The notes below the pieces were generated by a model. The model made no database searches, was not told where the DNA came from, and was given only the letters and a program-made list of their open reading frames with translations. Shown piece by piece: positions 1 through 64,000 of a stretch of 64,000 nt of DNA. Position numbers and translations under genes: made by a program. The stretch lies in assembly GCA_017302635.1 (NCBI GenBank), contig JAFLCX010000002.1:186001-250000 (forward strand). The letters run 5' to 3'. The first letter of the stretch is position 1; the number at the start of each line of letters is the position of its first letter. This DNA is from Hyphomicrobiales bacterium. GTDB lineage: Bacteria > Pseudomonadota > Alphaproteobacteria > Rhizobiales > Beijerinckiaceae.

Positions 1-285
1 GATGCCGAAATCGAGCAGCGCCCAGGGCGCATGCTCGCGCGAAGAGCCACAGCCGAAATTGTCGCCCGCGATCAGGATTTCGCTCTTGGCGTAAGCGGGG
101 CGATTCAGCACGAAATCCGGGTTATCCGAACCATCCTCGTTGTAACGCTGCTCGAAGAACAGCGACTTGCCAAGGCCCGTGCGCTTGATGGTCTTGAGGA
201 ACTGCTTGGGGATGATCATGTCGGTATCGACATTGGCGATCCGGAGCGGCGCGGGCGTCGAGGTGAGGGTGGTGAAGGGCTGCAT
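1..285 (-). CDS. leuD: 3-isopropylmalate dehydratase small subunit LeuD (3' part outside window)
   Basis: Small subunit of isopropylmalate isomerase, which with LeuC converts 2- to 3-isopropylmalate in leucine synthesis in the cytoplasm. The visible 95 N-terminal residues run [20 protein letters not shown], then [12 protein letters not shown], and later [17 protein letters not shown], which are the hallmark LeuD substrate-loop and aconitase-swivel motifs. The ATG at 283-285 is preceded by GAGGA five bases upstream. The gene runs off the left edge; family members are about 200 residues, so about half is missing. It is the last visible gene of a minus-strand run that starts with leuC 2.9 kb away, with four small genes in between. 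Identity is secure. Confidence 0.95.
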
Positions 286-299
286 GGAATCCTCGGGGG

Positions 300-761
300 T
301 TACAGATAGGCGATACCGCGACCGGCCGCGATTGCGAGCAGCCACAGCATCAAGGAAAGGAAGGCGAGACAGCGCATGCCGCCGAGCCAGCCACGGTCAT
401 CCAGCCGGCCGAACAGCCAAAGGTTGAGACCGGAGAGGGCAATGGCCGCCATCTTGATCTGGAAAGAGGCGTTTTTGACCAGCACACCCGCCTCGGCAAT
501 GAACATGATCGCGCCGGAAACGAGCACGAAGAGAAAGGCGAGCATCGCCCATTTGCGCGTACTTTGCAGGGTCACCCGCGCCTCGCCGACGGATCTGCGC
601 AGGACGGCGACATCCATCGTGGAAACAAAGGCAAAGAATACCACCACCGCCAGCACATGGGTGATGTTGGCAAGCGGATAGGCCGTATGCGCATTGCGGA
701 TCGACAATCCCAAAGCGGAGTGCTCGATCGCAGCAAAAAGGGCAAAAATTGTCTCGGCCAT
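300..761 (-). CDS. DUF6644-like integral membrane protein
   Basis: A 153-residue hydrophobic protein with about four predicted membrane segments (around residues 5-20, 30-55, 75-95 and 105-150 from the chosen start). It begins [20 protein letters not shown] and contains a conserved-looking [12 protein letters not shown] stretch. Its size, the IEHS and YPL...HV pattern and its position directly after a DUF6152 gene fit the DUF6644 family; that assignment is from memory of the pairing. I chose the ATG at 759-761; an upstream in-frame ATG would overlap the DUF6152 gene by about 40 bases. Only 14 bases separate it from the DUF6152 gene and from leuD, so it is probably co-transcribed. The function is unknown; the pair might handle a metal or redox ligand, but nothing in the sequence proves it. 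Confidence 0.75.
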
Positions 762-775
762 CGCAATGCTTCGGT

Positions 776-1138
776 TCAGCGTAACTGCACGCGTTTGCCG
801 CCGATCTCGATCCATTCCGCACGCATCTCGCTCGGATTGGCCCGGCTGGGGTAGCCATAAAGCGTCGCCGCTGCGGCGACCTTGACGAAGGCTTCATCCG
901 CGCCGCGATTGTTCATCCGGAACGGGGGTGCCAGCGTGCATTCCCAGGTTTTCCCACTCGAATCGAGATCGATCGAAACATGCGGATTCCCAAAACGCAC
1001 GGCCTTGATGGTGCCGTTGAGCGTCACCGGCCGGTCGGCTTCGTAGGAACCCCAGCCATGATGCGCCCGCGCCGGCGCGGCCAGCAGAGCGATGGGCGAG
1101 AGAAGCAAGAGACGACGCTGCCAAAAATGACACTGCAT
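776..1138 (-). CDS. DUF6152 family periplasmic protein
   Basis: A 120-residue exported protein. Residues 1-25 (MQCHFWQRRLLLLSPIALLA then APARA) form a clear Sec signal peptide ending in an ARA-H cleavage site. The mature protein starts AHHGWGSYEADRPVTLNGTI and continues with a small beta-rich domain (GNPHVSIDLDSSGKTWECTL) typical of DUF6152. The HHGW motif at the mature N-terminus could bind metal (inference). AAGGAAGGAG lies six bases before the ATG, an unusually strong ribosome binding site. It follows the zincin gene by 20 bases and precedes the DUF6644 gene by 14, within the leuC-leuD run. The biological role is unknown. Confidence 0.85.
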   Translation of the reverse strand: MQCHFWQRRLLLLSPIALLAAPARAHHGWGSYEADRPVTLNGTIKAVRFGNPHVSIDLDSSGKTWECTLAPPFRMNNRGADEAFVKVAAAATLYGYPSRANPSEMRAEWIEIGGKRVQLR

Positions 1139-1158
1139 TGGACGCTCCTTCCTTTTGT

Positions 1159-1590
1159 TCAGCCCGCTTTGGCTTCGATCTTTTCCATGTCGTCATCCGA
1201 AAGGCCGAAATGGTGGCCGATCTCATGGATGAGCACATGCCTGATGATGGTGCCGAGCATTTCCTCATGCTCGGTCCAGTAATCGAGAATGGGGCGGCGA
1301 TAGAGCCAGATCATGTTCGGCTCCTGCCCGGTATGCTGCACGGCGGCGGCGGTCGTGAGGCCCTGACCCTGAAACAGCCCGAGGATATCGAAGGGCGTTT
1401 CAAGCTCCATGGCCTCGATCACCTCTTCATCCGGGAATTCCTCGATGCGCACGACCACATGGCCGCAAAGCTTGCGGAATTCCTCAGGGAGCGCGGCATA
1501 GGCTGCCTCGGCCATCGCCTCGAAATCGGCGAGGCTCGGGGCCTGCATCGGGGCCCAGGAGGCCGAGGGGAAACGCTGTGTTGCACTCAT
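1159..1590 (-). CDS. Minimal zincin-like metallopeptidase family protein (PF06262 type)
   Basis: A 143-residue cytosolic protein of the short zincin family (formerly DUF1025). The zinc site is visible near the C-terminus as HVLIHEIGHHFGLSDDDM, an HExxHxxGxxD-type motif. The rest (PEEFRKLCGHVVVRIEEFPD, later WLYRRPILDYW) matches the compact fold of this family, which has no propeptide or signal. I prefer the ATG at 1588-1590, which has GGTGAG eight bases upstream, over the GTG three codons earlier. It sits ten bases downstream of the small membrane gene and 20 before DUF6152. The substrate is unknown; activity in this family is usually inferred only from the motif. Confidence 0.9.
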   Translation of the reverse strand: MSATQRFPSASWAPMQAPSLADFEAMAEAAYAALPEEFRKLCGHVVVRIEEFPDEEVIEAMELETPFDILGLFQGQGLTTAAAVQHTGQEPNMIWLYRRPILDYWTEHEEMLGTIIRHVLIHEIGHHFGLSDDDMEKIEAKAG

Positions 1591-1599
1591 GAGAAACAC

Positions 1600-1806
1600 T
1601 CACCACCATTTCAACTGGTGGCCGAAATACCATGCGAGGCCGATGAAGGCGAACACGGAAAAAAACCGGCCGATCCGCTTTGCCCAGATCTCCACCTTGT
1701 CGGCGGGGTCGGTATCCTTGGCCGCGAAATGATCCGCCGCCCGCGCGAGCGAGGAGGAGAAGACGCCGTCTCCCTCCTGCATTTTCGGGGGGCGGTTTTC
1801 GCTCAT
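1600..1806 (-). CDS. Small single-span membrane protein, unknown
   Basis: A 68-residue protein with a polar N-terminal half (MSENRPPKMQEGDGVFSSSL) and one C-terminal membrane segment (about residues 46-66, FFSVFAFIGLAWYFGHQLKW). It starts four bases after the leuC stop, and a GGTGAGAGG purine stretch abuts the ATG, so translation is likely coupled to leuC. It resembles no named family I recognise. The N-terminus contains no signal-peptide hydrophobic core, so the tail anchor probably leaves the N-terminal half in the cytoplasm. Coding status rests on operon position and a sensible codon pattern. Confidence 0.7.
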   Translation of the reverse strand: MSENRPPKMQEGDGVFSSSLARAADHFAAKDTDPADKVEIWAKRIGRFFSVFAFIGLAWYFGHQLKWW

Positions 1807-1810
1807 CCTC

Positions 1811-3223
1811 TCACCCCATATTCCGGATATCGACGAAACGGCCCGCGATCGCCGCCGCCGCCGCCATGGCGGGCGAGACGAGATGCGTGCGGCCCTTGAA
1901 GCCCTGACGGCCCTCGAAATTGCGGTTCGAGGTCGAGGCCGCGCGTTGGCCGGGCTTGAGCTGGTCCGGGTTCATGCCGAGGCACATCGAGCAGCCCGGC
2001 TCACGCCACTGGAAACCGGCCTTGAGGAAAATCTCGTGCAGACCCTCGGCTTCCGCCTGTTCCTTCACGAGGCCCGAGCCCGGCACGATCATTGCGTAAT
2101 CGAGGCGATCCGAGATTTTCTTGCCCTCAACGACCTTCGCCACGGCGCGCATATCCTCGATGCGGCCATTGGTGCAGGAGCCGATCCAGACCACATCCAG
2201 CTCGATATCGGTGATTTTCGTGCCCGGCTTGAGGCCCATATAGGCGAGCGCACGCTCTTTCGACTGGCGCTTCACCTCATCGGCGATGCTGGCCGGGTCC
2301 GGCACGGCACCCGCGACCGAGATCACGTCTTCGGGTGAGGTGCCCCAGCTGACGATGGGCGGCAGGTTGTTCGCGTCGAGCGTCACCACGCGATCGAAAT
2401 GCGCGCCGGGATCGGTCTTGAGCGTGCGCCAGTAGGCAATCGCCTGATCCCACGCCGCGCCTTTTGGTGCTTTCGGGCGGCCTTCGAGATAGGCAAAGGT
2501 CTTCTCGTCCGGCGCGATGAGGCCGGCGCGCGCGCCACCCTCGATCGTCATGTTGCACACGGTCATGCGGCCTTCCATCGAGAGTGCCTCGATTGCAGGG
2601 CCCGCGAACTCGATCACCGAGCCGGTGCCACCAGCGGTACCGATCTCACCGATGATCGCGAGCACGATATCCTTTGCTGTGACACCCTTCCCGAGCGCGC
2701 CGTTCACCTGAACGAGCATGTTCTTGGCTTTTTTCTGGATCAGCGTCTGCGTCGCGAGCACATGCTCGACTTCCGAGGTGCCAATACCGTGCGCGAGCGC
2801 GCCGAACGCGCCATGAGTGGAGGTGTGGCTGTCTCCGCACACAATCGTTGTGCCGGGCAGGGTGAAGCCCTGTTCAGGGCCGATGACGTGGACAATGCCC
2901 TGGCGCTTGTCCCGCTCGGAGAAATACTCGACGCCGAAATCCTTCGCATTCTGCGCAAGCGTCTCGACCTGGATGCGGCTTTCCTCTTCCTCGATGCCCT
3001 TCGAGCGATCGGAAGTGGGGACGTTGTGATCAACGACCGCGAGTGTTTTCGAGGGCGCGCGGACCGTGCGGCCCGTCATGCGCAGGCCTTCGAACGCTTG
3101 CGGCGAGGTGACCTCGTGCACGAGATGGCGGTCGATATAGAGCAGGCAGGTGCCATCGGGCTGGCGATCCACCACGTGGTCGTCGAAAATCTTGTCATAA
3201 AGGGTTTTCGGCGCGCTACTCAT
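1811..3223 (-). CDS. leuC: 3-isopropylmalate dehydratase large subunit LeuC
   Basis: A 470-residue aconitase-family subunit that carries the 4Fe-4S cluster of isopropylmalate isomerase (leucine pathway). Cluster ligands are visible as Cys350 in IGSCTNGR and Cys411/Cys414 in [11 protein letters not shown]. Other signatures are [22 protein letters not shown] (residues 130-151, with the active-site His) and [12 protein letters not shown] (431-442). The length is normal for bacterial LeuC. The ATG has GAGGA four bases upstream. The gene is the first of a closely spaced minus-strand run; leuD, its obligate partner, lies four genes downstream instead of immediately adjacent. Identity is secure. Confidence 0.97.
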
Positions 3224-3492
3224 GTCGTCCTCGTCTCTCGATCAGCTTGAAGCAGGCGGCGCTCCCGCGACATTTTATGACACGAAGAGAGCCTTTCGCG
3301 ATGCCAATAGCGAAATCCTCGTTGGTATACCAGTCTCTTTTTGGTCGCGGGGGCATGAAATTTGCGCATTGATGCGGCCCCTGTTGCGCTGCGACGGAAG
3401 GGTGTATAAGCCGCGCCGCTTCCGGTGTTCACGCTGGCGGGGGAAGCCAGTCGCGAGCGGTAGCCGGAACGGGGCACGAGTGGAGCCAATTC
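3224..3492. other. Divergent intergenic region leuC / kup
   Basis: About 270 bases between the divergent leuC and kup starts. It must hold both promoters. AT-rich blocks lie around 3265-3330 and a lower-AT segment follows towards kup. I see no convincing terminator, riboswitch or small coding sequence. GGAG seven bases before the kup ATG is its ribosome binding site. Confidence 0.5.
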
Positions 3493-5439
3493 ATGGGACA
3501 ACCCGTTGCAGCGGAACAGGGCGGCCGAAATGGCGAGCCCGAAGGCCATGAGCCGCATGCTGCCGGGGGTGGGCTGAAGCGCAACCTCGTGCTGGGCATC
3601 GGTTCGGTCGGCGTTGTTTATGGTGACATCGGCACGAGTCCGCTCTACGCGCTGAAGGAATCGCTCCACCACGCCTCCCACGACGGGCTGACCCGCGCCG
3701 AGGTGATCGGCGTCGTCTCGCTCCTGATCTGGGCTGTTGTTGTGGTGGTGACGCTGAAATACGTCGTCTTCATCATGCGGGCCGACAACAAGGGCGAGGG
3801 CGGAACTCTCTCGCTGATGGCGCTGGCACAGAAGGCCGCAGGGCGGCGCTCGCTCCCGATTTTCCTGTTCGGCGTCATGGGCGCGGCGCTGTTTTACGGT
3901 GACAGCATCATTACGCCGGCCATTTCGGTTCTTTCGGCGGCGGAAGGCCTGAAACTCGTGACGCCGGTGTTCCAGAACCAGTGGAACGTGATCATGCTGG
4001 CCATCGGCATCCTGCTGGCCCTGTTCTGGGTTCAGAAGCGCGGTACGGCGAGCGTGGCCAAGTTCTTCGGGCCGATCATGGTGGTGTGGTTTCTGGTGCT
4101 CGCCATTCTGGGTATCATGCACATCGAGGATGACCTCGGTATTCTGGCGGCCTTCAACCCCTATCATGCAGCCTTGTTTGTGGCTGATCATGGTGTGATC
4201 GGGCTCATTGTGCTGGGGTCGGTGTTCCTGGCCGTGACCGGTGCCGAGGCGCTTTATGCCGATATGGGCCATTTCGGGCGCTTTCCCATTCGCGCAGCCT
4301 GGCTGTTGTTTGTCTTTCCGGCCCTGACCCTCAACTATCTCGGGCAGGGCGCCTTCGTGCTGAAGAACCTCAATGATCCGAAGATGATCTCGGATCCGTT
4401 CTTCCTGCTGGCTCCAGAATGGGCGTTGCTGCCTTTGGTGATCCTGACCGGTGTTGCGACGGTGATCGCGAGCCAAGCCGTGATCACCGGAGCCTTCTCT
4501 CTCACGCAGCAGGCGGTGCAATTGGGGCTTTTGCCGCGCATCGAGATCAAGCACACATCCGAGACGCAACTCGGGCAAATCTACATTGCGCCGGTCAACC
4601 GCCTTCTTGCCATTGGGGTGGTGCTGCTGGTGCTGACCTTCAAGACATCGTCTTCGCTGGCTTCGGCCTATGGCATTGCTGTCACCGGTGCCATGCTGGC
4701 GGATACGGCCCTGTTTTTCATCGTGGCGAGCAAGGTCTGGAAATGGCCAACCTGGCAGGTTGTGGGGCTCGGCGTGCCATTCCTGATGGTCGATCTCGTG
4801 TTTTTCGGAGCGAACGCACTGAAAATCCCCGAGGGCGCCTATCTGCCCTTGCTATTCGGCGCCCTGCTCATCGTGCTGATGTGGACCTGGGTGCGGGGCA
4901 CCCGAATTGTCTACGACAAGACACGCCGGGATTCCGTGCCGCTCGTGGATCTTATCAAGATGCTGGAGAAATCGAAGCCCGTGCGTGTGGCCGGCACGGC
5001 CGTGTTTCTCACCAGCGACCCCGAAGCCGCGCCGGGTGCGCTTCTTCACAATCTCAAGCACAATAAGGTGCTTCACAAGCGCAACATCGTCCTGACCATC
5101 AAGACCGCTGACAGCCCCCGCGTGCCGGATTTGGAGCGGCTCGAGATTCAGGAACTGAGCGAGGATGTGAAGCTCATCATCGTGCGGGTTGGCTATATGG
5201 AAACGCCGCGTGTGCCGCATTTCCTGGCTCTCGCGCGTCGGCGCGGGCTCGACTTCGATATCATGCAGACATCGTTCTTCCTTTCGAAGCGCTCGATCAA
5301 GCCGGCGGCCTCCTCGGGCATGCCGCTCTGGCAGGACAACGTGTTCATTTTCCTCTCGCGCATGGCAGCGAACGCAACGGACTTTTTCCACATCCCTTCG
5401 GGTCGTGTGGTTGAGATGGGTGCGCAGGTCACGGTCTGA
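3493..5439 (+). CDS. kup: KUP family low-affinity potassium uptake protein
   Basis: A 648-residue potassium/proton symporter of the KUP/HAK/KT family in the inner membrane. The family signature VYGDIGTSPLYALKE is at residues 42-56, followed by about twelve membrane segments up to about residue 455 (for example FFGPIMVVWFLVLAILGIMH and PALTLNYLGQGAFVL). A cytosolic C-terminal domain follows (about 480-648, ending HIPSGRVVEMGAQVTV). The length matches bacterial Kup. Its stop codon is immediately adjacent to the stop of the convergent LysR gene, with no intergenic base. No regulatory element is recognisable upstream. Some rhizobia carry several kup copies, so paralogues elsewhere are likely. Confidence 0.95.
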   Translation: MGQPVAAEQGGRNGEPEGHEPHAAGGGLKRNLVLGIGSVGVVYGDIGTSPLYALKESLHHASHDGLTRAEVIGVVSLLIWAVVVVVTLKYVVFIMRADNKGEGGTLSLMALAQKAAGRRSLPIFLFGVMGAALFYGDSIITPAISVLSAAEGLKLVTPVFQNQWNVIMLAIGILLALFWVQKRGTASVAKFFGPIMVVWFLVLAILGIMHIEDDLGILAAFNPYHAALFVADHGVIGLIVLGSVFLAVTGAEALYADMGHFGRFPIRAAWLLFVFPALTLNYLGQGAFVLKNLNDPKMISDPFFLLAPEWALLPLVILTGVATVIASQAVITGAFSLTQQAVQLGLLPRIEIKHTSETQLGQIYIAPVNRLLAIGVVLLVLTFKTSSSLASAYGIAVTGAMLADTALFFIVASKVWKWPTWQVVGLGVPFLMVDLVFFGANALKIPEGAYLPLLFGALLIVLMWTWVRGTRIVYDKTRRDSVPLVDLIKMLEKSKPVRVAGTAVFLTSDPEAAPGALLHNLKHNKVLHKRNIVLTIKTADSPRVPDLERLEIQELSEDVKLIIVRVGYMETPRVPHFLALARRRGLDFDIMQTSFFLSKRSIKPAASSGMPLWQDNVFIFLSRMAANATDFFHIPSGRVVEMGAQVTV

Positions 5440-6396
5440 TCAGCTGAGCCGCAGCGCCTGCGTGAAGCCGTCTTCCTGCTGGTTTGCCCGCACGAAATCG
5501 ATGAAGCGCCGCGCCACCGGCGTGGGCGGCGTCATCGCCGGCAGGACGAACGAGGTTTCGTAGGGCACCGCTGGCTTGAAGGGCCGGAACGCGACATCGT
5601 CATCCCCGCGAAACGCACAGGGAAACGGGTTCGCGATGGTGACGCCCGCCCCGGCACGCACGAAATCGTAAGCCGCTGCTGCTGTCGAAACCTCGATCAG
5701 GATATGCGGGGTCACGTTCGCACCCATGAAGAGGCGATCGAGCATGATGCGCGAAGGGAAACGGCGCGACAGTGCAATCAGGGGCTGATTGTGGAAATCC
5801 GTGGCAGAAAAACTCTCCTTCGAGCAGAGAGGCGACGCTTTTGGCAGGATGACATGCGCCTCTGCCAAGCGGAACGGGATGAAGCGCACGCCGGCATGGT
5901 TGGGGCCGCTATCGATCAACCCGAGGTCCATGTCGCCATCCGCCACCTTGGTGATGACATCGACACCTGAGCCGATTTCAAGCTGGATGCGCGTCTCGGG
6001 TTCCTCAACCGAAAACCGCGCCAGCAGTCGGTTGAGAAAATGATGGGCGATGGTGGGCGGGCAGACCAATCGCAGATGTGCCTGCCGATCCACCGGACGC
6101 CAGCGCACACGTTCAAGGCGATCCAGTGTCTGGAAAATGGGCTCGGCTTCTTGATGCAGAGCCAGAGCCTCGGCTGTGGCGAGCAGCCTTCCGCTCTCGC
6201 GCCGGAAGAGCGTGAGACCCGTGCGATGTTCGAGTTGCGCGATGGCGCGCGAGACCGCCGGCTGTGAGATGCTGAGTTTCGCCGCTGCCGCCGTCGTCTT
6301 CCCGAGCGAGATCAGGGCGCGCAGGATTTCAAGCTCGCGCAGCGAAGGCCGGCGGGATTCGGGTTGGTCATCATCGTGAAGTTGCGTGTTCGGCAT
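5440..6396 (-). CDS. LysR family transcriptional regulator
   Basis: A 318-residue LysR-type regulator. The N-terminal winged helix-turn-helix (about residues 20-80) reads LRELEILRALISLGKTTAAA followed by AKLSISQPAVSRAIAQLEHR, and the periplasmic-binding-like effector domain follows (about 100-300). The ATG at 6394-6396 is preferred to a GTG six codons upstream; neither has a strong ribosome binding site. It is divergent from the peptide ABC operon that starts at 6590, the classic arrangement for a LysR regulator acting on a neighbouring operon, so the ABC transporter is its probable target. The effector is unknown. Its 3' end abuts kup tail-to-tail. Confidence 0.9.
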   Translation of the reverse strand: MPNTQLHDDDQPESRRPSLRELEILRALISLGKTTAAAAKLSISQPAVSRAIAQLEHRTGLTLFRRESGRLLATAEALALHQEAEPIFQTLDRLERVRWRPVDRQAHLRLVCPPTIAHHFLNRLLARFSVEEPETRIQLEIGSGVDVITKVADGDMDLGLIDSGPNHAGVRFIPFRLAEAHVILPKASPLCSKESFSATDFHNQPLIALSRRFPSRIMLDRLFMGANVTPHILIEVSTAAAAYDFVRAGAGVTIANPFPCAFRGDDDVAFRPFKPAVPYETSFVLPAMTPPTPVARRFIDFVRANQQEDGFTQALRLS

Positions 6397-6428
6397 AGAG
6401 GGAATGCTTTTCACTTATATGATTTCGT

Positions 6429-6460
6429 GTGACAATAACATGAGAGAATAATAATGTCAC
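6429..6460. promoter_or_regulatory. Candidate LysR operator in divergent promoter region
   Basis: An inverted repeat GTGACA (6429-6434) and TGTCAC (6455-6460) with a 20-base AT-rich centre, in the gap between the divergent LysR gene and the ABC operon. The surrounding AT-richness (TTATATGATTTCG, AATAATAATG) contrasts with the flanking genes. Size and symmetry are compatible with a LysR recognition plus activation site. This is seen in the sequence; its function is inferred. Confidence 0.45.
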
Positions 6461-6589
6461 CCGGCATGCTGCTAGGGTCGAGCATCGAAAAACCGGCATG
6501 GGAGTGCTGGATTTTTTCTCAGGGTCAGTCAGAGTGTCGTTCTGATCCTGAAGCCCCCCAGAGCGGCAGGGATAAACAGGGAGAGTACA

Positions 6590-8185
6590 ATGACTTTGAC
6601 AAGACGCAGTCTCGCATTGACCGCGGCCCTTCTCGCTGGCGGCCTTGGCCTGCCGGCGGTTTCGGCCGTGGCGCAGGAATTGAAGATCGGCCTTTCGTCG
6701 GAACCGAGTTCCGCCGACCCGCATTTCCACAACCTGACGCCGAACAACGCCGTCGCCCGGCATGTGTTCGAACCGCTGATTTTCATGGATGAGTTCCAGC
6801 GCCTTGGCTTCGGCCTCGCGCAGAGCTGGAAGGTGCTGGATGACCTCACCTGGGAATTCAAGCTCAAGGCGAACGTGAAGTTCCACGACGGATCGCCCTT
6901 CACCGCGGATGACGTGATCTTCACGATGAACCGCGTGCCGAATGTGCCTCAATCTCCGGCACCCAAGACATCCTATGTGCGCGGGAAGACCTTCGAGAAA
7001 GTGGATGACCTCACGATCCGTGTCAAAACGGCGAAGCCCGAGCCCTTGATGCTCAACCATCTGGCGCAGATCGAGATCATGTCCGCCAAGGCTGCGGCCA
7101 ACGTGACAACGCAGGATCTCAATGCCGGCAAGGGCACTGTTGGCACCGGCCCCTACCAGTTTGTCGAATTCGTGCCGGGTGACCGCTATGTCGTGAAGGC
7201 GAACGCCGAGCATTGGGGCGGCAAGCCGCGCTGGGAGCGCGTGACCTTCCGCTTCCTGAAATCTGACCCCACCCGCGTGGCTGCCCTCCTTTCGGGCGAC
7301 GTCGATATCATCGAGAATGTGCCGACGGCGGACGCCGCCCGTCTTTCTAAAGATGCCCGTGTGACCGTTTCTAGCGCGCTCTCGAACCGCATCATCTACC
7401 TGCACATGGATCGCCATCGGGAGGATAGCCCGTTCATCAAGGCGAAAGATGGTTCGGCCATCAAGAACCCGCTGAACGATCTGCGTGTGCGCAAGGCTTT
7501 GTCGATGGCACTCAATCGGCAGGCGATTGTCGAGCGCATTATGGAGAATGAAGCGGTCTCGACCGGTCAGTTGCTCCCGGATACCTATGCCGGCACCAGC
7601 AAGAAGATCAAAATCCCGGCCTATGACGTTGATGGTGCACGCAAGCTGCTCACCGAGGCTGGTTTGCTCCCGGCCGGTTTCAAGTTGACCATTCATGGTC
7701 CGAATGGCCGCTACACCAACGACACCAAGATCATCGAAGCCGTGGCACAGATGTTCACGCGCATTGGCATTGAGACGACGGTCGAAACGCTGCCGCCGGC
7801 TGTGTTCTTCACCCGCGCCTCGACCGGTGGGCCGAACCGCACGCCGGAATTCTCGATGATCCTTGCCGGATGGTCGGCGGGCACCGGCGAGCCTTCGGAT
7901 ACGCTCAAGGCGCTGCTCGGCACGTTCAATCCGCAGGCGGGCACGGGCGCGGCCAATCGCGGCCGCTTCTCCAACGCCAAAATGGATGAACTGCTCGCCA
8001 AGGCCCTCGCCACCGTGAACGATCAGCAGCGCAACGCGCTTCTGGCCGAAGCGACGGAAGTGGCGATGGAGGATGTCGGCATCATCCCGATCTTCTTCCC
8101 GAAGAACACCTGGGCGGCCAAAAAGGGTCTGAAGGTTACCGCGCGCACCGACGAGTACACGCTCGCCATGTCGGTGGCCCGTTAA
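6590..8185 (+). CDS. ABC transporter substrate-binding protein, family 5 (peptide/nickel type)
   Basis: A 531-residue periplasmic solute-binding protein (SBP_bac_5). Residues 1-28 form a signal peptide with a twin-arginine-like start (MTLTRRSLALTAALLAGGLG) and cleavage after AVAQ. The family pattern is clear: SSADPHFHNLTPNNAVARHV at 41-60, then WKVLDDLTWEFKLKANVKFH and DGSPFTADDVIFTMNRV. The ligand could be di/oligopeptides, glutathione or another small molecule; sequence alone does not decide. It heads an operon with two permeases and two ATPases. A strong hairpin 36 bases after its stop probably allows higher expression of this gene than of the permeases. Confidence 0.93.
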   Translation: MTLTRRSLALTAALLAGGLGLPAVSAVAQELKIGLSSEPSSADPHFHNLTPNNAVARHVFEPLIFMDEFQRLGFGLAQSWKVLDDLTWEFKLKANVKFHDGSPFTADDVIFTMNRVPNVPQSPAPKTSYVRGKTFEKVDDLTIRVKTAKPEPLMLNHLAQIEIMSAKAAANVTTQDLNAGKGTVGTGPYQFVEFVPGDRYVVKANAEHWGGKPRWERVTFRFLKSDPTRVAALLSGDVDIIENVPTADAARLSKDARVTVSSALSNRIIYLHMDRHREDSPFIKAKDGSAIKNPLNDLRVRKALSMALNRQAIVERIMENEAVSTGQLLPDTYAGTSKKIKIPAYDVDGARKLLTEAGLLPAGFKLTIHGPNGRYTNDTKIIEAVAQMFTRIGIETTVETLPPAVFFTRASTGGPNRTPEFSMILAGWSAGTGEPSDTLKALLGTFNPQAGTGAANRGRFSNAKMDELLAKALATVNDQQRNALLAEATEVAMEDVGIIPIFFPKNTWAAKKGLKVTARTDEYTLAMSVAR

Positions 8186-8220
8186 GCGGCCCGGCCGTTC
8201 TCGGCCTCGTTCTCCCTGGC

Positions 8221-8243
8221 GGCGGATGGTGATGCCATCCGCC
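8221..8243 (+). promoter_or_regulatory. Intercistronic hairpin between binding-protein and permease genes
   Basis: A perfect 9-bp stem, GGCGGATGG (8221-8229) and CCATCCGCC (8235-8243), with loop TGATG. No U-run follows at once (GCACCTTTCT), so it is more likely an mRNA-stabilising or partial attenuation element than a full terminator. It is placed exactly where binding-protein genes of ABC operons often carry such structures. Confidence 0.65.
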
Positions 8244-8280
8244 GCACCTTTCTCGCCCGATGAGTCGGGAGGCGGTTTTC

Positions 8281-9258
8281 ATGCTCGCGTTTATCATTCG
8301 ACGCTTTGCGCAGGCCTTGTTCGTGGTCGTCGCCATGGTCGTCATCGTGTTCTTCGGCACCAATGTCGTGGGTGATCCGGTCTGGATGATGGTTCCGGGC
8401 GACGCGACGCAGGAGCAGGTGGAGGAGGTGCGCCGCGCCTTCGGCTTCGACCAACCTGTCTATGTCCAGTTCTTCCGGTTCCTGGCGGATATCGCGCAAG
8501 GCGATTTCGGGCGCTCCTATGTGCATGGTGGCTCGGCGATCCGGCTCATTCTCGACCGGATGCCGGCGACGCTCGAACTAGCCGTCGTCGCTTTGATTTT
8601 TGCCGTGATCATCGGTCTTCCGCTCGGTCTTTTCGCCGGCCTGAAGCCGGATCATCCGGCCTCGCGCGCCATCATGGCCGGATCGATTCTCGGATTTTCG
8701 CTTCCGACCTTCTGGGTCGGGCTGATGCTGATCATGTTTTTCGCCGTGATGCTCGGCTGGCTTCCCGCTACGGGTCGTGGGCCGGTGACCACTTTTCTCG
8801 GGATCGAGACCTCGTTGCATACGCTCAAGGGCTGGCAGCATATCGCGCTCCCGGCTCTCAACCTCGCGCTGCTGAAAATCTCGCTGGTGATCCGTCTGGC
8901 GCGGTCCGGAACACGCGAGGCGAGCTTGCAGGATTACGTGAAATTCGCCCGCGCCAAAGGGCTTTCGCCGCGTCGCATCGTGGGCGTGCACATCCTGAAG
9001 AACATCATGATCCCGATCGTGACTGTGCTCGGCCTCGAATTCGGATCGCTGGTTGCGTTCTCTGTCGTGACCGAGACGATTTTCGCCTGGCCCGGCATGG
9101 GCAAACTGTTGCTTGAATCGATCCAGCGGCTCGATCGCCCGCTGGTGGTGGCTTACGTGATGGTGGTGGTCCTGCTGTTCGTCACCATCAACCTGATTGT
9201 CGATATCCTCTATTCCGCGCTGGATCCGCGCGTGCGCCTTGCGGGGAAAAGCGAATGA
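8281..9258 (+). CDS. Peptide-type ABC transporter permease, DppB-like
   Basis: A 325-residue inner-membrane permease of the binding-protein-dependent family. It has six predicted membrane segments and the EAA loop near the C-terminal third (SLQDYVKFARAKGLSPRRIV, about 216-235). The N-terminus MLAFIIRRFAQALFVVVAMV is typical of DppB/OppB. I chose the ATG at 8281 because GGGAGG lies eight bases upstream; the in-frame ATG at 8260 would have this Shine-Dalgarno inside the gene. Its last four bases (ATGA) overlap the next permease. It forms the transmembrane heterodimer with the following gene. Confidence 0.93.
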   Translation: MLAFIIRRFAQALFVVVAMVVIVFFGTNVVGDPVWMMVPGDATQEQVEEVRRAFGFDQPVYVQFFRFLADIAQGDFGRSYVHGGSAIRLILDRMPATLELAVVALIFAVIIGLPLGLFAGLKPDHPASRAIMAGSILGFSLPTFWVGLMLIMFFAVMLGWLPATGRGPVTTFLGIETSLHTLKGWQHIALPALNLALLKISLVIRLARSGTREASLQDYVKFARAKGLSPRRIVGVHILKNIMIPIVTVLGLEFGSLVAFSVVTETIFAWPGMGKLLLESIQRLDRPLVVAYVMVVVLLFVTINLIVDILYSALDPRVRLAGKSE

Positions 9259-10154
9259 GTGATGTGGTTGCAACCCCGCGGGCGAAGGGAGAATTCGCCC
9301 GGTTTGTCGATCGTTTCCTTGAAGATCGCGTGGCGGTGTTCGGGCTCGGGCTGATCACGCTCATCGTGCTTCTGGCGGTTTTCGCACCGCTGATCGCGCC
9401 GCAGAATCCCTACGACCTCGCGAAGGTCGACATCATGGACAGCCGGCAACCGCCGGGCTCGAAATCCATGGACGGATTCACGATGTGGCTCGGCTCGGAT
9501 GGCGTCGGGCGCGATCTGTGGTCCGGCATTCTTTACGGCCTGCGCATTTCGCTGATGGTGGGCCTGCTCTCGGGTTTGATCGCCGCGACAATCGGGCTCT
9601 GCATCGGCCTGATCGCCGCCTATTTCGGCGGGCGGATCGAGAACGTCATCATGCGCATTGTCGATCTGCAGCTTTCACTGCCCTCCGTGCTGGTGGCCCT
9701 CATTCTGGTGGCCTTGCTGGGCAAGGGCGTCGACAAGATCATCATCGCGCTCATCGTGGTGCAATGGGCCTATTACGCCCGCACCGTGCGCGGCTCGGCG
9801 CTTGTCGAGCGGCGCAAGGAATATGTCGAGGCCGCACGCTCGCTCGGGCTCTCGCACACCCGCACCATGCTCAAGCACATCCTGCCGAACTGCCTCGCGC
9901 CGGTGATTGTGATCGCGACAGTGCAGACGGCGCATGCGATCAGCCTTGAGGCGACGCTCTCGTTCCTCGGCGTTGGCCTGCCTCAGACCGAGCCATCGCT
10001 CGGCGTGCTGATCTCGAACGGCTTCCAGTACATGCTCTCGGGCAAATACTGGATCAGTTTCTTCCCCGGCGTGGCGCTGCTGCTGACCATTGTCGGCATC
10101 AATCTGGTGGGTGACCGCCTGCGCGATGTGCTCAATCCGAGGCTCGAGAAATGA
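9255..10154 (+). CDS. Peptide-type ABC transporter permease, DppC-like
   Basis: A 299-residue permease, partner of the preceding DppB-like protein. The cytosolic N-terminus (MSDVVATPRAKGEFARFVDR) is followed by a membrane segment (FGLGLITLIVLLAVFAPLIA) and the OppC-type motif LGSDGVGRDLWSGILYGLRI (about 79-98). The EAA loop is YVEAARSLGLSHTRTMLKHI (about 192-211). It overlaps both neighbours by four bases, indicating translational coupling through the operon. The substrate is set by the binding protein and remains unknown. Confidence 0.93.
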   Translation: MSDVVATPRAKGEFARFVDRFLEDRVAVFGLGLITLIVLLAVFAPLIAPQNPYDLAKVDIMDSRQPPGSKSMDGFTMWLGSDGVGRDLWSGILYGLRISLMVGLLSGLIAATIGLCIGLIAAYFGGRIENVIMRIVDLQLSLPSVLVALILVALLGKGVDKIIIALIVVQWAYYARTVRGSALVERRKEYVEAARSLGLSHTRTMLKHILPNCLAPVIVIATVQTAHAISLEATLSFLGVGLPQTEPSLGVLISNGFQYMLSGKYWISFFPGVALLLTIVGINLVGDRLRDVLNPRLEK

Positions 10155-11134
10155 CCCAGCCTGTTCTCGAAGTTGAAAATCTCGCCACGCATTTCTTCAC
10201 GCGTGACGGCGTGGTGAAAGCCGTCGACGGTGTGTCCTTCAAGGTGGGCGCCGGCGAAGTGCTCGGCATTGTCGGGGAATCGGGTTCGGGCAAATCCGTG
10301 ACCGGGTTCTCGATCATGGGCCTGATCGACCCGCCGGGGAGGGTTGTTTCGGGCTCCATCCGCCTCGCGGGTGAGGAGATCGTCGCGCGCGATGACGAAG
10401 CGATGCGCAAGGTGCGCGGCAAGCATCTTGCGATGATCTTCCAGGACCCGATGATGACGCTGAACCCGGTTTTGCGCATCGATACGCAGATGATCGAGGC
10501 CGTTCTGGCGCATGACAAGGTGAGTGAGCAAGCCGCGCGCGAGCGCTGCATTGAGGCGCTCTCGATGGTCGGCATTCCCTCGCCGGCCGAACGGCTCGTC
10601 GCCTATCCGCACCAGTTCTCGGGCGGCATGCGCCAGCGTGTGGCGATCGCGACCGCGCTGCTGCATCGTCCGAAACTGATCATCGCGGACGAGCCCACGA
10701 CAGCGCTCGACGTGACAATCCAGAGCCAGATTCTCGCCGAGGTGCAGAAGCTCTGCGCCGAGACCGGCACGGCCATGGTCTGGATCACGCATGACCTCTC
10801 GGTCGTGGCTGGCCTCGCAGACCGCATTGCCGTGATGTATGCGGGCCGGATTGTCGAGGAAGGCAATGTCAGCCAGGTGCTCGATGTGCCGCGCCATCCC
10901 TACACCCGCGGGCTTATCGGTTCAGTGCCGAGCGCCAACCCGCTGGGCGCGCGTCTGAAGCAGATTCCCGGTTCAACCCCTTCGCTCGGGCGTCTGCCGA
11001 AGGGCTGCTCGTTCGAGCCGCGTTGCGCCTCGGCCAGCGAGGCCTGTCGGGCGGCCAAGCCGGATGCGACAGATTACCCCGATGGCTCGCGCGTCGCCTG
11101 TTTCAACCCGTATAGCTTGGCGAGGGCCTCGTGA
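10151..11134 (+). CDS. Peptide-type ABC transporter ATP-binding protein, DppD-like
   Basis: A 327-residue ATPase. Walker A GESGSGKS is at 42-49, the ABC signature FSGGMRQR at 156-163, Walker B LIIADEP at 176-182, and the switch histidine lies in WITHDLSVV. The C-terminal oligopeptide/dipeptide extension, with clustered cysteines (KGCSFEPRCASASEACR), is typical of OppD/DppD proteins. It begins within the preceding stop (ATGA) and pairs with the next gene to form the nucleotide-binding heterodimer. All catalytic motifs are intact. Confidence 0.94.
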   Translation: MTQPVLEVENLATHFFTRDGVVKAVDGVSFKVGAGEVLGIVGESGSGKSVTGFSIMGLIDPPGRVVSGSIRLAGEEIVARDDEAMRKVRGKHLAMIFQDPMMTLNPVLRIDTQMIEAVLAHDKVSEQAARERCIEALSMVGIPSPAERLVAYPHQFSGGMRQRVAIATALLHRPKLIIADEPTTALDVTIQSQILAEVQKLCAETGTAMVWITHDLSVVAGLADRIAVMYAGRIVEEGNVSQVLDVPRHPYTRGLIGSVPSANPLGARLKQIPGSTPSLGRLPKGCSFEPRCASASEACRAAKPDATDYPDGSRVACFNPYSLARAS

Positions 11135-12141
11135 TGTCGGCCTCCGAACTTGTGCGCGTCGAAGGCGTTTCGAAGCGCTTTACGAAATCACTCGATCTCG
11201 CGGCGAAGATCGCCAACCGTTTCGGTGCGAAGAACCGGGAAGTCACCGTGCACGCGGTGGATCAGGTCGATCTCTCCATCAGCGATGGTGAGGTTGTGGC
11301 ACTGGTCGGTGAATCGGGTTGCGGGAAATCGACGCTCGGACGCGTCGTGGCCGGTATCCACGATGCCTCGGCGGGAAAAGTCTTCTGGAAGGGTGAGGAT
11401 GTCTCGACCCACAGCGATGCCGCGCGGAAAGATTTCGTGCTCGGCGCACAGATGATCTTTCAGGACCCGATGTCCTCGCTCAATCCGCGGATCCGGGCAG
11501 GCGAGATCGTTGGCGAGGCTGCTCGCGTTCACGGCATGACCGACAAGGCGGGCCAGCGCGATTATGTATCGAGCCTCTTCAAACGCGTCGGGCTCGACCC
11601 CGATTACGTTCGCCGCTACCCGCACCAGTTCTCGGGCGGGCAGCGCGCGCGCATCGGCATTGCCCGCGCTCTAGCCGTGAACCCGAAGCTGCTGATCTGC
11701 GATGAATCAGTCGCGGCCTTGGATGTCTCCATTCAGGCGCAGGTGCTGAACCTGTTCATGGATTTGCGGGAAGACCTTGGCCTCGCCTACCTGTTCATCA
11801 GCCATGATCTCGGCGTGGTGCGGCATATCTCCGACCGCATTCTCATCATGTATCTCGGCCGCGTGATCGAGAGCGGCCCGACGCGTGCGATCTTCGAAGA
11901 CCCGATCCACCCCTACACAAAGGCGCTTCTCGACAACGTGCCGAAGCTGGAGGCCAAGAAACGCTCCTTCGCGACGATCAAGGGTGAAATTCCTTCGCCG
12001 ATCAATCCGCCGCCCGGTTGCCATTTTCATCCGCGCTGCCCGGTAGCCGGCCCGCGTTGCAGCCGCGAGAAGCCGAAGGAAACGATTGTCGCCGGCGGCC
12101 GCATGGCGGCCTGTCACCTGCTGGATGGTGGTGTCGTCTGA
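11131..12141 (+). CDS. Peptide-type ABC transporter ATP-binding protein, DppF-like
   Basis: A 336-residue ATPase. Walker A GESGCGKS is at 60-67, the signature FSGGQRAR and Walker B LLICDESVAALD are present (Ser replaces the more usual Pro after DE), and the switch region is FISHDLGVVRH. The C-terminal extension has the Cys-rich motif PPGCHFHPRCPVAGPRCSRE. The start is GTG at 11131 (GTGA overlap) or the adjacent ATG at 11134. An insert of about 20 residues precedes the Walker A motif (LAAKIANRFGAKNREVT). It ends the operon two bases before the convergent SGNH gene. Confidence 0.94.
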   Translation: MMSASELVRVEGVSKRFTKSLDLAAKIANRFGAKNREVTVHAVDQVDLSISDGEVVALVGESGCGKSTLGRVVAGIHDASAGKVFWKGEDVSTHSDAARKDFVLGAQMIFQDPMSSLNPRIRAGEIVGEAARVHGMTDKAGQRDYVSSLFKRVGLDPDYVRRYPHQFSGGQRARIGIARALAVNPKLLICDESVAALDVSIQAQVLNLFMDLREDLGLAYLFISHDLGVVRHISDRILIMYLGRVIESGPTRAIFEDPIHPYTKALLDNVPKLEAKKRSFATIKGEIPSPINPPPGCHFHPRCPVAGPRCSREKPKETIVAGGRMAACHLLDGGVV

Positions 12142-12143
12142 AC

Positions 12144-13370
12144 CTACCGCCAGCCGTGGTCGTCCGCCCTTCCCGGGCGAGCCTCGGGGGCGAGGCCGCG
12201 GTCGAAGAGATCGCGGTTGGCTGTCTCACCGTAAGCGGGCGAGCCGGTGTTCAAAAGGCTTCCAGCCTGACGGGTCTCTCCCAGCGCGCGTCTTTCCCCG
12301 ATCGGCGCGCGCACAGGTCCGAGCTGGATCGTGTCCCGCAGCACGATTCCGGGTGCGGTGAAGCTGCCCGGAACCGGGACTGGCGGAACTGCAACAGCCG
12401 GGCTGACGGTCGGTAGCGGCAGGCTGATGTTTTGCGGCAAGCTCGCCACGGCCGGGGCGGCGCGATCAGCGGTGATGCGGCGCAGGGGCCGATCGACGAA
12501 GAAGGCGAGCTTGCGCTGGCCGGCCGGTGTGAAATGGATGCCGTCGGGCCCGCGCAGGCGAACATTGTCGCCGATCACATCCGGTCCGGTCGCCGAGAAC
12601 GCACCGCTTGCATCCGCGAACGCATCGGCGGTTTCCACAAAATGCTGCCCGAATACTGAAACCCGATCCCGGATGATCGCGTTGATGGAGGTGAGTTCAG
12701 CCGAGAGCTTGGGCGCGCGCATCAGGGGCATGCCGACCCAGACGAGCGGCACCCTGGCATCGCGCGCCAGTGTCAGGATCGCATCGACCCTTTTGCGATA
12801 TTCGTCGCGCCAGGCGTCGCTCAGCGGTTCATGGGTGATGTCACCGGCGCGCAAACCCTGACGATCGTTCAGCCCGATCATGATGATCACGGCCGAGAGG
12901 TCGGTGTGTTCAGCCAGAAGTCCGGCCAGTGTCTTGGGCCAATCGAAGTAATCGTCGCGGACAAGGCCGGAGGCGCTTCGGGTGCGTTCGATCAATCTGT
13001 AGGCCGATTTGATACTGGCATCGCCATCAAAGCCGAAAGCCAGGGCCTCGGCGAGCGAGTCGCCGATGATCACGAGTTTCGGTGCGGTTGGGTCTGGCGG
13101 AAGCGTCACCTCCACCCGCAAAGCCGGCATATGCAGCCCCAGAGTGGAGTCGTCGGGGTAACGTGCCACGGCATCGGTGCGTCGCCGGGGACGATAGGCG
13201 GGCGCGGACTGCCTGACCGGCTGCGCACGCGGCATCGAGGCGCGCCAGTCCATCACGTTTTCCTGTGCCTTCGCCCTCTGATCACTGACAAAACCGGAGA
13301 GACCCAAGCCTGTGATGGCGAGGAGCGGGAGGAGCAGCAAGGAGAGAGTCGGTCTCGCTAGGCGAGGCAT
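12144..13370 (-). CDS. SGNH/GDSL hydrolase (DUF459-like), exported
   Basis: A 408-residue protein with an N-terminal signal or anchor (MPRLARPTLSLLLLPLLAIT). A proline/arginine-rich linker follows, then an SGNH domain. The catalytic Ser is in GDSLA (103-107), an Asn in GLND (166-169), and the Asp-x-x-His pair at Asp276 and His279 in DGIHFTPAG. This pattern fits DUF459, periplasmic SGNH proteins found near envelope genes. It is the third gene of a minus-strand run galE - lytic transglycosylase - this gene, 27 bases after the transglycosylase stop. A role as an esterase or acyltransferase on cell-wall or exported polysaccharide is inferred. The C-terminal 110 residues are low-complexity and proline-rich. 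Confidence 0.85.
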   Translation of the reverse strand: MPRLARPTLSLLLLPLLAITGLGLSGFVSDQRAKAQENVMDWRASMPRAQPVRQSAPAYRPRRRTDAVARYPDDSTLGLHMPALRVEVTLPPDPTAPKLVIIGDSLAEALAFGFDGDASIKSAYRLIERTRSASGLVRDDYFDWPKTLAGLLAEHTDLSAVIIMIGLNDRQGLRAGDITHEPLSDAWRDEYRKRVDAILTLARDARVPLVWVGMPLMRAPKLSAELTSINAIIRDRVSVFGQHFVETADAFADASGAFSATGPDVIGDNVRLRGPDGIHFTPAGQRKLAFFVDRPLRRITADRAAPAVASLPQNISLPLPTVSPAVAVPPVPVPGSFTAPGIVLRDTIQLGPVRAPIGERRALGETRQAGSLLNTGSPAYGETANRDLFDRGLAPEARPGRADDHGWR

Positions 13371-13397
13371 CGCGCTTTTCCGTCTCGCATTCGAGCG

Positions 13398-14651
13398 TCA
13401 GGGCGTCTTTTTCTGCCTCAGCTTCGTCAGCAGGGCAAGTGTCGGATAGCCGTCTGCTGGCAGGCCGACCCGGATCTGCTCCTTGCGGATGGCCTCGCGG
13501 CTGATCTCGCCGATACGCCCGTCGACCTTGCCGAGCGGATGCCCAAGCGCGATCAGGCGGCGCTGGAGGTCTTTGACCTCAGCGGGCGAAAGGCGCTTGT
13601 CGTTGCGCGGCCACGCCGCCCGGATCGGCCCGCCTTGGCCCAAGCGATCACCCAGATGCGCGACCCCCAATGCATAGGCATCGGAGGAGTTATAGCGCTT
13701 GATGACACGGAAATTCTCAGTGATCAGCAAAGCCGGACCACGAACACCGGCCGGATACCACAAAGTCGCCTTGCCGTTGCGCGGCAAGGCCGAGCCATTG
13801 GCGCGGGTGAAGCCGGCGGCCGCCCAGACCGAGAATTCCTGCATGGGCTGGGCTCGGGCGAGGCCGAAACCTTCCGGCACATTCACTTCCACGCCCCAAG
13901 GCACGCCCGGCTGCCAGCCGAAGCTCGCGAGGTAATTCGCGGTCGAGGCAAGGGCATCGGGGATCGTGTCCCAGACATCGCGCACGCCATCGCCGTCGTG
14001 ATCGACGGCATATTTCATGAAGCTCGAGGGCATGAACTGCGTGTGCCCCATCGCGCCCGCCCAGGAGCCGCGCATGGAGGTCCGATTGGCCAATCCGTCT
14101 TCGAGCATCTTCAGGGCCACAAGCAATTCATCGCGGAAGAAGTTATCGCGATAGCGGGCCTGTGCGAGTGTTGCGAGCGAGCGGAACACATCCTTGTCGC
14201 CGGTATAAGAGCCGAAATTCGTCTCCATGCCCCAGATGCCGAGCACGATCCGGCGATCGACACCGTATTTGCGCTCGATCTCGGCGAGTTCCGACGCAAA
14301 TTGCTGGCCGGCCGAACGACCGCGCGCGAGGCGTGTCTCCGAGATTGCATTGTCGAGATAGGACCAGATGGGACGCACGAACTCGCTCTGCTTCTTGGTC
14401 AGGGCGATGATCGACGGGTCCGGCTTGAAGCCGGAAAGCGCGAGATCGAAGGTCTTGCGGCTGATGCCTGCCGCGCGCGCATCGCGCCAGAGACCGTCCA
14501 GAAATGCCTGACTGCTGGCCGTACTGTTCTGTGCCTTCGGGGCAGGCGCCTTGGGTGCTGTCGCCTGTGCCGGCATGCCGGGCGTGATCAGCAGAAGGCT
14601 GGTGAGCAACGCCGAAACAAACAGGCGTTCTGTAACCTTCGTAACCGGCAT
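13398..14651 (-). CDS. Lytic murein transglycosylase (SLT_2/MltB family) with peptidoglycan-binding domain
   Basis: A 417-residue periplasmic enzyme that cleaves glycan strands to 1,6-anhydro-muropeptides. It has a signal peptide (MPVTKVTERLFVSALLTSLL). The MltB-type catalytic domain carries the acid Glu in GIWGMETNFGSYTGD, plus GAMGHTQFMPSSFMKYAVD and DVWDTIPDALASTANYLASF. The C-terminal 60 residues form a PG_binding_1 domain (VKDLQRRLIALGHPLGKVDG). I chose the ATG at 14649-14651, preceded by GGAGG nine bases upstream; upstream in-frame starts would extend into galE and bury the signal peptide. It lies between galE and an SGNH hydrolase, which suggests an envelope operon. Confidence 0.92.
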   Translation of the reverse strand: MPVTKVTERLFVSALLTSLLLITPGMPAQATAPKAPAPKAQNSTASSQAFLDGLWRDARAAGISRKTFDLALSGFKPDPSIIALTKKQSEFVRPIWSYLDNAISETRLARGRSAGQQFASELAEIERKYGVDRRIVLGIWGMETNFGSYTGDKDVFRSLATLAQARYRDNFFRDELLVALKMLEDGLANRTSMRGSWAGAMGHTQFMPSSFMKYAVDHDGDGVRDVWDTIPDALASTANYLASFGWQPGVPWGVEVNVPEGFGLARAQPMQEFSVWAAAGFTRANGSALPRNGKATLWYPAGVRGPALLITENFRVIKRYNSSDAYALGVAHLGDRLGQGGPIRAAWPRNDKRLSPAEVKDLQRRLIALGHPLGKVDGRIGEISREAIRKEQIRVGLPADGYPTLALLTKLRQKKTP

Positions 14652-14679
14652 GGCGATCAACCTCCGCGAGTAGCGCGAA

Positions 14680-15666
14680 TCATCCGTTGCGCGCCCGGAG
14701 CGACTTTTCCCACGAAAATGCGGCGCGGACGATGCCTTCGAGATCATCATGCTTGGGCGACCAGCCGAGTTCTGCCCGGATGCGATCGGCCTTTGCGATG
14801 ATGGTGGCCGGATCACCCGCGCGGCGCGGGCTCATCCGTGTGAGAAAGTTCATGCCAGTGACTTTCTTGACGACGTCCACCACTTCCAGCACCGAAAAGC
14901 CTTGCCCATAGCCGCAATTGAGAACGAGGTTGTCGCCTCCCTTGCGCAGGTAATTCAGCGCATCGACGTGCGCGCTCGCGAGATCGGTGACGTGAATATA
15001 GTCACGGATGCAGGAGCCATCGCGCGTCGAATAGTCGGTGCCGAAAATGTCGAGATGCGGACGCTGGCCAAGCGCCGCCTGCACTGCGACCTTGATGAGA
15101 TGTGTGGCATTGGCGCTCGATTGCCCCGAGCGCCCCTGCGGATCGGCCCCGGCCACGTTGAAATATCGCAAGGCGATGTATTTCAACCCATGCGCCGCAG
15201 CCGTATCCTGCAGCATCCACTCGGTCATGAGCTTCGAGCGGCCATAGGGTGAGACCGGATTCGGGGTGAGGTTCTCACCCACCGGCTCGCCGCTCACATC
15301 GCCGTAGACCGCAGCGGTCGAGGAGAAAATGAAACGCTCGACCCCGTGCTTCACGGCGGTTTCGAGCAGGGAGCGGCTGCGAACGGTATTCGCGAGATAA
15401 TAGCCGAGCGGGTTCGAAACCGAATCCGGAACCACGATCTTCGCGGCGAAATGCGCGACTTCGGTGACACCGAATTCCGCCATCACCTCAGACATGAAAA
15501 TCGGATCGCCGACATCACCGCCGCGCAGCGGCACATCGGGCGGCAGCGACCACGGAAAGCCGGTGGAAAGGTTGTCGACCACGACAACCTCCTCGCCGCG
15601 ATCGCGCAGGGCCAGCACCATATGCGAGCCGATATAGCCAGCCCCACCCGTGATCAGAACTGCCAT
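14680..15666 (-). CDS. galE: UDP-glucose 4-epimerase GalE
   Basis: A 328-residue NAD-dependent extended SDR that interconverts UDP-glucose and UDP-galactose. The Rossmann motif GGAGYIGSH is at 6-14, and the catalytic region has SSTAAVYGD and the Tyr-x3-Lys motif SPYGRSK. C-terminal motifs ([20 protein letters not shown]) are typical of GalE. The start is the ATG at 15664-15666, with GAGGT five bases upstream. It is divergent from galU, which makes the UDP-glucose substrate, so the pair supplies nucleotide sugars for surface polysaccharide. The 143-base gap between the two starts holds both promoters. Confidence 0.95.
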
Positions 15667-15809
15667 TTCGACCTCGTTCAAGATTTCGTTTGCTAACAGA
15701 TGAACTATCGCGATGCGGTTCAAGGACCGTTAAGCTACGAAGTGCGACATCGCTCGCGCAAACCGGCCGGGCATTCCAGTTCCGGCGGCAATTTCGGAAA
15801 TCTGACGAC

Positions 15810-16679
15810 ATGAAGCGCATTCGCAAGGCTGTCCTCCCCGTTGCCGGCCTCGGCACCCGCTTTCTCCCTGCCACTCGTGCCATGCCGAAAGAGATGCTGA
15901 CGGTCGTCGACCGGCCGGTCATCCAGCATGTCGTGGACGAGGCGCGCGCGGCGGGGATCGAGCATGTGGTGTTCGTCACCGGGCGCAACAAGAACGTGAT
16001 CGAGGATCACTTCGATCGTCAGTTTGAACTCGAGGCCACCTTGCGCGATCGCGGCAAGATGAAAGAGCTGGGGCTTCTCGAATCCGAAACGCCCGGTGCC
16101 GGTGCCACGAGCTTCACGCGCCAGCAGGCTCCGCTCGGGCTCGGGCATGCGGTGTGGTGCGCGCGCGACATCATCGGTGACGAGCCTTTCGCGCTCCTGC
16201 TGCCGGATATGCTGCATCTCGGCGCCAAGCCGTTTCTTGCTGACATGATGGAGGCCTATTCGCGCACTGGCGGTAACTTGATCGGTGTTTATCCGGTCGA
16301 TGAATCCGAGACGAACCAATATGGGATCGTCGATATCGGCGGCTCGAGCGACAAGGTGGCTGAAATCCGCCGGATGGTGGAAAAGCCGCCGAGGGGCACG
16401 GCCCCGTCCAACCTGGCGATTTCCGGGCGCTACATCCTGCAGCCGACGATTTTCAATCTGCTTGAGACGCAGGAACGCGGCGCGGGTGGGGAAATCCAGC
16501 TCACCGATTCCATGCTCACTCTGGCCAAGAGCGAGCCGTTCCATGCCGTGCGCTTCGACGGGGCGGTTTATGACACCGGCTCCAAGCTCGGCTTTCTCGC
16601 GGCGAACGTCGCTTATGCCCTGTCGCGTGACGATATCGCGCCGGACTTCAAGGCGATCGTGAAAGCGCATCTGGGCTGA
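15810..16679 (+). CDS. galU: UTP--glucose-1-phosphate uridylyltransferase GalU
   Basis: A 289-residue nucleotidyltransferase that makes UDP-glucose from UTP and glucose-1-phosphate. The signature [20 protein letters not shown] is near the N-terminus, preceded by [10 protein letters not shown], and [20 protein letters not shown] marks the sugar-nucleotide site. The start is the ATG at 15810; upstream in-frame codons encode nothing conserved. It is divergent from galE and convergent with a beta-barrel gene. The length fits bacterial GalU. UDP-glucose from this enzyme feeds galE next door and probably exopolysaccharide or cyclic glucan synthesis. Confidence 0.96.
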
Positions 16680-16699
16680 GTTGTTCGCGGGGGCACGCC

Positions 16700-18349
16700 C
16701 TAAGGTGTGATCCGGATGCCAGTAAGGAAGGTGTGGGCCTGATAGTTCGAGCCCGGCACATTCACGCGATAATTCTCGTAGGCATAGCTGCCGCGGATCG
16801 CAAAGGTGCGATTGAGCTTGTATTCGAGCCTCAATCCGGCACCCATCGTGCGTTCCTGCCGGTCCACCCGCTGATAATCGGTTTCGGCAAGGGTGAAGTT
16901 CACCGTCGCAGAGAAATTCCGCAGGAAGGCGTGCGTCAAGGTTGCCGTGCCGCGATAAGCGACCGCACCCGAGGAGCCGGCAATCGTGGTTTCCACGATT
17001 TCAGTCTGGGCCCTGAGGTTGAGCGTGGTGAGCGGCGAGATGGACCATGTCAGGCTGGCATCGGCCGTGGGTGATGAGAGGTTCGCGAGCCGCCGGTCCT
17101 CGTAATCGCGCATGGTGTAGCCGATCGAAGCTTCGCCGGTGAGCGTGCGGGCGAGTTCAAATGTTGATCCCGCGCGCACGGTCGCGCCGGACGACGAGCG
17201 CGCAAAACCGGAGGCATCAAGGCGTTGATCGTATTCGCGACGGTCGAGACCAGCCTCGACGAAAGGCGCGATGCCTGGCGAAACCTCGTAACCCGCACGC
17301 AAGCGCAGGCCATAACCGGTGAGATTGCGCGAAACCTGGCTGGTGGTGGCGCCGGCACTTTCGATATCTCCATAGATCACGCGTTCGACATTTCCGCGCA
17401 GGCCGAGACTCGCGAGCCCGAAGCGTTGTGTCGCGCCGAGTGAGCCGGCATGCGTGTAGAACGGTGTCCGTCCGGTCGAACCGGCGGGCAAGTTGATCGA
17501 GGTGGAACTCTCGGTCTCGACCCTTGATCGCATCTCGAAATCGAAATTGAGGTCGCGCGTGGCGTCAAGCCGAAGGCTGAGGCGGGCATCGCCCTCGGGG
17601 CGGTTCACATTGTCGATCGCGGTATAACCCGTGAAAGCGCCCCGCAGATCGAGTTCGAGGCGATGGCGCGACCAATCGGAATTGGCCTTGAGTTCAGTCT
17701 CGACGCGATAGACCGGCGAGCCTTTCCTGCGCGTCGCTGTGCGTGCGGCATTGGTGTCGAATCCGGCGCTGGCCTCGATCGCGGGGCGCAGCAGCAGGCT
17801 GCCCATCTGATACCCGATCGGCGCGTAAGGGTCCTGCTCGGGCGCGAGGCGGCGATTCTGCCGCGTGCGCACCGGACCCAAGCCTGGCGCTGGCGCGGCG
17901 ATGATGGTTTGCGGGCCGGGCTGGTAGGTCTGTGGTGTTGGGTCGCGGAACGTCGTTCCGGTCAGATCGCCGGGACGACGCGGCGTCGCGACGAGCGGGC
18001 GAGAGCGCACATCGCCGCGCGGTGAGAAGGTCTGGTCTGTCCCCGCCCGCGTCGGATCACCGGGCGCACGCCTGATCGCGGTGTTCGGCTGGCGTTGCAG
18101 GCTGAACCGGCCAGCGCCGGGTGCTTGCGCGATCGGGGCCTCGCGCGGGGGAGGGGGGAAGCCGAGGCTGCCATTGCGCGGTCCGCGCAACTCGCCCTCG
18201 ATGGCACCCGGAGTGCCGGGGCTCGCCTCACCGAGAATTTGCGCCAAGGCGGGAGAAACCAGAAAAGGCGATGCGATGCAGGCAAGCAGAGAGAGCCGGC
18301 GGGCAGAGGCTACCCATCTCCGTCTCGAACGGCTATCAGTGCGGCGCAT
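16700..18349 (-). CDS. Outer-membrane beta-barrel protein (BBP2_2-like)
   Basis: A 549-residue exported protein. A signal peptide (about residues 1-37, ending SPALAQ) is followed by roughly 130 proline/arginine-rich low-complexity residues. About 350 residues of alternating beta strands then end in AHTFLTGIRITP, typical of a barrel. The barrel contains phrases such as IEASAGFDTNAARTA and LRAGYEVSPGIAPFVEAGLD, as in the putative beta-barrel porin 2 family. I use the ATG at 18347-18349; a TTG two codons upstream has a slightly better spaced GAGG and cannot be excluded. It is divergent from kdsD. A role in export or anchoring of surface polymer is only a guess from context. Confidence 0.82.
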   Translation of the reverse strand: MRRTDSRSRRRWVASARRLSLLACIASPFLVSPALAQILGEASPGTPGAIEGELRGPRNGSLGFPPPPREAPIAQAPGAGRFSLQRQPNTAIRRAPGDPTRAGTDQTFSPRGDVRSRPLVATPRRPGDLTGTTFRDPTPQTYQPGPQTIIAAPAPGLGPVRTRQNRRLAPEQDPYAPIGYQMGSLLLRPAIEASAGFDTNAARTATRRKGSPVYRVETELKANSDWSRHRLELDLRGAFTGYTAIDNVNRPEGDARLSLRLDATRDLNFDFEMRSRVETESSTSINLPAGSTGRTPFYTHAGSLGATQRFGLASLGLRGNVERVIYGDIESAGATTSQVSRNLTGYGLRLRAGYEVSPGIAPFVEAGLDRREYDQRLDASGFARSSSGATVRAGSTFELARTLTGEASIGYTMRDYEDRRLANLSSPTADASLTWSISPLTTLNLRAQTEIVETTIAGSSGAVAYRGTATLTHAFLRNFSATVNFTLAETDYQRVDRQERTMGAGLRLEYKLNRTFAIRGSYAYENYRVNVPGSNYQAHTFLTGIRITP

Positions 18350-18498
18350 CGTCAATGGGCTCGCCCCTCGCGAAAAGGATGGCGCTCGGTTGGGCCGGCG
18401 AAATCCGACCTGTTGACGAGAGGTAAACGGCCAAGGTTAACGGCAGGTTTCCAGCCCGGCATTTTTGACCGGTCTGGGATGGCTTGAGGAAGAATGAC

Positions 18499-19476
18499 AT
18501 GTCGGCACAGGCAGAAGCGGCACTTCATTCCGCGCTTCGCACCATTGGGGTGGAGGCGGACGGCCTGCTGCAACTGAGATCGTCCCTCTCGAATGGGATG
18601 GGTCAGCCTTTTGCCGCTGCGATCGACCTCATCCTCAAGGCGTCTGGCCGCGTGATTGTTACCGGCATGGGCAAAAGCGGCCATGTCGGGCGCAAGATCG
18701 CGGCGACCCTTGCCTCCACCGGCACACCAGCGCATTTTGTGCATCCTGCCGAGGCGAGCCACGGTGACCTCGGGATGATCCGCTCCGAGGATGTCATCCT
18801 CGCCCTCTCATGGTCGGGCGAGACGGCCGAGCTTTCTGATCTTGTAGCCTATTCGCGCCGTTTCCGCGTGGGGCTGATCGCGATCACCTCGCGATCCGAC
18901 AGTGCTCTCGCGAGTCACGCCGATGTGGCGCTGGTCCTGCCGCGCTCTGAAGAGGCCTGCCCGAACGGTCTGGCCCCCACGACGTCCACCACGATGCAAC
19001 TCGCACTGGGTGATGCGCTCGCGGTGGCGCTGCTGGAATTGCGCGGCTTCACCTCGGAAGATTTTCGCAATTTTCATCCGGGCGGCAAGTTGGGTGCGAA
19101 GCTGCGCAGCGTCACCGACATCATGCATCGGGCCGAGCGCTTGCCGATCGTCGCCGAGGGTGCGCTCGTGAACGAGGCCGTGGCCGAAATGGGATTAAAG
19201 GGCTTCGGCTGCACTCTGGTTCTGCGTGCTGATGGCACTCTGGCGGGCATCGTGACTGACGGTGACCTGCGGCGGAACCTGCGCTCAGACCTGATGAGCC
19301 TGCCCGCCGCTTCCATCATGACGCGCCAGCCAAAAACGGTGCCGCCGGGCATGTTGCTCGGCGAGGCGATCGAGTTTCAGGAGCGTCACAAGATCACGGT
19401 GCTGATTGTCGCCGAAGGCGGCAAGGTGCTGGGTCTTGTCCACTATCTCGATCTCTTGCGCGCGGGAGCCGCCTGA
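18499..19476 (+). CDS. kdsD: Arabinose-5-phosphate isomerase KdsD/KpsF
   Basis: A 325-residue SIS-domain isomerase that converts ribulose-5-phosphate to arabinose-5-phosphate, the precursor of KDO in lipopolysaccharide. The SIS domain (about 40-175) shows VIVTGMGKSGHVGRKIAATL, ASTGTPAHFVHPAEASHGDL and ALSWSGETAEL. Two CBS domains follow (about 210-325, TDGDLRRNLRSDLMSL). The ATG at 18499 has GAGGA eight bases upstream and is preferred to the TTG five codons earlier. The length matches the full KdsD form with CBS pair. It is divergent from the beta-barrel gene and convergent with nfeD. Confidence 0.93.
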   Translation: MSAQAEAALHSALRTIGVEADGLLQLRSSLSNGMGQPFAAAIDLILKASGRVIVTGMGKSGHVGRKIAATLASTGTPAHFVHPAEASHGDLGMIRSEDVILALSWSGETAELSDLVAYSRRFRVGLIAITSRSDSALASHADVALVLPRSEEACPNGLAPTTSTTMQLALGDALAVALLELRGFTSEDFRNFHPGGKLGAKLRSVTDIMHRAERLPIVAEGALVNEAVAEMGLKGFGCTLVLRADGTLAGIVTDGDLRRNLRSDLMSLPAASIMTRQPKTVPPGMLLGEAIEFQERHKITVLIVAEGGKVLGLVHYLDLLRAGAA

Positions 19477-19486
19477 ACACGGCGCT

Positions 19487-19930
19487 TCAGCCCGGCACCA
19501 CCACCAAAGTCGCGCCATCCACCGAGACGATGCGCGCTTTGCTTCCGGCTGCCATATCCGGCCCCGAGACGCGCCAGACCGAATCGCCGATCTGGGCCTG
19601 ACCGATCCCGTTCTCGATCGCTGTCGCGATGATCACCACCTTGCCGAGCAGCGTGCGGGCGGGATCGTGCAGTTCCTGCGCAGCATCATCAACTGCGCGC
19701 CGGCCGTAGACGACCCAGCCCAGCACGCCACTCGCGAGCGCGAGGACGCCGAACAGGGTGAGTTCCGCTGAAATCGACAAGGTGGTAACACTGGCGATAG
19801 CGGCCATGCCCAAGGCGGCAAGGCCGATCCAGAGCAGATAGCTTCCCGGTGCCAGCGCCATTTCGGTGACAATGAGCAGCAGGCCAAGACCCAGCCAGCC
19901 CCAGACAATCGGAAGGCCCAAGAGCGACAT
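19487..19930 (-). CDS. NfeD family membrane protein
   Basis: A 147-residue protein with two or three N-terminal membrane segments (WGWLGLGLLLIVTEMALAPG and LLWIGLAALGMAAIASVTTL). A C-terminal NfeD OB-fold domain follows (about 90-147), reading ARTLLGKVVIIATAIENGIG, then QAQIGDSVWRVSGPDMAAG and ending GATLVVVPG. It starts twelve bases after the stop of the upstream SPFH-protein gene, with GAGGAG nine bases before the ATG. NfeD and SPFH proteins are encoded together in many bacteria and form a membrane microdomain complex (established pairing). This is the short NfeD1b-like form without the serine protease domain. Confidence 0.9.
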   Translation of the reverse strand: MSLLGLPIVWGWLGLGLLLIVTEMALAPGSYLLWIGLAALGMAAIASVTTLSISAELTLFGVLALASGVLGWVVYGRRAVDDAAQELHDPARTLLGKVVIIATAIENGIGQAQIGDSVWRVSGPDMAAGSKARIVSVDGATLVVVPG

Positions 19931-19942
19931 CGGAATTTCTCC

Positions 19943-20920
19943 TCAGGTTCTCGGCGCGGTTTCGGGCACCGAACGACGCGGAGGCGGCGATTTTGGGTCA
20001 TCACTTCCCAGTGCTGAGCGCGCGATTTCGGCGATGCCGCCGAGCGTGCCCACAAGGCCGCTCATCTCGGCCGGCACGATGACGAGTTTCTGGTTCGGCG
20101 CGGTTGCGAATTTCGAGAGTGCTCCGATGTATTTCTCGGCAACGAGATAGTTCACCGCGCCCATATCGCCCGAGGATATTGCTTTCGACACCATCGTCGT
20201 GGCGCTGGCCTCAGCCTCAGCCTGCCGCTCGCGGGCCTCTGCATCGCGGAACGCAGCTTCCTTGCGCCCCTCTGCGGCGAGAATCTGAGCCTGTTTTTCG
20301 CCCTCTGCCTTCAGGATGGCCGCCTGACGCAGGCCTTCAGCCTCGAGAATAGCAGCACGGCGATCGCGCTCGGCTTTCATCTGACGCGCCATCGCCGCGG
20401 CGAGGTCAGCCGGCGGCTCGATGTTTTTCAACTCGATGCGTGTCACTTTCACGCCCCAGGGCGTCGCGGCTGCATCGACGACGTTGAGAAGCTTGCTGTT
20501 GATGTCGTCACGGTTCGAAAGGAGCTGGTCGAGATCCATCGAGCCCATCACGTTGCGGATATTTGTCATCGTCAGGTTGAGGAGCGCATATTCGAGCTGC
20601 GCCACCTGATACGTCGCACGTGCGGCATCAAGCACCTGATAGAACACCACACCGTCAGTTTTCGCCGAGGCGTTGTCTTTGGTGATGACCTCCTGCGTCG
20701 GCACGTCGAGCACTTGCTCCATCATGACGATTTTCGCGCCGATCTGCTCGATGAAAGGGATGACAAGCCCAAGTCCGGGCGTGAGCGTGCGGTTGTATCG
20801 CCCGAAGCGCTCCACCGTGTAGTGCTTGCCCTGCGGCACCTGCCTAATCCCGGCCATCACCGTGATGATGGCAAACAGCGCAAAGATGATGGCGACGATC
20901 TGGCCTGGTTCGAAATTCAT
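19943..20920 (-). CDS. SPFH/stomatin-like membrane protein (QmcA-like)
   Basis: A 325-residue protein with one N-terminal membrane segment (about 6-25, GQIVAIIFALFAIITVMAGI). A band-7/SPFH domain follows (about 27-185), with RQVPQGKHYTVERFGRYNRT and LTPGLGLVIPFIEQIG. A long Ala/Glu-rich coiled coil comes next (about 185-250, MARQMKAERDRRAAILEAEG). The family scaffolds membrane microdomains and modulates FtsH protease in other bacteria. GGGAGGG precedes the ATG. It is the first gene of the SPFH-NfeD pair, twelve bases before nfeD. The C-terminal 40 residues are divergent and proline-rich. Confidence 0.93.
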   Translation of the reverse strand: MNFEPGQIVAIIFALFAIITVMAGIRQVPQGKHYTVERFGRYNRTLTPGLGLVIPFIEQIGAKIVMMEQVLDVPTQEVITKDNASAKTDGVVFYQVLDAARATYQVAQLEYALLNLTMTNIRNVMGSMDLDQLLSNRDDINSKLLNVVDAAATPWGVKVTRIELKNIEPPADLAAAMARQMKAERDRRAAILEAEGLRQAAILKAEGEKQAQILAAEGRKEAAFRDAEARERQAEAEASATTMVSKAISSGDMGAVNYLVAEKYIGALSKFATAPNQKLVIVPAEMSGLVGTLGGIAEIARSALGSDDPKSPPPRRSVPETAPRT

Positions 20921-20999
20921 GATGCCCTCCCGGCCGCTTCGACCGAATGGCAGGATGAGGGGTCAATTGCGGCGGTGCAAGGGCGGATTGTCGCGAGGC

Positions 21000-21455
21000 T
21001 CAGGTTTTGGGTGAGGTTCTACGCAGGAAATCGACCATCCGGCGCGTGTAGTCTCCCATCGCATTGCACTCACCATCCGAGAGCACGCTCATCATCTCGT
21101 CGAGCAGGCGAAGCTGAACTGCGAAACCAGCCGCCGCCTTCTGCTCGCCAAGAGCCGTGAGCCGCAGCCGACGGACCCGGCGGTCGTCCGGATCACCCTC
21201 GCGGGTCAGCCAACCGCGCTTCTCGAGATCGGGGAGAGTCATCGACAGGTTGGAGCGGCCGACAAACAGTTTTTCTGCCAGCCGCTGCTGCGTCATGCTC
21301 GGCTCATGCATCAGGTTCGCAAGAATATCGAATTGCGCGACCTTCATATCGTGTTCGGCCAAAGCGAGGCCGAAATGCTGCTCCCACAGCGCATGCATCC
21401 GCGCAACCGCGATCCAGTTCTTGAAGCGGGGACGATCCCAGGGGCGTTCGGACAT
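21000..21455 (-). CDS. MarR family transcriptional regulator
   Basis: A 151-residue winged-helix regulator. The MarR DNA-binding core is visible as MTQQRLAEKLFVGRSNLSMT, LPDLEKRGWLTREGDPDDRR and VRRLRLTALGEQ. I propose the ATG at 21453-21455 (MSERPWDRPRF). Earlier in-frame starts at 21488 and 21527 would place the twin palindromic operator inside the coding region. No strong Shine-Dalgarno supports any of the three, so the start is uncertain. The gene is divergent from an alpha/beta-hydrolase, with the two GTTCAA-NN-TTGAAC palindromes in between. This suggests autoregulation and control of the hydrolase. Confidence 0.88.
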   Translation of the reverse strand: MSERPWDRPRFKNWIAVARMHALWEQHFGLALAEHDMKVAQFDILANLMHEPSMTQQRLAEKLFVGRSNLSMTLPDLEKRGWLTREGDPDDRRVRRLRLTALGEQKAAAGFAVQLRLLDEMMSVLSDGECNAMGDYTRRMVDFLRRTSPKT

Positions 21456-21490
21456 GGGCGCAAGACCGGCACGAAAAAGCGCTTGCATTT

Positions 21491-21525
21491 GTTCAAGATT
21501 GAACGAATAATGTTCAAAGTTGAAC
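21491..21525. promoter_or_regulatory. Twin palindromic operator between marR and hydrolase genes
   Basis: Two near-identical 14-bp palindromes: GTTCAAGATTGAAC (21491-21504) and GTTCAAAGTTGAAC (21512-21525). Their centres are 21 bp apart, two helical turns, so two dimers would sit on the same DNA face. They lie in a short AT-rich gap between the divergent MarR and hydrolase genes, 36-70 bases before the proposed MarR start. Their binding by this MarR protein is inferred from position. Confidence 0.75.
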
Positions 21526-21545
21526 AAATAAGCGAAGGCTTCAAC

Positions 21546-22424
21546 ATGGCACAGGTTGCGCTCAAGGTCATCCGCCCGTTGGTCAAGGCATCCAGTTTCC
21601 TGTCGCCCGGCCTTACAGGGCGCCTGGCTTTCCGGCTGTTCTGTACCCCGATCGGGCGAACCAGGCCGAACCGTCAGTCCGCCAATTTCAAGCGAACAGA
21701 GGCCCTGTTCGCCAAGGCGAGAGTGCAGACAGTCAGCTATGGGTGCGGATTTGTGAGGAGCTTCACTTTTGAGCCCGACAGTCCCTCACGTGGCACCGTC
21801 CTGATGCTGCATGGCTGGACCGGCGAGGCGATCACGATGGCCGGGTTCATCGAGACGATGCTGGAGCGCGGGTTTCGCGTGATCGCGCCGGACTTGCCGG
21901 CGCATGGCGGATCCTCCGGGCGCCAGCTGACATTTCCGCTGGCGATGCAGGCGCTGAATGCATTGTTGCGCACCGAGAAGCCGCTGGCAGGCATCGTCGC
22001 GCATTCCTTCGGGGGTTCGATCGGCATGGCGGCAATGGCGGGAGGAATTGCTGCTGTCCCGGCCATTGTTCCACGCCGTTTCGTTTCGATCGCAGCCCCG
22101 TCGACGATGCAGGTATACGGACGACAATTTTCCGACATGCTGGGGCTGACCCGGCGCGGGCACCGCGCGTTCGAGGATAAGGTTCTCCGGATTGCGGGCC
22201 GCCCGATGGAGAGCTTCTCGGGGCGCGAATTTCTCGCGCAATCGCGAGTGCCTTCTCTCATCATCCATGCGCAGGATGACAAGGAAATCCCGTTTTCGGA
22301 TGCCGAGGACCTCGCCTCGGCGGGAGAGCATGTCCGACTGATGTCAGCGAAGGGGCACGGTCATCGGCGGATCCTGCTCTCGAAGGATGTTCATGCGGCG
22401 ACGGCGGATTTTCTGGAGAGCTGA
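21546..22424 (+). CDS. Alpha/beta-fold hydrolase
   Basis: A 292-residue cytosolic esterase/lipase-like hydrolase. The oxyanion region is VLMLHGWTGEA, the nucleophile Ser is in VAHSFGGSIG, the acid Asp is in IHAQDDKEIPF, and the catalytic His is in SAKGHGHRRIL. The ATG at 21546 has GAAGG six bases upstream. It is the likely target of the divergent MarR regulator, since the twin operator lies only about 20 bases upstream of its start. The substrate is unknown; MarR-controlled hydrolases often act on xenobiotic or quorum-type esters, which is speculation here. It ends three bases before the convergent hemH stop. Confidence 0.88.
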   Translation: MAQVALKVIRPLVKASSFLSPGLTGRLAFRLFCTPIGRTRPNRQSANFKRTEALFAKARVQTVSYGCGFVRSFTFEPDSPSRGTVLMLHGWTGEAITMAGFIETMLERGFRVIAPDLPAHGGSSGRQLTFPLAMQALNALLRTEKPLAGIVAHSFGGSIGMAAMAGGIAAVPAIVPRRFVSIAAPSTMQVYGRQFSDMLGLTRRGHRAFEDKVLRIAGRPMESFSGREFLAQSRVPSLIIHAQDDKEIPFSDAEDLASAGEHVRLMSAKGHGHRRILLSKDVHAATADFLES

Positions 22425-22427
22425 ATT

Positions 22428-23507
22428 TCACACCCAGCCCATCAACTCGCGCCGCACGATGGCCTCGATCACATCCATGCCACCGTCGCTGTCATTGAGT
22501 GCCGGAATATAGGTGAATTTCTCGCCGCCGTGATGCTCGAAAATCTCGCGATTCTCGACGTCAAGTTCTTCCAGTGTTTCGAGGCAATCGGCCGAAAAAC
22601 CCGGTGCGATCATCGCCACGCGCTTGATGCCGGATTCGGCAAGCGCTTCGACGGTTTTGTCGGTGTAGGGCTGGAGCCACGGATCGTTGCCGAAGCGTGA
22701 CTGAAAGGTGATTCTGAACCTTTCCTTCTCCCAGCCGAGGGCTTCGCGCAGCAGGCGGCCCGTTTTCTGGCATTCGCAATGGTAGGGATCGCCCTTCTCA
22801 AGATATTTCTGCGGCATGCCGTGGAAAGTCGCAATCAACACCTCCGGTTCCCAATCGAGGGAAGCCAGATGCGTGCGGACGGAGTTCGCCAGAGCATCGA
22901 TATAGGCGGGGTCGTCAGCGTAGGCCGGGGCGACGCGCACGTAAGGCTGCCAGCGCATTTTCATCAGCGCGCGGAAGGCTTCATCGGCCGCGGTGGCCGT
23001 GGTTGCGGCTGCGTAATGCGGGTAGAGCGGCACGAGCAGGATGCGGTTGCAGCCCTGATCCTTCAGGGCCTGAATGCGGCTTTCGGTCGAGGGGTTCGCG
23101 TAGCGCATCGCGAAATCGACGATGAGGCGATCATCGCCCGCAAGCCGCGCAGCCAGCTTTTCGGCTTGATTGCGCGTAATGGTCTTGAGCGGCCCCTCAT
23201 TCTTCTCATTGTTCCAGATGCTGGCGTAGTCCTTGCCCTTTCGGCCGGGCCGGGTGGTCAGGATGATGAGGTTCAGGAGCGGCCACCACAGGAGGCGCGG
23301 AACCTCGATCACGCGGCGATCGGAGAGGAACTGCTTGAGGTACCGCCGCATCGACCAGTAATCGGTGCCATCCGGCGTGCCGAGATTGAGCAGAAGGACG
23401 CCGATCTTGCCTGTCTGGACGGGCGGATGATCGGGTGGCAGGCGCACAGCGCGCATTTCGGCTTCGCGGCGCAAGGCAGCTTCGGGAGGAGGATGGTGCT
23501 TTGTCAT
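22428..23507 (-). CDS. hemH: Ferrochelatase HemH
   Basis: A 359-residue ferrochelatase inserting ferrous iron into protoporphyrin IX, the last step of protoheme synthesis. Motifs are GVLLLNLGTPDGTDYWSMRR at the N-terminus, the metal-site His in LVPLYPHYAAATTATA, the family signature LIATFHGMPQKYLEKGDPYH and the second acid cluster in PGFSADCLETLEEL. The start is the ATG at 23505-23507. The C-terminal region has no obvious Cys-rich cluster for a 2Fe-2S site. It lies 77 bases downstream of the PaaK-like gene on the same strand and may have its own promoter. Confidence 0.96.
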   Translation of the reverse strand: MTKHHPPPEAALRREAEMRAVRLPPDHPPVQTGKIGVLLLNLGTPDGTDYWSMRRYLKQFLSDRRVIEVPRLLWWPLLNLIILTTRPGRKGKDYASIWNNEKNEGPLKTITRNQAEKLAARLAGDDRLIVDFAMRYANPSTESRIQALKDQGCNRILLVPLYPHYAAATTATAADEAFRALMKMRWQPYVRVAPAYADDPAYIDALANSVRTHLASLDWEPEVLIATFHGMPQKYLEKGDPYHCECQKTGRLLREALGWEKERFRITFQSRFGNDPWLQPYTDKTVEALAESGIKRVAMIAPGFSADCLETLEELDVENREIFEHHGGEKFTYIPALNDSDGGMDVIEAIVRRELMGWV

Positions 23508-23584
23508 GGGATCCAGATAGGGCAAGGCCGGAGGCGCGTCACGCCCGAACTGGGCCGCGACATTCCCCAACCTTTACGCCGCTC

Positions 23585-24820
23585 TCAGCCGATCGGACGT
23601 TCGTCCGCGATGACTTTGCCATCATTGGGCAAAGAGCCGGGTTTGACGATCTCGACCACGCCCTTGAGCTTGGTCAGCACTTGCAGGCTGTTTCCGATTT
23701 TTTCAACCAGTCCGGCTGAGGAATCCGCGCTCTCCGCGCGCAGGGTCATCTGGTCTTGTTCATTGACGCGCGTGACCACCAGGCGCAGGCGGCCGAGCCC
23801 GGCATGGGCTTTCGCGATGGCGTCGATCTGGGCAGGGTCGACGAACATACCTTTCACCTTGGTCCGCTGGTCGGCGCGGCCCATCCAGCCGGCGAGGCGC
23901 TTGTTTGTGCGCCCGCAAGGGCTGAGCCCCGGCAGGATTTTCGACAGGTCTCCCGTGCCGAACCGGAGCAGGGGGTAATCGGCATTCAGCCGCGTGACGA
24001 CGATTTCACCAACTTCACCGTCGGGCACTGGATCGTTCGTGCCGGGTTTGACGATCTCGACGATCAGTCCCTCATTGATGATCAATCCCGGCTGGCCGAG
24101 CGACTCATAGGCTACTGTGCCCAGATCGGCCGTGGCGTAGGATTGGCAGGCCGAGATGCCCTTCGCCGTCACCCAATCCTTGAGACTCGGCGGGAAGGCC
24201 GCACCCGAAACGAGCGCTTTCTTGATCGATGTCGCAGGGCGTCCGGCTTCCTCGGCCTTTTCAATCAGGATCTTCAGAAAATCGGGTGTGCCGGCATAGG
24301 CATTGGGTGAGAAGGCTGTGATGGCGTCGAGTTGTTGTTCGGTTTGCCCCGGCCCGGCGGGGATCACCGCGCACCCCAGAGCATGCGCGCCGGATTCGAA
24401 GAGCACCCCACCGGGTGTGAAATGGTAGCTGAACGTGTTCAGCACCACATCGCCCCTGCGAAATCCGGCCGCGAACATCGCGCGGCCTGTTCCCCACCAA
24501 TCGAGCCCGTAGCCTTCGGGGTCGAGAATGGGTCCCGGTGACATCAGAAGCCGGCGCAGAGCGCCAGTCTTGGTCGCGGCGAATCCGGCAAAAGGCGGCC
24601 TCGCTTTCTGAAGGGCGAGCAAGTCGCTCTTGCGGAAAACCGGTACCGTCGCGAGGCTTGCACGGTCTTTCAACCGGGAGATGTCGATGCCACGCAATTG
24701 CCTGGCCAGTGCGGGCGCCTTTGATTTCGATGCCTTGAGCAAAGCGCGCAGGGCGCGGAAATCATCCGCCTCGCGTTTCTCGGGGTTCCGGATTTCAAGC
24801 CGGTCAAAATTCATCTTCAT
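23585..24820 (-). CDS. PaaK-like adenylate-forming enzyme (phenylacetate-CoA ligase family)
   Basis: A 411-residue member of the AMP-binding superfamily related to phenylacetate-CoA ligase. Diagnostic stretches are MSPGPILDPEGYGLDWWGTG, FSYHFTPGGVLFESGAHALG and GCAVIPAGPGQTEQQLDAIT. The acidic adenylation motif region is QSYATADLGTVAYESLGQPG, and the C-terminal hinge is YPLLRFGTGDLSKILPG. The ATG has AGGAA about eight bases upstream. It follows the aminotransferase gene by 15 bases, so the two are probably one transcript and may act on successive products of an aromatic or other amino acid (inference). The acid substrate cannot be read from the sequence. Confidence 0.88.
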   Translation of the reverse strand: MKMNFDRLEIRNPEKREADDFRALRALLKASKSKAPALARQLRGIDISRLKDRASLATVPVFRKSDLLALQKARPPFAGFAATKTGALRRLLMSPGPILDPEGYGLDWWGTGRAMFAAGFRRGDVVLNTFSYHFTPGGVLFESGAHALGCAVIPAGPGQTEQQLDAITAFSPNAYAGTPDFLKILIEKAEEAGRPATSIKKALVSGAAFPPSLKDWVTAKGISACQSYATADLGTVAYESLGQPGLIINEGLIVEIVKPGTNDPVPDGEVGEIVVTRLNADYPLLRFGTGDLSKILPGLSPCGRTNKRLAGWMGRADQRTKVKGMFVDPAQIDAIAKAHAGLGRLRLVVTRVNEQDQMTLRAESADSSAGLVEKIGNSLQVLTKLKGVVEIVKPGSLPNDGKVIADERPIG

Positions 24821-24835
24821 GGGTTGTGTTCCTGC

Positions 24836-26020
24836 TCAAGCAGCGGCTTTTTCGGAGACAAGAAATTCCTTGATCCGCGCCAGTGCCCTCTCGATGTTCT
24901 CAAGCGAATTGGCGTAGGAAAGCCGGATATAGCCTTCACCGTGGATGCCGAAATCCGGACCGCCGATGGTGGCGATGCCGGCCTTTTCCAGCAGCGCGGA
25001 GGCGAGGGGTTTCGCCTTCCAGCCGGTCTGAGAGATGTTCGGAAAGGCGTAGAAGGCCCCTTTCGGAACGGCGCAGCTTACGCCCGGCAGGGCATTGAGC
25101 CCGGCGACGACCGCCCTCCGGCGCCGATCGAATTCCGCGACCATCCGGTGCACGTCATCCTGAGGCCCGGCGAGCGCCGCGATGCCGGCCCATTGCGCGG
25201 GTGCATTCACGCAGGAGAATGAATTGACCGCGAGCTTGCGCGCAGCCTCGTAGGCTTTTTCGGGCCAGATCGACCACCCCATGCGCCAGCCTGTCATGGC
25301 ATAGGTTTTGGACCAGCCATTGAGCAGGATCAGCCGATCGCGGATTTCAGGGTAACTCAGCAGCGAGACATGTGCTTCGCCATCGTAGGTCATCTGATCG
25401 TAGATTTCGTCCGACATCAGCGCGACACGTGGAAAGCGCGCCAGCCCGGCGACCAGCTTGTCGATCTCGGCCTTGGGCGTGACGCCGCCGGTCGGGTTTG
25501 CGGGCGAATTGATGATCAGAAGCCGCGTGCGCGGTGTCATCAGGGCGAGCGTTTCTTCGGCTGAGAAAGCGAAGGCATTGGCCTCGCGGATTGGCACCGG
25601 CACGGGTGTCGCGCCGGTGAACTCGATCATCGAGCGGTAGATCGGAAAACCGGGATCGGGATAGAGAATTTCCACACCCGGCTGGCCGAACATCAGGATG
25701 GCCATGAACATGGTCAACTTGCCCCCGGGAACAATCATCACGCGCTCGGGTGAGACATCCACCCCGAAACGCCGATGAACATCCTGTGAAACCGCTTCGC
25801 GACAGGCGAGCAGGCCGGTTGCGGGTGTGTAGCCGTGATGCCCGTCACGCAGCGCCTTGATGGCGGCATCGACAATGTGACCGGGCGTGGCGAAATCCGG
25901 CTGCCCGATGCCGAGATTGATGATGTCACGCCCCTGCCTCGCCAGTTCGGTGGCACGGGCGAGCACGGCAAAGGCATTTTCCTCACCGATGCGGGCAAAG
26001 GCAGGCACAATCTCCAGCAT
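24836..26020 (-). CDS. Pyridoxal phosphate-dependent class I/II aminotransferase
   Basis: A 394-residue fold-type I aminotransferase. Visible are the N-terminal INLGIGQPDFATPGHIVDAA, the PLP-phosphate region VPGGKLTMFMAILM, the substrate motif NSPANPTGGVTPK, and the Schiff-base lysine in NGWSKTYAMTGWRMGW. The C-terminal arginine lies in GEGYIRLSYANS. The ATG at 26018-26020 has GGAG nine bases upstream. The neighbours are a LysR gene upstream and the PaaK-like enzyme 15 bases downstream, both on the same strand. Specificity (aspartate, aromatic or branched-chain) is not decidable here; the ligase partner makes an aromatic or branched-chain substrate plausible. Confidence 0.92.
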   Translation of the reverse strand: MLEIVPAFARIGEENAFAVLARATELARQGRDIINLGIGQPDFATPGHIVDAAIKALRDGHHGYTPATGLLACREAVSQDVHRRFGVDVSPERVMIVPGGKLTMFMAILMFGQPGVEILYPDPGFPIYRSMIEFTGATPVPVPIREANAFAFSAEETLALMTPRTRLLIINSPANPTGGVTPKAEIDKLVAGLARFPRVALMSDEIYDQMTYDGEAHVSLLSYPEIRDRLILLNGWSKTYAMTGWRMGWSIWPEKAYEAARKLAVNSFSCVNAPAQWAGIAALAGPQDDVHRMVAEFDRRRRAVVAGLNALPGVSCAVPKGAFYAFPNISQTGWKAKPLASALLEKAGIATIGGPDFGIHGEGYIRLSYANSLENIERALARIKEFLVSEKAAA

Positions 26021-26069
26021 AGGCGTTTCTCCGATCCGGCCGCTGATGCGGCTCTTCTCGCGGCCGCAT

Positions 26070-26957
26070 TCAGGCTCGCTCAAGGCTCGACACAATGTGG
26101 TCTGCCAATCGTTTCACGGCAAGGCTGTATGTCGGCGCGGTGATCAGTGCAATTTCCGTGTCGCGCAGGTCAGGGAGGCTCGCTCCATCCACGATGCGGA
26201 AGCCGTGAGGCACCATGTTCTTGGGCAGAACGGCGATGCCGAGCCCGGCTTTCACCGCCGCGAGTGCTCCCGCCAGTGATCCGCAGGTGTAAGCGACGCG
26301 CCAGAGTTTTCCGGCGCGGTCAAGGCTTTCGGTTGCCCGTTTGCGGTACACGCAGGGGGCAGGCGAGACCACGAGCGGCAGGTGGCTACCTTCCGGCAGG
26401 GGTCCTTCGCCAGAGACCCAGACGAGCGGTTCGCGCCACACACGCAATCCGCCCGCTTCGCCCGAAATCTCGCGCTTGACCAGCACAAGGTCGAACTCGC
26501 CGGCGCGAAAACGTTCGACGAGGTTGAGTGTGAGATCGCAAGTCACTTCCAAGGCGATCTTGGGATGCGATTGGGCAAAACGCGCGAGCACGCCCGGTAG
26601 ATGCGAAGTCGCGAAATCTTCCGGCGTGCCGAGGCGTATCGTTCCCTCGATGCTACCTTCCGCGTTGCGCGCGAGAATCGCATCGTGCAAGGCCAGAAGC
26701 TGCCGCGCTTCGGGGAGCAGAATTTCGCCGTCAGGCGTGAGGCGCAGCGAGCGCGGCGTGCGGTCAAGCAGCCTCCGGCCGAGTTGTGCCTCAAGACGCT
26801 TCATCTGCAACGAGATCGTCGATTGCGTGCGCAGCAACCGCTCTGCGGCGCGGGTAAATCCGCCTGCTTCGGCAATGGTGACAAAGCTGCGAAGAAGATC
26901 GAGGTCGAGTTGGCCGCCCGACAGGGGCTTTGCATTGGAGGATTCGGAGAGGGACAT
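26070..26957 (-). CDS. LysR family transcriptional regulator
   Basis: A 295-residue LysR regulator. The N-terminal helix-turn-helix (about 17-75) reads LDLDLLRSFVTIAEAGGFTR, then AAERLLRTQSTISLQMKRLE. The effector domain begins around residue 95 (TIRLGTPEDFATSHLPGVLA). I chose the ATG at 26955-26957 (MSLSESS), because earlier in-frame ATGs would translate the 23-bp palindrome just upstream. It is divergent from an SbtA-type permease and upstream of the aminotransferase on the same strand. The palindromes between the two divergent genes suggest autoregulation and control of the permease. The effector is unknown. Confidence 0.9.
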   Translation of the reverse strand: MSLSESSNAKPLSGGQLDLDLLRSFVTIAEAGGFTRAAERLLRTQSTISLQMKRLEAQLGRRLLDRTPRSLRLTPDGEILLPEARQLLALHDAILARNAEGSIEGTIRLGTPEDFATSHLPGVLARFAQSHPKIALEVTCDLTLNLVERFRAGEFDLVLVKREISGEAGGLRVWREPLVWVSGEGPLPEGSHLPLVVSPAPCVYRKRATESLDRAGKLWRVAYTCGSLAGALAAVKAGLGIAVLPKNMVPHGFRIVDGASLPDLRDTEIALITAPTYSLAVKRLADHIVSSLERA

Positions 26958-26965
26958 GACGAGCC

Positions 26966-27019
26966 TATGATTGATTTCATCAATCATAAATAGTCCAAAA
27001 ATCAATTCGTCAAATTGAT
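26966..27019. promoter_or_regulatory. Two palindromes with shared ATTGAT half-sites between lysR and sbtA-type gene
   Basis: The first is a perfect 10-bp inverted repeat, TATGATTGAT (26966-26975) and ATCAATCATA (26979-26988), with spacer TTC. The second is ATCAATT (27001-27007) and AATTGAT (27013-27019) with a 5-base spacer. All four arms contain ATTGAT or its complement. They occupy the AT-rich divergent promoter region starting eight bases upstream of the LysR ATG, as expected of an autoregulatory LysR recognition site plus activation site. Confidence 0.65.
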
Positions 27020-27064
27020 CGAATGTGCGTAACCCGGCGCTGCTTCTTGCTGCTGGAGGGTTTG

Positions 27065-28036
27065 ATGCCTGGACTGGACCTACTTCTCGTGAATCTCACC
27101 TCGCCCATCGTGCTGGCTTTCGTGCTGGGCACGGTTGCGGGCTTCATCCGCTCGGAGCTGGAGCTTCCCGAAGCGGTTCTGAAACTGCTTTCCATTTATC
27201 TTCTGTTCTCGATTGGTCTTTCGGGCGGGCGCGAACTTGCGAAAACCAACCTCGTCGACATCTCCTCGCTTCTGGGTGTGGCGATCCTTCTCACGATTGC
27301 GATCCCGGTCCTGACCTTTCTGCTGATGCGCCGGGCGGGGTTTGATGCCTCGAACGCGGCGGCCGTTGCGGCACATTATGGTTCCGTCTCATCCGTCACA
27401 TTCTTCGCGGCGATTGCCTTTACGCGCAGCCTTGGCAACCCGGCGGAGGGTTACATCACAGCCGTGGTTGCACTGATGGAATGGGGCGTGATCGTCGCGC
27501 TGCTGCTGGCGCGCTGGTCGATGGGGCGCGTTTCCGGTGCGGGGAGACTCGGCGGCATTGTTCTCGATACGCTGCGCGGGCGGGGCATCCTGTTGCTCAC
27601 CGGCGGCATGGTGATCGGAGCCTTCGCGAACGACAGCCAGTGGAACCAGATCGCGCCGTTCTACGATCAGCTGTTCCGTGGAATCTTGATGCTCTTCCTG
27701 CTCGAAATGGGCATGACAGCCGCACGGCACATCCGGGGCTATGCCAAGGTCGGCCTGCTGATGACGGGGTTTGCGATCTTTGGTCCCATCGTCTGGGGCC
27801 TTGTGGGTGTCACGCTCGGCCACGCAGCAGGCTTGAGCCTCGGCGGAGCATTTGTCCTTGGAGCGATCTGCGCGTCGGCCTCCTATATCGATGCACCCGC
27901 AGCGTGCCGCGCGGCTCTGCCGGAGGCCAACCCTGGCATTTATCTCACGGCTTCTCTTGCAGTGACCTTCCCCTTCAACATGCTGATCGGGTTGCCGCTC
28001 TATTATCGCTATGCGAGCTGGCTCTATGGCGCGTGA
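27065..28036 (+). CDS. SbtA-like sodium-dependent bicarbonate permease family protein
   Basis: A 323-residue integral membrane protein with about ten hydrophobic segments, of the family that includes cyanobacterial SbtA (PF05982, DUF897). Recognisable stretches are LLFSIGLSGGRELAKTNLVD, VAAHYGSVSSVTFFAAIAFT and ASASYIDAPAACRAALPEAN. The ATG at 27065 has GGAGGG about five bases upstream. In cyanobacteria SbtA imports bicarbonate with sodium; many proteobacterial members are uncharacterised and may move other anions. No SbtB (PII-like) gene is adjacent, unlike the cyanobacterial arrangement. It is divergent from a LysR gene with shared palindromes. Confidence 0.85.
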   Translation: MPGLDLLLVNLTSPIVLAFVLGTVAGFIRSELELPEAVLKLLSIYLLFSIGLSGGRELAKTNLVDISSLLGVAILLTIAIPVLTFLLMRRAGFDASNAAAVAAHYGSVSSVTFFAAIAFTRSLGNPAEGYITAVVALMEWGVIVALLLARWSMGRVSGAGRLGGIVLDTLRGRGILLLTGGMVIGAFANDSQWNQIAPFYDQLFRGILMLFLLEMGMTAARHIRGYAKVGLLMTGFAIFGPIVWGLVGVTLGHAAGLSLGGAFVLGAICASASYIDAPAACRAALPEANPGIYLTASLAVTFPFNMLIGLPLYYRYASWLYGA

Positions 28037-28142
28037 GTCTTCCCACGGCTCGGGTTTATCCCGGGCCATTTTTTCCGGTTGATCTCCCGGCAAAGCCGCG
28101 TCATGGTGCGGCTCAAACATATGATGATTGATGGGGGGCGAT

Positions 28143-29951
28143 ATGGCCGAGAAGCCGGCTCAACGGAAAACCCGCAGGCTCCGCTCACGCGACTGGTTCG
28201 ACAATCCCTCGAACCCGGATATGACCGCGCTCTATCTTGAGCGCTACCTCAATTACGGGCTGACGCGAGAGGAATTGCAGTCGAACAAGCCGATCATCGG
28301 CATCGCCCAGACTGGTTCGGACCTCTCGCCCTGCAACCGGCACCATATCGTGCTGGCCGAACGCATCCGCGAGGGCATCCGCGAGGCAGGCGGTATCGCG
28401 ATCGAGTTTCCAGTGCACCCCATTCAGGAGACCGGCAAGCGCCCTACGGCCTCGCTCGACCGGAACCTTGCCTATCTCGGTCTGGTAGAAGTGCTCTACG
28501 GCTATCCGCTGGATGGCGTAGTGCTTACGACCGGCTGCGACAAGACCACCCCAGCCTGCCTGATGGCAGCGGCGACGGTGGATATTCCGGCAATTTCGCT
28601 CAATGTCGGGCCGATGCTCAATGGCTGGTTCCGGGGTGAACGCACGGGCTCCGGCACCATTGTCTGGAAAGCACGCCAGATGATGGCGGCGGGTGAAATC
28701 AATTACGAGCAGTTCATTGAACTCGTGGCCTCGTCGGCCCCCTCGGCCGGGCATTGCAACACGATGGGCACGGCCTCGACCATGAACTCTCTCGCCGAGG
28801 CGCTCGGCATGAGCCTGCCGGGTTCGGCTTCGATTCCCGCGCCCTATCGCGAGCGCCAGCAGGTCGCCTACCAGACCGGCAAGCGGATCGTGAAAATGGT
28901 TGCGGAGCAGCTCACGCCCTCGAAAATCATGACGCGCAAAGCGTTCGAGAACGCGATCCGGGTCAATTCGGCGATCGGCGGCTCGACCAATGCACCGATC
29001 CACCTTATCGCGATCGCGCGACATCTCGGGATTGATCTTTCGCCGGGTGATTGGGAACAGTTCGGCTATGACGTGCCGTTGTTGGTCAATCTCCAGCCTG
29101 CCGGCGAATATCTCGCCGAGGAATATCATCGCGCGGGGGGTGTCCCGGCTGTGATGGCGGAACTGATTGCTCAGGGGCTCATCCACGAAGATGCGCGCAG
29201 TGTGAACGGGAAGACCATCGGCGCGAATTGCCGAGGCAAATTCGCCGAGGATCGCCGGGTGATCAAACCCTTCGCCGAGCCGATGAAAGCGAAGGCGGGG
29301 TTCCTCAACATTCGCGGCAACCTGTTCGACAGCGCCATCATGAAGACGAGCGTGATTTCGCCCGAGTTCCGCAAACGCTACCTCGAAAATCCGAAAGACC
29401 CCAATGCCTTCGAAGGCACGGCCTTCGTGTTTGACGGGCCGGAGGATTATCATCACCGGATTGATGATCCGGCGCTGAAAATCGGCGAGGATGGTATCCT
29501 CTTCATGCGCGGCGCGGGGCCGATCGGCTATCCGGGTGCTGCGGAAGTGGTGAACATGCGCCCGCCCGCCTACCTCATCAAGAAGGGCATTGATGCACTG
29601 CCCTGCATCGGAGACGGGCGGCAATCGGGAACTTCCGGCTCCCCCTCGATCCTCAACGCCACGCCTGAAGCGGCAGTGGGTGGCGGGCTCGCTATATTGC
29701 GCACCGGCGACCGCGTTCGGATCGATCTCAACAAGCGCTCGGCGGATATCCTGATTTCACCCGGCGAGTATGCCTCGCGGCAAGCCGAACTCAAGGCGAA
29801 TGGCGGCTTCAAGTATCCCAAGAGCCAGACACCCTGGCAGGAGATCCAGCGCAAGAATGTCGACGGACTTTCGAAGGGCATGGTTCTGAAAAACGCGGTG
29901 AAATATCGCCGTATCCTGCGCACGCACGGCACGCCGAGGGATAACCATTGA
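28143..29951 (+). CDS. IlvD/Edd family dehydratase, probably sugar-acid (pentonate/hexonate) dehydratase
   Basis: A 602-residue Fe-S dehydratase. It belongs to the IlvD/Edd superfamily and resembles the pentonate-dehydratase branch (L-arabinonate/D-xylonate type) by its N-terminal [20 protein letters not shown] and [16 protein letters not shown]. Cluster-type cysteines are in [18 protein letters not shown] and [12 protein letters not shown]; the C-terminal [20 protein letters not shown] is also typical. The ATG at 28143 follows a run of six G that serves as Shine-Dalgarno. It would convert an aldonate to its 2-keto-3-deoxy acid. A GNAT gene starts inside its stop and an SDR follows. Dihydroxy-acid dehydratase (IlvD proper) is less likely. 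Confidence 0.87.
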
Positions 29952-30631
29952 CGGGCGATTTGTCTGGCTGGAAGCCCCGGTGCTTCCCTGCTCCTGTCGT
30001 GCTGGAAGGGCGCTATGCGCGCCTCGAACCACTTGATCCCGTCCGCCATGCCGATGGGCTGTTCGCGGCGCTCATGACCGTTCAGGCTGAACAGGATCAC
30101 CTCTTCCTGTTCGAAACAGCGATGGACCGCGCGACCTTCCAGAACTGGATCGAGGCCAAGGCGAAGCGCACGGATATCCTCTGCCATGTTGTGATTGACC
30201 GCGCCACGGGCCGTGTCGGCGGGCGGCAGGATTTCATGCGTGCGGATCTGGCGCACGGCGTGATCGAGATCGGCTCGATCCACTGGGGCCCATCCATCGC
30301 CAAATCGCGGGTTACGACCGAGGCACTTTTTCTCCATGCCGACCACGCGATATCGACACTCGGCTATCGGCGCTACGAGTGGAAATGCCACAATGGCAAC
30401 GAGCCCTCGAAGCGAGCGGCGCGGCGCTTCGGCTTCACCTATGAGGGGCTCTTCCGGCAGCACATGGTCGCGAAGGGAAAAAATCGCGATACGGCCTGGT
30501 TCTCGATCATTGATACCGAGTGGCCATCGCTGAAGGCAGGATATGAAGCCTGGCTCTCGCCCGAGAATTTCAATGGAGAAGGGCGCCAGAAAAAGAGCCT
30601 CACTGCGTGCGGCGTGAGGCCGGGAGGATGA
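29948..30631 (+). CDS. GNAT family N-acetyltransferase (RimJ/RimL type)
   Basis: A 227-residue acetyltransferase. The RimL-like pattern is [20 protein letters not shown] at the N-terminus, then [20 protein letters not shown] and [20 protein letters not shown], followed by [20 protein letters not shown]. This is the layout of GCN5 proteins that acetylate amino-terminal or small-molecule amines. The start is a TTG at 29948 that overlaps the dehydratase stop (TTGA); the next ATG is about 40 codons in, inside the conserved fold, so TTG is probably real. It is translationally coupled to the dehydratase and lies two bases before the SDR gene. The substrate is unknown. Confidence 0.85.
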
Positions 30632-30632
30632 C

Positions 30633-31442
30633 ATGGCCGGACGTTTGAAGGGCAAGATTGCTGTCGTGACCGCTGCGGGTGCCGGAATCGGTCGGGCAAT
30701 CGCGCAGGCTTTCGTGGCAGAGGGCGCGACGGTGTGGGCTACGGACATCAACCGGGAGGCGCTCGATGCCGTCCCGCGCGCGAAGCGGGTGAAGCTGGAT
30801 GTGCTTTCTGACAGGCAGGTGGTGCGTTTCGCGGAGAAGGTTGGCGGCATCGACATCCTCGTCAATGCGGCCGGCTATGTTCATCAGGGCACGATTTTCG
30901 AGACCTCCGACAAGGACTGGGATTTCTCCTTCGATCTCAACGTGAAATCCATGCACCGGATGACGAAGGCTTTGCTGCCGGGGATGCTTGCGAGGGCAAC
31001 AGCAGCGAAATCGAACGAAGCAGCCGCCGGTGCGCGTGAAGATTTCGCGTCAAGGAACCGAACCTGTTCAATCATCAACATTTCCTCCGGCGCTTCATCC
31101 ATCAAGGGCGCGCCGAACCGTTACGTCTATGGTGCGACAAAGGCGGCCGTGATCGGCCTCACCAAGGCGCTGGCGGTGGATTTCATCGCGAAAGGTGTGC
31201 GCGCCAACGCGATCTGCCCCGGCACGGTGCAGTCTCCGTCGCTGGATCAGCGGATCGCTTCGCTCGCCGCCTCGACAGGCAAGAGCGAAGCGGATGTGCG
31301 CGCCATGTTCGTCGCGCGACAGCCGATGGGGCGGCTGGGTACGGCGGAGGAGGTGGCGATGCTTGCGGTCTATCTCGCTTCGGACGAAAGCGCCTTCACG
31401 ACCGGCGCGGTGCATATGGTGGATGGCGGCTGGACGCTGTGA
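30633..31442 (+). CDS. SDR family oxidoreductase
   Basis: A 269-residue classical short-chain dehydrogenase. The cofactor motif TAAGAGIGRAIAQAF is at about 13-27, NAAG at about 77-80, and the catalytic Ser is in NISSGAS with Tyr and Lys in YVYGATKAAVIGLTKA. It ends in VDGGWTL. An insert of about 25 Ala/Arg-rich residues (near 125-150, TAAKSNEAAAGAREDFASRN) precedes the active-site strand and is not usual in the family. GGGAGG lies before the ATG. With the upstream dehydratase, a 2-keto-3-deoxy sugar-acid dehydrogenase role is plausible (as in L-fuconate-type routes), but this is inference. Confidence 0.88.
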   Translation: MAGRLKGKIAVVTAAGAGIGRAIAQAFVAEGATVWATDINREALDAVPRAKRVKLDVLSDRQVVRFAEKVGGIDILVNAAGYVHQGTIFETSDKDWDFSFDLNVKSMHRMTKALLPGMLARATAAKSNEAAAGAREDFASRNRTCSIINISSGASSIKGAPNRYVYGATKAAVIGLTKALAVDFIAKGVRANAICPGTVQSPSLDQRIASLAASTGKSEADVRAMFVARQPMGRLGTAEEVAMLAVYLASDESAFTTGAVHMVDGGWTL

Positions 31443-31455
31443 TGTTTTCTGTTTC

Positions 31456-31499
31456 GCATTTTCTCCATGCGAACCGGCATCCATTTCGCTTGAAAATGC
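31456..31499. repeat. Rhizobial-type intergenic palindromic repeat, copy 1
   Basis: A nested palindrome between two convergent genes. Outer arms are GCATTTT (31456-31462) and AAAATGC (31493-31499); inner arms are GCGAA and TTCGC flanking a core containing CCGGCATCCAT. On the reverse strand it aligns with the repeat at 57969-58010 and shares the inner-arm/core plan of 46258-46302. It may serve as a bidirectional terminator-like structure here. Confidence 0.7.
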
Positions 31500-31500
31500 T

Positions 31501-32466
31501 TCAACCGATCCACGGAGTTTCTGGCACGGGAGTCAACGGCGCGCGACCCTCGGCTATGGCGATGACGTTGTCCACGACCAACTGGCCCATCTGGTTGCGG
31601 GTGTAGACCGAAGCCGATCCGACATGCGGCAGCAGGACCACGTTCTCGAGCCCGAACAGGGCCTCAGGCACGCGCGGTTCATCCTCGAACACGTCGAGGC
31701 CAGCGGCGCCAAGCGCGCCGGAGGCCAGCATCTCCACCATTACGGGCTCGTCCACGAGTGACCCGCGCGCCACGTTGATCAAGGTGCCGTGCGGTCCCAG
31801 CGCCTCAAGCACGGCGCGATTGACGATCGCCTTGGTCGAGGCCCCGCCCGGCGCGATGACCATCAGGATATCGACGACTTTTGCCATCTCGAGCAACGAG
31901 GCGAAAAAGGGATAGGGCACATCCGGTTGCTGGGTGCGGCCATGATAGGCGAGTTTGAGGCCGAATGCTTCGGCTCGAGTGGCTACTGCTTTGCCGATTC
32001 GCCCGAGTCCGAGAATGCCCATGGTCTTGCCACGCAATGTGTCGCTCAGCGGGAAATTTCCCTTCAGCCAGCGACCCTGCCGGATAAAGGTATCCGCCTG
32101 CGGCAAGCGGCGTGTTGTCGCAATTAGGAGCCCGAGCGCGAGATCGGCAACTTCGTCGGTCAGGACGTCGGGCGTGTTGGTTACCGTGATGCCTCGGGCT
32201 GCAGCGGCGTGGGCATCGACAAGATCATAGCCGACACCAAAGCTGGAAATGATCTGGAGATTGGGCAGTCGCCCAATCAAGATCGCGTCGCTGGCAACCG
32301 CTTGCCCGGTCACCAGTCCTTTGAAGCGCGGGCCCTCGCTGGCGAGAAAAGCGGACCGGTCTGCCTGCTCGAAAAGCCTCACACTCGGGAATCGGCTTTC
32401 GACGCCCTCCATGATCAGGGGCATCATGGGCTGGGTGATCAGCACCGGGAAATCAGCAAAAGTCAT
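31501..32466 (-). CDS. D-isomer-specific 2-hydroxyacid dehydrogenase (GhrB/hydroxypyruvate-reductase-like)
   Basis: A 321-residue NAD(P)-dependent dehydrogenase. The substrate domain contains ISSFGVGYDLVDAHAAAARG and ITVTNTPDVLTDEVADLALG. The cofactor motif is TMGILGLGRIGKAVATRAEAFG. Catalytic residues are visible: Arg in NVARGSLVDE, Glu in DVFEDEPRVPE and His in VVLLPHVGSAS. It may reduce glyoxylate, hydroxypyruvate or a 2-keto sugar acid. It is convergent with the dehydratase-GNAT-SDR operon, separated by a repeat element. Proximity to a sugar-acid dehydratase hints at 2-keto acid handling, without proof. Confidence 0.92.
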   Translation of the reverse strand: MTFADFPVLITQPMMPLIMEGVESRFPSVRLFEQADRSAFLASEGPRFKGLVTGQAVASDAILIGRLPNLQIISSFGVGYDLVDAHAAAARGITVTNTPDVLTDEVADLALGLLIATTRRLPQADTFIRQGRWLKGNFPLSDTLRGKTMGILGLGRIGKAVATRAEAFGLKLAYHGRTQQPDVPYPFFASLLEMAKVVDILMVIAPGGASTKAIVNRAVLEALGPHGTLINVARGSLVDEPVMVEMLASGALGAAGLDVFEDEPRVPEALFGLENVVLLPHVGSASVYTRNQMGQLVVDNVIAIAEGRAPLTPVPETPWIG

Positions 32467-32562
32467 GAGGAAGGCTCGCGGGAGAGGCCGGCAAAGCCGG
32501 CGGTTCGGGGACCGCGATTATGGTCCGTTTCAGAGCAATCTGGAAAGCCCCGACGACAGATT

Positions 32563-33054
32563 TCAGCCTTCCTCGTCATCTCCCGGAATATCCGGCTCGT
32601 TTTCCAGTTCGCTGGCGTGCTGGGAATGTTTCGCCATACCCTTTGACAACCGGCGCAGCAGCTTGCGCAGGCGCTTGGCGTCCTTGTCGTCGAGGATATC
32701 GTCGATTTCCTCTTCCATACGGCCGATGAGTTCGGCGATCCGCTCGAGTTTTGCCCGGCCGTCCTTCGTCAGTGAAACGAGAACGATCCGCGCATCATCC
32801 TCGCGCGAATGGCGCTCGACCAACCCTTGGGCGGCCAGACGGGTTACAGTTTTGGAAACGGTCGGCGGGCGCACCCTCAGAGCGCGCGACAATTCACCCA
32901 TTGTTGCGCCTTCCGTCTCGGCCAGAGCCTGCAACACAACCTCCTGCCCGGGGAAGATCCCGATCTCGGTGAGGAGTTCCGCCATGCGCGCCCGATAGAG
33001 CCGGGACGCCAGCATCAATTGCTGGCCCACTGTCTTCTGTGAACTGTGTTTCAT
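32563..33054 (-). CDS. MarR family transcriptional regulator
   Basis: A 163-residue MarR regulator. The winged helix region reads ATMGELSRALRVRPPTVSKT, then VTRLAAQGLVERHSREDDAR and IVLVSLTKDGRAKLERI. A charged C-terminal tail (DDILDDKDAKRLRKLLRRLS) follows. The ATG at 33052-33054 has GGGGCGG upstream; the long in-frame extension before it lacks any fold signature. It is divergent from the polyamine gene cluster, and a TTGGC-N9-GCCAA palindrome lies in the gap. It may therefore regulate itself or ornithine decarboxylase. Confidence 0.88.
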   Translation of the reverse strand: MKHSSQKTVGQQLMLASRLYRARMAELLTEIGIFPGQEVVLQALAETEGATMGELSRALRVRPPTVSKTVTRLAAQGLVERHSREDDARIVLVSLTKDGRAKLERIAELIGRMEEEIDDILDDKDAKRLRKLLRRLSKGMAKHSQHASELENEPDIPGDDEEG

Positions 33055-33132
33055 ATCCGCCCCGCAGCCGCTTGCCGGGAAAACGCCCGTTCCCGCCGAG
33101 CCGGCTCCGTTCATCACTAAGCCGACTTCAAT

Positions 33133-33151
33133 TTGGCTCAAATCATGCCAA
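33133..33151. promoter_or_regulatory. Candidate MarR operator
   Basis: An inverted repeat TTGGC (33133-33137) and GCCAA (33147-33151) with a 9-base AT-rich spacer, about 80 bases upstream of the MarR start. The dyad length (19 bp) suits a MarR dimer. It is a short palindrome, so chance occurrence is possible. Confidence 0.35.
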
Positions 33152-33238
33152 GATGACAGCGCGATGACAGCAAAGGTCAGTGCTTTGGCTTGCAAGGTGC
33201 GGAACACACAGTTTTGAACAACTGGCCAAGATAACGTC

Positions 33239-33267
33239 TTGCATCGCTGATCGATTATCCCTATACA
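33239..33267 (+). promoter_or_regulatory. Sigma70-type promoter for ornithine decarboxylase leader
   Basis: TTGCAT (33239-33244), a spacer of exactly 17 bases, and TATACA (33262-33267). This is the best consensus-like promoter I noticed in the window. Transcription would start near 33274, giving a leader of about 497 bases before the ornithine decarboxylase ATG. That length fits the structured leader that follows. Confidence 0.6.
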
Positions 33268-33379
33268 CCCGCTTGCCCAATTTCGCACGTGCCTGTGGTT
33301 GCGTGCTGGTCGGTGGATCTCCGGACAAGAGGCCGGAAAAACGCCAGTCGTCGAGGGTGAGCGCCGCAAGCCTCACCCC

Positions 33380-33770
33380 CTATGAACGGACCAGCAGCCG
33401 GAGGCGAACCGGCGGCCCCGCCCGAAGCGGGTGACGCAGCTCAAAGCAACGACGGAGCGGGCTTTTTTGGTCTCTGCCGGGTTCCAAGTCCGGCAACCGA
33501 AGAGGCTTGTCCATCTTGCCGGGCGTGCGGTCGGGTATTCCCCTACCAAGCGATGGCTCCGAGAAAACGTTGGTTGCGTTTTTCGCATCCGGCGCCTTTC
33601 GACGACCAACGGCGCAGCGTCACCGCTGTCTCCTGCCCCTCTCCGGGGTGGAAGGCAGCACGAGTGTCTTTCGAATTCAGCCCCGCGTTTCCACCCTGCG
33701 GACCGGATAATGAAGGCGCTCAGATGTTCATCGCCATTTGCGGCCCGGAAGGCCGTCAGGGGATGCTGCC
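33380..33770 (+). ncRNA. Structured 5' leader of ornithine decarboxylase, speF-motif-like
   Basis: About 390 bases without a credible gene but full of hairpins, directly before an ornithine decarboxylase. Pairings seen are CCCGC-CCGAA-GCGGG (33417-33431); GCCGG/CCGGC (33476-33494); CGTTGGT (33568-33574) with ACCAACG (33605-33611), enclosing TGCG-TTTTT-CGCA (33575-33587); and CTGCC/GGCAG (33633-33658), enclosing CCCC/GGGG. A second GCGGG at 33457-33461, followed by C and six T, could compete for the same CCCGC arm. The speF RNA motif is known upstream of ornithine decarboxylase genes in Alphaproteobacteria (Corbino et al.). I assign this by position, length and structure, not by recalled consensus. 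Confidence 0.55.
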
Positions 33771-34904
33771 ATGACTGACCGTATTCGTGACTATCTTCGC
33801 TCGCGCCCGGCCGACGGCCCGCGCCTCATCGTCGATATCGACGTCGTTCGCGACAATTACCTCGCCTTTTCAAAGGCGATGCCGGACACGCGCGTGTTCT
33901 ACGCCGTGAAGGCGAACCCCGCGCATGAAATCCTTGAGCTTCTTGCGAAGCTTGGCTCGTGCTTCGATTGCGCCTCGATCGGCGAGATCGAGATGGTTCT
34001 GGCTGTGGGTGCCACGGCGGATCGCATTTCGTTCGGCAACACGATCAAGAAGGAGCGCGACATCCAGCGTGCCTACGAGCGTGGCGTGCGGCTCTTTGCA
34101 GTCGATTGCGAGGCTGAGGTCGAGAAGATCGCGCGCGTTGCGCCTGGCTCGAAGGTGTTCTGCCGCATCCTGTGCGATGGCGCGGGCGCTGAATGGCCGC
34201 TGTCGCGCAAGTTCGGGTGCCAGCCGGAACTCGCGCCGCGCATTCTGGAACTTGCCCATCGCCTCGGTCTCGTGGCGCATGGCCTGTCGTTCCATGTCGG
34301 CTCGCAGCAGACCAATCCGAAAATGTGGGATGAGGCGCTCGCCTCGTCTGCCGCGATTTTCCGCGACATGGCGGAGCGTGGCATCCAGCTCGGCATGATC
34401 AATCTCGGCGGCGGTTTCCCGACGCGCTATCTGCGTGATATCCCGGCCGTGCGGGCCTATTCGGATGCGATTTTCGATTCGCTGCGCAAGCATTTCGGCA
34501 ACCGCATTCCGGAAACGATCATCGAGCCGGGGCGTGGCATGGTCGGCAATGCCGGCATCATCGAGAGCGAGGTCATTCTCGTCTCGAAGAAGTCGGATGA
34601 TCCGAGCGAGCCGCGTTGGGTCTATCTCGATATCGGCAAGTTCCACGGCCTCGCGGAAACGATCGACGAGGCGATCCGCTATCCTATCCGCACCATTCAT
34701 GATGGCGGCGAGATGGGTCCGTGTGTGATCGCCGGGCCGACCTGTGATTCGGTGGATGTGCTCTACGAGAAGACGCCGTATCTGCTCCCGTTCAGCCTCG
34801 AGATCGGCGACAAGGTGCTGATTGAGGGCACGGGCGCTTATACTACCACCTATTCCACCGAGTGCTTCAACGGCATGCCGGGGCTGCGACAAATCGTCAT
34901 CTGA
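33771..34904 (+). CDS. Ornithine/lysine decarboxylase (group IV, type III PLP fold)
   Basis: A 377-residue eukaryotic-type decarboxylase that makes putrescine from ornithine (or cadaverine from lysine). The PLP lysine is Lys47 in FYAVKANP. The phosphate-binding glycine loop is NLGGGFP (211-217), EPGR is at 252-255, and the catalytic cysteine from the partner subunit is Cys325 in GPTCDSVDVLYEK. The ATG at 33771 has GGGGA about eight bases upstream; an upstream in-frame start lacks one. The HVGSQQTNP stretch fits ornithine-type enzymes. It is followed by a GNAT and homospermidine synthase, and preceded by a long structured leader that probably senses a polyamine-pathway signal. Confidence 0.93.
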   Translation: MTDRIRDYLRSRPADGPRLIVDIDVVRDNYLAFSKAMPDTRVFYAVKANPAHEILELLAKLGSCFDCASIGEIEMVLAVGATADRISFGNTIKKERDIQRAYERGVRLFAVDCEAEVEKIARVAPGSKVFCRILCDGAGAEWPLSRKFGCQPELAPRILELAHRLGLVAHGLSFHVGSQQTNPKMWDEALASSAAIFRDMAERGIQLGMINLGGGFPTRYLRDIPAVRAYSDAIFDSLRKHFGNRIPETIIEPGRGMVGNAGIIESEVILVSKKSDDPSEPRWVYLDIGKFHGLAETIDEAIRYPIRTIHDGGEMGPCVIAGPTCDSVDVLYEKTPYLLPFSLEIGDKVLIEGTGAYTTTYSTECFNGMPGLRQIVI

Positions 34905-34958
34905 CGATTGACGCAGAATGTAAGAGCCACCCCTTCCCGCAAAACACCCGTTCGGCAT

Positions 34959-34986
34959 GGTCGCCGGCTCGCAAGAGCTGGCGACC
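34959..34986 (+). promoter_or_regulatory. GNRA-capped intercistronic hairpin after ornithine decarboxylase
   Basis: A 12-bp stem, GGTCGCCGGCTC (34959-34970) with GAGCTGGCGACC (34975-34986), one G-U wobble, capped by GCAA. No U-run follows, so it is not a standard terminator. CTCTC (35001-35005) can also pair with GAGAG (35016-35020) in the ribosome binding site of the next gene. The gap therefore looks like an mRNA-stability or translation-control element. Confidence 0.6.
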
Positions 34987-35029
34987 GAGGTGCGAGGGTT
35001 CTCTCCTGATCTTCCGAGAGGACCATCCG

Positions 35030-35575
35030 ATGATCACGATTGATTCTGAGAAACTCTTCGACATTCCACAGCGGGAAATGCTGCTGGATCAAAGCTTTGG
35101 GCCGTCGCGTGGGCTGAAGACATGCGAACGGCTGCGCGAGGGGCGCCTACCCTCGCGCGGGCTCGCTTTCGTGGCCCGCGGGAATGATCAAGTGCTCGGC
35201 ACGATCCGGCTCTGGGACGTGGCGGTGGGAACAAGGCCGTTGCTGATGCTGGGGCCGCTTGCGGTTTCGCCAGCCTGCCGGGGCATCGGGCTCGGCAGCG
35301 ATCTGATGGTCCATGCCCTCGCGCAAGCGCGGCGCCTGGGCCATCGTGCGATTTTTCTGGTGGGTGACGCTCCGTACTACAATCGGTTTGGATTTCACGA
35401 GAAGGCTGCCGAGGGGCTGGATCTCCCCGGTCCCTTCGCGCGCGAGCGCCTGCTGGCCCTCGAGATCGAACCGGGGGCGCTCAGCGGTGTGAGCGGGATG
35501 GTTCGTCCGACCGGACCGGTTCCGCTGCGTCCTGAGAATGGCGAGGCTGCCCGCGGTTTCCGCGCTGTGGCCTGA
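35030..35575 (+). CDS. GNAT family N-acetyltransferase (YhbS-like)
   Basis: A 181-residue acetyltransferase. The acetyl-CoA site is visible as LLMLGPLAVSPACRGIGLGS (motif A R-G-I-G-L-G-S), then DLMVHALAQARRLGHRAIFL. VGDAPYYNRFGFHEKAAEGL follows, typical of YhbS-type proteins. The ATG at 35030 has GAGAGGA about nine bases upstream. It lies between ornithine decarboxylase and homospermidine synthase, so a polyamine acetylation role is tempting. However, YhbS homologues occur widely, and the sequence gives no substrate. Its ribosome binding site may be sequestered in a small hairpin. Confidence 0.85.
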   Translation: MITIDSEKLFDIPQREMLLDQSFGPSRGLKTCERLREGRLPSRGLAFVARGNDQVLGTIRLWDVAVGTRPLLMLGPLAVSPACRGIGLGSDLMVHALAQARRLGHRAIFLVGDAPYYNRFGFHEKAAEGLDLPGPFARERLLALEIEPGALSGVSGMVRPTGPVPLRPENGEAARGFRAVA

Positions 35576-35610
35576 CGTTTTCTCCCCCGCCTGCCTTGAC
35601 CCCGAACTCT

Positions 35611-35629
35611 GCGCCCCGCATAGGGGCGC
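35611..35629 (+). promoter_or_regulatory. GC-rich hairpin before homospermidine synthase
   Basis: A perfect 7-bp stem, GCGCCCC (35611-35617) and GGGGCGC (35623-35629), with a 5-base loop. No U-run follows. It lies in the 97-base gap between the GNAT and homospermidine synthase genes and may protect or process the transcript. Confidence 0.45.
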
Positions 35630-35672
35630 GGAATTCTGATCGTCGTTTTCGCATCTTCGGAAAGTGAATGGA

Positions 35673-37109
35673 ATGACCCAGACCTGGCACAATCACGGCA
35701 CCATCACCGGCCCGATCGTCATGATCGGCTTTGGCTCCATCGGTCGCGGCACCCTGCCACTGATCGAACGGCATTTCACCTATGATCGCAGCCGCTTCGT
35801 GGTGATTGATCCGGATGACTCGGATCGTAAACTGCTGGATGAGCGCGGCATCAAGTTCATCCATGCCGGTGTCACGCGCGAGAACTATCGCGACATGCTG
35901 AAGCCGCTGCTCACGGCAGGCGGAGGGCAGGGCTTCTGTGTCAACCTCTCGGTCGACACGTCTTCGCTCGACATCATGGAATTCTGCCGCGAACTCGGCG
36001 TGCTTTACATTGATACCGTTGTCGAGCCGTGGGTCGGGTTCTATTGGGATACCTCGGCGGGGCCGGCTGCGCGCTCGAATTACATGCTGCGGGAGACGAT
36101 TCTTGCCGCCAAGCGCAAAAATCCATCGGGCACCACGGCGGTTTCGTGCTGCGGCGCCAATCCCGGCATGGTGTCGTGGTTCGTCAAGCAAGCGCTCGTC
36201 AACGTCGCGAGTGACCTTGGTCTGCCTTTCGAGGAGCCCACGACGCGTGAAGGTTGGGCAAAGCTCATGCGCGATGCAGGTGTGAAAGGCGCCCATATTG
36301 CCGAACGCGATACACAGCGCGCGAAAAATCCGAAGCCGGCAAATGTTTTCGTCAATACGTGGTCCGTCGAAGGCTTTCTCTCGGAAGGCATGCAACCTGC
36401 TGAACTCGGCTGGGGCACCCATGAGACCTGGATCCCGGAAAATGGCCGCAAGCATGAAACCGGTTGTGATGCAGCGATTTACCTCCTGCAGCCCGGCGCC
36501 AATACGCGTGTTCGCAGTTGGTGCCCCACGCTTGGTGCGCAATACGGGTTCCTCGTCACACACAACGAATCCATTTCAATAGCCGACTACTTTACTTTGA
36601 AGGATGGTGATGGTAAGGTACTCTATCGCCCGACATGCCACTATGCCTATCACCCGGCCAATGATGCAGTGCTTTCGCTGCATGAACTGTTCGGGAACGG
36701 TGGCAATCTGCAACCTGAGCATCACATTCTCGATGAGCACGAGATTGTCGATGGCATCGATGAACTTGGCGTGCTGCTCTTCGGTCACAAGAACAATGCC
36801 TACTGGTATGGATCGCAGCTTTCGATCGAGGAAACGCGGGCGATCGCTCCCTACCAGAACGCCACCGGCATGCAGGTGACGTCGGCAGTGCTCGCCGGGA
36901 TGGTCTGGGCTCTGGAAAACCCCAATCGCGGCATCGTGGAAGCGGACGAGATGGATTACAAGCGCTGCCTTGAGGTGCAATTGCCCTATCTTGGCCCGGT
37001 GCGTGGCTTCTACACCGACTGGACGCCGACGAAGGACCGCGAGAAGCTTTTCCCGGAAGATGTCGACTATTCCGACCCTTGGCAGTTCCGGAATATTCTG
37101 GTGCGGTGA
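35673..37109 (+). CDS. hss: Homospermidine synthase
   Basis: A 478-residue NAD-dependent enzyme that condenses two putrescines (or spermidine and putrescine) into sym-homospermidine, the major long polyamine of many rhizobia. The N-terminal Rossmann motif is VMIGFGSIGRGTLPLIERHF. Further signatures are LYIDTVVEPWVGFYWDTSAG, CCGANPGMVSWFVKQAL and HKNNAYWYGSQLSIEETRA. The length matches the family. I prefer the ATG at 35673 to the GTG three codons earlier. With the upstream ornithine decarboxylase it completes a two-step ornithine-to-homospermidine route. A strong terminator follows directly. Confidence 0.96.
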   Translation: MTQTWHNHGTITGPIVMIGFGSIGRGTLPLIERHFTYDRSRFVVIDPDDSDRKLLDERGIKFIHAGVTRENYRDMLKPLLTAGGGQGFCVNLSVDTSSLDIMEFCRELGVLYIDTVVEPWVGFYWDTSAGPAARSNYMLRETILAAKRKNPSGTTAVSCCGANPGMVSWFVKQALVNVASDLGLPFEEPTTREGWAKLMRDAGVKGAHIAERDTQRAKNPKPANVFVNTWSVEGFLSEGMQPAELGWGTHETWIPENGRKHETGCDAAIYLLQPGANTRVRSWCPTLGAQYGFLVTHNESISIADYFTLKDGDGKVLYRPTCHYAYHPANDAVLSLHELFGNGGNLQPEHHILDEHEIVDGIDELGVLLFGHKNNAYWYGSQLSIEETRAIAPYQNATGMQVTSAVLAGMVWALENPNRGIVEADEMDYKRCLEVQLPYLGPVRGFYTDWTPTKDREKLFPEDVDYSDPWQFRNILVR

Positions 37110-37115
37110 CATGCG

Positions 37116-37141
37116 AAAAGCCGGGGCAACCCGGCTTTTTT
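37116..37141. terminator. Rho-independent terminator, bidirectional
   Basis: AAAAGCCGGG (37116-37125), loop GCAA, CCCGGCTTTTTT (37130-37141): a 10-bp stem with T-run. The A-run on the left arm makes it work in both directions. It ends the homospermidine synthase transcript and, from the other side, the zinc operon whose last stop overlaps its edge. Confidence 0.93.
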
Positions 37142-37410
37142 CATAAATATTGCAAGGCCTCGCGGAGATCTGTCTCGGAAATCTCGGCCAACGGCTTGCG
37201 GATTTTCGCAGCCTGCGTTGCTTCGCCCTCGCGCATCACCAGGATGATCGTTTCCAGTCCGGGACAGGTCGGGTCGCCGCAATCAATTTCGGAAATGGTG
37301 AATGTGGGCACAGGTTCGTCGCCGAGTATCGCGACTGCCCAATCGCGAACCCTCCGGCGCGCCGGGTCATCTTTGACTTTCCGACCAAAGATATTTCCGA
37401 TCGATGGCAT
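37141..37410 (-). CDS. Small conserved-looking protein with Cys-Gly-Asp-Pro-Thr-Cys motif
   Basis: An 89-residue cytosolic protein without signal or membrane segment. The central motif SEIDCGDPTCPGLETIILVM has two cysteines four residues apart flanked by Asp and Glu, a plausible metal or redox site. The C-terminus (IRKPLAEISETDLREALQYL) looks helical. GAGGG lies 2-5 bases upstream of two tandem ATGs; I use the second (37408-37410). It starts about seven bases after the WD40 stop and is the last gene of the zinc operon before the shared terminator. I do not recognise the family, and no function can be claimed. Genomic position makes a zinc-related role worth testing. Confidence 0.75.
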   Translation of the reverse strand: MPSIGNIFGRKVKDDPARRRVRDWAVAILGDEPVPTFTISEIDCGDPTCPGLETIILVMREGEATQAAKIRKPLAEISETDLREALQYL

Positions 37411-37417
37411 CATGCCC

Positions 37418-38404
37418 TCAAACTGGCAGGTCGAGCAAACCCGCCGCACCGCTCTCAGCGCCGAAAATCAGTCTTCTGCCCTCGGCGTCCCAAGCCAGCG
37501 CCGAAATGGGCGAACCGTCCCCGCCCGCCCGGACCAGCAGTTCTTGCGCATCGGTGAGGCGCACGAGCAGTACCCACCCATCCGCGTAACCGATGGCGAG
37601 CACCAACGCTTTGGGGTGAAACGCCACTTTGGTGACCCGAGCCGGGCGGGCGCCACATTCGCGCGGTGGCTTTCCCATCGGTCCATCTTTCGCGAACGGC
37701 CAGACAATGGCCGCCTCGGCGCCAGAGGTCGCGAGCCACATTCCATCGTAAGACCATGACATACAACGGATTTTGGCTGGATAGCCGGACATCCGCATAT
37801 GGCCCTTGTCTGCCAGCCTCCAACCATGCAGCTGATTCTCTTGCATGCTTGTGATGACAAAACGACCATCGGAAGAAACCGTACAGTCGAGGTGAGACCC
37901 CTTCCATTCCAGTTTTTCCGGGGTGGCGCTCATATTGGGAAACCAGAGCAACGCGCCGCCATTCTGGGCGATAGCCAATCGGTAGCCTTTGGGAAAAAAG
38001 GCAAGGCCGCGCGCGCTCGAGTCCAGCGCCAGCGTTCGCAGATTGCCCTTGGCATCGCGGGAGAAAACCTGTCGCCCGGCACTCCAGGCGATCGCTCCGT
38101 CAGGACCACTTGCGATCGTATCGACCCAACCCTTGCCGCGCGCGATTTCAACGGGTGTTTTGCCGGCTCTTATTTCGAAGACAGCGCCGTCATCACCGCC
38201 TGTCAGCAGACGTTTCTGGTCTTGCACAACGCTCAGAATCGCATCGCCATGCGGGCGGAACGGCGGATTTTCCCGCCCGATCTGGACTATGCCTTCGGAT
38301 GTGACGACGACCATGTCGCTGCCCAGAAAGCCGGCATGAAGGATATGCGCATCGAAGGCGAGCGAGGTCACGCGGTCGGTGAGGGAGGGCGCAGCAAGAG
38401 ACAT
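37418..38404 (-). CDS. WD40 repeat protein of the zinc operon
   Basis: A 328-residue cytosolic beta-propeller with about seven degenerate WD-like blades and no signal peptide. Examples are ILSVVQDQKRLLTGGDDGAV, CTVSSDGRFVITSMQENQLH, CMSWSYDGMWLATSGAEAAI and KVAFHPKALVLAIGYADGWV. The start is the ATG at 38402-38404 with GAGGG five bases upstream. It begins 15 bases after the stop of the CobW-type GTPase gene and ends just before the small Cys protein, so it belongs to the same transcript. A scaffold function for zinc transfer from the GTPase to clients is a hypothesis only. Confidence 0.87.
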   Translation of the reverse strand: MSLAAPSLTDRVTSLAFDAHILHAGFLGSDMVVVTSEGIVQIGRENPPFRPHGDAILSVVQDQKRLLTGGDDGAVFEIRAGKTPVEIARGKGWVDTIASGPDGAIAWSAGRQVFSRDAKGNLRTLALDSSARGLAFFPKGYRLAIAQNGGALLWFPNMSATPEKLEWKGSHLDCTVSSDGRFVITSMQENQLHGWRLADKGHMRMSGYPAKIRCMSWSYDGMWLATSGAEAAIVWPFAKDGPMGKPPRECGARPARVTKVAFHPKALVLAIGYADGWVLLVRLTDAQELLVRAGGDGSPISALAWDAEGRRLIFGAESGAAGLLDLPV

Positions 38405-38419
38405 CGTCACCCTCACTCC

Positions 38420-39487
38420 TCAGGCGGCGCAGGCGAGGAAGCCTTTCCTCAACTCGTCATCCTTGAGATTCCGGCCGATGAATACGATCCGGCTCACGCG
38501 CTTCTCGTCCGGCTTCCAGTCGCGCTGGAGGTCGCCGTCAAGGATCATGTGCACGCCCTGAAACACGAAGCGCTTCGGCTCTTCCTTGAAGGCGAGAATA
38601 CCCTTGGAACGCAGGATATTGATGCCTTCAAGCTGCACGACATCATTGATCCATGGCATGAATTTTTCAGGATCAACCTCGCCATCAATCGCGATCGAGA
38701 CCGATTGCATGTCTTCGTCATGGTAGTGCTTGAGCCCGCCATGATCATGGTCATGGCCATGATCATGGTGCTCATGCGTGCAGCCGGGGCCGCATTCGTG
38801 ATCATGATGGTGATCATGGTTGTGGTCGTGATCATGATCGCCGGTTTTGAGGAAAGCCGGCTCAATTTCGAGAATGCGCTCCAGATCGAAGGCACCGCGA
38901 TTGAGAACGGCATCCAGTGGCACAGCGCATTTCTGCGTCTTGTGCAACACGGCATAGGGATTGATCGCGCGGATGCGAGCCTCGACCTCGCGCAATTCAG
39001 CAGGCGACACAAGATCGGTCTTGTTCAGGAGAATAACATCGGCAAAGGCGATCTGGTTCTTGGCTTCCGGCGCATCCTTGAGGCGATCCTTCAGCCATTT
39101 GGCATCGGCGACCGTGACGACGGCGTCGAGGCGGGTCTTCTCACCCACGTCCTGATCGACAAAGAAGGTCTGGGCCACGGGCGCCGGATCGGCGAGGCCT
39201 GTGGTTTCCACCAGGATGGCATCGAAGCGGCCCTTGCGCTTCATCAGGTTCTCGATGATGCGGATGAGATCGCCGCGCACAGTGCAGCAGATGCAGCCGT
39301 TGTTCATTTCGAACACTTCCTCATCCGCGCCGACGACGAGATCGTTGTCGATGCCGATTTCACCGAATTCATTGACGATCACGGCGAATTTCTTGCCATG
39401 CGGCTCGGTGAGGATCCGGTTGAGCAAGGTGGTCTTGCCTGCGCCCAGATAGCCGGTGAGCACGGTGACAGGGATTTTATCCGACAT
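38420..39487 (-). CDS. CobW/COG0523 family GTP-binding zinc chaperone (ZNG-like)
   Basis: A 355-residue G3E GTPase. The P-loop GYLGAGKTT is at 12-20, the metal motif GCICC (Cys65, Cys67, Cys68) is present, and NKTD at 155-158 gives guanine specificity. A very His/Asp-rich arm spans about residues 217-256, followed by the CobW C-terminal domain (GILAFKEEPKRFVFQGVHMI). The ATG at 39485-39487 has GGAAGGA about nine bases upstream. The family delivers metal to target enzymes using GTP; those in Zur regulons act on zinc. Here it follows znuA by 100 bases and precedes a WD40 gene. Zinc is strongly suggested by context. Confidence 0.93.
   Translation of the reverse strand: MSDKIPVTVLTGYLGAGKTTLLNRILTEPHGKKFAVIVNEFGEIGIDNDLVVGADEEVFEMNNGCICCTVRGDLIRIIENLMKRKGRFDAILVETTGLADPAPVAQTFFVDQDVGEKTRLDAVVTVADAKWLKDRLKDAPEAKNQIAFADVILLNKTDLVSPAELREVEARIRAINPYAVLHKTQKCAVPLDAVLNRGAFDLERILEIEPAFLKTGDHDHDHNHDHHHDHECGPGCTHEHHDHGHDHDHGGLKHYHDEDMQSVSIAIDGEVDPEKFMPWINDVVQLEGINILRSKGILAFKEEPKRFVFQGVHMILDGDLQRDWKPDEKRVSRIVFIGRNLKDDELRKGFLACAA
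38720..38839 (-). repeat. Low-complexity His-codon repeat inside the GTPase gene
   Basis: Recurrent CATGATCATG-type units encode the His/Asp-rich metal-binding arm of the CobW-type protein. On the plus strand it appears as a short imperfect tandem repeat. Such stretches can vary in length between strains by slippage. It is not a separate element. Confidence 0.8.
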
Positions 39488-39587
39488 GAGTGACGATCCT
39501 TCCTTCGGCGTCGCGAAGGTCAAGGCTTCGCGCGCCACTGGCGGTGATATGGGCTTCTGGGGCAGGCGATGCAAGCTGTTGGGGTGA

Positions 39588-40547
39588 TCAATCCTTCAGG
39601 GCTTCCACCAGAGTTCGCGCGTTGTGGCGCATCATGGCGAGGTAGGTCGGAGCCGGCCCTTTTTCATCGGTCAGTGCATCGGAATAGAGCACGCCACCGA
39701 GCTTCGCGCCCGTCTCCTTGGCGAGTTGCGCCGCGATGCGTGGGTCAGCGATATTTTCGAGGAAGACCGCTTTGGCTTTGCGTTCCTTCGCAATGCGCAC
39801 GATGCGGGCGATATCCTTGGCCGAGGGTTCGGCTTCGGTCGACAAGCCACGGGCGCCCTCGATGCGAATGCCGAAATCACGCGTGAAGTAGCGGAACGCA
39901 TCATGGTTGGCGATGGCGAGGCGATCATCTTTCGGGATCGATGCCAACATGGCTACGATTTCACCCCTCACCTTATCGAGCTCTGCGAGGTAGCGCTCGG
40001 TATTCGCACGGAAAATGGCCTCGCCGGAGGGATCGGCCGCAATCAGCCCGTCACGGATGTTGGCCACAAAAGTCCTCGCAGCCTCGATCGATTGCCAGGC
40101 ATGAGGATCATGTTTGCCGTGATCATGGGAATGGCCGTGGTCATGGCCGCCGCTTTTCGGCTTCTCGATTGGCTTGAGGCCATTTGTGACGGTGATCACC
40201 CGCGCCTTCGACCCCGATGAACGGATCAGTCTTGGCACGAAGCCGTCAAAGCCGAGCCCGTTCACGATCAGGACATCGGCCTCCCTCACCAGTTTCGCAT
40301 CCTGCGGCGTGGCGCGGTAGACATGGGCATCGGCATTTGGCCCCACGAGGCTTTTCACTTCGATCCGGTCACCGCCGATCTCTTTCCCGAGATCAGCCAG
40401 GATCGAGAATGATGCCACGACTGCAAGCTTCTTCGTGGGTGTCTGTGCATGGGCTGGGCCGAAAGCCAATGCGGCCAGTGCCAGTCCGCCCAGCAGGACC
40501 CGGCGATTGAATATAATGTTATTCCGTTTCAAATAGAGATCAAACAT
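39588..40547 (-). CDS. znuA: Zinc ABC transporter substrate-binding protein ZnuA
   Basis: A 319-residue cluster A-I periplasmic metal-binding protein. It has a signal peptide (about 1-34, cleavage after PAHA). A metal-ligand His75 lies in NADAHVYRATPQDA, and a His-rich loop spans about 134-149 (GGHDHGHSHDHGKHDPHAW), the hallmark of zinc rather than manganese proteins. Other ligand regions are NHDAFRYFTRDFGI and VLYSDALTDEKGPAP. The ATG at 40545-40547 has AGGAG six bases upstream, while the other ATG two codons earlier abuts it. The gene starts 27 bases after znuB. Together with ZnuB and ZnuC it imports zinc when it is scarce. Confidence 0.93.
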   Translation of the reverse strand: MFDLYLKRNNIIFNRRVLLGGLALAALAFGPAHAQTPTKKLAVVASFSILADLGKEIGGDRIEVKSLVGPNADAHVYRATPQDAKLVREADVLIVNGLGFDGFVPRLIRSSGSKARVITVTNGLKPIEKPKSGGHDHGHSHDHGKHDPHAWQSIEAARTFVANIRDGLIAADPSGEAIFRANTERYLAELDKVRGEIVAMLASIPKDDRLAIANHDAFRYFTRDFGIRIEGARGLSTEAEPSAKDIARIVRIAKERKAKAVFLENIADPRIAAQLAKETGAKLGGVLYSDALTDEKGPAPTYLAMMRHNARTLVEALKD

Positions 40548-40574
40548 GAGCATCTCCTGACATTGTGCGTGCAA

Positions 40575-41447
40575 TCACGCTTCGAGGTGGCGTTGAGGCA
40601 GGAGCCGCCGGACAATGCCAAGCGGCGCGACAATCAGCGAGCCGACATAAATCAGGCCCGCAACCAGAATGATGGCGGGGCCGGAGGCCAGCCCGAGATG
40701 ATAGGAGAGGATCAGCCCGCAGATATTCGCCAGCATGGCAGAGAACATCGCGATCAGGAGCATCTTGGCGATATCATCACTCCAGAGGCGGGCCGTGCCG
40801 GCGGGCAGCATCATAATGCCGACAACCAGCAAGGTGCCCAGCGCATGAAACCCGGCGACGAGATTGAGCACCACGAAAACCAGAAACCCGAAATGGAACA
40901 GCGCGCCTTGCCGGCTGACGCCCGCCGCGAAGCCGGGATCAAGGCATTCCATCAGAATGCCGCGATAGCCGAGCGAAAGAGCTGCGAGCGTCAGGCTCGA
41001 GACCGAGACGATCAGCAGCAAAGTCGGGTTATCGAGCGCCAAAATCGAGCCGAACAGCAACGAGAGCACATCAATGTTGCTGCCCGAACCGGAAAGGATC
41101 AGCACACCCGTCGCGAGCGAGAGCAGGTAGAACGCTGCCAGCGCCATATCCTCTTTCACCAAGGTTGAGCGCGCCACCAGCCCGGCTAGCAACGCCACGC
41201 CCAAGCCTGCGGCAAGCCCGCCGATGGTCATAGCGCCTAGTGATATTCCGCCGATCAGAAATCCGAGCGCGGCGCCGGGAAGGATGGCGTGAGCCATCGC
41301 ATCACCGATCAGGCTCATGCGACGCAGCATCAGGAACAGCCCGATGGGCGCCGCACCGATCGAGACGGCAATACCGCCCACCAGTGCGCGGCGCATAAAG
41401 GGGAACTCGATGAAGGGCGCGATGAGGATATCGTAGAGAAACATCAT
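40575..41447 (-). CDS. znuB: Zinc ABC transporter permease ZnuB
   Basis: A 290-residue permease of the ABC-3 (metal) family with about eight membrane segments. The N-terminal IAPFIEFPFMRRALVGGIAV and later RRMSLIGDAMAHAILPGAAL are typical. NLVAGFHALGTLLVVGIMML is the family signature before the last segments. The start (41445-41447) overlaps the znuC stop by four bases (ATGA), with GAGG about six bases upstream. It forms the membrane channel for ZnuA-delivered zinc. All catalytic neighbours (znuA, znuC) are present. Confidence 0.94.
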   Translation of the reverse strand: MMFLYDILIAPFIEFPFMRRALVGGIAVSIGAAPIGLFLMLRRMSLIGDAMAHAILPGAALGFLIGGISLGAMTIGGLAAGLGVALLAGLVARSTLVKEDMALAAFYLLSLATGVLILSGSGSNIDVLSLLFGSILALDNPTLLLIVSVSSLTLAALSLGYRGILMECLDPGFAAGVSRQGALFHFGFLVFVVLNLVAGFHALGTLLVVGIMMLPAGTARLWSDDIAKMLLIAMFSAMLANICGLILSYHLGLASGPAIILVAGLIYVGSLIVAPLGIVRRLLPQRHLEA

Positions 41448-42178
41448 GCCGCCCTCTCGCAAAAGGCGGCATCCTGATCAAAGGCCTCAGACATATGTCG
41501 CGCGAGGGCCAGGTTGTCGGTCGTGAGAACCTCGGGCGTCGGGCCCCAGGCAATCATCTCGCGCGCGACCAGGAGGCTGAGCGGGAAGTTTCGCCGCACG
41601 AGTTCAAAATCATGCAGCACAGTGAGAATGGTGCGTCCCTCGCCATGCCAGTTCAGGATGATTGTGAGCAGGTCCGAGATGGTCCGCTGGTCGATGGCGG
41701 CGAAGGGTTCGTCGAGCAGGATCAGTTCGGCATCCTGCAGCATCATCCGCGCGAAGAGCAGGCGCTGCAACTGTCCGCCGGACAGAGTGCGGATCGAACG
41801 ATCCTCGAATCCGGACAGGCCGACCTTGCCGATGGCCTCTTCGGCGCGCTGGCGCTCTGAACGGGAAATTCGGCCGAACATCCCCCGCTGGCTGCACAGG
41901 CCCGTCAATGCAAGATCAAACACACTGACGGGGAAATCGCGGCTCAGATCGCCGATCTGCGGCATATAGGCCAGCGACGCAAAACTGTTGTCGATGGTGC
42001 CGCCCAGTGGCTCGATCTGGCCGGCAATCGCCTTCAGAAGTGTCGATTTCCCGCCGCCATTCGGACCGATCACGGCCAGCAGGCTGCCAGCCTCCACGAC
42101 GCCTTCGAGATGATGCACCACAGGATGCCGGTCATAGCCGAGCGTGAGGTTGCGGAAGGCGAGTTTATGGCGTGTCAT
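41444..42178 (-). CDS. znuC: Zinc ABC transporter ATPase ZnuC
   Basis: A 244-residue ATPase. Walker A GPNGGGKST, the signature LSGGQLQRLLFAR, Walker B LILLDEPFAAID and switch His in TVLHDFELV are all intact. The ATG at 42176-42178 overlaps the stop of the His-rich mini-protein (ATGA), so translation is coupled to it. The next gene, znuB, overlaps in the same manner. In classic znu loci znuC is divergent from znuA; here all three are co-directional in the order C-B-A. The protein energises zinc import. Confidence 0.93.
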   Translation of the reverse strand: MTRHKLAFRNLTLGYDRHPVVHHLEGVVEAGSLLAVIGPNGGGKSTLLKAIAGQIEPLGGTIDNSFASLAYMPQIGDLSRDFPVSVFDLALTGLCSQRGMFGRISRSERQRAEEAIGKVGLSGFEDRSIRTLSGGQLQRLLFARMMLQDAELILLDEPFAAIDQRTISDLLTIILNWHGEGRTILTVLHDFELVRRNFPLSLLVAREMIAWGPTPEVLTTDNLALARHMSEAFDQDAAFCERAA

Positions 42179-42444
42179 TCGAGCCATCCCATCGCCCAGA
42201 AAGCCATCAGCCATAGAAGGGCGATCACCGGCAAAGCCAGCATCAGCCGCTGCAATCCAGACAGCGCGATGAGGGAGCGAAACCTTGAAGGCGCACGCCG
42301 CGGCGCGCCATGCCGATGTCCGGCACGGTCATGCGCATGCACCGTCTCGTTGCCGCGCGCATGCGGGTGCCCATCATGATGATCATGGGCGTGATGATCA
42401 TGAAGGCGATGATGGTGGGAATGGTCTTTCTCGGCCACGAGCAT
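42175..42444 (-). CDS. His-rich single-span membrane mini-protein heading the znu operon
   Basis: An 89-residue protein. Residues 7-45 hold 16 histidines interspersed with Asp (for example DHSHHHRLHDHHAHDHHDGH), then a basic linker (RAGHRHGAPRRAPSRF). One C-terminal membrane segment follows (about 64-86, LMLALPVIALLWLMAFWAMG). There is no signal peptide, and the positive linker suggests the His-rich part faces the cytoplasm (positive-inside rule). It is the first gene of the operon: a Zur-like palindrome lies six bases upstream of its ATG, and its stop overlaps the znuC start by four bases. I know no named family; a zinc-buffering or zinc-handoff subunit for ZnuB/ZnuC is a reasonable hypothesis. 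Confidence 0.78.
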   Translation of the reverse strand: MLVAEKDHSHHHRLHDHHAHDHHDGHPHARGNETVHAHDRAGHRHGAPRRAPSRFRSLIALSGLQRLMLALPVIALLWLMAFWAMGWLE

Positions 42445-42449
42445 AGACC

Positions 42450-42464
42450 TGTTATATTGTTACA
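42450..42464. promoter_or_regulatory. Candidate Zur box at the zinc operon promoter
   Basis: TGTTATATTGTTACA, an imperfect 15-bp palindrome (outer TGT/ACA; ten of fifteen positions symmetric). It is in an AT-rich patch just upstream of the His-rich gene. It resembles the AT-rich TGTTATA-type sites of alphaproteobacterial Zur repressors. Binding would block the first gene of the operon when zinc is plentiful. No zur gene is in the window. Confidence 0.55.
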
Positions 42465-42522
42465 TTTATCGGCTGGCAAGTCACGGATCAGCGAGAGTGT
42501 GCGGTCTCGTGAGGTGACCCGG

Positions 42523-42756
42523 TTATTCGTAGAACGGTTCGGCCTTCATGGCTCCGCGAACGAAGACGAAGGTGAGATAGATGCCAAGCGCGAGACTGAT
42601 GCCGATCAGCGCGAGGGTGAACTCGCGACCCCAATCCATCAGGCCACCCACTGCCCAGCCAAGGGCGAGTGCCGCAGCCAGAATCTCGGTGCCCACAAGA
42701 ATCGCCGCGCAGATCACCGTCATTGCATTGGAACGGTTGAAACGCTTTTCCGCCAT
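42523..42756 (-). CDS. Small two-span membrane protein, unknown
   Basis: A 77-residue protein with two membrane segments (about 12-38, AMTVICAAILVGTEILAAAL, and 46-67, LALIGISLALGIYLTFVFVR). It has a basic N-terminus (MAEKRFNRSN) and a short tail (AMKAEPFYE). It starts with ATG at 42754-42756, has no His-rich region, and stops 78 bases upstream of the zinc operon start. I recognise no family. Divergent from the gamma-glutamyltransferase gene. Its coding status is supported by the alternating hydrophobic pattern and lack of overlap with another gene. Confidence 0.7.
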   Translation of the reverse strand: MAEKRFNRSNAMTVICAAILVGTEILAAALALGWAVGGLMDWGREFTLALIGISLALGIYLTFVFVRGAMKAEPFYE

Positions 42757-42888
42757 ATCGGGCCTCGTGCTCGTCTCTTCGAAGCCGGCTTTTCTCCGGC
42801 GATCTTCCCGCTATAGGATCACAAGCGCACTGGCAACCGGCCTCCCTTTCGCGGAGCGCGGGCTTTGCTCGCCAAATGAGGCTGGATC

Positions 42889-44484
42889 ATGAAAGAATCC
42901 CCGATTTTCGGCACGGCTGCGGTTGTCGCGCCGCATTCGGCAGCGGCGGAAGCCGGTCAAATCACCCTGGCCGAGGGCGGCAACGCGATCGAGGCCATGG
43001 TCGCGATGGCGGCTGCGGTTGCTGTTGCCTATCCGCACATGAACGGCATTGGCGGCGATGGTTTCTGGGTGATCCGCACGCCTGATGGCAAGGTGAGAAC
43101 CATCGAGGCCTGCGGCTATGCCGGATCGAAGGCGACGATCTCCGCCTATCGCGCGAGGGGCTACGACGCGGTCCCCGTTCGTGGCCCGGATGCCGCGCTC
43201 ACCGTGCCGGGCGCGATTGGCGGCTGGACACTCGCGCTTGAGCTGTCGAAAGCTTTGGGCGGGCGCATGCCGGTGAAGCACCTGCTCGCTCCAGCCGAGA
43301 AGCTGGCCCGGGAAGGCCTGCCGGTCAGCCAGAGCGAGGGGCGGTATTTCGTCAAGGAACGCGAGGCGATCCTCGCTGTGCCGGGGTTTGCTGCCCATTT
43401 CATGAGCGAGGGCGGAAAACAGCCCGAGACAGGGAGCCAGCGCCGCCAGCCACGCCTCGCCGCGACATTCGATCACCTCGCGCATGCGGGGCTCGACGAT
43501 TTCTACCGAGGCGATGTCGCTCGCGAAATGGCGACTGATCTCGAAGCTGCGGGTTCGGCGGTAACGCGGGACGACCTGAAGCGTTACGAGGCGCGTTGGC
43601 GCGCGCCGCTCCCCGTGCGCATTCCCGGCGCCACCCTGTTCAACTGCCAGCCTCCGACACAAGGCCTCGCATCGCTGCTCGTGCATGCAGTTTTCGATCA
43701 GATCGCACCGCGCGAGCCGGAAAGTCCTGCACATTGGCACGGGCTGATCGAGGCCGCTAAACGGGCCTATGCGATCCGTGATCGCGTTGTGACCGATTTC
43801 GATCACCTCAAGGCTGATCCGGTCACTTTTCTCACTGCGGAACGCATCGCGCGCGAGGCCGCCGCGATCAACATGAGCCGCGCGGCCGGCTGGCCGCTTC
43901 CCTCGGCGGATGGCGACACGATCTGGATGGGCGCGATGGATAGTTCGGGGCTGGTGATCTCGTTCATCCAATCGCTGTTCTGGGAATATGGTTCCGGTCT
44001 CGTTCTGCCGAGGACGGGCGTGCTGATGCAGAATCGCGGCGTCGCCTTTTCGCTCGATCCCAATGCCTTGAACCCGCTGCAACCGGGGCGTCGGCCCTTC
44101 CACACGCTCAACTGCCCAATGGCCGCGTTCGATGACGGTCGCGTCGCTTCCTATGGCGCGATGGGTGGCGATGGCCAACCGCAATTTCAGGCGCAGGTCT
44201 ATTTCCGCGCGATGCGCTACGGCCTGCCGATTTCCGAAGCGCTGGACCGACCGCGCTTCCTGTTTGGACGGACATGGGGCAAGCAAAACGCGACGCTCAA
44301 GGTCGAAAACCGGTCGGATGGTTACCTTCTGGACCAGCTCGCGAACCTTGGGCACGAGATTGAGGTGATCGACAAACCCTATGCCGATATGTTCGGCCAT
44401 GCCGGCATGCTGGTCCGGCACATGAATGGGCGGATCGAGGCCGATCACGATCCGCGCGCCGATGGCGGGGCGAGAGGTCTCTAG
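42889..44484 (+). CDS. Gamma-glutamyltransferase family protein
   Basis: A 531-residue Ntn-hydrolase of the gamma-glutamyltranspeptidase family. The N-terminal half shows EGGNAIEAMVAMAAAVAVAY and PHMNGIGGDGFWVIRTPDGK. The likely autoprocessing nucleophile is the Thr in GDTIWMGAMDSSGLVISFIQ, followed by the substrate loop NCPMAAFDDGRVASYGAMGG. No signal peptide precedes the domain, so it may be cytosolic, unlike periplasmic GGT. The classical Thr-Thr-His motif is replaced by Asp-Thr-Ile-Trp, so substrate specificity may differ (for example cephalosporin-acylase- or oxamate-type relatives). GAGG lies seven bases before the ATG. Its end overlaps the convergent NicO gene by four bases. Confidence 0.87.
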   Translation: MKESPIFGTAAVVAPHSAAAEAGQITLAEGGNAIEAMVAMAAAVAVAYPHMNGIGGDGFWVIRTPDGKVRTIEACGYAGSKATISAYRARGYDAVPVRGPDAALTVPGAIGGWTLALELSKALGGRMPVKHLLAPAEKLAREGLPVSQSEGRYFVKEREAILAVPGFAAHFMSEGGKQPETGSQRRQPRLAATFDHLAHAGLDDFYRGDVAREMATDLEAAGSAVTRDDLKRYEARWRAPLPVRIPGATLFNCQPPTQGLASLLVHAVFDQIAPREPESPAHWHGLIEAAKRAYAIRDRVVTDFDHLKADPVTFLTAERIAREAAAINMSRAAGWPLPSADGDTIWMGAMDSSGLVISFIQSLFWEYGSGLVLPRTGVLMQNRGVAFSLDPNALNPLQPGRRPFHTLNCPMAAFDDGRVASYGAMGGDGQPQFQAQVYFRAMRYGLPISEALDRPRFLFGRTWGKQNATLKVENRSDGYLLDQLANLGHEIEVIDKPYADMFGHAGMLVRHMNGRIEADHDPRADGGARGL

Positions 44485-45428
44485 CTCCCGGCCATCATTG
44501 TGCCGCTGAGCAGCGCCAGCCCGATCAGCACCAGCGCGAGGCCCGCCAAGGTCTCGAGCAACAACTGGGTTCGCAGCGCAAAATGGCTGCGCCCACTCGC
44601 GAGCCAGAGGGCGAAATGCTTGGCCTTTACCGCGAGCAGCGCGAACAGGCTGGTGCCGATCGCCGTGCCGATCGCCATCGCGATCACCGAGGCCGCGCCC
44701 AACCCGTAGAGGCGCTGCGACAGGGCAAAAACAAGCAGGATGATCGCACCGGTGCAGGGGCGAATGCCGGCCCCGATCGCGGCCAGTGCGAGGCTCGCGC
44801 GGCTCCCGCTCTGGAACACGGCGGGGCTCGGCCCATGATCATGCTGGCAGGCCGCCTCGGCCGGCGCGAAGCCGAGCAGGGCGCGACCCTTTCGCCAGGT
44901 GAGCCACAGGCCCATCGCGAGGATGATTGCGAAGCCAATCCGCTCGATGTTGAAAATGGTGCTGTCGATATCGCGGGCGGAGCCGCCAAGCAGGCTCGCC
45001 ACGCCGATGACCACGACGAGCGCGATCAAGGCCTGCACAAGGGCCGCGGCGAAGGAAAGGGCGATTCCGCGTTTCAGGGCCGTCTCATTCGCGACGATAT
45101 AGCCCGAGATCACGGCCTTGCCGTGGCCAGGGCCGATGGCATGGACCACGCCATAAGCGAAGGCGAGGCTCATGAGTGTGAAGAGCGCTCCGGTGTCGCG
45201 CGCGGCGCCCTGCAAGGCGAGTGTGAGAGCGCGATGGAATTCGGCCTGCTTCTGGAGGAGCCAGCCAGCCAGCCCGTCGGCTGCGGGCGGAGGAGCATTG
45301 CGAGGGGCCGGGATGCCGAAGGGTGCAGATTGGGCAAGGAGTTCAGGCGCAAAACTCAGAACAGCGGCTACCGCCACCAGCAGCGCAGAAACCAGGCGGG
45401 TTGTCACCGGGCAATGGCCGAGCTTCAT
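44481..45428 (-). CDS. NicO family nickel/cobalt transporter
   Basis: A 315-residue membrane protein with a signal-like N-terminal segment and about six further spans. The NicO signatures HAIGPGHGKAVISGYIVANE and AAIGAGIRPCTGAIILLVFA are present. A short His segment (CQHDHGPSP) lies in a cytosolic loop. NicO/RcnA-type proteins move nickel or cobalt, some exporting and some importing. The ATG overlaps the DUF1007 stop by four bases, so the two proteins are translationally coupled. DUF1007 plus NicO is a known recurring pair. The direction of transport cannot be read here. Confidence 0.9.
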   Translation of the reverse strand: MKLGHCPVTTRLVSALLVAVAAVLSFAPELLAQSAPFGIPAPRNAPPPAADGLAGWLLQKQAEFHRALTLALQGAARDTGALFTLMSLAFAYGVVHAIGPGHGKAVISGYIVANETALKRGIALSFAAALVQALIALVVVIGVASLLGGSARDIDSTIFNIERIGFAIILAMGLWLTWRKGRALLGFAPAEAACQHDHGPSPAVFQSGSRASLALAAIGAGIRPCTGAIILLVFALSQRLYGLGAASVIAMAIGTAIGTSLFALLAVKAKHFALWLASGRSHFALRTQLLLETLAGLALVLIGLALLSGTMMAGS

Positions 45429-46099
45429 GGACAGGCAAAGGTGACAGGCGTCGCAAATTCGCTGCCGATATTCGCACCCTGCTGCTTTTCAAAAAAACCC
45501 TCGCCCAGTTGCGACAACCGGCTGAAAACGCTGGGTGGCGGCGGCTTCAGGCTCACCTTGCACGCGCCCTTGAAGCCCTCGACCTTGACGGGCTCGTCCT
45601 TCGCGAATTCGAAGGATACGAAAAACGAAGGATCGGCCACTTCGAGCCGGGCATCCTTGATGCCGATCTCGCCAGCCTTCGCCGGCAGGGTGAAATGCAA
45701 GGTCAAAGCCTTACCGTCGTGATCGAGGAAATAATCGACCGGGTCCGAGAAAGTGAGCGCATTCTTGCCCTGCTTCAACACGGTGAAGAAGCCATATTCG
45801 TGCAAGGATTCCATGTTCACTTTGGCGAGCGGAGTCAGTTCCTCGCGGCTCAGTTTGCCGTCCTTGTCGGTGTCCATGCCGAGCGTCGCATAGGCCGAGA
45901 ACGGCTCGTCAAAGGTCCAGATATGGCGAATGCCTGTGATCTTTCCGTCCGGCGTGGTGAGCACATTGGCCTTCACCACCACCCAGACATGCGGATGCGC
46001 GAACGCTGATTGCGCGAAAAACACCGCAAAAAGCGTGGTTGCAGCGCAAAAAACGCGCAATTTCGTTGCGAGAGCCAGAGTGATTCGAACTGTTTTCAT
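45425..46099 (-). CDS. DUF1007 family periplasmic protein
   Basis: A 224-residue exported protein. The signal peptide ends AQSAFA, and the mature protein starts HPHVWVVVKANVLTTPDGKI, the N-terminal metal-type His-x-His motif of DUF1007. An EF-hand-like loop DTDKDGKLSREEL is visible. The ATG at 46097-46099 gives a normal signal peptide; earlier starts add about 40 residues. It precedes nicO with a 4-base overlap, consistent with a periplasmic partner that presents nickel or cobalt to the transporter. A palindrome about 80 bases upstream may control the pair. Confidence 0.88.
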   Translation of the reverse strand: MKTVRITLALATKLRVFCAATTLFAVFFAQSAFAHPHVWVVVKANVLTTPDGKITGIRHIWTFDEPFSAYATLGMDTDKDGKLSREELTPLAKVNMESLHEYGFFTVLKQGKNALTFSDPVDYFLDHDGKALTLHFTLPAKAGEIGIKDARLEVADPSFFVSFEFAKDEPVKVEGFKGACKVSLKPPPPSVFSRLSQLGEGFFEKQQGANIGSEFATPVTFACP

Positions 46100-46177
46100 G
46101 CGTCGTTTCAGCCAGAGCCGCATCTTGGTGGCGTTATGATGGCAAGACCCTCTCTTTTTCGCAAACGATCTGGATAA

Positions 46178-46192
46178 GTCAGCAATGCTGAC
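46178..46192. promoter_or_regulatory. Palindrome upstream of DUF1007-nicO
   Basis: GTCAGC-AAT-GCTGAC, a perfect 15-bp palindrome between the divergent DUF1007 and oxidoreductase genes. A second inverted repeat, TCGCAAG (46223-46229) with CTTGCGA (46237-46243), lies on the oxidoreductase side. The first could be a metal-regulator operator for the DUF1007-NicO pair; this is inference. Confidence 0.5.
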
Positions 46193-46257
46193 GTATACTT
46201 TTGTCGAGAGCTGGACGCACAATCGCAAGCCTTAGACTTGCGAGTCGTCCGCCAAGA

Positions 46258-46302
46258 GCATGCCACGAAAAAGTGGGCACCGGTTTTTCGCGATGGGCAT
46301 GC
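46258..46302. repeat. Rhizobial-type intergenic palindromic repeat, copy 2
   Basis: Outer arms GCATGCC (46258-46264) and GGCATGC (46296-46302), inner arms CGAAAAA (46266-46272) and TTTTTCG (46284-46290), core GTGGGCACCGG. The core matches a family of short intergenic palindromes I recall as widespread in Rhizobiales. It lies in the leader before the oxidoreductase start. Reading the coding region upstream through it would translate this repeat, which argues for the start at 46326. Confidence 0.8.
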
Positions 46303-46325
46303 GAGAAAGCCAAGGGAGAGTGACG

Positions 46326-49300
46326 ATGGGTGAGCCTTTTCCGCTGCGGCATGTCACGCTTGAGGACAAATACAACCTTGCGCATGGCCCAGTCTTTCTG
46401 AACGGCGCGCAGGCGGTGACTCGCATGCTGCTGATGCAGCGCGAGCGCGATCGTCTCGCGGGGCTCAACACAGCCGGGTTCATTTCCGGCTATCGCGGAT
46501 CGCCGCTCGGGGGGCTCGACCAGAATTTCGCGCGGGCGAAAAAGCTGTTCGAGAAAGCGCAGATCCGGTTCGAGCCGGGCCTCAACGAAGATCTCGCCGC
46601 CACAGCTGTCTGGGGGACTCAGCAGGCCGAGATGCGCGGCGAGGGCAAGTATGATGGCGTTTTCGCTGTCTGGTATGGCAAGGGTCCTGGCGTTGATCGT
46701 TGTGGCGACGTGTTCCGCCACGCGAACCTCGCGGGCACCTCGAAATTCGGCGGTGTGCTCGCGCTGATGGGCGACGACCATACGGCGGAAAGCTCGACCA
46801 CCGCGCACCAGTCGGAATTTCACTTCCTCGATCTGATGGTGCCGATTCTCAACCCCGCCGGTGTTCAGGAAATTCTCGATTTCGGCCTCTATGGCTACGC
46901 GATGAGTCGCTTCACCGGGGCGTGGACGGCGCTGAAATGCGTGAAGGACAACATTGAGTCGACCGCCTCGGTCGATGGCTCGCTCGACCGCGTGAAAATC
47001 ATCGTGCCGGATGATTTCGCCTTCCCGCCGGGTGGGCTGAATATCCGCCCGCGCGACAATATCCTCGAGCAGGAAGCACGGATGCACGAATATAAGCGTG
47101 CTGCGGCGGTGGCCTTCATCCGCGCGAACAATCTCAATCACTATGTCACTTCAGGCGGCAGCAAACCCAAGATCGGGATCATCACCACCGGCAAGAGCTA
47201 TCTTGATACCCGTCAGGCCTTCGAGGATCTCGGCATCGACGAGAACAAGGCAAACCAGCTCGGCATCCGGCTCTACAAGCTCGCAAGCCCCTGGCCGATT
47301 TCGCAAATCGAATTGAAGAGTTTCGCCGATGGGCTTGATCTCATCATGGTCGTCGAGGAGAAGCGCAGCCTCATTGAGGTGCAGGTGCGCGAGGAGCTTT
47401 ACGGGACTGCGAACCAGCCGACCGTTGTTGGCAAGCGCGACGAGAAGGGGGAATGGCTTTTCCCCGTGAAGGGCGCGCTCGATCCCAATGATATCGCGAT
47501 TGCGCTGGGCGAACGCATCCTCAATTACCACGGGAGCGAAGAGATCGCGGGGCGTGTCGCGCGGCTGAAGGCGGCGCAGAATACGCTCACTGAAACGGTC
47601 GATATCGCGACACGCACGCCGTATTTCTGCTCCGGTTGCCCGCACAACACCTCGACCAAGGTTCCGGAAGGCGGTCGCGCCTATGCCGGAATCGGCTGCC
47701 ATTACATGGCGATCTGGATGGATCGCGAGACCGAGGGCGTCACTCAGATGGGTGGCGAGGGTGCGAACTGGGTCGGCGAAGCGGCCTTCTCCACCCGCAA
47801 TCATGTTTTTCAAAATCTGGGCGACGGGACCTACAACCATTCCGGCGCGCTCGCCTTGCGCTGGTCGATCGCGACCAAGACGAATGTCACCTACAAGATC
47901 CTTTTCAACGATGCTGTCGCCATGACCGGCGGCCAACCGCATGAGGGCAATCTCACTCCCGATTCGATCGCCCGTCAGGTGCGCGCTGAAGGTGTCGATC
48001 GCATCGCGGTCGTCTCGGATGATCCGGAGAAATACGATCACCGCTATCAGTGGCCGGCTGGCACGACCTTCCATCATCGCTCGGAACTGATGGCGGTGCA
48101 GAAGGAGTTGTCCGAAATCCCCGGCGTGACGGTCATGATCTATGACCAGACTTGTGCTGCCGAAAAACGCCGCCGCCGCAAGCGCGGCCTGATGCCGGAC
48201 CCCGACAAGCGCGTGTTGATCAATGAACTGGTCTGCGAAGGATGTGGCGATTGCGGCAAGGCTTCCAACTGCGTCTCGGTGCAGCCTGTCGAGACCGAAT
48301 TCGGCCGCAAGCGCAAGATCGACCAATCGAATTGCAACAAGGATTATTCCTGTGTTGACGGCTTCTGCCCGAGCTTTGTGACAGTTTCCGGAGCGAAGCC
48401 GAAGAAGCTCGCCGGGCAGGCCTCGGGGCTTGCGCTGCCGGTTTTGAAAGAACCGGTGCTTCCCAGTCTTGAGGGCGAGCCCTGGGCCGCGATCATCACC
48501 GGCGTGGGCGGAACGGGCGTTGTGACCATCGGTGCCATTCTCGGCATGGCGGCCCATCTCGAGCATCGCGGCTGCGGCATGATCGACATGGCGGGCCTCG
48601 CGCAGAAGGGCGGGGCGGTCTATTCCCATGTGCGCCTCGCGAAAACCCCAGAAGATATCCACGCCATCCGCGTCTCGGCCGGCATGGCCGATCTTGTGCT
48701 GGGCTGCGATCTCGTCGTCTCGGGTTCGAAAAAGGTGCTGGCTTCGGCGGTTGCCGGCCAGACGACCTTTGTCGTGAACACGGCCGAGGTTCTGCCTGGC
48801 GATTTCACCCGCAACCCGGATTATTCGCTTCCGGGCGAACGCCTGAAGCGCGGCATTGCGCAGGCGGCGGGGAAGGATCACGCCCATTTCGTCGATGCTT
48901 CAAAAATCGCGGTGACCCTCTTCGGGCAATCGATCGCTGCCAACATGTTCCTGCTCGGCTACGCCTACCAGAAGGGCGGCGTGCCGCTCTCGGCGGATGC
49001 CATCGAGCGCGCGATCGACCTCAACGGTGAAGCGGTCAAGATGAACATCGAGGCGTTCCGCTGGGGCCGCGGTGTCGCGCAGGAGCCCGGTCTGGCGGCC
49101 AAGATCACCAGCATGGTGCAGCAAAGTGCGGTGCAGACGCTCTCGACCTCGCTCGATGAAGTGATCAGCCGTCGCGTCAGCTTCCTCACCGATTACCAAA
49201 ACGCGGCTTACGCGAAGCGCTATTCGGACGCGATCGCAACCCTTCGCTCGGCCGAGGCAAAAGCCGCTCCCGGCAAGAGTCACCTCACGGAAGCTGCCGC

Positions 49301-49814
49301 TCGCTCGCTCTTCAAGTTGATGGCCTACAAGGATGAGTACGAGGTCGCGCGGCTCTATGCGGCGCCGGCCTTCGCGCAGCAGCTGAAGGATAGTTTCGAT
49401 GGCGAGGATATGAAGCTCACCTTCTACCTCGCTCCGCCATTGTTGGCCAAAAAGAACCCTTCCACCGGTTTGCCGATGAAAATGACGTTCGGGCCGTGGA
49501 TGCTGAAAGCCTTCCGCCTGCTCGCGAAATTCAAGGGCCTGCGCGGCACGAAGCTTGACCCCTTCTGCTACACGCATGAGCGCCGCGATGAGCGTGCTCG
49601 CATCGAGATTTATCTCGCACGCATTGCGGAACTGGCTGCGGCGCTCAGCCCGGCCAATCACGGGCTTGCCGTCGAGATCGCGAAGGTGCCGGAGCGCATT
49701 CGCGGCTTCGGCCATGTGAAGGCGAAGAACGCGGCCGAGGCGGATGCGGCGGAAGCGGCGCTTTTGGCGGAATTCCGTGCTGGCCCCGCGCCGATGGTCC
49801 AGGCGGCGGAATGA
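46326..49814 (+). CDS. Indolepyruvate ferredoxin oxidoreductase family protein (fused subunits)
   Basis: A 1162-residue fusion of the IorA and IorB functions, oxidatively decarboxylating aryl-2-oxo acids to aryl-acyl-CoA with ferredoxin as acceptor. The N-terminal region has GFISGYRGSPLGGLDQNFAR; the TPP-binding part has YFCSGCPHNTSTKVPEGGRA and GGEGANWVGEAAFSTRNHVF. An Fe-S segment (about 635-690) has CEGCGDCGKASNC and further cysteines in SCVDGFCPSF. The gamma domain begins around AAIITGVGGTGVVTIGAILG. The ATG at 46326 has GGGAG eight bases upstream. A Crp/Fnr gene follows. The physiological oxo acid is unknown, but aromatic oxo acids are typical. Confidence 0.93.
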   Translation: MGEPFPLRHVTLEDKYNLAHGPVFLNGAQAVTRMLLMQRERDRLAGLNTAGFISGYRGSPLGGLDQNFARAKKLFEKAQIRFEPGLNEDLAATAVWGTQQAEMRGEGKYDGVFAVWYGKGPGVDRCGDVFRHANLAGTSKFGGVLALMGDDHTAESSTTAHQSEFHFLDLMVPILNPAGVQEILDFGLYGYAMSRFTGAWTALKCVKDNIESTASVDGSLDRVKIIVPDDFAFPPGGLNIRPRDNILEQEARMHEYKRAAAVAFIRANNLNHYVTSGGSKPKIGIITTGKSYLDTRQAFEDLGIDENKANQLGIRLYKLASPWPISQIELKSFADGLDLIMVVEEKRSLIEVQVREELYGTANQPTVVGKRDEKGEWLFPVKGALDPNDIAIALGERILNYHGSEEIAGRVARLKAAQNTLTETVDIATRTPYFCSGCPHNTSTKVPEGGRAYAGIGCHYMAIWMDRETEGVTQMGGEGANWVGEAAFSTRNHVFQNLGDGTYNHSGALALRWSIATKTNVTYKILFNDAVAMTGGQPHEGNLTPDSIARQVRAEGVDRIAVVSDDPEKYDHRYQWPAGTTFHHRSELMAVQKELSEIPGVTVMIYDQTCAAEKRRRRKRGLMPDPDKRVLINELVCEGCGDCGKASNCVSVQPVETEFGRKRKIDQSNCNKDYSCVDGFCPSFVTVSGAKPKKLAGQASGLALPVLKEPVLPSLEGEPWAAIITGVGGTGVVTIGAILGMAAHLEHRGCGMIDMAGLAQKGGAVYSHVRLAKTPEDIHAIRVSAGMADLVLGCDLVVSGSKKVLASAVAGQTTFVVNTAEVLPGDFTRNPDYSLPGERLKRGIAQAAGKDHAHFVDASKIAVTLFGQSIAANMFLLGYAYQKGGVPLSADAIERAIDLNGEAVKMNIEAFRWGRGVAQEPGLAAKITSMVQQSAVQTLSTSLDEVISRRVSFLTDYQNAAYAKRYSDAIATLRSAEAKAAPGKSHLTEAAARSLFKLMAYKDEYEVARLYAAPAFAQQLKDSFDGEDMKLTFYLAPPLLAKKNPSTGLPMKMTFGPWMLKAFRLLAKFKGLRGTKLDPFCYTHERRDERARIEIYLARIAELAAALSPANHGLAVEIAKVPERIRGFGHVKAKNAAEADAAEAALLAEFRAGPAPMVQAAE

Positions 49815-49884
49815 TCTCGCCGCTTGTTTGAAGCGCAATCCGGGTGGATAAGAGGTTTCTCGCCTGCCACCCGGGTCCCCTCGC

Positions 49885-50562
49885 TTGATTTCGCTCGAAC
49901 GCCTGCATGTCATCGCCCATTGGTCACGCAACCTCCCGCCGGAGGATGTGGAGCGCGCGCGGCGGGGCATCATCGAGAAAAGCTACACGGCGGGCAGCTA
50001 TATCTGCCATCTCGGCGATCGGTTCGACGCCTGGACCGGCGTCATCGACGGGCTGGTGAAACTCGCCACATCCTCCGATGCCGGCAAGGCTGTGACCTTT
50101 GCCGGCTTGCCGAGTGGTGCATGGTTCGGTGAAGGCACAGTGCTGAAAAGCGAGCCGCGCCGTTATGATCTGGTGGCTCTGCGCGATACCCGTATGGCGC
50201 TGATGGATGCGCCGACCTTCTTCTGGCTGTTCGAGAATTCCGTGGGCTTCAACCGCTTCCTCGTTCGCCAGCTCAATGAGCGGCTCGGTCAGTTCATGGG
50301 CCTCGTGGAAAACGACCGGATGCTGGATTCACCCTCGCGCATCGCGCGGTCACTGGCCTTCCTCTTCAACCCCGAGCTTCATCCGGCCGTGGGATTGGAG
50401 CTTGCTATCTCGCAGGAAGAGATCGGGCTGCTTTCCGGGTTGTCACGGCAAGTGACGAACCGGTCGCTGAAAGTGTTGGAAGAGGCGGGGGTGATCCGGG
50501 TCGAGCGCGGCGTGGTCTCCATTCGGAGTTGGGCCGACCTCATCCGCTACCAGCCGCGCTGA
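49885..50562 (+). CDS. Crp/Fnr family transcriptional regulator
   Basis: A 225-residue regulator. The N-terminal cyclic-nucleotide-binding-type beta-roll (about 20-115) includes SYICHLGDRFDAWTGVIDGL and SGAWFGEGTVLKSEPRRYDL. The C-terminal winged helix (about 145-215) has ISQEEIGLLSGLSRQVTNRS then LKVLEEAGVIRVERGVVSIR. No cysteine cluster like FNR is seen, so it probably senses a small ligand. The start is a TTG at 49885; the next in-frame ATG would remove half of the sensor domain. It lies between the oxidoreductase and the ligase/Liv operon and could regulate either. Confidence 0.88.
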   Translation: MISLERLHVIAHWSRNLPPEDVERARRGIIEKSYTAGSYICHLGDRFDAWTGVIDGLVKLATSSDAGKAVTFAGLPSGAWFGEGTVLKSEPRRYDLVALRDTRMALMDAPTFFWLFENSVGFNRFLVRQLNERLGQFMGLVENDRMLDSPSRIARSLAFLFNPELHPAVGLELAISQEEIGLLSGLSRQVTNRSLKVLEEAGVIRVERGVVSIRSWADLIRYQPR

Positions 50563-50820
50563 GAAAGACCCTCGTTCTTTCGTCTAATGGACGACGCTTT
50601 CGGATCCAAATCCGTCACCAGAACGCTCTGCGCTGTTCAGTTTCACGCGAAACCACTTGAAAATGACAGCAGGTTTCACACGTCCTGTCAGAGTAACAGC
50701 ATTGCGCCCCTCTGTCTGTCAAGCCAGCGCTTGCGGGCGAGCGACAATGCTGCGAACTTCAGGGTTGAATGAGGGTCGGCGAAACGGCCCCGTCCGGGAA
50801 GGCAAACAGGGAGAGCGCGC
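50563..50820. other. Intergenic region before the ligase/Liv operon
   Basis: 258 bases, presumably holding the operon promoter. I see an inverted repeat TGACAG (50664-50669) and CTGTCA (50685-50690) 15 bases apart, and several nearby CTGTCA/CTGTCT hexamers (to about 50725), which could be regulator half-sites. No small gene or terminator is evident. AGGGAGA just before 50821 is the ribosome binding site of the ligase. Confidence 0.45.
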
Positions 50821-52782
50821 GTGCTGGCAGACGCCACGGCGGTTTTGGATACGTTCCCGAAATGGCTGGCCCATCAGGCCCGCACGCGGCCGGCGCGGCC
50901 GGGGATGCGGCACAAGGATCTCGGCATCTGGACCGAATGGTCGTGGGCTGAGGTCGAGCGCAAGGTGCGGGCCTACGCAGTCGGCCTGATGGCGCATGGG
51001 CTTCAGCGTGGCGACAAGGTCGCGATCATCGGCAACAATCGTCCGAAACTCTACTGGTCGATGATGGCCGTGCAATGCGCGGGTGGCATCCCGGTTCCGG
51101 TCTATGCCGATGCCGTGGCCGACGAGATGGCCTATGTGCTTGATCATTCCGAAGTGCGATTCGCCTGCGTGCAGGATCAGGAGCAGGTCGACAAGCTTCT
51201 ATCTGTTGTCGATCGCGTGCCGAATATTGCTCTCGTTTTCTACGACGAGCCGCGCGGTTTGCGCGGTTACGATCATTCGCGGCTGCAGGCCATCGATGAG
51301 GTCATTGCGCAGGGCGAAGCCGCCATGCTGGCCGACCCGGATGCTGTGCGCCGCCTCGATGCCTCGATCGCGGCAGGCTCGGGCGACGATATCTCGGTGA
51401 TGCTCTACACCTCCGGCACGACGGGGCGTTCGAAAGGCGTGATGCTTTCCGCCGGGCGCTGCATTGCCGCGGCACGTGACACGGTGGCGTTCGACAAGCT
51501 CTCCGATCAGGACAACGTGATCGCCTATCTGCCGCTCGCCTGGGTGGGCGATCACTATCTCAATTATGCCCAGGCCCTGATTGCGGGATTCTGCATCAAT
51601 TGCCCCGAAAGCCCGGAAACGGCGGTGGAGGATCGCCGCGAGATCGGGAATACTTATGCCTTCGCGCCGCCGCGCGTGTTCGAGGGCATGCTGACCCGCA
51701 TCATGATCCGCATGGAGGATGCCGGTTGGCTCAAGCGGAAGATGTTCCACTACTACATGGGCGTCGCCAAAAAATGGGGCGAGAAGATCCTCGATGGGAA
51801 GCCCGTGCCAGTCCTCGCGCGCCTGAATTACGCGATCGGTGATCTGCTTGTTTACGGCCCGCTCAAAAACGTGATGGGGCTCACCACCGTGCGTGTTGGC
51901 TACACCGCCGGTGAGGCGATTGGGCCGGAGCTGTTCTCGTTTTTCCGTTCGATCGGGCTCAATCTCAAGCAGCTTTACGGACAGACCGAAGCCTTCCTGT
52001 TCGTCACCTGCCAGACCGATACCGGCGTGCGTGCTGATTGTGTCGGGCCAGCCACGCCGAATGTCGAGATCCGCATCGCCGAGGATGGTGAGGTTCTTTA
52101 CAAATCGCCGGGGCAGTTTGTCGGCTATTTCAAGGAGCCCGAAAAAACGGCCGAAACGATGACCCCGGATGGTTTCGTGAAAACCGGCGATGCCGGCTTC
52201 TTCGAGAAAGACGGTCAGCTGCGCATCATCGACCGCGCCAAGGATGTTGGCAAGTTGAAGAACGGCGCGCTTTACGCGCCGAAATACATCGAGAACAAGC
52301 TGAAATTCTTCCCCAACATCCGCGAGGCTGTGGCTTTCGGACAGGGCGAGGACATGGTGACCTGTTTCATCAACATCGACCTTGTCGCGGTCGGCAACTG
52401 GGCCGAGCGCAACAATGTCTCCTACGGTTCCTATCAGGAACTCGCGGGCCACCCTCAGGTCTACGAGATCATCGCCGGGCATGTGGCTGAGGTGAACCGG
52501 CAACTCGCCGAAGAACCGATGATGGCGCGCTCGCAGATCGGGCGTTTCCTCATCCTCCACAAGGAACTCGACGCCGATGACGGGGAACTCACGCGCACGC
52601 AGAAGGTGCGGCGCGGCTTCATCGCCGAGCGTTACGCGCCACTCGTGAAAGCGCTCTACGATGGCTCGAAGGAGGCGGATATTTCGACTGAAGTCACGTT
52701 CGAGGATGGTCGCAAAGGCGTCATTTCGGCGCGCGTGAAGGTGATGGATGCGAAGATCGCACCCATCGCTCAGGCGGCTTGA
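50821..52782 (+). CDS. AMP-dependent acyl/aryl-CoA synthetase
   Basis: A 653-residue AMP-forming ligase of the long-chain fatty-acid-CoA ligase family. The AMP-binding P-loop is VMLYTSGTTGRSKGVMLSAG, with YGQTEAFLFVTCQ and VKTGDAGFFEKDGQLRIIDR downstream. The motif at the hinge, DRAKDVGKLKNGALYAPKYI, is normal in the large (FACS/bubblegum) subgroup. The start is GTG at 50821, preceded by AGGGAGA. It is the first gene of an operon with a Liv-type ABC transporter, whose imported acid it probably activates with CoA. Fatty, aromatic and terpenoid acids are all conceivable. Confidence 0.92.
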   Translation: MLADATAVLDTFPKWLAHQARTRPARPGMRHKDLGIWTEWSWAEVERKVRAYAVGLMAHGLQRGDKVAIIGNNRPKLYWSMMAVQCAGGIPVPVYADAVADEMAYVLDHSEVRFACVQDQEQVDKLLSVVDRVPNIALVFYDEPRGLRGYDHSRLQAIDEVIAQGEAAMLADPDAVRRLDASIAAGSGDDISVMLYTSGTTGRSKGVMLSAGRCIAAARDTVAFDKLSDQDNVIAYLPLAWVGDHYLNYAQALIAGFCINCPESPETAVEDRREIGNTYAFAPPRVFEGMLTRIMIRMEDAGWLKRKMFHYYMGVAKKWGEKILDGKPVPVLARLNYAIGDLLVYGPLKNVMGLTTVRVGYTAGEAIGPELFSFFRSIGLNLKQLYGQTEAFLFVTCQTDTGVRADCVGPATPNVEIRIAEDGEVLYKSPGQFVGYFKEPEKTAETMTPDGFVKTGDAGFFEKDGQLRIIDRAKDVGKLKNGALYAPKYIENKLKFFPNIREAVAFGQGEDMVTCFINIDLVAVGNWAERNNVSYGSYQELAGHPQVYEIIAGHVAEVNRQLAEEPMMARSQIGRFLILHKELDADDGELTRTQKVRRGFIAERYAPLVKALYDGSKEADISTEVTFEDGRKGVISARVKVMDAKIAPIAQAA

Positions 52783-52793
52783 GGAGCATGCTC

Positions 52794-53588
52794 ATGGTTC
52801 CCGCCCAGCACATTGCACCCGGCGACGCGTTGCTCAAGGTCGAGAATGTCTCGCTTCGATTTGGCGGCGTGAAAGCCATCACCGATGTCTCGTTTGATAT
52901 CAAGAAAGGCGAGATCCGCGCCATCATCGGCCCAAACGGGGCGGGCAAGACCTCAATGCTCAACGTCATCAACGGGTTCTACCATCCGCAGGAGGGGTTG
53001 ATCACCTACAAGGGTGCGACACGCGCCAAGATGAAGCCCTATGTCGCGGCCAGCCAGGGCATTGCGCGCACGTTCCAGAACGTGGCGCTGTTCAAGGGCA
53101 TGTCGACGCTCGACAACATCATGGTGGGCCGCACGCTCAAGATGAAATCGAGTTTCTTCTGGCAGGTTTTCCGGCATGGCCCGGCGATGCAGGAGGAGAT
53201 TGTCCATCGCCGCATGGTGGAGGAAATCATCGATTTTCTGGAGATCGAGCACATCCGCAAGGTCCCGGTCGGCAAGCTGCCCTATGGGCTGCAAAAGCGG
53301 GTTGAGTTGGGCCGAGCGCTCGCGATGGAGCCGGAATTGCTGCTGCTCGATGAGCCGATGGCCGGCATGAACCTCGAGGAGAAGGAGGACATGTGCCGGT
53401 TCATTCTCGATGTGAAGGAACAATACGGCACCACCATCGCCCTAATCGAGCACGATATGGGCGTAGTGATGGACCTTTCGGACCGGGTCGTCGTGCTCGA
53501 ATATGGCCGCAAGATCGCCGATGGCACGCCCGATGAGGTGAAGGCCGATCAGGCCGTGATCGACGCCTATCTCGGCGTGGCGCACTGA
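52794..53588 (+). CDS. Liv-type ABC transporter ATP-binding protein LivG-like
   Basis: A 264-residue ATPase. Walker A is GPNGAGKTS; the LivG-type ISQGIARTFQNV equivalent is ASQGIARTFQNVALFKGMST. The signature is degenerate (LPYGLQKRVELGRAL, with Tyr-Gly instead of Ser-Gly-Gly), as is common in the LivG branch. Walker B is LLLLDEPMAGMN and the switch His is in IEHDMGVVM. GAGGAG lies seven bases before the ATG at 52794, which decides the start over two earlier in-frame codons. It is tightly downstream of the ligase. With LivF it powers the two permeases. Confidence 0.92.
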   Translation: MVPAQHIAPGDALLKVENVSLRFGGVKAITDVSFDIKKGEIRAIIGPNGAGKTSMLNVINGFYHPQEGLITYKGATRAKMKPYVAASQGIARTFQNVALFKGMSTLDNIMVGRTLKMKSSFFWQVFRHGPAMQEEIVHRRMVEEIIDFLEIEHIRKVPVGKLPYGLQKRVELGRALAMEPELLLLDEPMAGMNLEEKEDMCRFILDVKEQYGTTIALIEHDMGVVMDLSDRVVVLEYGRKIADGTPDEVKADQAVIDAYLGVAH

Positions 53589-53609
53589 AAAGGGGAGAGA
53601 GAAAAGCTC

Positions 53610-54560
53610 ATGCTTTACAATATCTTCATCGACCCTTTCATGCAGATGGGCGCAGCGCCCGACCTTCTGGTCCAGACCATCTGGGAAGGTCTCGTCGCCG
53701 GGGTGCTCTATGCGCTGATCGCGCTCGGATTTGTGCTGATCTTCAAGGCCTCGGGTGTCTTCAATTTCGCGCAGGGCATCATGGTGGTGTTCGCCGGGCT
53801 TACGCTCGTGGGGCTGCACCAGAAGGGCGTGCCGGCCTGGCTCGCCTTGTTCCTCACCATCGGGGTGATGGGCATCCTTGCGATGGCCGTCGAGCGGGTG
53901 GTGCTGCGGCCGCTGGTCAACCAGCCTGACATCATCCTGTTTATGGCCACGTTCGGGCTCACCTTCATCATCATCGGGCTAGGCGAGTTTATTTTCGGCG
54001 GCGAGCCCAAGCAGATGATCGCCGATGAACTCGGCCTGCCGCAGGGCACGATGCGGTTCGATATCCTGGGCGGGAAGGTGATCATCCAGAAAATCGACGT
54101 GGCGGCGGCGGTGATCGCCTCGCTGATGATCGCGGCTCTGGCCCTGTTCTTCCAGTATACCCGGATCGGGCGGGCCCTGCGGGCGGTGGCGGACAGCCAC
54201 AAGGCGGCGCTGTCGGTCGGCATCTCGCTCAACCAGATCTGGGTGATCGTGTGGTTCGCAGCCGGCATCGTGGCGCTGATCACCGGCATCATGTGGGGGG
54301 CTCGTTCCGATGTGTCCTTCGGCTTGCAGATCATCGCCCTGAAAGCCCTGCCGGTGCTGATCCTCGGCGGCTTCACCTCGGTTCCCGGCGCGATTGTCGG
54401 CGGGCTGATCATCGGGGTGGGCGAGAAGCTCGCTGAATTCTACTGGGGCCCGCTGGTGGGCGGCGGCATCGAGAACTGGGTGGCTTACGTGATCGCACTC
54501 GCCTTCCTGATGGTGCGGCCGCAGGGCCTGTTTGGCGACAAGATCATCGAGCGCGTGTGA
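53610..54560 (+). CDS. Branched-chain amino-acid-type ABC permease LivH-like
   Basis: A 316-residue permease with eight to nine membrane segments. It starts MLYNIFIDPFMQMGAAPDLL, and the LivH signature is visible around GLVAGVLYALIALGFVLIFK, ASGVFNFAQGIMVVFAGLTL and, late, GGFTSVPGAIVGGLIIGVGE. AGGGGAGAGAG precedes the ATG. It heterodimerises with the next gene. The substrate may be an organic or aromatic acid rather than an amino acid, given the ligase in the operon. Confidence 0.93.
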   Translation: MLYNIFIDPFMQMGAAPDLLVQTIWEGLVAGVLYALIALGFVLIFKASGVFNFAQGIMVVFAGLTLVGLHQKGVPAWLALFLTIGVMGILAMAVERVVLRPLVNQPDIILFMATFGLTFIIIGLGEFIFGGEPKQMIADELGLPQGTMRFDILGGKVIIQKIDVAAAVIASLMIAALALFFQYTRIGRALRAVADSHKAALSVGISLNQIWVIVWFAAGIVALITGIMWGARSDVSFGLQIIALKALPVLILGGFTSVPGAIVGGLIIGVGEKLAEFYWGPLVGGGIENWVAYVIALAFLMVRPQGLFGDKIIERV

Positions 54561-54578
54561 GAGGGGCAGAACCAAGCC

Positions 54579-55658
54579 ATGTTTTACCGCGAGGCTGGCC
54601 AATACAAGAAGACCTACTCGGCAGATATGGCCGTGTTCCCGCTGTTGCAGGATCGGGTCGGCATTGCCGTCATCCTGCTGGTGGCGGCGGTGATCATCCC
54701 GTTCTTCGGCTCGAATTTCTTCATCTCCACGGTGATGATTCCGTTTCTGGTTTTCGCGCTGGCGGCGATGGGGCTGAACATCGTCACGGGCTACACGGGG
54801 CTGATTTCGCTCGGCACCGGCGCCTTTATGGGGGTGGGGGCCTATGCCTGCTACAAGCTCACCACTTACTTCCCCGGTGTGCCGATCATCATTTGGATCA
54901 TCGCCTCGGGTTTTTTCTCGGCGGCGGTCGGCGCGATCTTCGGCCTGCCATCCCTGCGGATCAAGGGGTTCTATCTCGCGGTCGCGACGCTCGCGGCCCA
55001 GTTTTTCCTCGAGTGGTGCTTCGTGCGCATTCCGTGGCTCTTCAACTACAATGCCTCGGGCGCGATCGAGGTTCCCACGCGCTGGATTTTCGGCATTCCG
55101 ATCACGGGGCCGAATGCCACGCCGATGACGCGTTACTATGTCATTCTCGGCATTGTCGTGCTGATGACCTGGGTCGCCTCGAACATCCTGCATGGCCGGA
55201 TCGGACGCAGTTTCATGGCCGTGCGCGACATGGATATCGCGGCTGAACTCATGGGCATCCGCCTCTTGCGCACCAAGCTTCTCGCCTTCGCGCTGTCGTC
55301 ATTTTATTGCGGCGTCGCGGGCGCGACGATGATGTTCCTCTGGTATGGCGGCGGCGAGGCCTCCGATGCCTTCAATATCAATCAGAGCTTCATCATCCTG
55401 TTCATGGTGATCATCGGAGGGCTCGGCTCCCTGATCGGCTGCTTTTTCGGCGCGGCCCTGCTGCACGTGATCCCGATCATCCTGAAATTCGGCCTGCCTG
55501 CGATCGGCGTGCCACTCGCTGGTGCGACCGCCGAGCATCTCAACCATCTGCTGGTCGGCGGGCTGATCATCTTCTTCCTGATCGTCGAACCGCACGGCCT
55601 CGCGCGGCTCTGGCAGATCACGAAGCAGAAACTTCGAACATGGCCCTTCCCCTATTGA
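54579..55658 (+). CDS. Branched-chain amino-acid-type ABC permease LivM-like
   Basis: A 359-residue permease. The N-terminus (MFYREAGQYKKTYSADMAVF) is cytosolic. The LivM family stretch GLNIVTGYTGLISLGTGAFM, followed by GVGAYACYKLTTYF, is clear, as is SFMAVRDMDIAAELMGIRLL in the cytosolic loop. Eight to nine spans are predicted. The gene starts 18 bases after LivH. Its C-terminal tail (QITKQKLRTWPFPY) is typical of the branch associated with acyl-CoA-ligase operons (from memory, moderate confidence). Confidence 0.92.
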   Translation: MFYREAGQYKKTYSADMAVFPLLQDRVGIAVILLVAAVIIPFFGSNFFISTVMIPFLVFALAAMGLNIVTGYTGLISLGTGAFMGVGAYACYKLTTYFPGVPIIIWIIASGFFSAAVGAIFGLPSLRIKGFYLAVATLAAQFFLEWCFVRIPWLFNYNASGAIEVPTRWIFGIPITGPNATPMTRYYVILGIVVLMTWVASNILHGRIGRSFMAVRDMDIAAELMGIRLLRTKLLAFALSSFYCGVAGATMMFLWYGGGEASDAFNINQSFIILFMVIIGGLGSLIGCFFGAALLHVIPIILKFGLPAIGVPLAGATAEHLNHLLVGGLIIFFLIVEPHGLARLWQITKQKLRTWPFPY

Positions 55659-55751
55659 GGGGCACACAGAATTCCTGGCCGCTTTCGAGTGGCGAGGCAG
55701 AATGAAGACCCAGAGGAGCCCGGGGAGAGGTTCCATCGAAGGAGGACGCCA

Positions 55752-57074
55752 ATGAAGAAGACCCTGATGCTCGCGGCTTTTGCCGCAGCCTTTGCGGGCG
55801 CAGCGCCGCTGCCGGTCGCCGCGCAGGATACCGTTTATGTGCCGCTTCTCACCTACCGCACCGGCCCCTTTGCCGGCTCCGGCGTGCACATCGCCAACGG
55901 CATGCGCGATTACCTCGAAATGCTCAACCAGCGCGATGGCGGCATTGGCGGGGCGCGCATCATCATCGAGGAATGCGAAACGGGCTACGACACCAAGAAA
56001 GGTGTTGAGTGCTATGAAAGCGTGAAGTCGAAGAATCCCGTGGTCGTGAACCCCTATTCCACGGGCATCACACTCCAGATCATCCCCAAGGCGGCGGTCG
56101 ACAAGATCCCGGTTCTCTCGATGGCGTATGGCCTCTCGGCCTCAGCGGATGGCGAGAATTTCCCCTGGATTTTCAACCCGCCCGCGACCTATTGGGATGG
56201 CGCCTCGGTGTTCGTGAAGCATGTTGCACAGGTTGAGGGCGGCCTCGACAAGCTCAAGGGCAAGACCCTTGGCCTGCTGCATCTCGATGCGCCGTTCGGC
56301 AAGGAACCGATCCCGGTTCTCGAAGCGATGGCCAAGCAATATGGCTTCAACCTGAAGCTCTATCCGGTTCCCGCCGCGCAGATGCAGAACCAGGGCTCGC
56401 AATGGCTCGCCATCCGGCGTGACCGCGTGGACTGGATCTACAATCAGGGCTGGGGCGCCATGAACCCCACGGCCGTGAAGGAAGCGATCAAGAACGGCTT
56501 CCCGATCGACAAGCTCGTGGGTGTCTGGTGGGCTGGTGGCGATGACGATGCGCGCGCCGGTGAAGCTCAGGCCAAGGGCTACAAGACGCTGAACTTCCAT
56601 AATACCGGCGCGAATTTCCCAGTGATGCAGGACATCCTGAAGCATGTCTTCGACAAGAATCTCAGCCAGGCCAAGCGTGAGCAGGTGGGCGAGAACCTCT
56701 ACAATCGCGGTGTCTACAACTCCATGCTGATCGCCGAAGCTGTGCGCACGGCCCAGCGGATCACCGGCAAGAAGGCGGTTGTGGGCGAAGATGTGCGGCG
56801 CGGCTTCGAGGCGCTCAACCTCACCGAGGCACGGCTCAAGGAAATCGGCATGGAGGGCTTCGCGAATCCTGTCCGTATCACCTGCGCCGATCATAACGGC
56901 CACAACAAGGTGTTCGTCTCGCAATGGGATGGCACGAAATACGTGAAGGCCTCGGATTGGATGGACCCGATCAAGGAACTCGTCCGTCCGCTGATCGAGG
57001 CCGAAGCGAAAGACTTCGTGACGAAGAACACCGGCTGGCCGAAGCGCACGGAAGCCTGCGAGAAAGCGGCGTAA
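55752..57074 (+). CDS. ABC transporter periplasmic binding protein, Liv-type
   Basis: A 440-residue periplasmic type-I binding protein (peripla_BP_6). The signal peptide is MKKTLMLAAFAAAFAGAAPL with cleavage near PVAAQ. The mature protein reads DTVYVPLLTYRTGPFAGSGV, and shows ARIIIEECETGYDTKKGVEC and later WWAGGDDDARAGEAQAKGYK. GGAGG lies six bases upstream of the ATG. Length (440) exceeds that of LivK (about 370), matching the branch that binds aromatic or other hydrophobic acids, but specificity is not proven. It lies between the permeases and LivF in the operon. Confidence 0.92.
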   Translation: MKKTLMLAAFAAAFAGAAPLPVAAQDTVYVPLLTYRTGPFAGSGVHIANGMRDYLEMLNQRDGGIGGARIIIEECETGYDTKKGVECYESVKSKNPVVVNPYSTGITLQIIPKAAVDKIPVLSMAYGLSASADGENFPWIFNPPATYWDGASVFVKHVAQVEGGLDKLKGKTLGLLHLDAPFGKEPIPVLEAMAKQYGFNLKLYPVPAAQMQNQGSQWLAIRRDRVDWIYNQGWGAMNPTAVKEAIKNGFPIDKLVGVWWAGGDDDARAGEAQAKGYKTLNFHNTGANFPVMQDILKHVFDKNLSQAKREQVGENLYNRGVYNSMLIAEAVRTAQRITGKKAVVGEDVRRGFEALNLTEARLKEIGMEGFANPVRITCADHNGHNKVFVSQWDGTKYVKASDWMDPIKELVRPLIEAEAKDFVTKNTGWPKRTEACEKAA

Positions 57075-57136
57075 GCCCAGCATGAAGAGTGGGCCGGGCG
57101 GTTCGCTGCCCGGCCTCCCCCACGGAGGAACCTGTC

Positions 57137-57967
57137 ATGAATGCTGCCCCGCAAGCCGCGATTGCCGAGCCCATCCTCTCGGTCAACAACATCGAGGTGA
57201 TCTACGATCATGTCGTGCTGGTGCTGAAAGGCGTTTCGCTCACGGTGCCCCGCGGTGGCATCGTTGCCCTGCTTGGGGCGAATGGCGCGGGCAAGACAAC
57301 GACACTTAAGGCGATTTCCAACCTGCTCAAGGCCGAACGCGGTGATGTCACAAAAGGTTCGATCATCTTTGAAGGCGAACGCGTCGATACGATGAGCCCG
57401 GCCGATCTGGTGCGGCGGGGTTGCATTCAGGTGATGGAGGGCCGGCACTGCTTCGGGCACCTCACCATCGAGGAAAACCTGCTCACCGGCGCCTTCACCC
57501 GCAAGGATGGCCGCGCAGCCATCAAGCGCGACATGGAAATGGTCTACACCTATTTCCCGCGCCTGCGGCAACGCATGAAATCCATGTCCGGCTACACCTC
57601 GGGCGGCGAACAGCAGATGTGCGCCATCGGCCGGGCCTTGATGAGTCGCCCGAAAATGATCCTGCTCGACGAGCCGTCAATGGGCCTTGCTCCGCAGATC
57701 GTTGAGGAGATTTTCGAGATCGTGAAGGATCTGAATGCCAAGGAAGGTGTCTCCTTCCTGCTCGCTGAGCAGAACACCAATATGGCGCTGAAATACGCGA
57801 CCTACGGTTACATCATGGAGACGGGCCGAATCGTCATGGACGGCGATGCGCAGTCCTTGCGCGAGAACGAGGATGTGAAGGAATTCTATCTCGGCGTCTC
57901 GGGTGGCGACAAGAAATCGTTCCGTGATGTGAAGAGTTACAAGCGCCGTAAACGTTGGCTGGCCTGA
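57137..57967 (+). CDS. Liv-type ABC transporter ATP-binding protein LivF-like
   Basis: A 276-residue ATPase. Walker A is GANGAGKTT, the signature is TSGGEQQMCAIGRALM, Walker B is ILLDEPSMGLAPQI, and the glutamine switch is in LLAEQNTNMALKYA. The ATG at 57137 has GGAGGAA upstream; an earlier ATG at 57089 has no site and adds 16 unrelated residues. It is the last gene of the six-gene operon. A palindromic repeat begins two bases after its stop and may end the transcript. Confidence 0.93.
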   Translation: MNAAPQAAIAEPILSVNNIEVIYDHVVLVLKGVSLTVPRGGIVALLGANGAGKTTTLKAISNLLKAERGDVTKGSIIFEGERVDTMSPADLVRRGCIQVMEGRHCFGHLTIEENLLTGAFTRKDGRAAIKRDMEMVYTYFPRLRQRMKSMSGYTSGGEQQMCAIGRALMSRPKMILLDEPSMGLAPQIVEEIFEIVKDLNAKEGVSFLLAEQNTNMALKYATYGYIMETGRIVMDGDAQSLRENEDVKEFYLGVSGGDKKSFRDVKSYKRRKRWLA

Positions 57968-57968
57968 A

Positions 57969-58010
57969 CATTTTTATGCGAAGTGGCCACCGGTTCGCGT
58001 GACGAAAATG
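57969..58010. repeat. Rhizobial-type intergenic palindromic repeat, copy 3
   Basis: Outer arms CATTTT (57969-57974) and AAAATG (58005-58010), inner arms GCGAA (57978-57982) and TTCGC (57994-57998), core GTGGCCACCGG. It aligns with copy 1 on the opposite strand almost base for base in the arms. It is sited between the livF stop and the convergent half-permease gene, as expected for a terminator-like intergenic element. Confidence 0.75.
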
Positions 58011-58032
58011 CAAGCGGAGATAGGCTCCATCA

Positions 58033-58524
58033 TCAACGCGCCAGCATCGTTATACCGGCCGCGAGAAACGGAAACGGTAGCGATACCGCGACGCGCAAAA
58101 CCACGATCCGCCAGGGCATCGAGGGAATTTCCCACGTGATCATGCGGTTGAATGTAAGAAGAGACCACGCGGTGACGTAAGCCACGACCTGCGCGAGATC
58201 AGCCCCCGCCTTCAGCGATGCCGCCCCGATCGCGTAGCCCACCACCGGCCCGCCCGGTGTGAGAGCGCCTGCAAGGCTCGCGAGTGCCGTTCCGGCCCAG
58301 CCCGAATTCGGGCCGAACAGGGCCAGCACTGTCTCCTTCGGCAGGAGATGCGCGAGAAACCCTGAGCCCAGGATGCCGATGGCGAGCCGCGGCAGGAGGT
58401 GCATGAACTGCGTCCGCGCATCCGCAAACCCGTCACTGAGAAGGGCCGGGGAGCGTCGATAGGCGATGATGCACAAGGCTGCCGCGATCAGCGCCAACAG
58501 GGTCGTAAATCCGATGACGATCAT
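58033..58524 (-). CDS. Half-size permease B (ArsP_1/DUF318-like)
   Basis: A 163-residue membrane protein with four to five spans. Its central motif LTPGGPVVGYAIGAASLKAG, with later AWSLLTFNRMITWEIPSMPW, resembles half of the DUF318/ArsP_1 permease fold (PF03773; full proteins are about 300 residues). The start overlaps the preceding half-permease by four bases (ATGA). It is paralogous to that gene: both have LP...G...LL..ET...G..SG..G, then a Pro-x-Gly-Pro turn, GAD, and NR.I.WE.P. The pair probably forms a heterodimer. The transported substrate is unknown. Confidence 0.83.
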   Translation of the reverse strand: MIVIGFTTLLALIAAALCIIAYRRSPALLSDGFADARTQFMHLLPRLAIGILGSGFLAHLLPKETVLALFGPNSGWAGTALASLAGALTPGGPVVGYAIGAASLKAGADLAQVVAYVTAWSLLTFNRMITWEIPSMPWRIVVLRVAVSLPFPFLAAGITMLAR

Positions 58525-59102
58525 CTCGGCGTCTCCGGACCTTTACCGCGCGCGAGGCTATCGAGGAATTTCGCTCGGGCCACAAGCCCGAGCAAGATTG
58601 GCATGGGCAGCGAGATCAGGAAGCGGTACAGGACGAAATCTGTGCCGAAAAACGGCATTTCCCAGATGATGGCCCGGTTGATCCCCAACAGCAGCCACCC
58701 TGATACGAAAGCGATCGCCGCTCCCCGGTCGGCACCGCTGACCAGCAGGACGGCGGCGAGCGGGAAGATGGTAAAAGGCCCCGCTGGGAACAGGGTTCCG
58801 ATCAGCGTGGCGATCGCGAGACCTTTCAGTCCCGAGCCTTCGCCGATGTGTTTTTCGATGGTTTCGCGCGCGATCAGGAGGCGGATCAACCCACCGATCA
58901 GGCAACCCAACATGACTTTCGGCAAGATGGTGAGGAAGAGCCAGGCGTCTTCCAACAGGATATGCTGCGAGACGGCGATGCCGTCCCGCGCTGTGACCCA
59001 GATTATCGATCCGAATGACAGGACAGCGACGATGGCGAAGCCCCAATCTAGGGACGCGCGCCGTGTGGCCTTGGGTAATCCTGTCGGTCGATCGTCCGGC
59101 AA
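58521..59102 (-). CDS. Half-size permease A (ArsP_1/DUF318-like)
   Basis: A 193-residue membrane protein with an extra N-terminal segment (DWGFAIVAVLSFGSIIWVTA) before the shared fold. The core motif is TLFPAGPFTIFPLAAVLLVS, followed by GADRGAAIAFVSGWLLLGIN and RAIIWEMPFF. The start is a TTG at 59102, with AAAGG seven bases upstream. It lies two bases after the DUF533 stop, and overlaps its paralogue by four bases. The gene order DUF533 - half A - half B with coupled starts indicates one functional unit. Identity as a permease is good; function is unknown. Confidence 0.83.
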   Translation of the reverse strand: MPDDRPTGLPKATRRASLDWGFAIVAVLSFGSIIWVTARDGIAVSQHILLEDAWLFLTILPKVMLGCLIGGLIRLLIARETIEKHIGEGSGLKGLAIATLIGTLFPAGPFTIFPLAAVLLVSGADRGAAIAFVSGWLLLGINRAIIWEMPFFGTDFVLYRFLISLPMPILLGLVARAKFLDSLARGKGPETPR

Positions 59103-59104
59103 GT

Positions 59105-59962
59105 TCAGGCCTTTGCACTCGCCGCAGCGGCATCGATATGGGCGACGAGGCTTGAGTCGAGCGCCAGTTCAGCTGCCAATGCTGCGAGGAAAGCCTGCTC
59201 GTCATCGGTGTCGGGATCAATCGCAAGACGCGCTGCGGCATAGACCTGCGCGGCCTCCTCCTGTCCTGAAATGCCGGTCGCGAGCGTGGCGATATCAGCC
59301 GGGCTCGCGAACTCCCCTTCGATGAAATGCGCAGCCTCGGCTTCAAGGCCAGCGGCCCGGAGATTGCCGACAATTGCATTGCGCTCGGCATCATCGATAA
59401 CCCCATCGGAAGAGGCCGCAGCGATCATGGCGCGGACGAGACGGAGGGCGTGCTCCTGGCTGGCCTGCGGGGCCGGCAGCGCTTTCTGCTCGCTCTGCAA
59501 TTCCTGCGCGGCTCCTTGCAGATCGAGCAAGGGTTTGCCGGCCTGGTAATTCTGGAGTGCCTTGTAGGCGAGGCCGCCCACCAGCGCCATTCCGCCCATG
59601 CGCGCCACCGAGCCGGTGATCTTGCGACCGGCGCCCGTGCCGAGCAGCACGGCGGCAAGCCCGCCGATCGCCGCGCCGGCGGCGAGCGGGTTCTTCGCGG
59701 CCATGTCCTTCGCCTTGGCGAGCAGATCCTGCGGGGTCTGTCCCGTGGCCTGCCGCAGCATGTCGGTCGCCTTCTGGGAAGCGCCGGTGGCCTGATCCAC
59801 CTGCGTCGCCCCCTGCTGAACGCCGGATGTCGCTTGATTCAGCACCTGCCCGGCCATGCTGGCGACCTGCCCGAGCATGCCGCCGAGACCACCCTGACCG
59901 GGTGCACCACCCTGCGAACCGGCAGAAACAAGGGCATCGAGCAATTTGCGCGCATCAAACAT
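59105..59962 (-). CDS. DUF533 (TerB-like) protein
   Basis: A 285-residue protein. The N-terminus (MFDARKLLDALVSAGSQGGA) is followed by a Gly/Gln/Ala-rich region and a hydrophobic Gly-rich segment (NPLAAGAAIGGLAAVLLGTG, about 110-130). The TerB-type acidic helical domain occupies the C-terminal half (RLVRAMIAAASSDGVIDDAE, about 190-285). This layout is that of DUF533 inner-membrane-associated proteins related to tellurite-resistance TerB. The ATG at 59960-59962 has GGAG six bases upstream. It precedes two half-permease genes with a 2-base gap. The role is unknown; a calcium or metal-sensing function is possible since TerB domains are acidic. Confidence 0.86.
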   Translation of the reverse strand: MFDARKLLDALVSAGSQGGAPGQGGLGGMLGQVASMAGQVLNQATSGVQQGATQVDQATGASQKATDMLRQATGQTPQDLLAKAKDMAAKNPLAAGAAIGGLAAVLLGTGAGRKITGSVARMGGMALVGGLAYKALQNYQAGKPLLDLQGAAQELQSEQKALPAPQASQEHALRLVRAMIAAASSDGVIDDAERNAIVGNLRAAGLEAEAAHFIEGEFASPADIATLATGISGQEEAAQVYAAARLAIDPDTDDEQAFLAALAAELALDSSLVAHIDAAAASAKA

Positions 59963-60089
59963 GGAGTTCTCCATCAGGAAGAGAGGGCCCGCGGGCCGTG
60001 AGCCCGCCACTCTCCCGCAATATGTGGCGCGCGCATGACGAGTTCCATGCCGCGGCGCGAAAATTTGAGGAGCGCGCGTTTCGGCGCTC

Positions 60090-60938
60090 TCAATCCCTCA
60101 GCAATTCATTGATCCCGGTCTTGGAGCGGGTCTTCTCGTCCACCGTCTTCATGATGACCGCACAATAGGTCGAGGGACCCCAGTTTTCGCCCGGCAGCGG
60201 CTTGCCCGGCAGCGAGCCCGAAACCACCACCGAATAGGGCGGCACATAGCCCATATGCACCTGCCCCGTATTGCGATCGACGATCTTGGTCGAGGACCCG
60301 ATGAACACGCCCATCGAGATCACCGAGCCGCGACCGACGATCACGCCCTCCACCACCTCGGAGCGCGCGCCGACGAAGCAATCATCCTCAATGATCGTGG
60401 GGTTCGCCTGCAAAGGCTCGAGCACGCCGCCGATGCCGACACCGCCCGAGAGATGCACATTCTTGCCGATTTGCGCGCAGGAACCGACAGTCGCCCATGT
60501 ATCGACCATCGTGTTCTCGTCGACATAGGCCCCGACATTGACGAAGGAGGGCATCAGCACCACCGATTTGCCGATGAAGGCCGAGCGGCGCACCACCGCG
60601 CCCGGCACGGCGCGGAAACCCGCCGCGGCGAAGGCGGCCTGATCCATCCCGAGGAATTTGGAATCGACCTTGTCCCACCAGCTCGCCCCGCCCGGCGCGC
60701 CCGAAATCATCGCCATGTCATTGAGGCGGAAGGACAGCAGAACCGCCTTTTTGAGCCACTGGTTCACGACCCAGGCCTGCGGGCCTTCCACGTCCAGTCG
60801 CCGTTCGGCCACGCGCATCTGCCCCGAATCAAGCGCCGCAAGCGCCTCGTTCACGGCGTCGCGCACCTCACCTTTGGTGGAAGCATTGATGTCGGCGCGC
60901 TTTTCCCAGGCGGCGTCGATGATGGATGCGAGTGACAT
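60090..60938 (-). CDS. dapD: 2,3,4,5-tetrahydropyridine-2,6-dicarboxylate N-succinyltransferase DapD
   Basis: A 282-residue left-handed beta-helix enzyme of the succinylase branch of lysine and diaminopimelate synthesis. N-terminal residues read [20 protein letters not shown]. Hexapeptide repeats with [20 protein letters not shown] and [20 protein letters not shown], then [20 protein letters not shown], are diagnostic. The ATG at 60936-60938 has AGGA eight bases upstream; the other ATG two codons earlier is too close to it. It is downstream of the nucleotidase with a 62-base gap. Identity is secure. Confidence 0.96.
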
Positions 60939-61000
60939 GAGCATGATCCTGCAGATAGGGGGAGTTCGGGATGATCTGGTCGCGGAATGGCGGCCGCGAG

Positions 61001-61732
61001 TCAAGCTGCGGGGATCGCCAACGCATGGCGCAGGGCATCCAGAAAATGCGGCAGATCGGGTGTCACGTGATCGAAGCGGATGCCATCAGCGCCGGGACCA
61101 TGCTCGACAAACCGCTCCCAGTCTTCCTTGTGATCGCCCTGATCGCCCGGCACGACCAGCACTGTGCGCATGCCCAACTCGGCGGGCACCTCGAGATTGC
61201 GCGGGATGTCCTCGAACATCGCGGATGTGACCGGCGAGATCGCGTAGGTTTCGAGGAAACGCTCATAGGTCCGGCGCGCGGGTTTGGGCCTGAATTCGCT
61301 CGCGACGATATCAAAGACACCGTTGAACAATCCGTCGATCCCCAGTTGCCGCAAAGTCTGTTCGGCATGGCGCACGGAGCCGTTGGTGAAGATGAACTTG
61401 CGCCCCGGCAGCGCGCCGATCGCCCCGGCGAGGCGGGCATCCGGTTCGAGGGATGAGCGATCGATATCATGCACGAAATCAAGGAACGGATGCGGGTCGA
61501 TCCCGTGTTCCTTCATCAGCCCGTTCAGCGTCGTGCCGTGCACCTGATAATAGTATTTCTGGATCGCGCGCGCCGTGAGGCCATCCACACCGAGAAGGTT
61601 GGAGATGTATTGCGTGATTTTCTGGTCGACCCGCGGCCAGAGATCGGAGTGGGGCGGGTAGAGCGTATTGTCGAGATCGAAAATCCAGGTTTCGACCGCC
61701 TGAAAACGCGCAATGAGGGGTTTCGTCAGCAT
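61001..61732 (-). CDS. HAD-family pyrimidine 5'-nucleotidase
   Basis: A 243-residue HAD phosphatase. Motif I is the Asp-x-Asp in [20 protein letters not shown], motif II the Thr/Ser of [11 protein letters not shown], motif III Lys in [12 protein letters not shown] and motif IV Glu-Asp in [12 protein letters not shown]. This subgroup (SDT1/YjjG-like) hydrolyses UMP, CMP or similar nucleotides. The ATG at 61730-61732 starts 13 bases after recR. It lies within the dnaX-ybaB-recR-nucleotidase-dapD order, which I recall from rhizobial genomes. Substrate spectrum is inferred. Confidence 0.9.
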
Positions 61733-61745
61733 GGCGGGGCGCTCG

Positions 61746-62351
61746 TCATAAATTCGTCCGGCTGAGCATGGCGGCGGAAAGCGTGCCTTCGTCGAGATAG
61801 TCGAGTTCGCCGCCAACCGGCACACCATGCGCAAGGCGCGTGATCCTGACGCCTGCTTCCGAGAGCATGTCGGTGATGTAGTGCGCGGTGGTCTGGCCTT
61901 CCACGGTCGCGTTCATGGCGAGGATGACCTCGCGCACTTCCGGGCGGCTTGCGCGGTCCAGAAGCTTGCCGAGGGCCAGATCTTCCGGGCCGATCCCATC
62001 CATTGGCGACAATGTGCCGCCGAGCACATGATAGGCGGCGCGCAGGACGGCGGCACGCTCCAGCGCCCAGAGATCGCCCACGCTTTCGACCACCACGATG
62101 ATCGAGGGATCGCGGCGCGGATCGCGGCAGATGGAACACGGGTCCATCGAGTCGAGGTTGCCGCATTCCGAGCAGGTGACGATGCGTTCCGCGGCCACGC
62201 GCATGGCCTCGCCGAGCGGAGTGAGCAATTCCTCACGCTTTTTCATCAGGTGCAGCACTGCGCGCCGTGCCGAGCGCGGACCGAGGCCCGGCACACGCGC
62301 CAGAAGCTGGATCAATCTCTCGATTTCCGGGCCTGCAAGGTTCTGGGCCAC
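61746..62351 (-). CDS. recR: Recombination protein RecR
   Basis: A 201-residue recombination mediator that works with RecF and RecO on single-strand gaps. The helix-hairpin-helix region is [20 protein letters not shown]. The zinc finger is [16 protein letters not shown] and the Toprim part is [15 protein letters not shown]. The C-terminal THYITDML-like stretch is present ([20 protein letters not shown]). The start is GTG at 62349-62351 with GAGG five bases upstream. It lies between ybaB and the nucleotidase, in the universal dnaX-ybaB-recR order. Confidence 0.97.
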
Positions 62352-62358
62352 GTCAGCC

Positions 62359-62682
62359 TCAGAACGGCAGTTTCATGCCGGGCGGCAGCGGCAATCCGCC
62401 GGTCAGCGCCTTCATCTTCTCGGCGATGACGCCCTCGATCTTGGCGCGCGCATCGGCGTGAGCGGCGAGGAGGAGGTCCTCCACCACTTCCCGGTCGTCG
62501 GGCTTCAAGATTTCCGGATCGATCTGCACGGCCTTGAGCGCGCCTTTGGCGGTCAGTGTCACGCGCACCATGCCCCCACCGGATTGCCCATCGACAAGCG
62601 TTTCATCAAGTTCCGCCTGCATGGCCTCCATCTTGGACTTGAGGCCCGCCATTTCCTTCATCATGCCCATCAGGTCGCGCAT
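62359..62682 (-). CDS. YbaB/EbfC nucleoid-associated protein
   Basis: A 107-residue DNA-binding protein of the YbaB/EbfC family. The amphipathic N-terminal helix [20 protein letters not shown] is followed by the dimerising beta sheet [20 protein letters not shown]. The C-terminal helices read [20 protein letters not shown] and end [12 protein letters not shown] lies seven bases before the ATG. It lies between dnaX and recR, as in most bacteria. All features are typical. Confidence 0.95.
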
Positions 62683-62696
62683 GGTAAAACTCCGGA

Positions 62697-64000
62697 TCAG
62701 AGATCATCATCGGTGAATTCGGGGGCCTCGTCAGCCTCGATCGGCACGGCTTCGGCGGCGGCCGAGAGACGCGCTTCCTCGATGCGGATAATCTCCGCGC
62801 CCGGAAAATATCTCAGCACGGCCTGAACGGCGGGCAGGCTCTGCACGCCTCGCTTTTCCTCGGCCCGCTTTTCTTCGGCCAATTCGTGCAGGGTTTTCGG
62901 CAGGTCGGCCTGACCCGGCTCGATGATCGAAATCCCCCAGCGCGCACCGGTCCAGTCGAGCAGGGCGCGATGCAGCCGGTTTGGCAGATCGGCCTCGGCC
63001 TGCGGTTCCATCGCCAGTTCGATGCGCCCCGGCTCGAATTTCACGAGGCGCACGAAACGCGTCAACTCGGTTTGGAGCCGTATATCCCGGTGCTTTTCGG
63101 CCAGCGCAATCACCGCTTCGAAGCTTTGCGGCAGGTTGGCGGGTGCCATTTGCGGCTCGGCGCGCATCACGGGCCTGCCGGCCTCGCCGGTCGCGGAAGC
63201 GAGCATGCGGGGTTGGGAGGGAGGTTCCGCCGGAACGGGTTGGCTGCTTGCCCGCGCGCCAGAACCACCGCCATTCGGAGCCGTCCCGCCCCGGTATTCC
63301 CCGCCGCCGGACTTCAGATCGCGTATCACCTCGGCCGGGCCGGGCAGCTCGGCGGCGTAGGCGAGGCGCACGAGTACCATCTCGGCTGCGATTTTCGGCC
63401 GGTTCGCAGTCTGAACCTCCGCGATGCCCTTGAGCAGGATTTGCCACGCCATCGTGAGTGGGCGGATCGTGAGACTGGCGGCGAATTCTGTGCCGCGCTC
63501 GCGCTCGCTCTGGCTCAGGGATGCATCCTTGCGCGATTCGGGCGTGAGTTTCAGGCGCGTGACCACATGCACGAAATCGGCGAGGTCGGTCAGAATCGCG
63601 ACCGGGTCCGCGCCCGAATCATACTGGTTCTCGAATTCCATCAAAGCATTGGCGATATCGCCGCGCATGATCGCCTCGAAGAGGTCAATCACTCTGCTGC
63701 GGTCGGCGAGCCCGAGGGCGGCACGCACTTCCTCGGCCTCCACCTTGCCGCCGCCATGTGCGATGGCCTGATCCATCAGCGAGAGAGCATCGCGCATCGA
63801 GCCTTCCGAGGCGCGCGAAATGAGCCCAAGAGCCTCGCGATCGATCGTCACCTGCTCTTTCGCGGCGATTTCTTCAAGATAGGCGATCATCTCGTCCATC
63901 TCGATGCGGCGCAGATCGAAACGCTGGCAACGGGAGAGGACCGTCACCGGAACTTTCCGGATTTCTGTGGTCGCGAACAGGAATTTCACATGCGGCGGTG
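62697..64000 (-). CDS. dnaX: DNA polymerase III subunit gamma/tau DnaX (5' part outside window)
   Basis: The C-terminal 434 codons of the clamp-loader subunit. The sensor-1/Walker B-following part reads PPHVKFLFATTEIRKVPVTV and LSRCQRFDLRRIEM, and the AAA+ lid contains SEGSMRDALSLMDQAIAHGG. The domain III region has ADFVHVVTRLKLTPE. A proline/glycine-rich linker follows (GGGEYRGGTAPNGGGSGARA), then tau-type C-terminal domains that bind the replicase. The N-terminal ATPase part lies beyond the right edge. No slippery A-run frameshift site for a gamma product is evident in this portion. It is the first visible gene of dnaX-ybaB-recR. Confidence 0.95.
   Translation of the reverse strand, partial: PPHVKFLFATTEIRKVPVTVLSRCQRFDLRRIEMDEMIAYLEEIAAKEQVTIDREALGLISRASEGSMRDALSLMDQAIAHGGGKVEAEEVRAALGLADRSRVIDLFEAIMRGDIANALMEFENQYDSGADPVAILTDLADFVHVVTRLKLTPESRKDASLSQSERERGTEFAASLTIRPLTMAWQILLKGIAEVQTANRPKIAAEMVLVRLAYAAELPGPAEVIRDLKSGGGEYRGGTAPNGGGSGARASSQPVPAEPPSQPRMLASATGEAGRPVMRAEPQMAPANLPQSFEAVIALAEKHRDIRLQTELTRFVRLVKFEPGRIELAMEPQAEADLPNRLHRALLDWTGARWGISIIEPGQADLPKTLHELAEEKRAEEKRGVQSLPAVQAVLRYFPGAEIIRIEEARLSAAAEAVPIEADEAPEFTDDDL

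Follow-up and report, generated by a model that had tools for sequence, protein, structure and literature searches.

Two RNAs have long been orphans: the speF motif, a regulatory RNA, since 2005, and the small RNA ar45 since 2007. In its extended form the speF element is conserved from the transcription start, and comprises a stem with a large insertion followed by approximately 80 conserved nucleotides in a long bulged stem-loop, the outermost base pairs of which are absolutely conserved (Corbino et al., 2005; PMC1273637). The same locus of S. meliloti gives rise to a small RNA known as SmrC45 or SmelC706 (PMC2780559, PMC2573895, PMC2873474, PMC7143759), which is bound by Hfq (PMC2848018). 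This RNA, ar45, accumulates as a separate species in S. meliloti (PMC2780559) and in Bartonella, where speF is found on a transcript of more than 700 bases (PMC7717549). In Salmonella, termination in the speF leader is Rho-dependent (PMC6386406). That ar45 and speF lie next to each other at the ornithine decarboxylase (ODC) gene is already known.

Here, we have analysed the ODC leader within a 64,000-nucleotide stretch of DNA from a Hyphomicrobiales bacterium (the window), together with its homologues. We propose that the 496-nt leader probably acts in cis as a single unit, adopting either of two folds that exclude each other. A single two-state leader would explain why ar45 and speF were each found alone, and would provide a concrete mechanism that is testable with point mutants at named bases. 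We have met no earlier statement of this two-fold idea in the open-licence literature.

Two Rfam families in one leader

The original prediction placed a promoter, a speF-type leader and an ODC gene at this locus, and all three are borne out: the promoter-like TTGCAT (33239-33244), a 17-nt spacer and TATACA (33262-33267) agree with it in every letter and position; an ATG is present at 33771, opening a gene product whose best PDB match is a lysine/ornithine decarboxylase; and the leader between them resembles the Rfam speF model, RF00518 (Table 1). Most of the leaders in an alignment of 137 have a CTTG-type -35 element upstream, and position 33275, where the largely invariant GCCC begins 7 nt 3' of the promoter-like site, is a plausible +1. 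Near relatives include Rhabdaerophilum calidifontis. Around the leader there are a divergent gene for a MarR-family regulator on the minus strand (32566-33054) and, on the plus strand between the ODC and homospermidine synthase genes, a small ORF (35030-35575) that is GNAT acetyltransferase-like by eye. Three ORFs of 84-130 amino acids cross the leader on the plus strand (33382-33774, 33431-33778 and 33180-33434); these are probably spurious and at risk of mis-annotation as hypothetical proteins.

Table 1. Features of the ODC leader and its genes, in window coordinates.
Feature	Position	Strand	Basis
Sigma-70-type promoter-like site, TTGCAT-N17-TATACA	33239..33267	+	sequence
Strand A: 5' terminal core GCCCAAUUUCGCACGUGCCUGUGG, 5' arm of Fold 1	33275..33298	+	
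ar45 RNA (RF02347), 5' half of leader, ends in U tract	33275..33468	+	cmscan
P1 5' arm, pairs with 33434-33441	33297..33304	+	compensatory changes
Variable multi-branched insertion on P1, holds CCCGC hairpin 33417-33431	33305..33433	+	fold
P1 3' arm, pairs with 33297-33304	33434..33441	+	compensatory changes
Strand B AGCAACGACGGAGCGGGC: Fold 1 terminator 3' arm and Fold 2 5' arm	33445..33462	+	
Fold 2 5' arm, pairs with 33496-33519	33446..33471	+	MFE and covariation
U tract (U6), tail of the terminator in Fold 1 and paired in Fold 2	33463..33468	+	
speF leader match (RF00518)	33475..33615	+	cmscan
Hairpin H1, UCCA in loop, Fold 2 apex	33475..33495	+	many compensatory pair types
Strand C ACCGAAGAGGCUUGUCCAUCUUGC: Fold 2 3' arm, invariant AAGAGGC and UUGC	33496..33519	+	
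P3: GCC 33518-33520 with GGC 33555-33557, inner hairpin between	33518..33557	+	
H3: conserved hairpin CCGCG-UUUCCACC-UGCGG	33683..33701	+	
Shine-Dalgarno-like AGGGGAU	33758..33764	+	sequence
Ornithine decarboxylase (ODC), fold III, 377 aa	33771..34904	+	Pfam Orn_Arg_deC_N 1.8e-56
Homospermidine synthase, polyamine gene 3' of ODC	35682..37109	+	PDB 4xq9/4plp, E 1e-252

Scanning of the leader with cmscan gave a speF match of 34.9 bits (E 5.6e-7 in 851 nt), so that the similarity anticipated in the original prediction is significant but does not reach the gathering score of 37, which 48 of the 69 relatives having a speF match do pass. What had been overlooked is a separate, higher-scoring match to ar45 (RF02347) that covers the full model (1-148) at 53.3 bits, above its own cut-off of 40, and thus makes this segment a member of that family. 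The speF blocks AAGAGGC, UUGCC and GUGCGG, along with H1 and Fold 2, are present in the window and in its homologues, and speF lies 5' of ODC in 68/68 genomes with an untruncated close ODC. In the window, too, the speF match is situated in the leader of an ODC of the COG0019 type.

Across genomes the two families go together. Among the 70 genomes that have ar45, 68 have a speF that begins 6-12 nt 3' of it on the same strand (mode 8); ar45 therefore forms the 5' half of this leader. The two exceptions are a genome in which the halves are on different contigs and a sub-threshold ar45 match without speF. Conversely, eight speF matches have no ar45 match; in six of these, inspection shows that the 5' core is there and that the insertions are larger, while one of the others is at a contig edge and the last is weak and has no ODC nearby. 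It is conceivable that ar45 is instead an independent trans-acting small RNA gene, located by chance 5' of a separate speF leader, as might be suggested by the co-immunoprecipitation of SmrC45 with Hfq in S. meliloti (PMC2848018) and by the Bartonella authors, who call ar45 independently expressed and hypothesise that it acts in trans (PMC7717549). We consider this unlikely, given that among about 390 genomes no ar45 at or above the cut-off was found away from speF, that the spacing is confined to 6-12 nt, and that the 3' strand of ar45 covaries with speF (see below). The two readings are nevertheless compatible, as a freed leader can still act in trans.

Anatomy of the leader

The anatomy in Table 1 was drawn from 143 leaders, with most counts made over 137 and those for Fold 2 over 142. 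Strand A has the consensus GCCCAAnnnCGCACGUGCCyGUGG, in which the terminal GCCC is found in 117/137 leaders and the last 15 nt, CGCACGTGCCTGTGG, are identical in 121/137. An invariant 8-nt perfect palindrome, GCACGUGC (33285-33292), lies just 3' of the predicted transcription start and could serve in RNA dimers or as a DNA site. P1 covaries, with a paired fraction of 0.93 vs 0.78 in column shuffles and <=0.47 when slid, and the distance from the core to the U tract ranges from 52 to 278 nt. Strand B (consensus AGCAACGACGnnnnGGGC) is followed by 5-7 U in 135/137 leaders, the H1 loop has UCCA in 133/137, and strand C has AAGAGGC in 131/137 and UUGCC in all 137. P3, the pairs of which form in 87-90 of 90-91 leaders, overlaps strand C, which puts it in competition with the end of Fold 2. 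Outside both Rfam matches, and in most cases some 85 nt 5' of the ODC start, is H3 (GCGUYUCCA..GC, with a UYUCCA loop), which is present in 129/137 leaders and shows compensatory pairs. UCCA thus recurs in the loops of both H3 and H1.

A predicted terminator closed by the 5' end

The first predicted structure, Fold 1, joins nucleotides 33275-33292 at the 5' end of the transcript (GCCC...) to 33446-33462, the strand that immediately precedes the U tract (GCAACGACGGAGCGGGC-U6). For RNA that stops at the U tract, pairing of the terminal GCCC with the GGGC preceding the Us has a mean probability of 0.90 (median 1.0; 137 leaders), so that the two ends of a 190-nt RNA form a zipper, with the putative terminator stem as its base. 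Complementarity of GCCC with GGGC is full in 115/137 leaders, and that of UGC with GCA in 137/137. As the closing pairs are nearly invariant they offer little support from covariation: two leaders have ACCC against GGGU, a compensatory change, whereas ten have ACCC against an unchanged GGGC, which counts against Fold 1. A stem directly before a U tract and a fold exclusive of it are both predicted here, which is the arrangement of an attenuator with an intrinsic terminator. Four leaders with a broken U tract keep the core, so that termination cannot be the sole role of this structure. The leaders in question are L108, L127, L027 and L119; L108 and L127 also lack the UCCA of H1, and there may be a link between the U run and UCCA.

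The original prediction had foreseen two alternative structures and a termination point near 33468, and in this it agrees with our analysis, but the switching arm is a different one. It had been placed at CCCGC (33417-33421), alternating between GCGGG at 33427-33431 and at 33457-33461, with C and T6 coming directly after this second site. These letters are confirmed exactly and the complementarity exists; however, CCCGC sits in the variable insertion and, with the RNA ending at the U tract, local pairing to GGGC has a mean probability of <0.001. Moreover, local complements to the terminator arm are no more frequent than in shuffles for 5-mers (37 vs 46.6) or 6-mers (6 vs 10.8) over 137 leaders, with 7-mers found in 5 leaders vs 1.3 in shuffles. 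We therefore regard a CCCGC switch as extremely improbable. The actual switching arm is 33446-33471, which is common to the pairing with the transcript 5' end and to that with the AAGAGGC block of speF.

Predicted capture of the same strand by speF

Fold 2 arises in full-leader folds when strand B, together with the U tract, pairs with ACCGAAGAGGC...UUGC, the speF block; this pairing and that of Fold 1 exclude each other, and both are conserved. The inner pairing joins GCUUUUUUGGU to ACYGAAGAGGC, the variable nucleotides pair outside it, and the outermost GCAA:UUGC is found in 142/142 leaders. Between lineages there are compensatory changes (GGUG:CACC, GUAG:CUAC, GGAC:GUCU and GAAC:GUUU among 142 leaders); pair 2 is GC in 107, UA in 21 and AU in 5, and pair 3 is AU in 122 and UA in 11. 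The native mean duplex energy of the outer arms is -4.41 vs -2.93 +/- 0.18 kcal/mol for permuted arms (0/5000 as low) and the pairing on 17 distinct combinations was reached by 16/10000 permutations, values that are inflated by related sequences, yet the two-sided changes occur in several lineages. RNAalifold also recovers the Fold 2 helix on an unconstrained alignment, in which one of the pairs is altered on both sides in 13 of 24 sequences. In a truncation series Fold 1 had fallen from 0.85 to 0.05, and Fold 2 had risen to 0.95, when the RNA reached 54 nt beyond the first U; the crossover takes place once approximately 48-54 nt 3' of that U are made, although these folding energies are calculated at equilibrium and take no account of cotranscriptional kinetics or protein.

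Long hairpins such as Fold 2 are of the kind that RNase III cuts, and the 3' end of ar45 might then be an RNase III or RNase E cut of this hairpin, with the U tract kept for pairing only; the four leaders that retain the fold without a good U tract would be consistent with such processing. However, the positions at which Fold 2 has U:G wobble pairs retain U in 107, 138 and 116 of 142 leaders, where C would pair better with G, suggesting selection for the U tail as well, and del Val et al. assigned the end of SmrC45 to the U run after a hairpin (PMC2780559). On this evidence we judge processing to be improbable as the origin of the ar45 end, and prefer termination at the U tract.

Other candidate pairings were considered and rejected. 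The 5' CGCACG is complementary by eye to the invariant speF GUGCGG, with a probability of 0.000 in full-leader folds. A stem GGUCUC:GAGGC inside speF was returned by RNAalifold on speF alone, because the sequence had been cut at the U tract, and likewise has a probability of 0.000 in full leaders. Accessibility of the ODC ribosome-binding site is 0.275 vs 0.318 in shuffles (p 0.005; 69 related leaders), and masking of this site is too weak an effect to build on.

What the leader might sense

The anatomy of the 5' core, with its invariant internal loops, a variable insertion and a switching strand common to a downstream fold, is riboswitch-like, and the gene it precedes is biosynthetic and neighbours homospermidine synthase. 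The core could thus be an aptamer whose metabolite ligand stabilises Fold 1 and lowers ODC expression. Set against this, in-line probing of the A. tumefaciens RNA gave no binding of L-ornithine, L-lysine, mDAP, putrescine, cadaverine or spermidine (PMC1273637), which speaks against ornithine, putrescine or spermidine as the ligand of the switch in the original prediction. Homospermidine synthase is found in 65 of 69 genomes with the leader; two genomes (G021 and G040) combine the leader with nspC, no homospermidine synthase being detected in them, and a third (G058) has neither clearly. Since leaders persist without a detectable homospermidine synthase, homospermidine cannot be the universal signal, and we rejected it as an obligatory ligand. 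A metabolite riboswitch is accordingly a possibility that we hold with considerable doubt, and one responding to homospermidine alone is unlikely.

The original prediction also drew an analogy with the arrest peptide of enterobacteria. Control by a leader peptide, as in enterobacterial speF with its ribosome arrest by ornithine and its arginine codons, might be expected from the shared gene function, orf34 being known to control speF in Salmonella (PMC6386406). No reading frame of conserved length or frame, of the speFL type, was found in the leaders: frames start from 6 codons and vary widely in length, and the sole frequent early start is a GTG inside the invariant core, without a Shine-Dalgarno sequence. 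The analogy therefore finds no support, and a leader peptide is very unlikely here.

Proposed mechanism

We tentatively suggest, as one candidate account, that ar45 and speF together make up one regulatory RNA whose switching strand is that of the terminator, with the U tract included; the core at the 5' end would sense a putative signal that sets termination, and capture of the U tract by AAGAGGC after read-through would commit the RNA to ODC expression, possibly altering P3, H3 and translation. In the underlying model of the leader, which we judge probable, the 5' end (33275-33292) would zip onto 33446-33462, outward from P1, and the last four pairs, GCCC:GGGC directly before U6, would act as an intrinsic terminator that frees ar45 as a stable short RNA. 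Should polymerase read through, strand C (33496-33519) would be made and would capture 33446-33471, including the U tract, in Fold 2, dismantling the base of the terminator and hiding the U tail within the ODC mRNA. Fold 2 cannot itself prevent termination, because strand C lies 3' of the U tract and is made after it; the decision must then lie in whether, or how fast, the core closes on strand B. We infer that termination is regulated, that Fold 2 has a lock-in role and that a signal exists, with ODC control most likely residing in the ease of closure between the 5' core and strand B. In that core the invariant internal loops resemble a binding site for a factor or ligand, and they are the most probable target of a signal. 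More speculatively, UUGC is common to Fold 2 and P3, so that the state of the switch could pass downstream.

Comparison with known systems

Transcription-attenuating riboswitches likewise have a conserved domain whose closing strand is common to a downstream alternative fold, but here the alternative partner lies 3' of the U tract and is thus no classical antiterminator. The enterobacterial speF leader (orf34/speFL) is similarly a long ODC leader with premature termination; it differs in having a leader peptide, which is absent here, and no sequence relation to it was found. The enterobacterial speF decarboxylase also belongs to a different protein family from the ODC of this locus.

The speF element of Corbino et al. 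has the same gene and the same conserved blocks, and in outline it fits the succession of strand A, P1, insertion and Fold 2. Judging from their text by its length (approximately 78 nt here) and position, Fold 2 would correspond to the 80-nt stem-loop. In that text we found no mention of a terminator or a competing fold, both of which are proposed here. The Rfam speF model (RF00518) begins after the U tract and so is without the 5' arm of Fold 2, and the genus of the window falls just below its cut-off. As for ar45/SmrC45/SmelC706 (RF02347), positions 33275-33466 match the full length of the model with the same 5' end and the same U tract, but what is filed as a small RNA gene is here part of an ODC leader, its 3' strand being common to speF. 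This suggests that Rfam has split one element into two models that have a functional strand in common.
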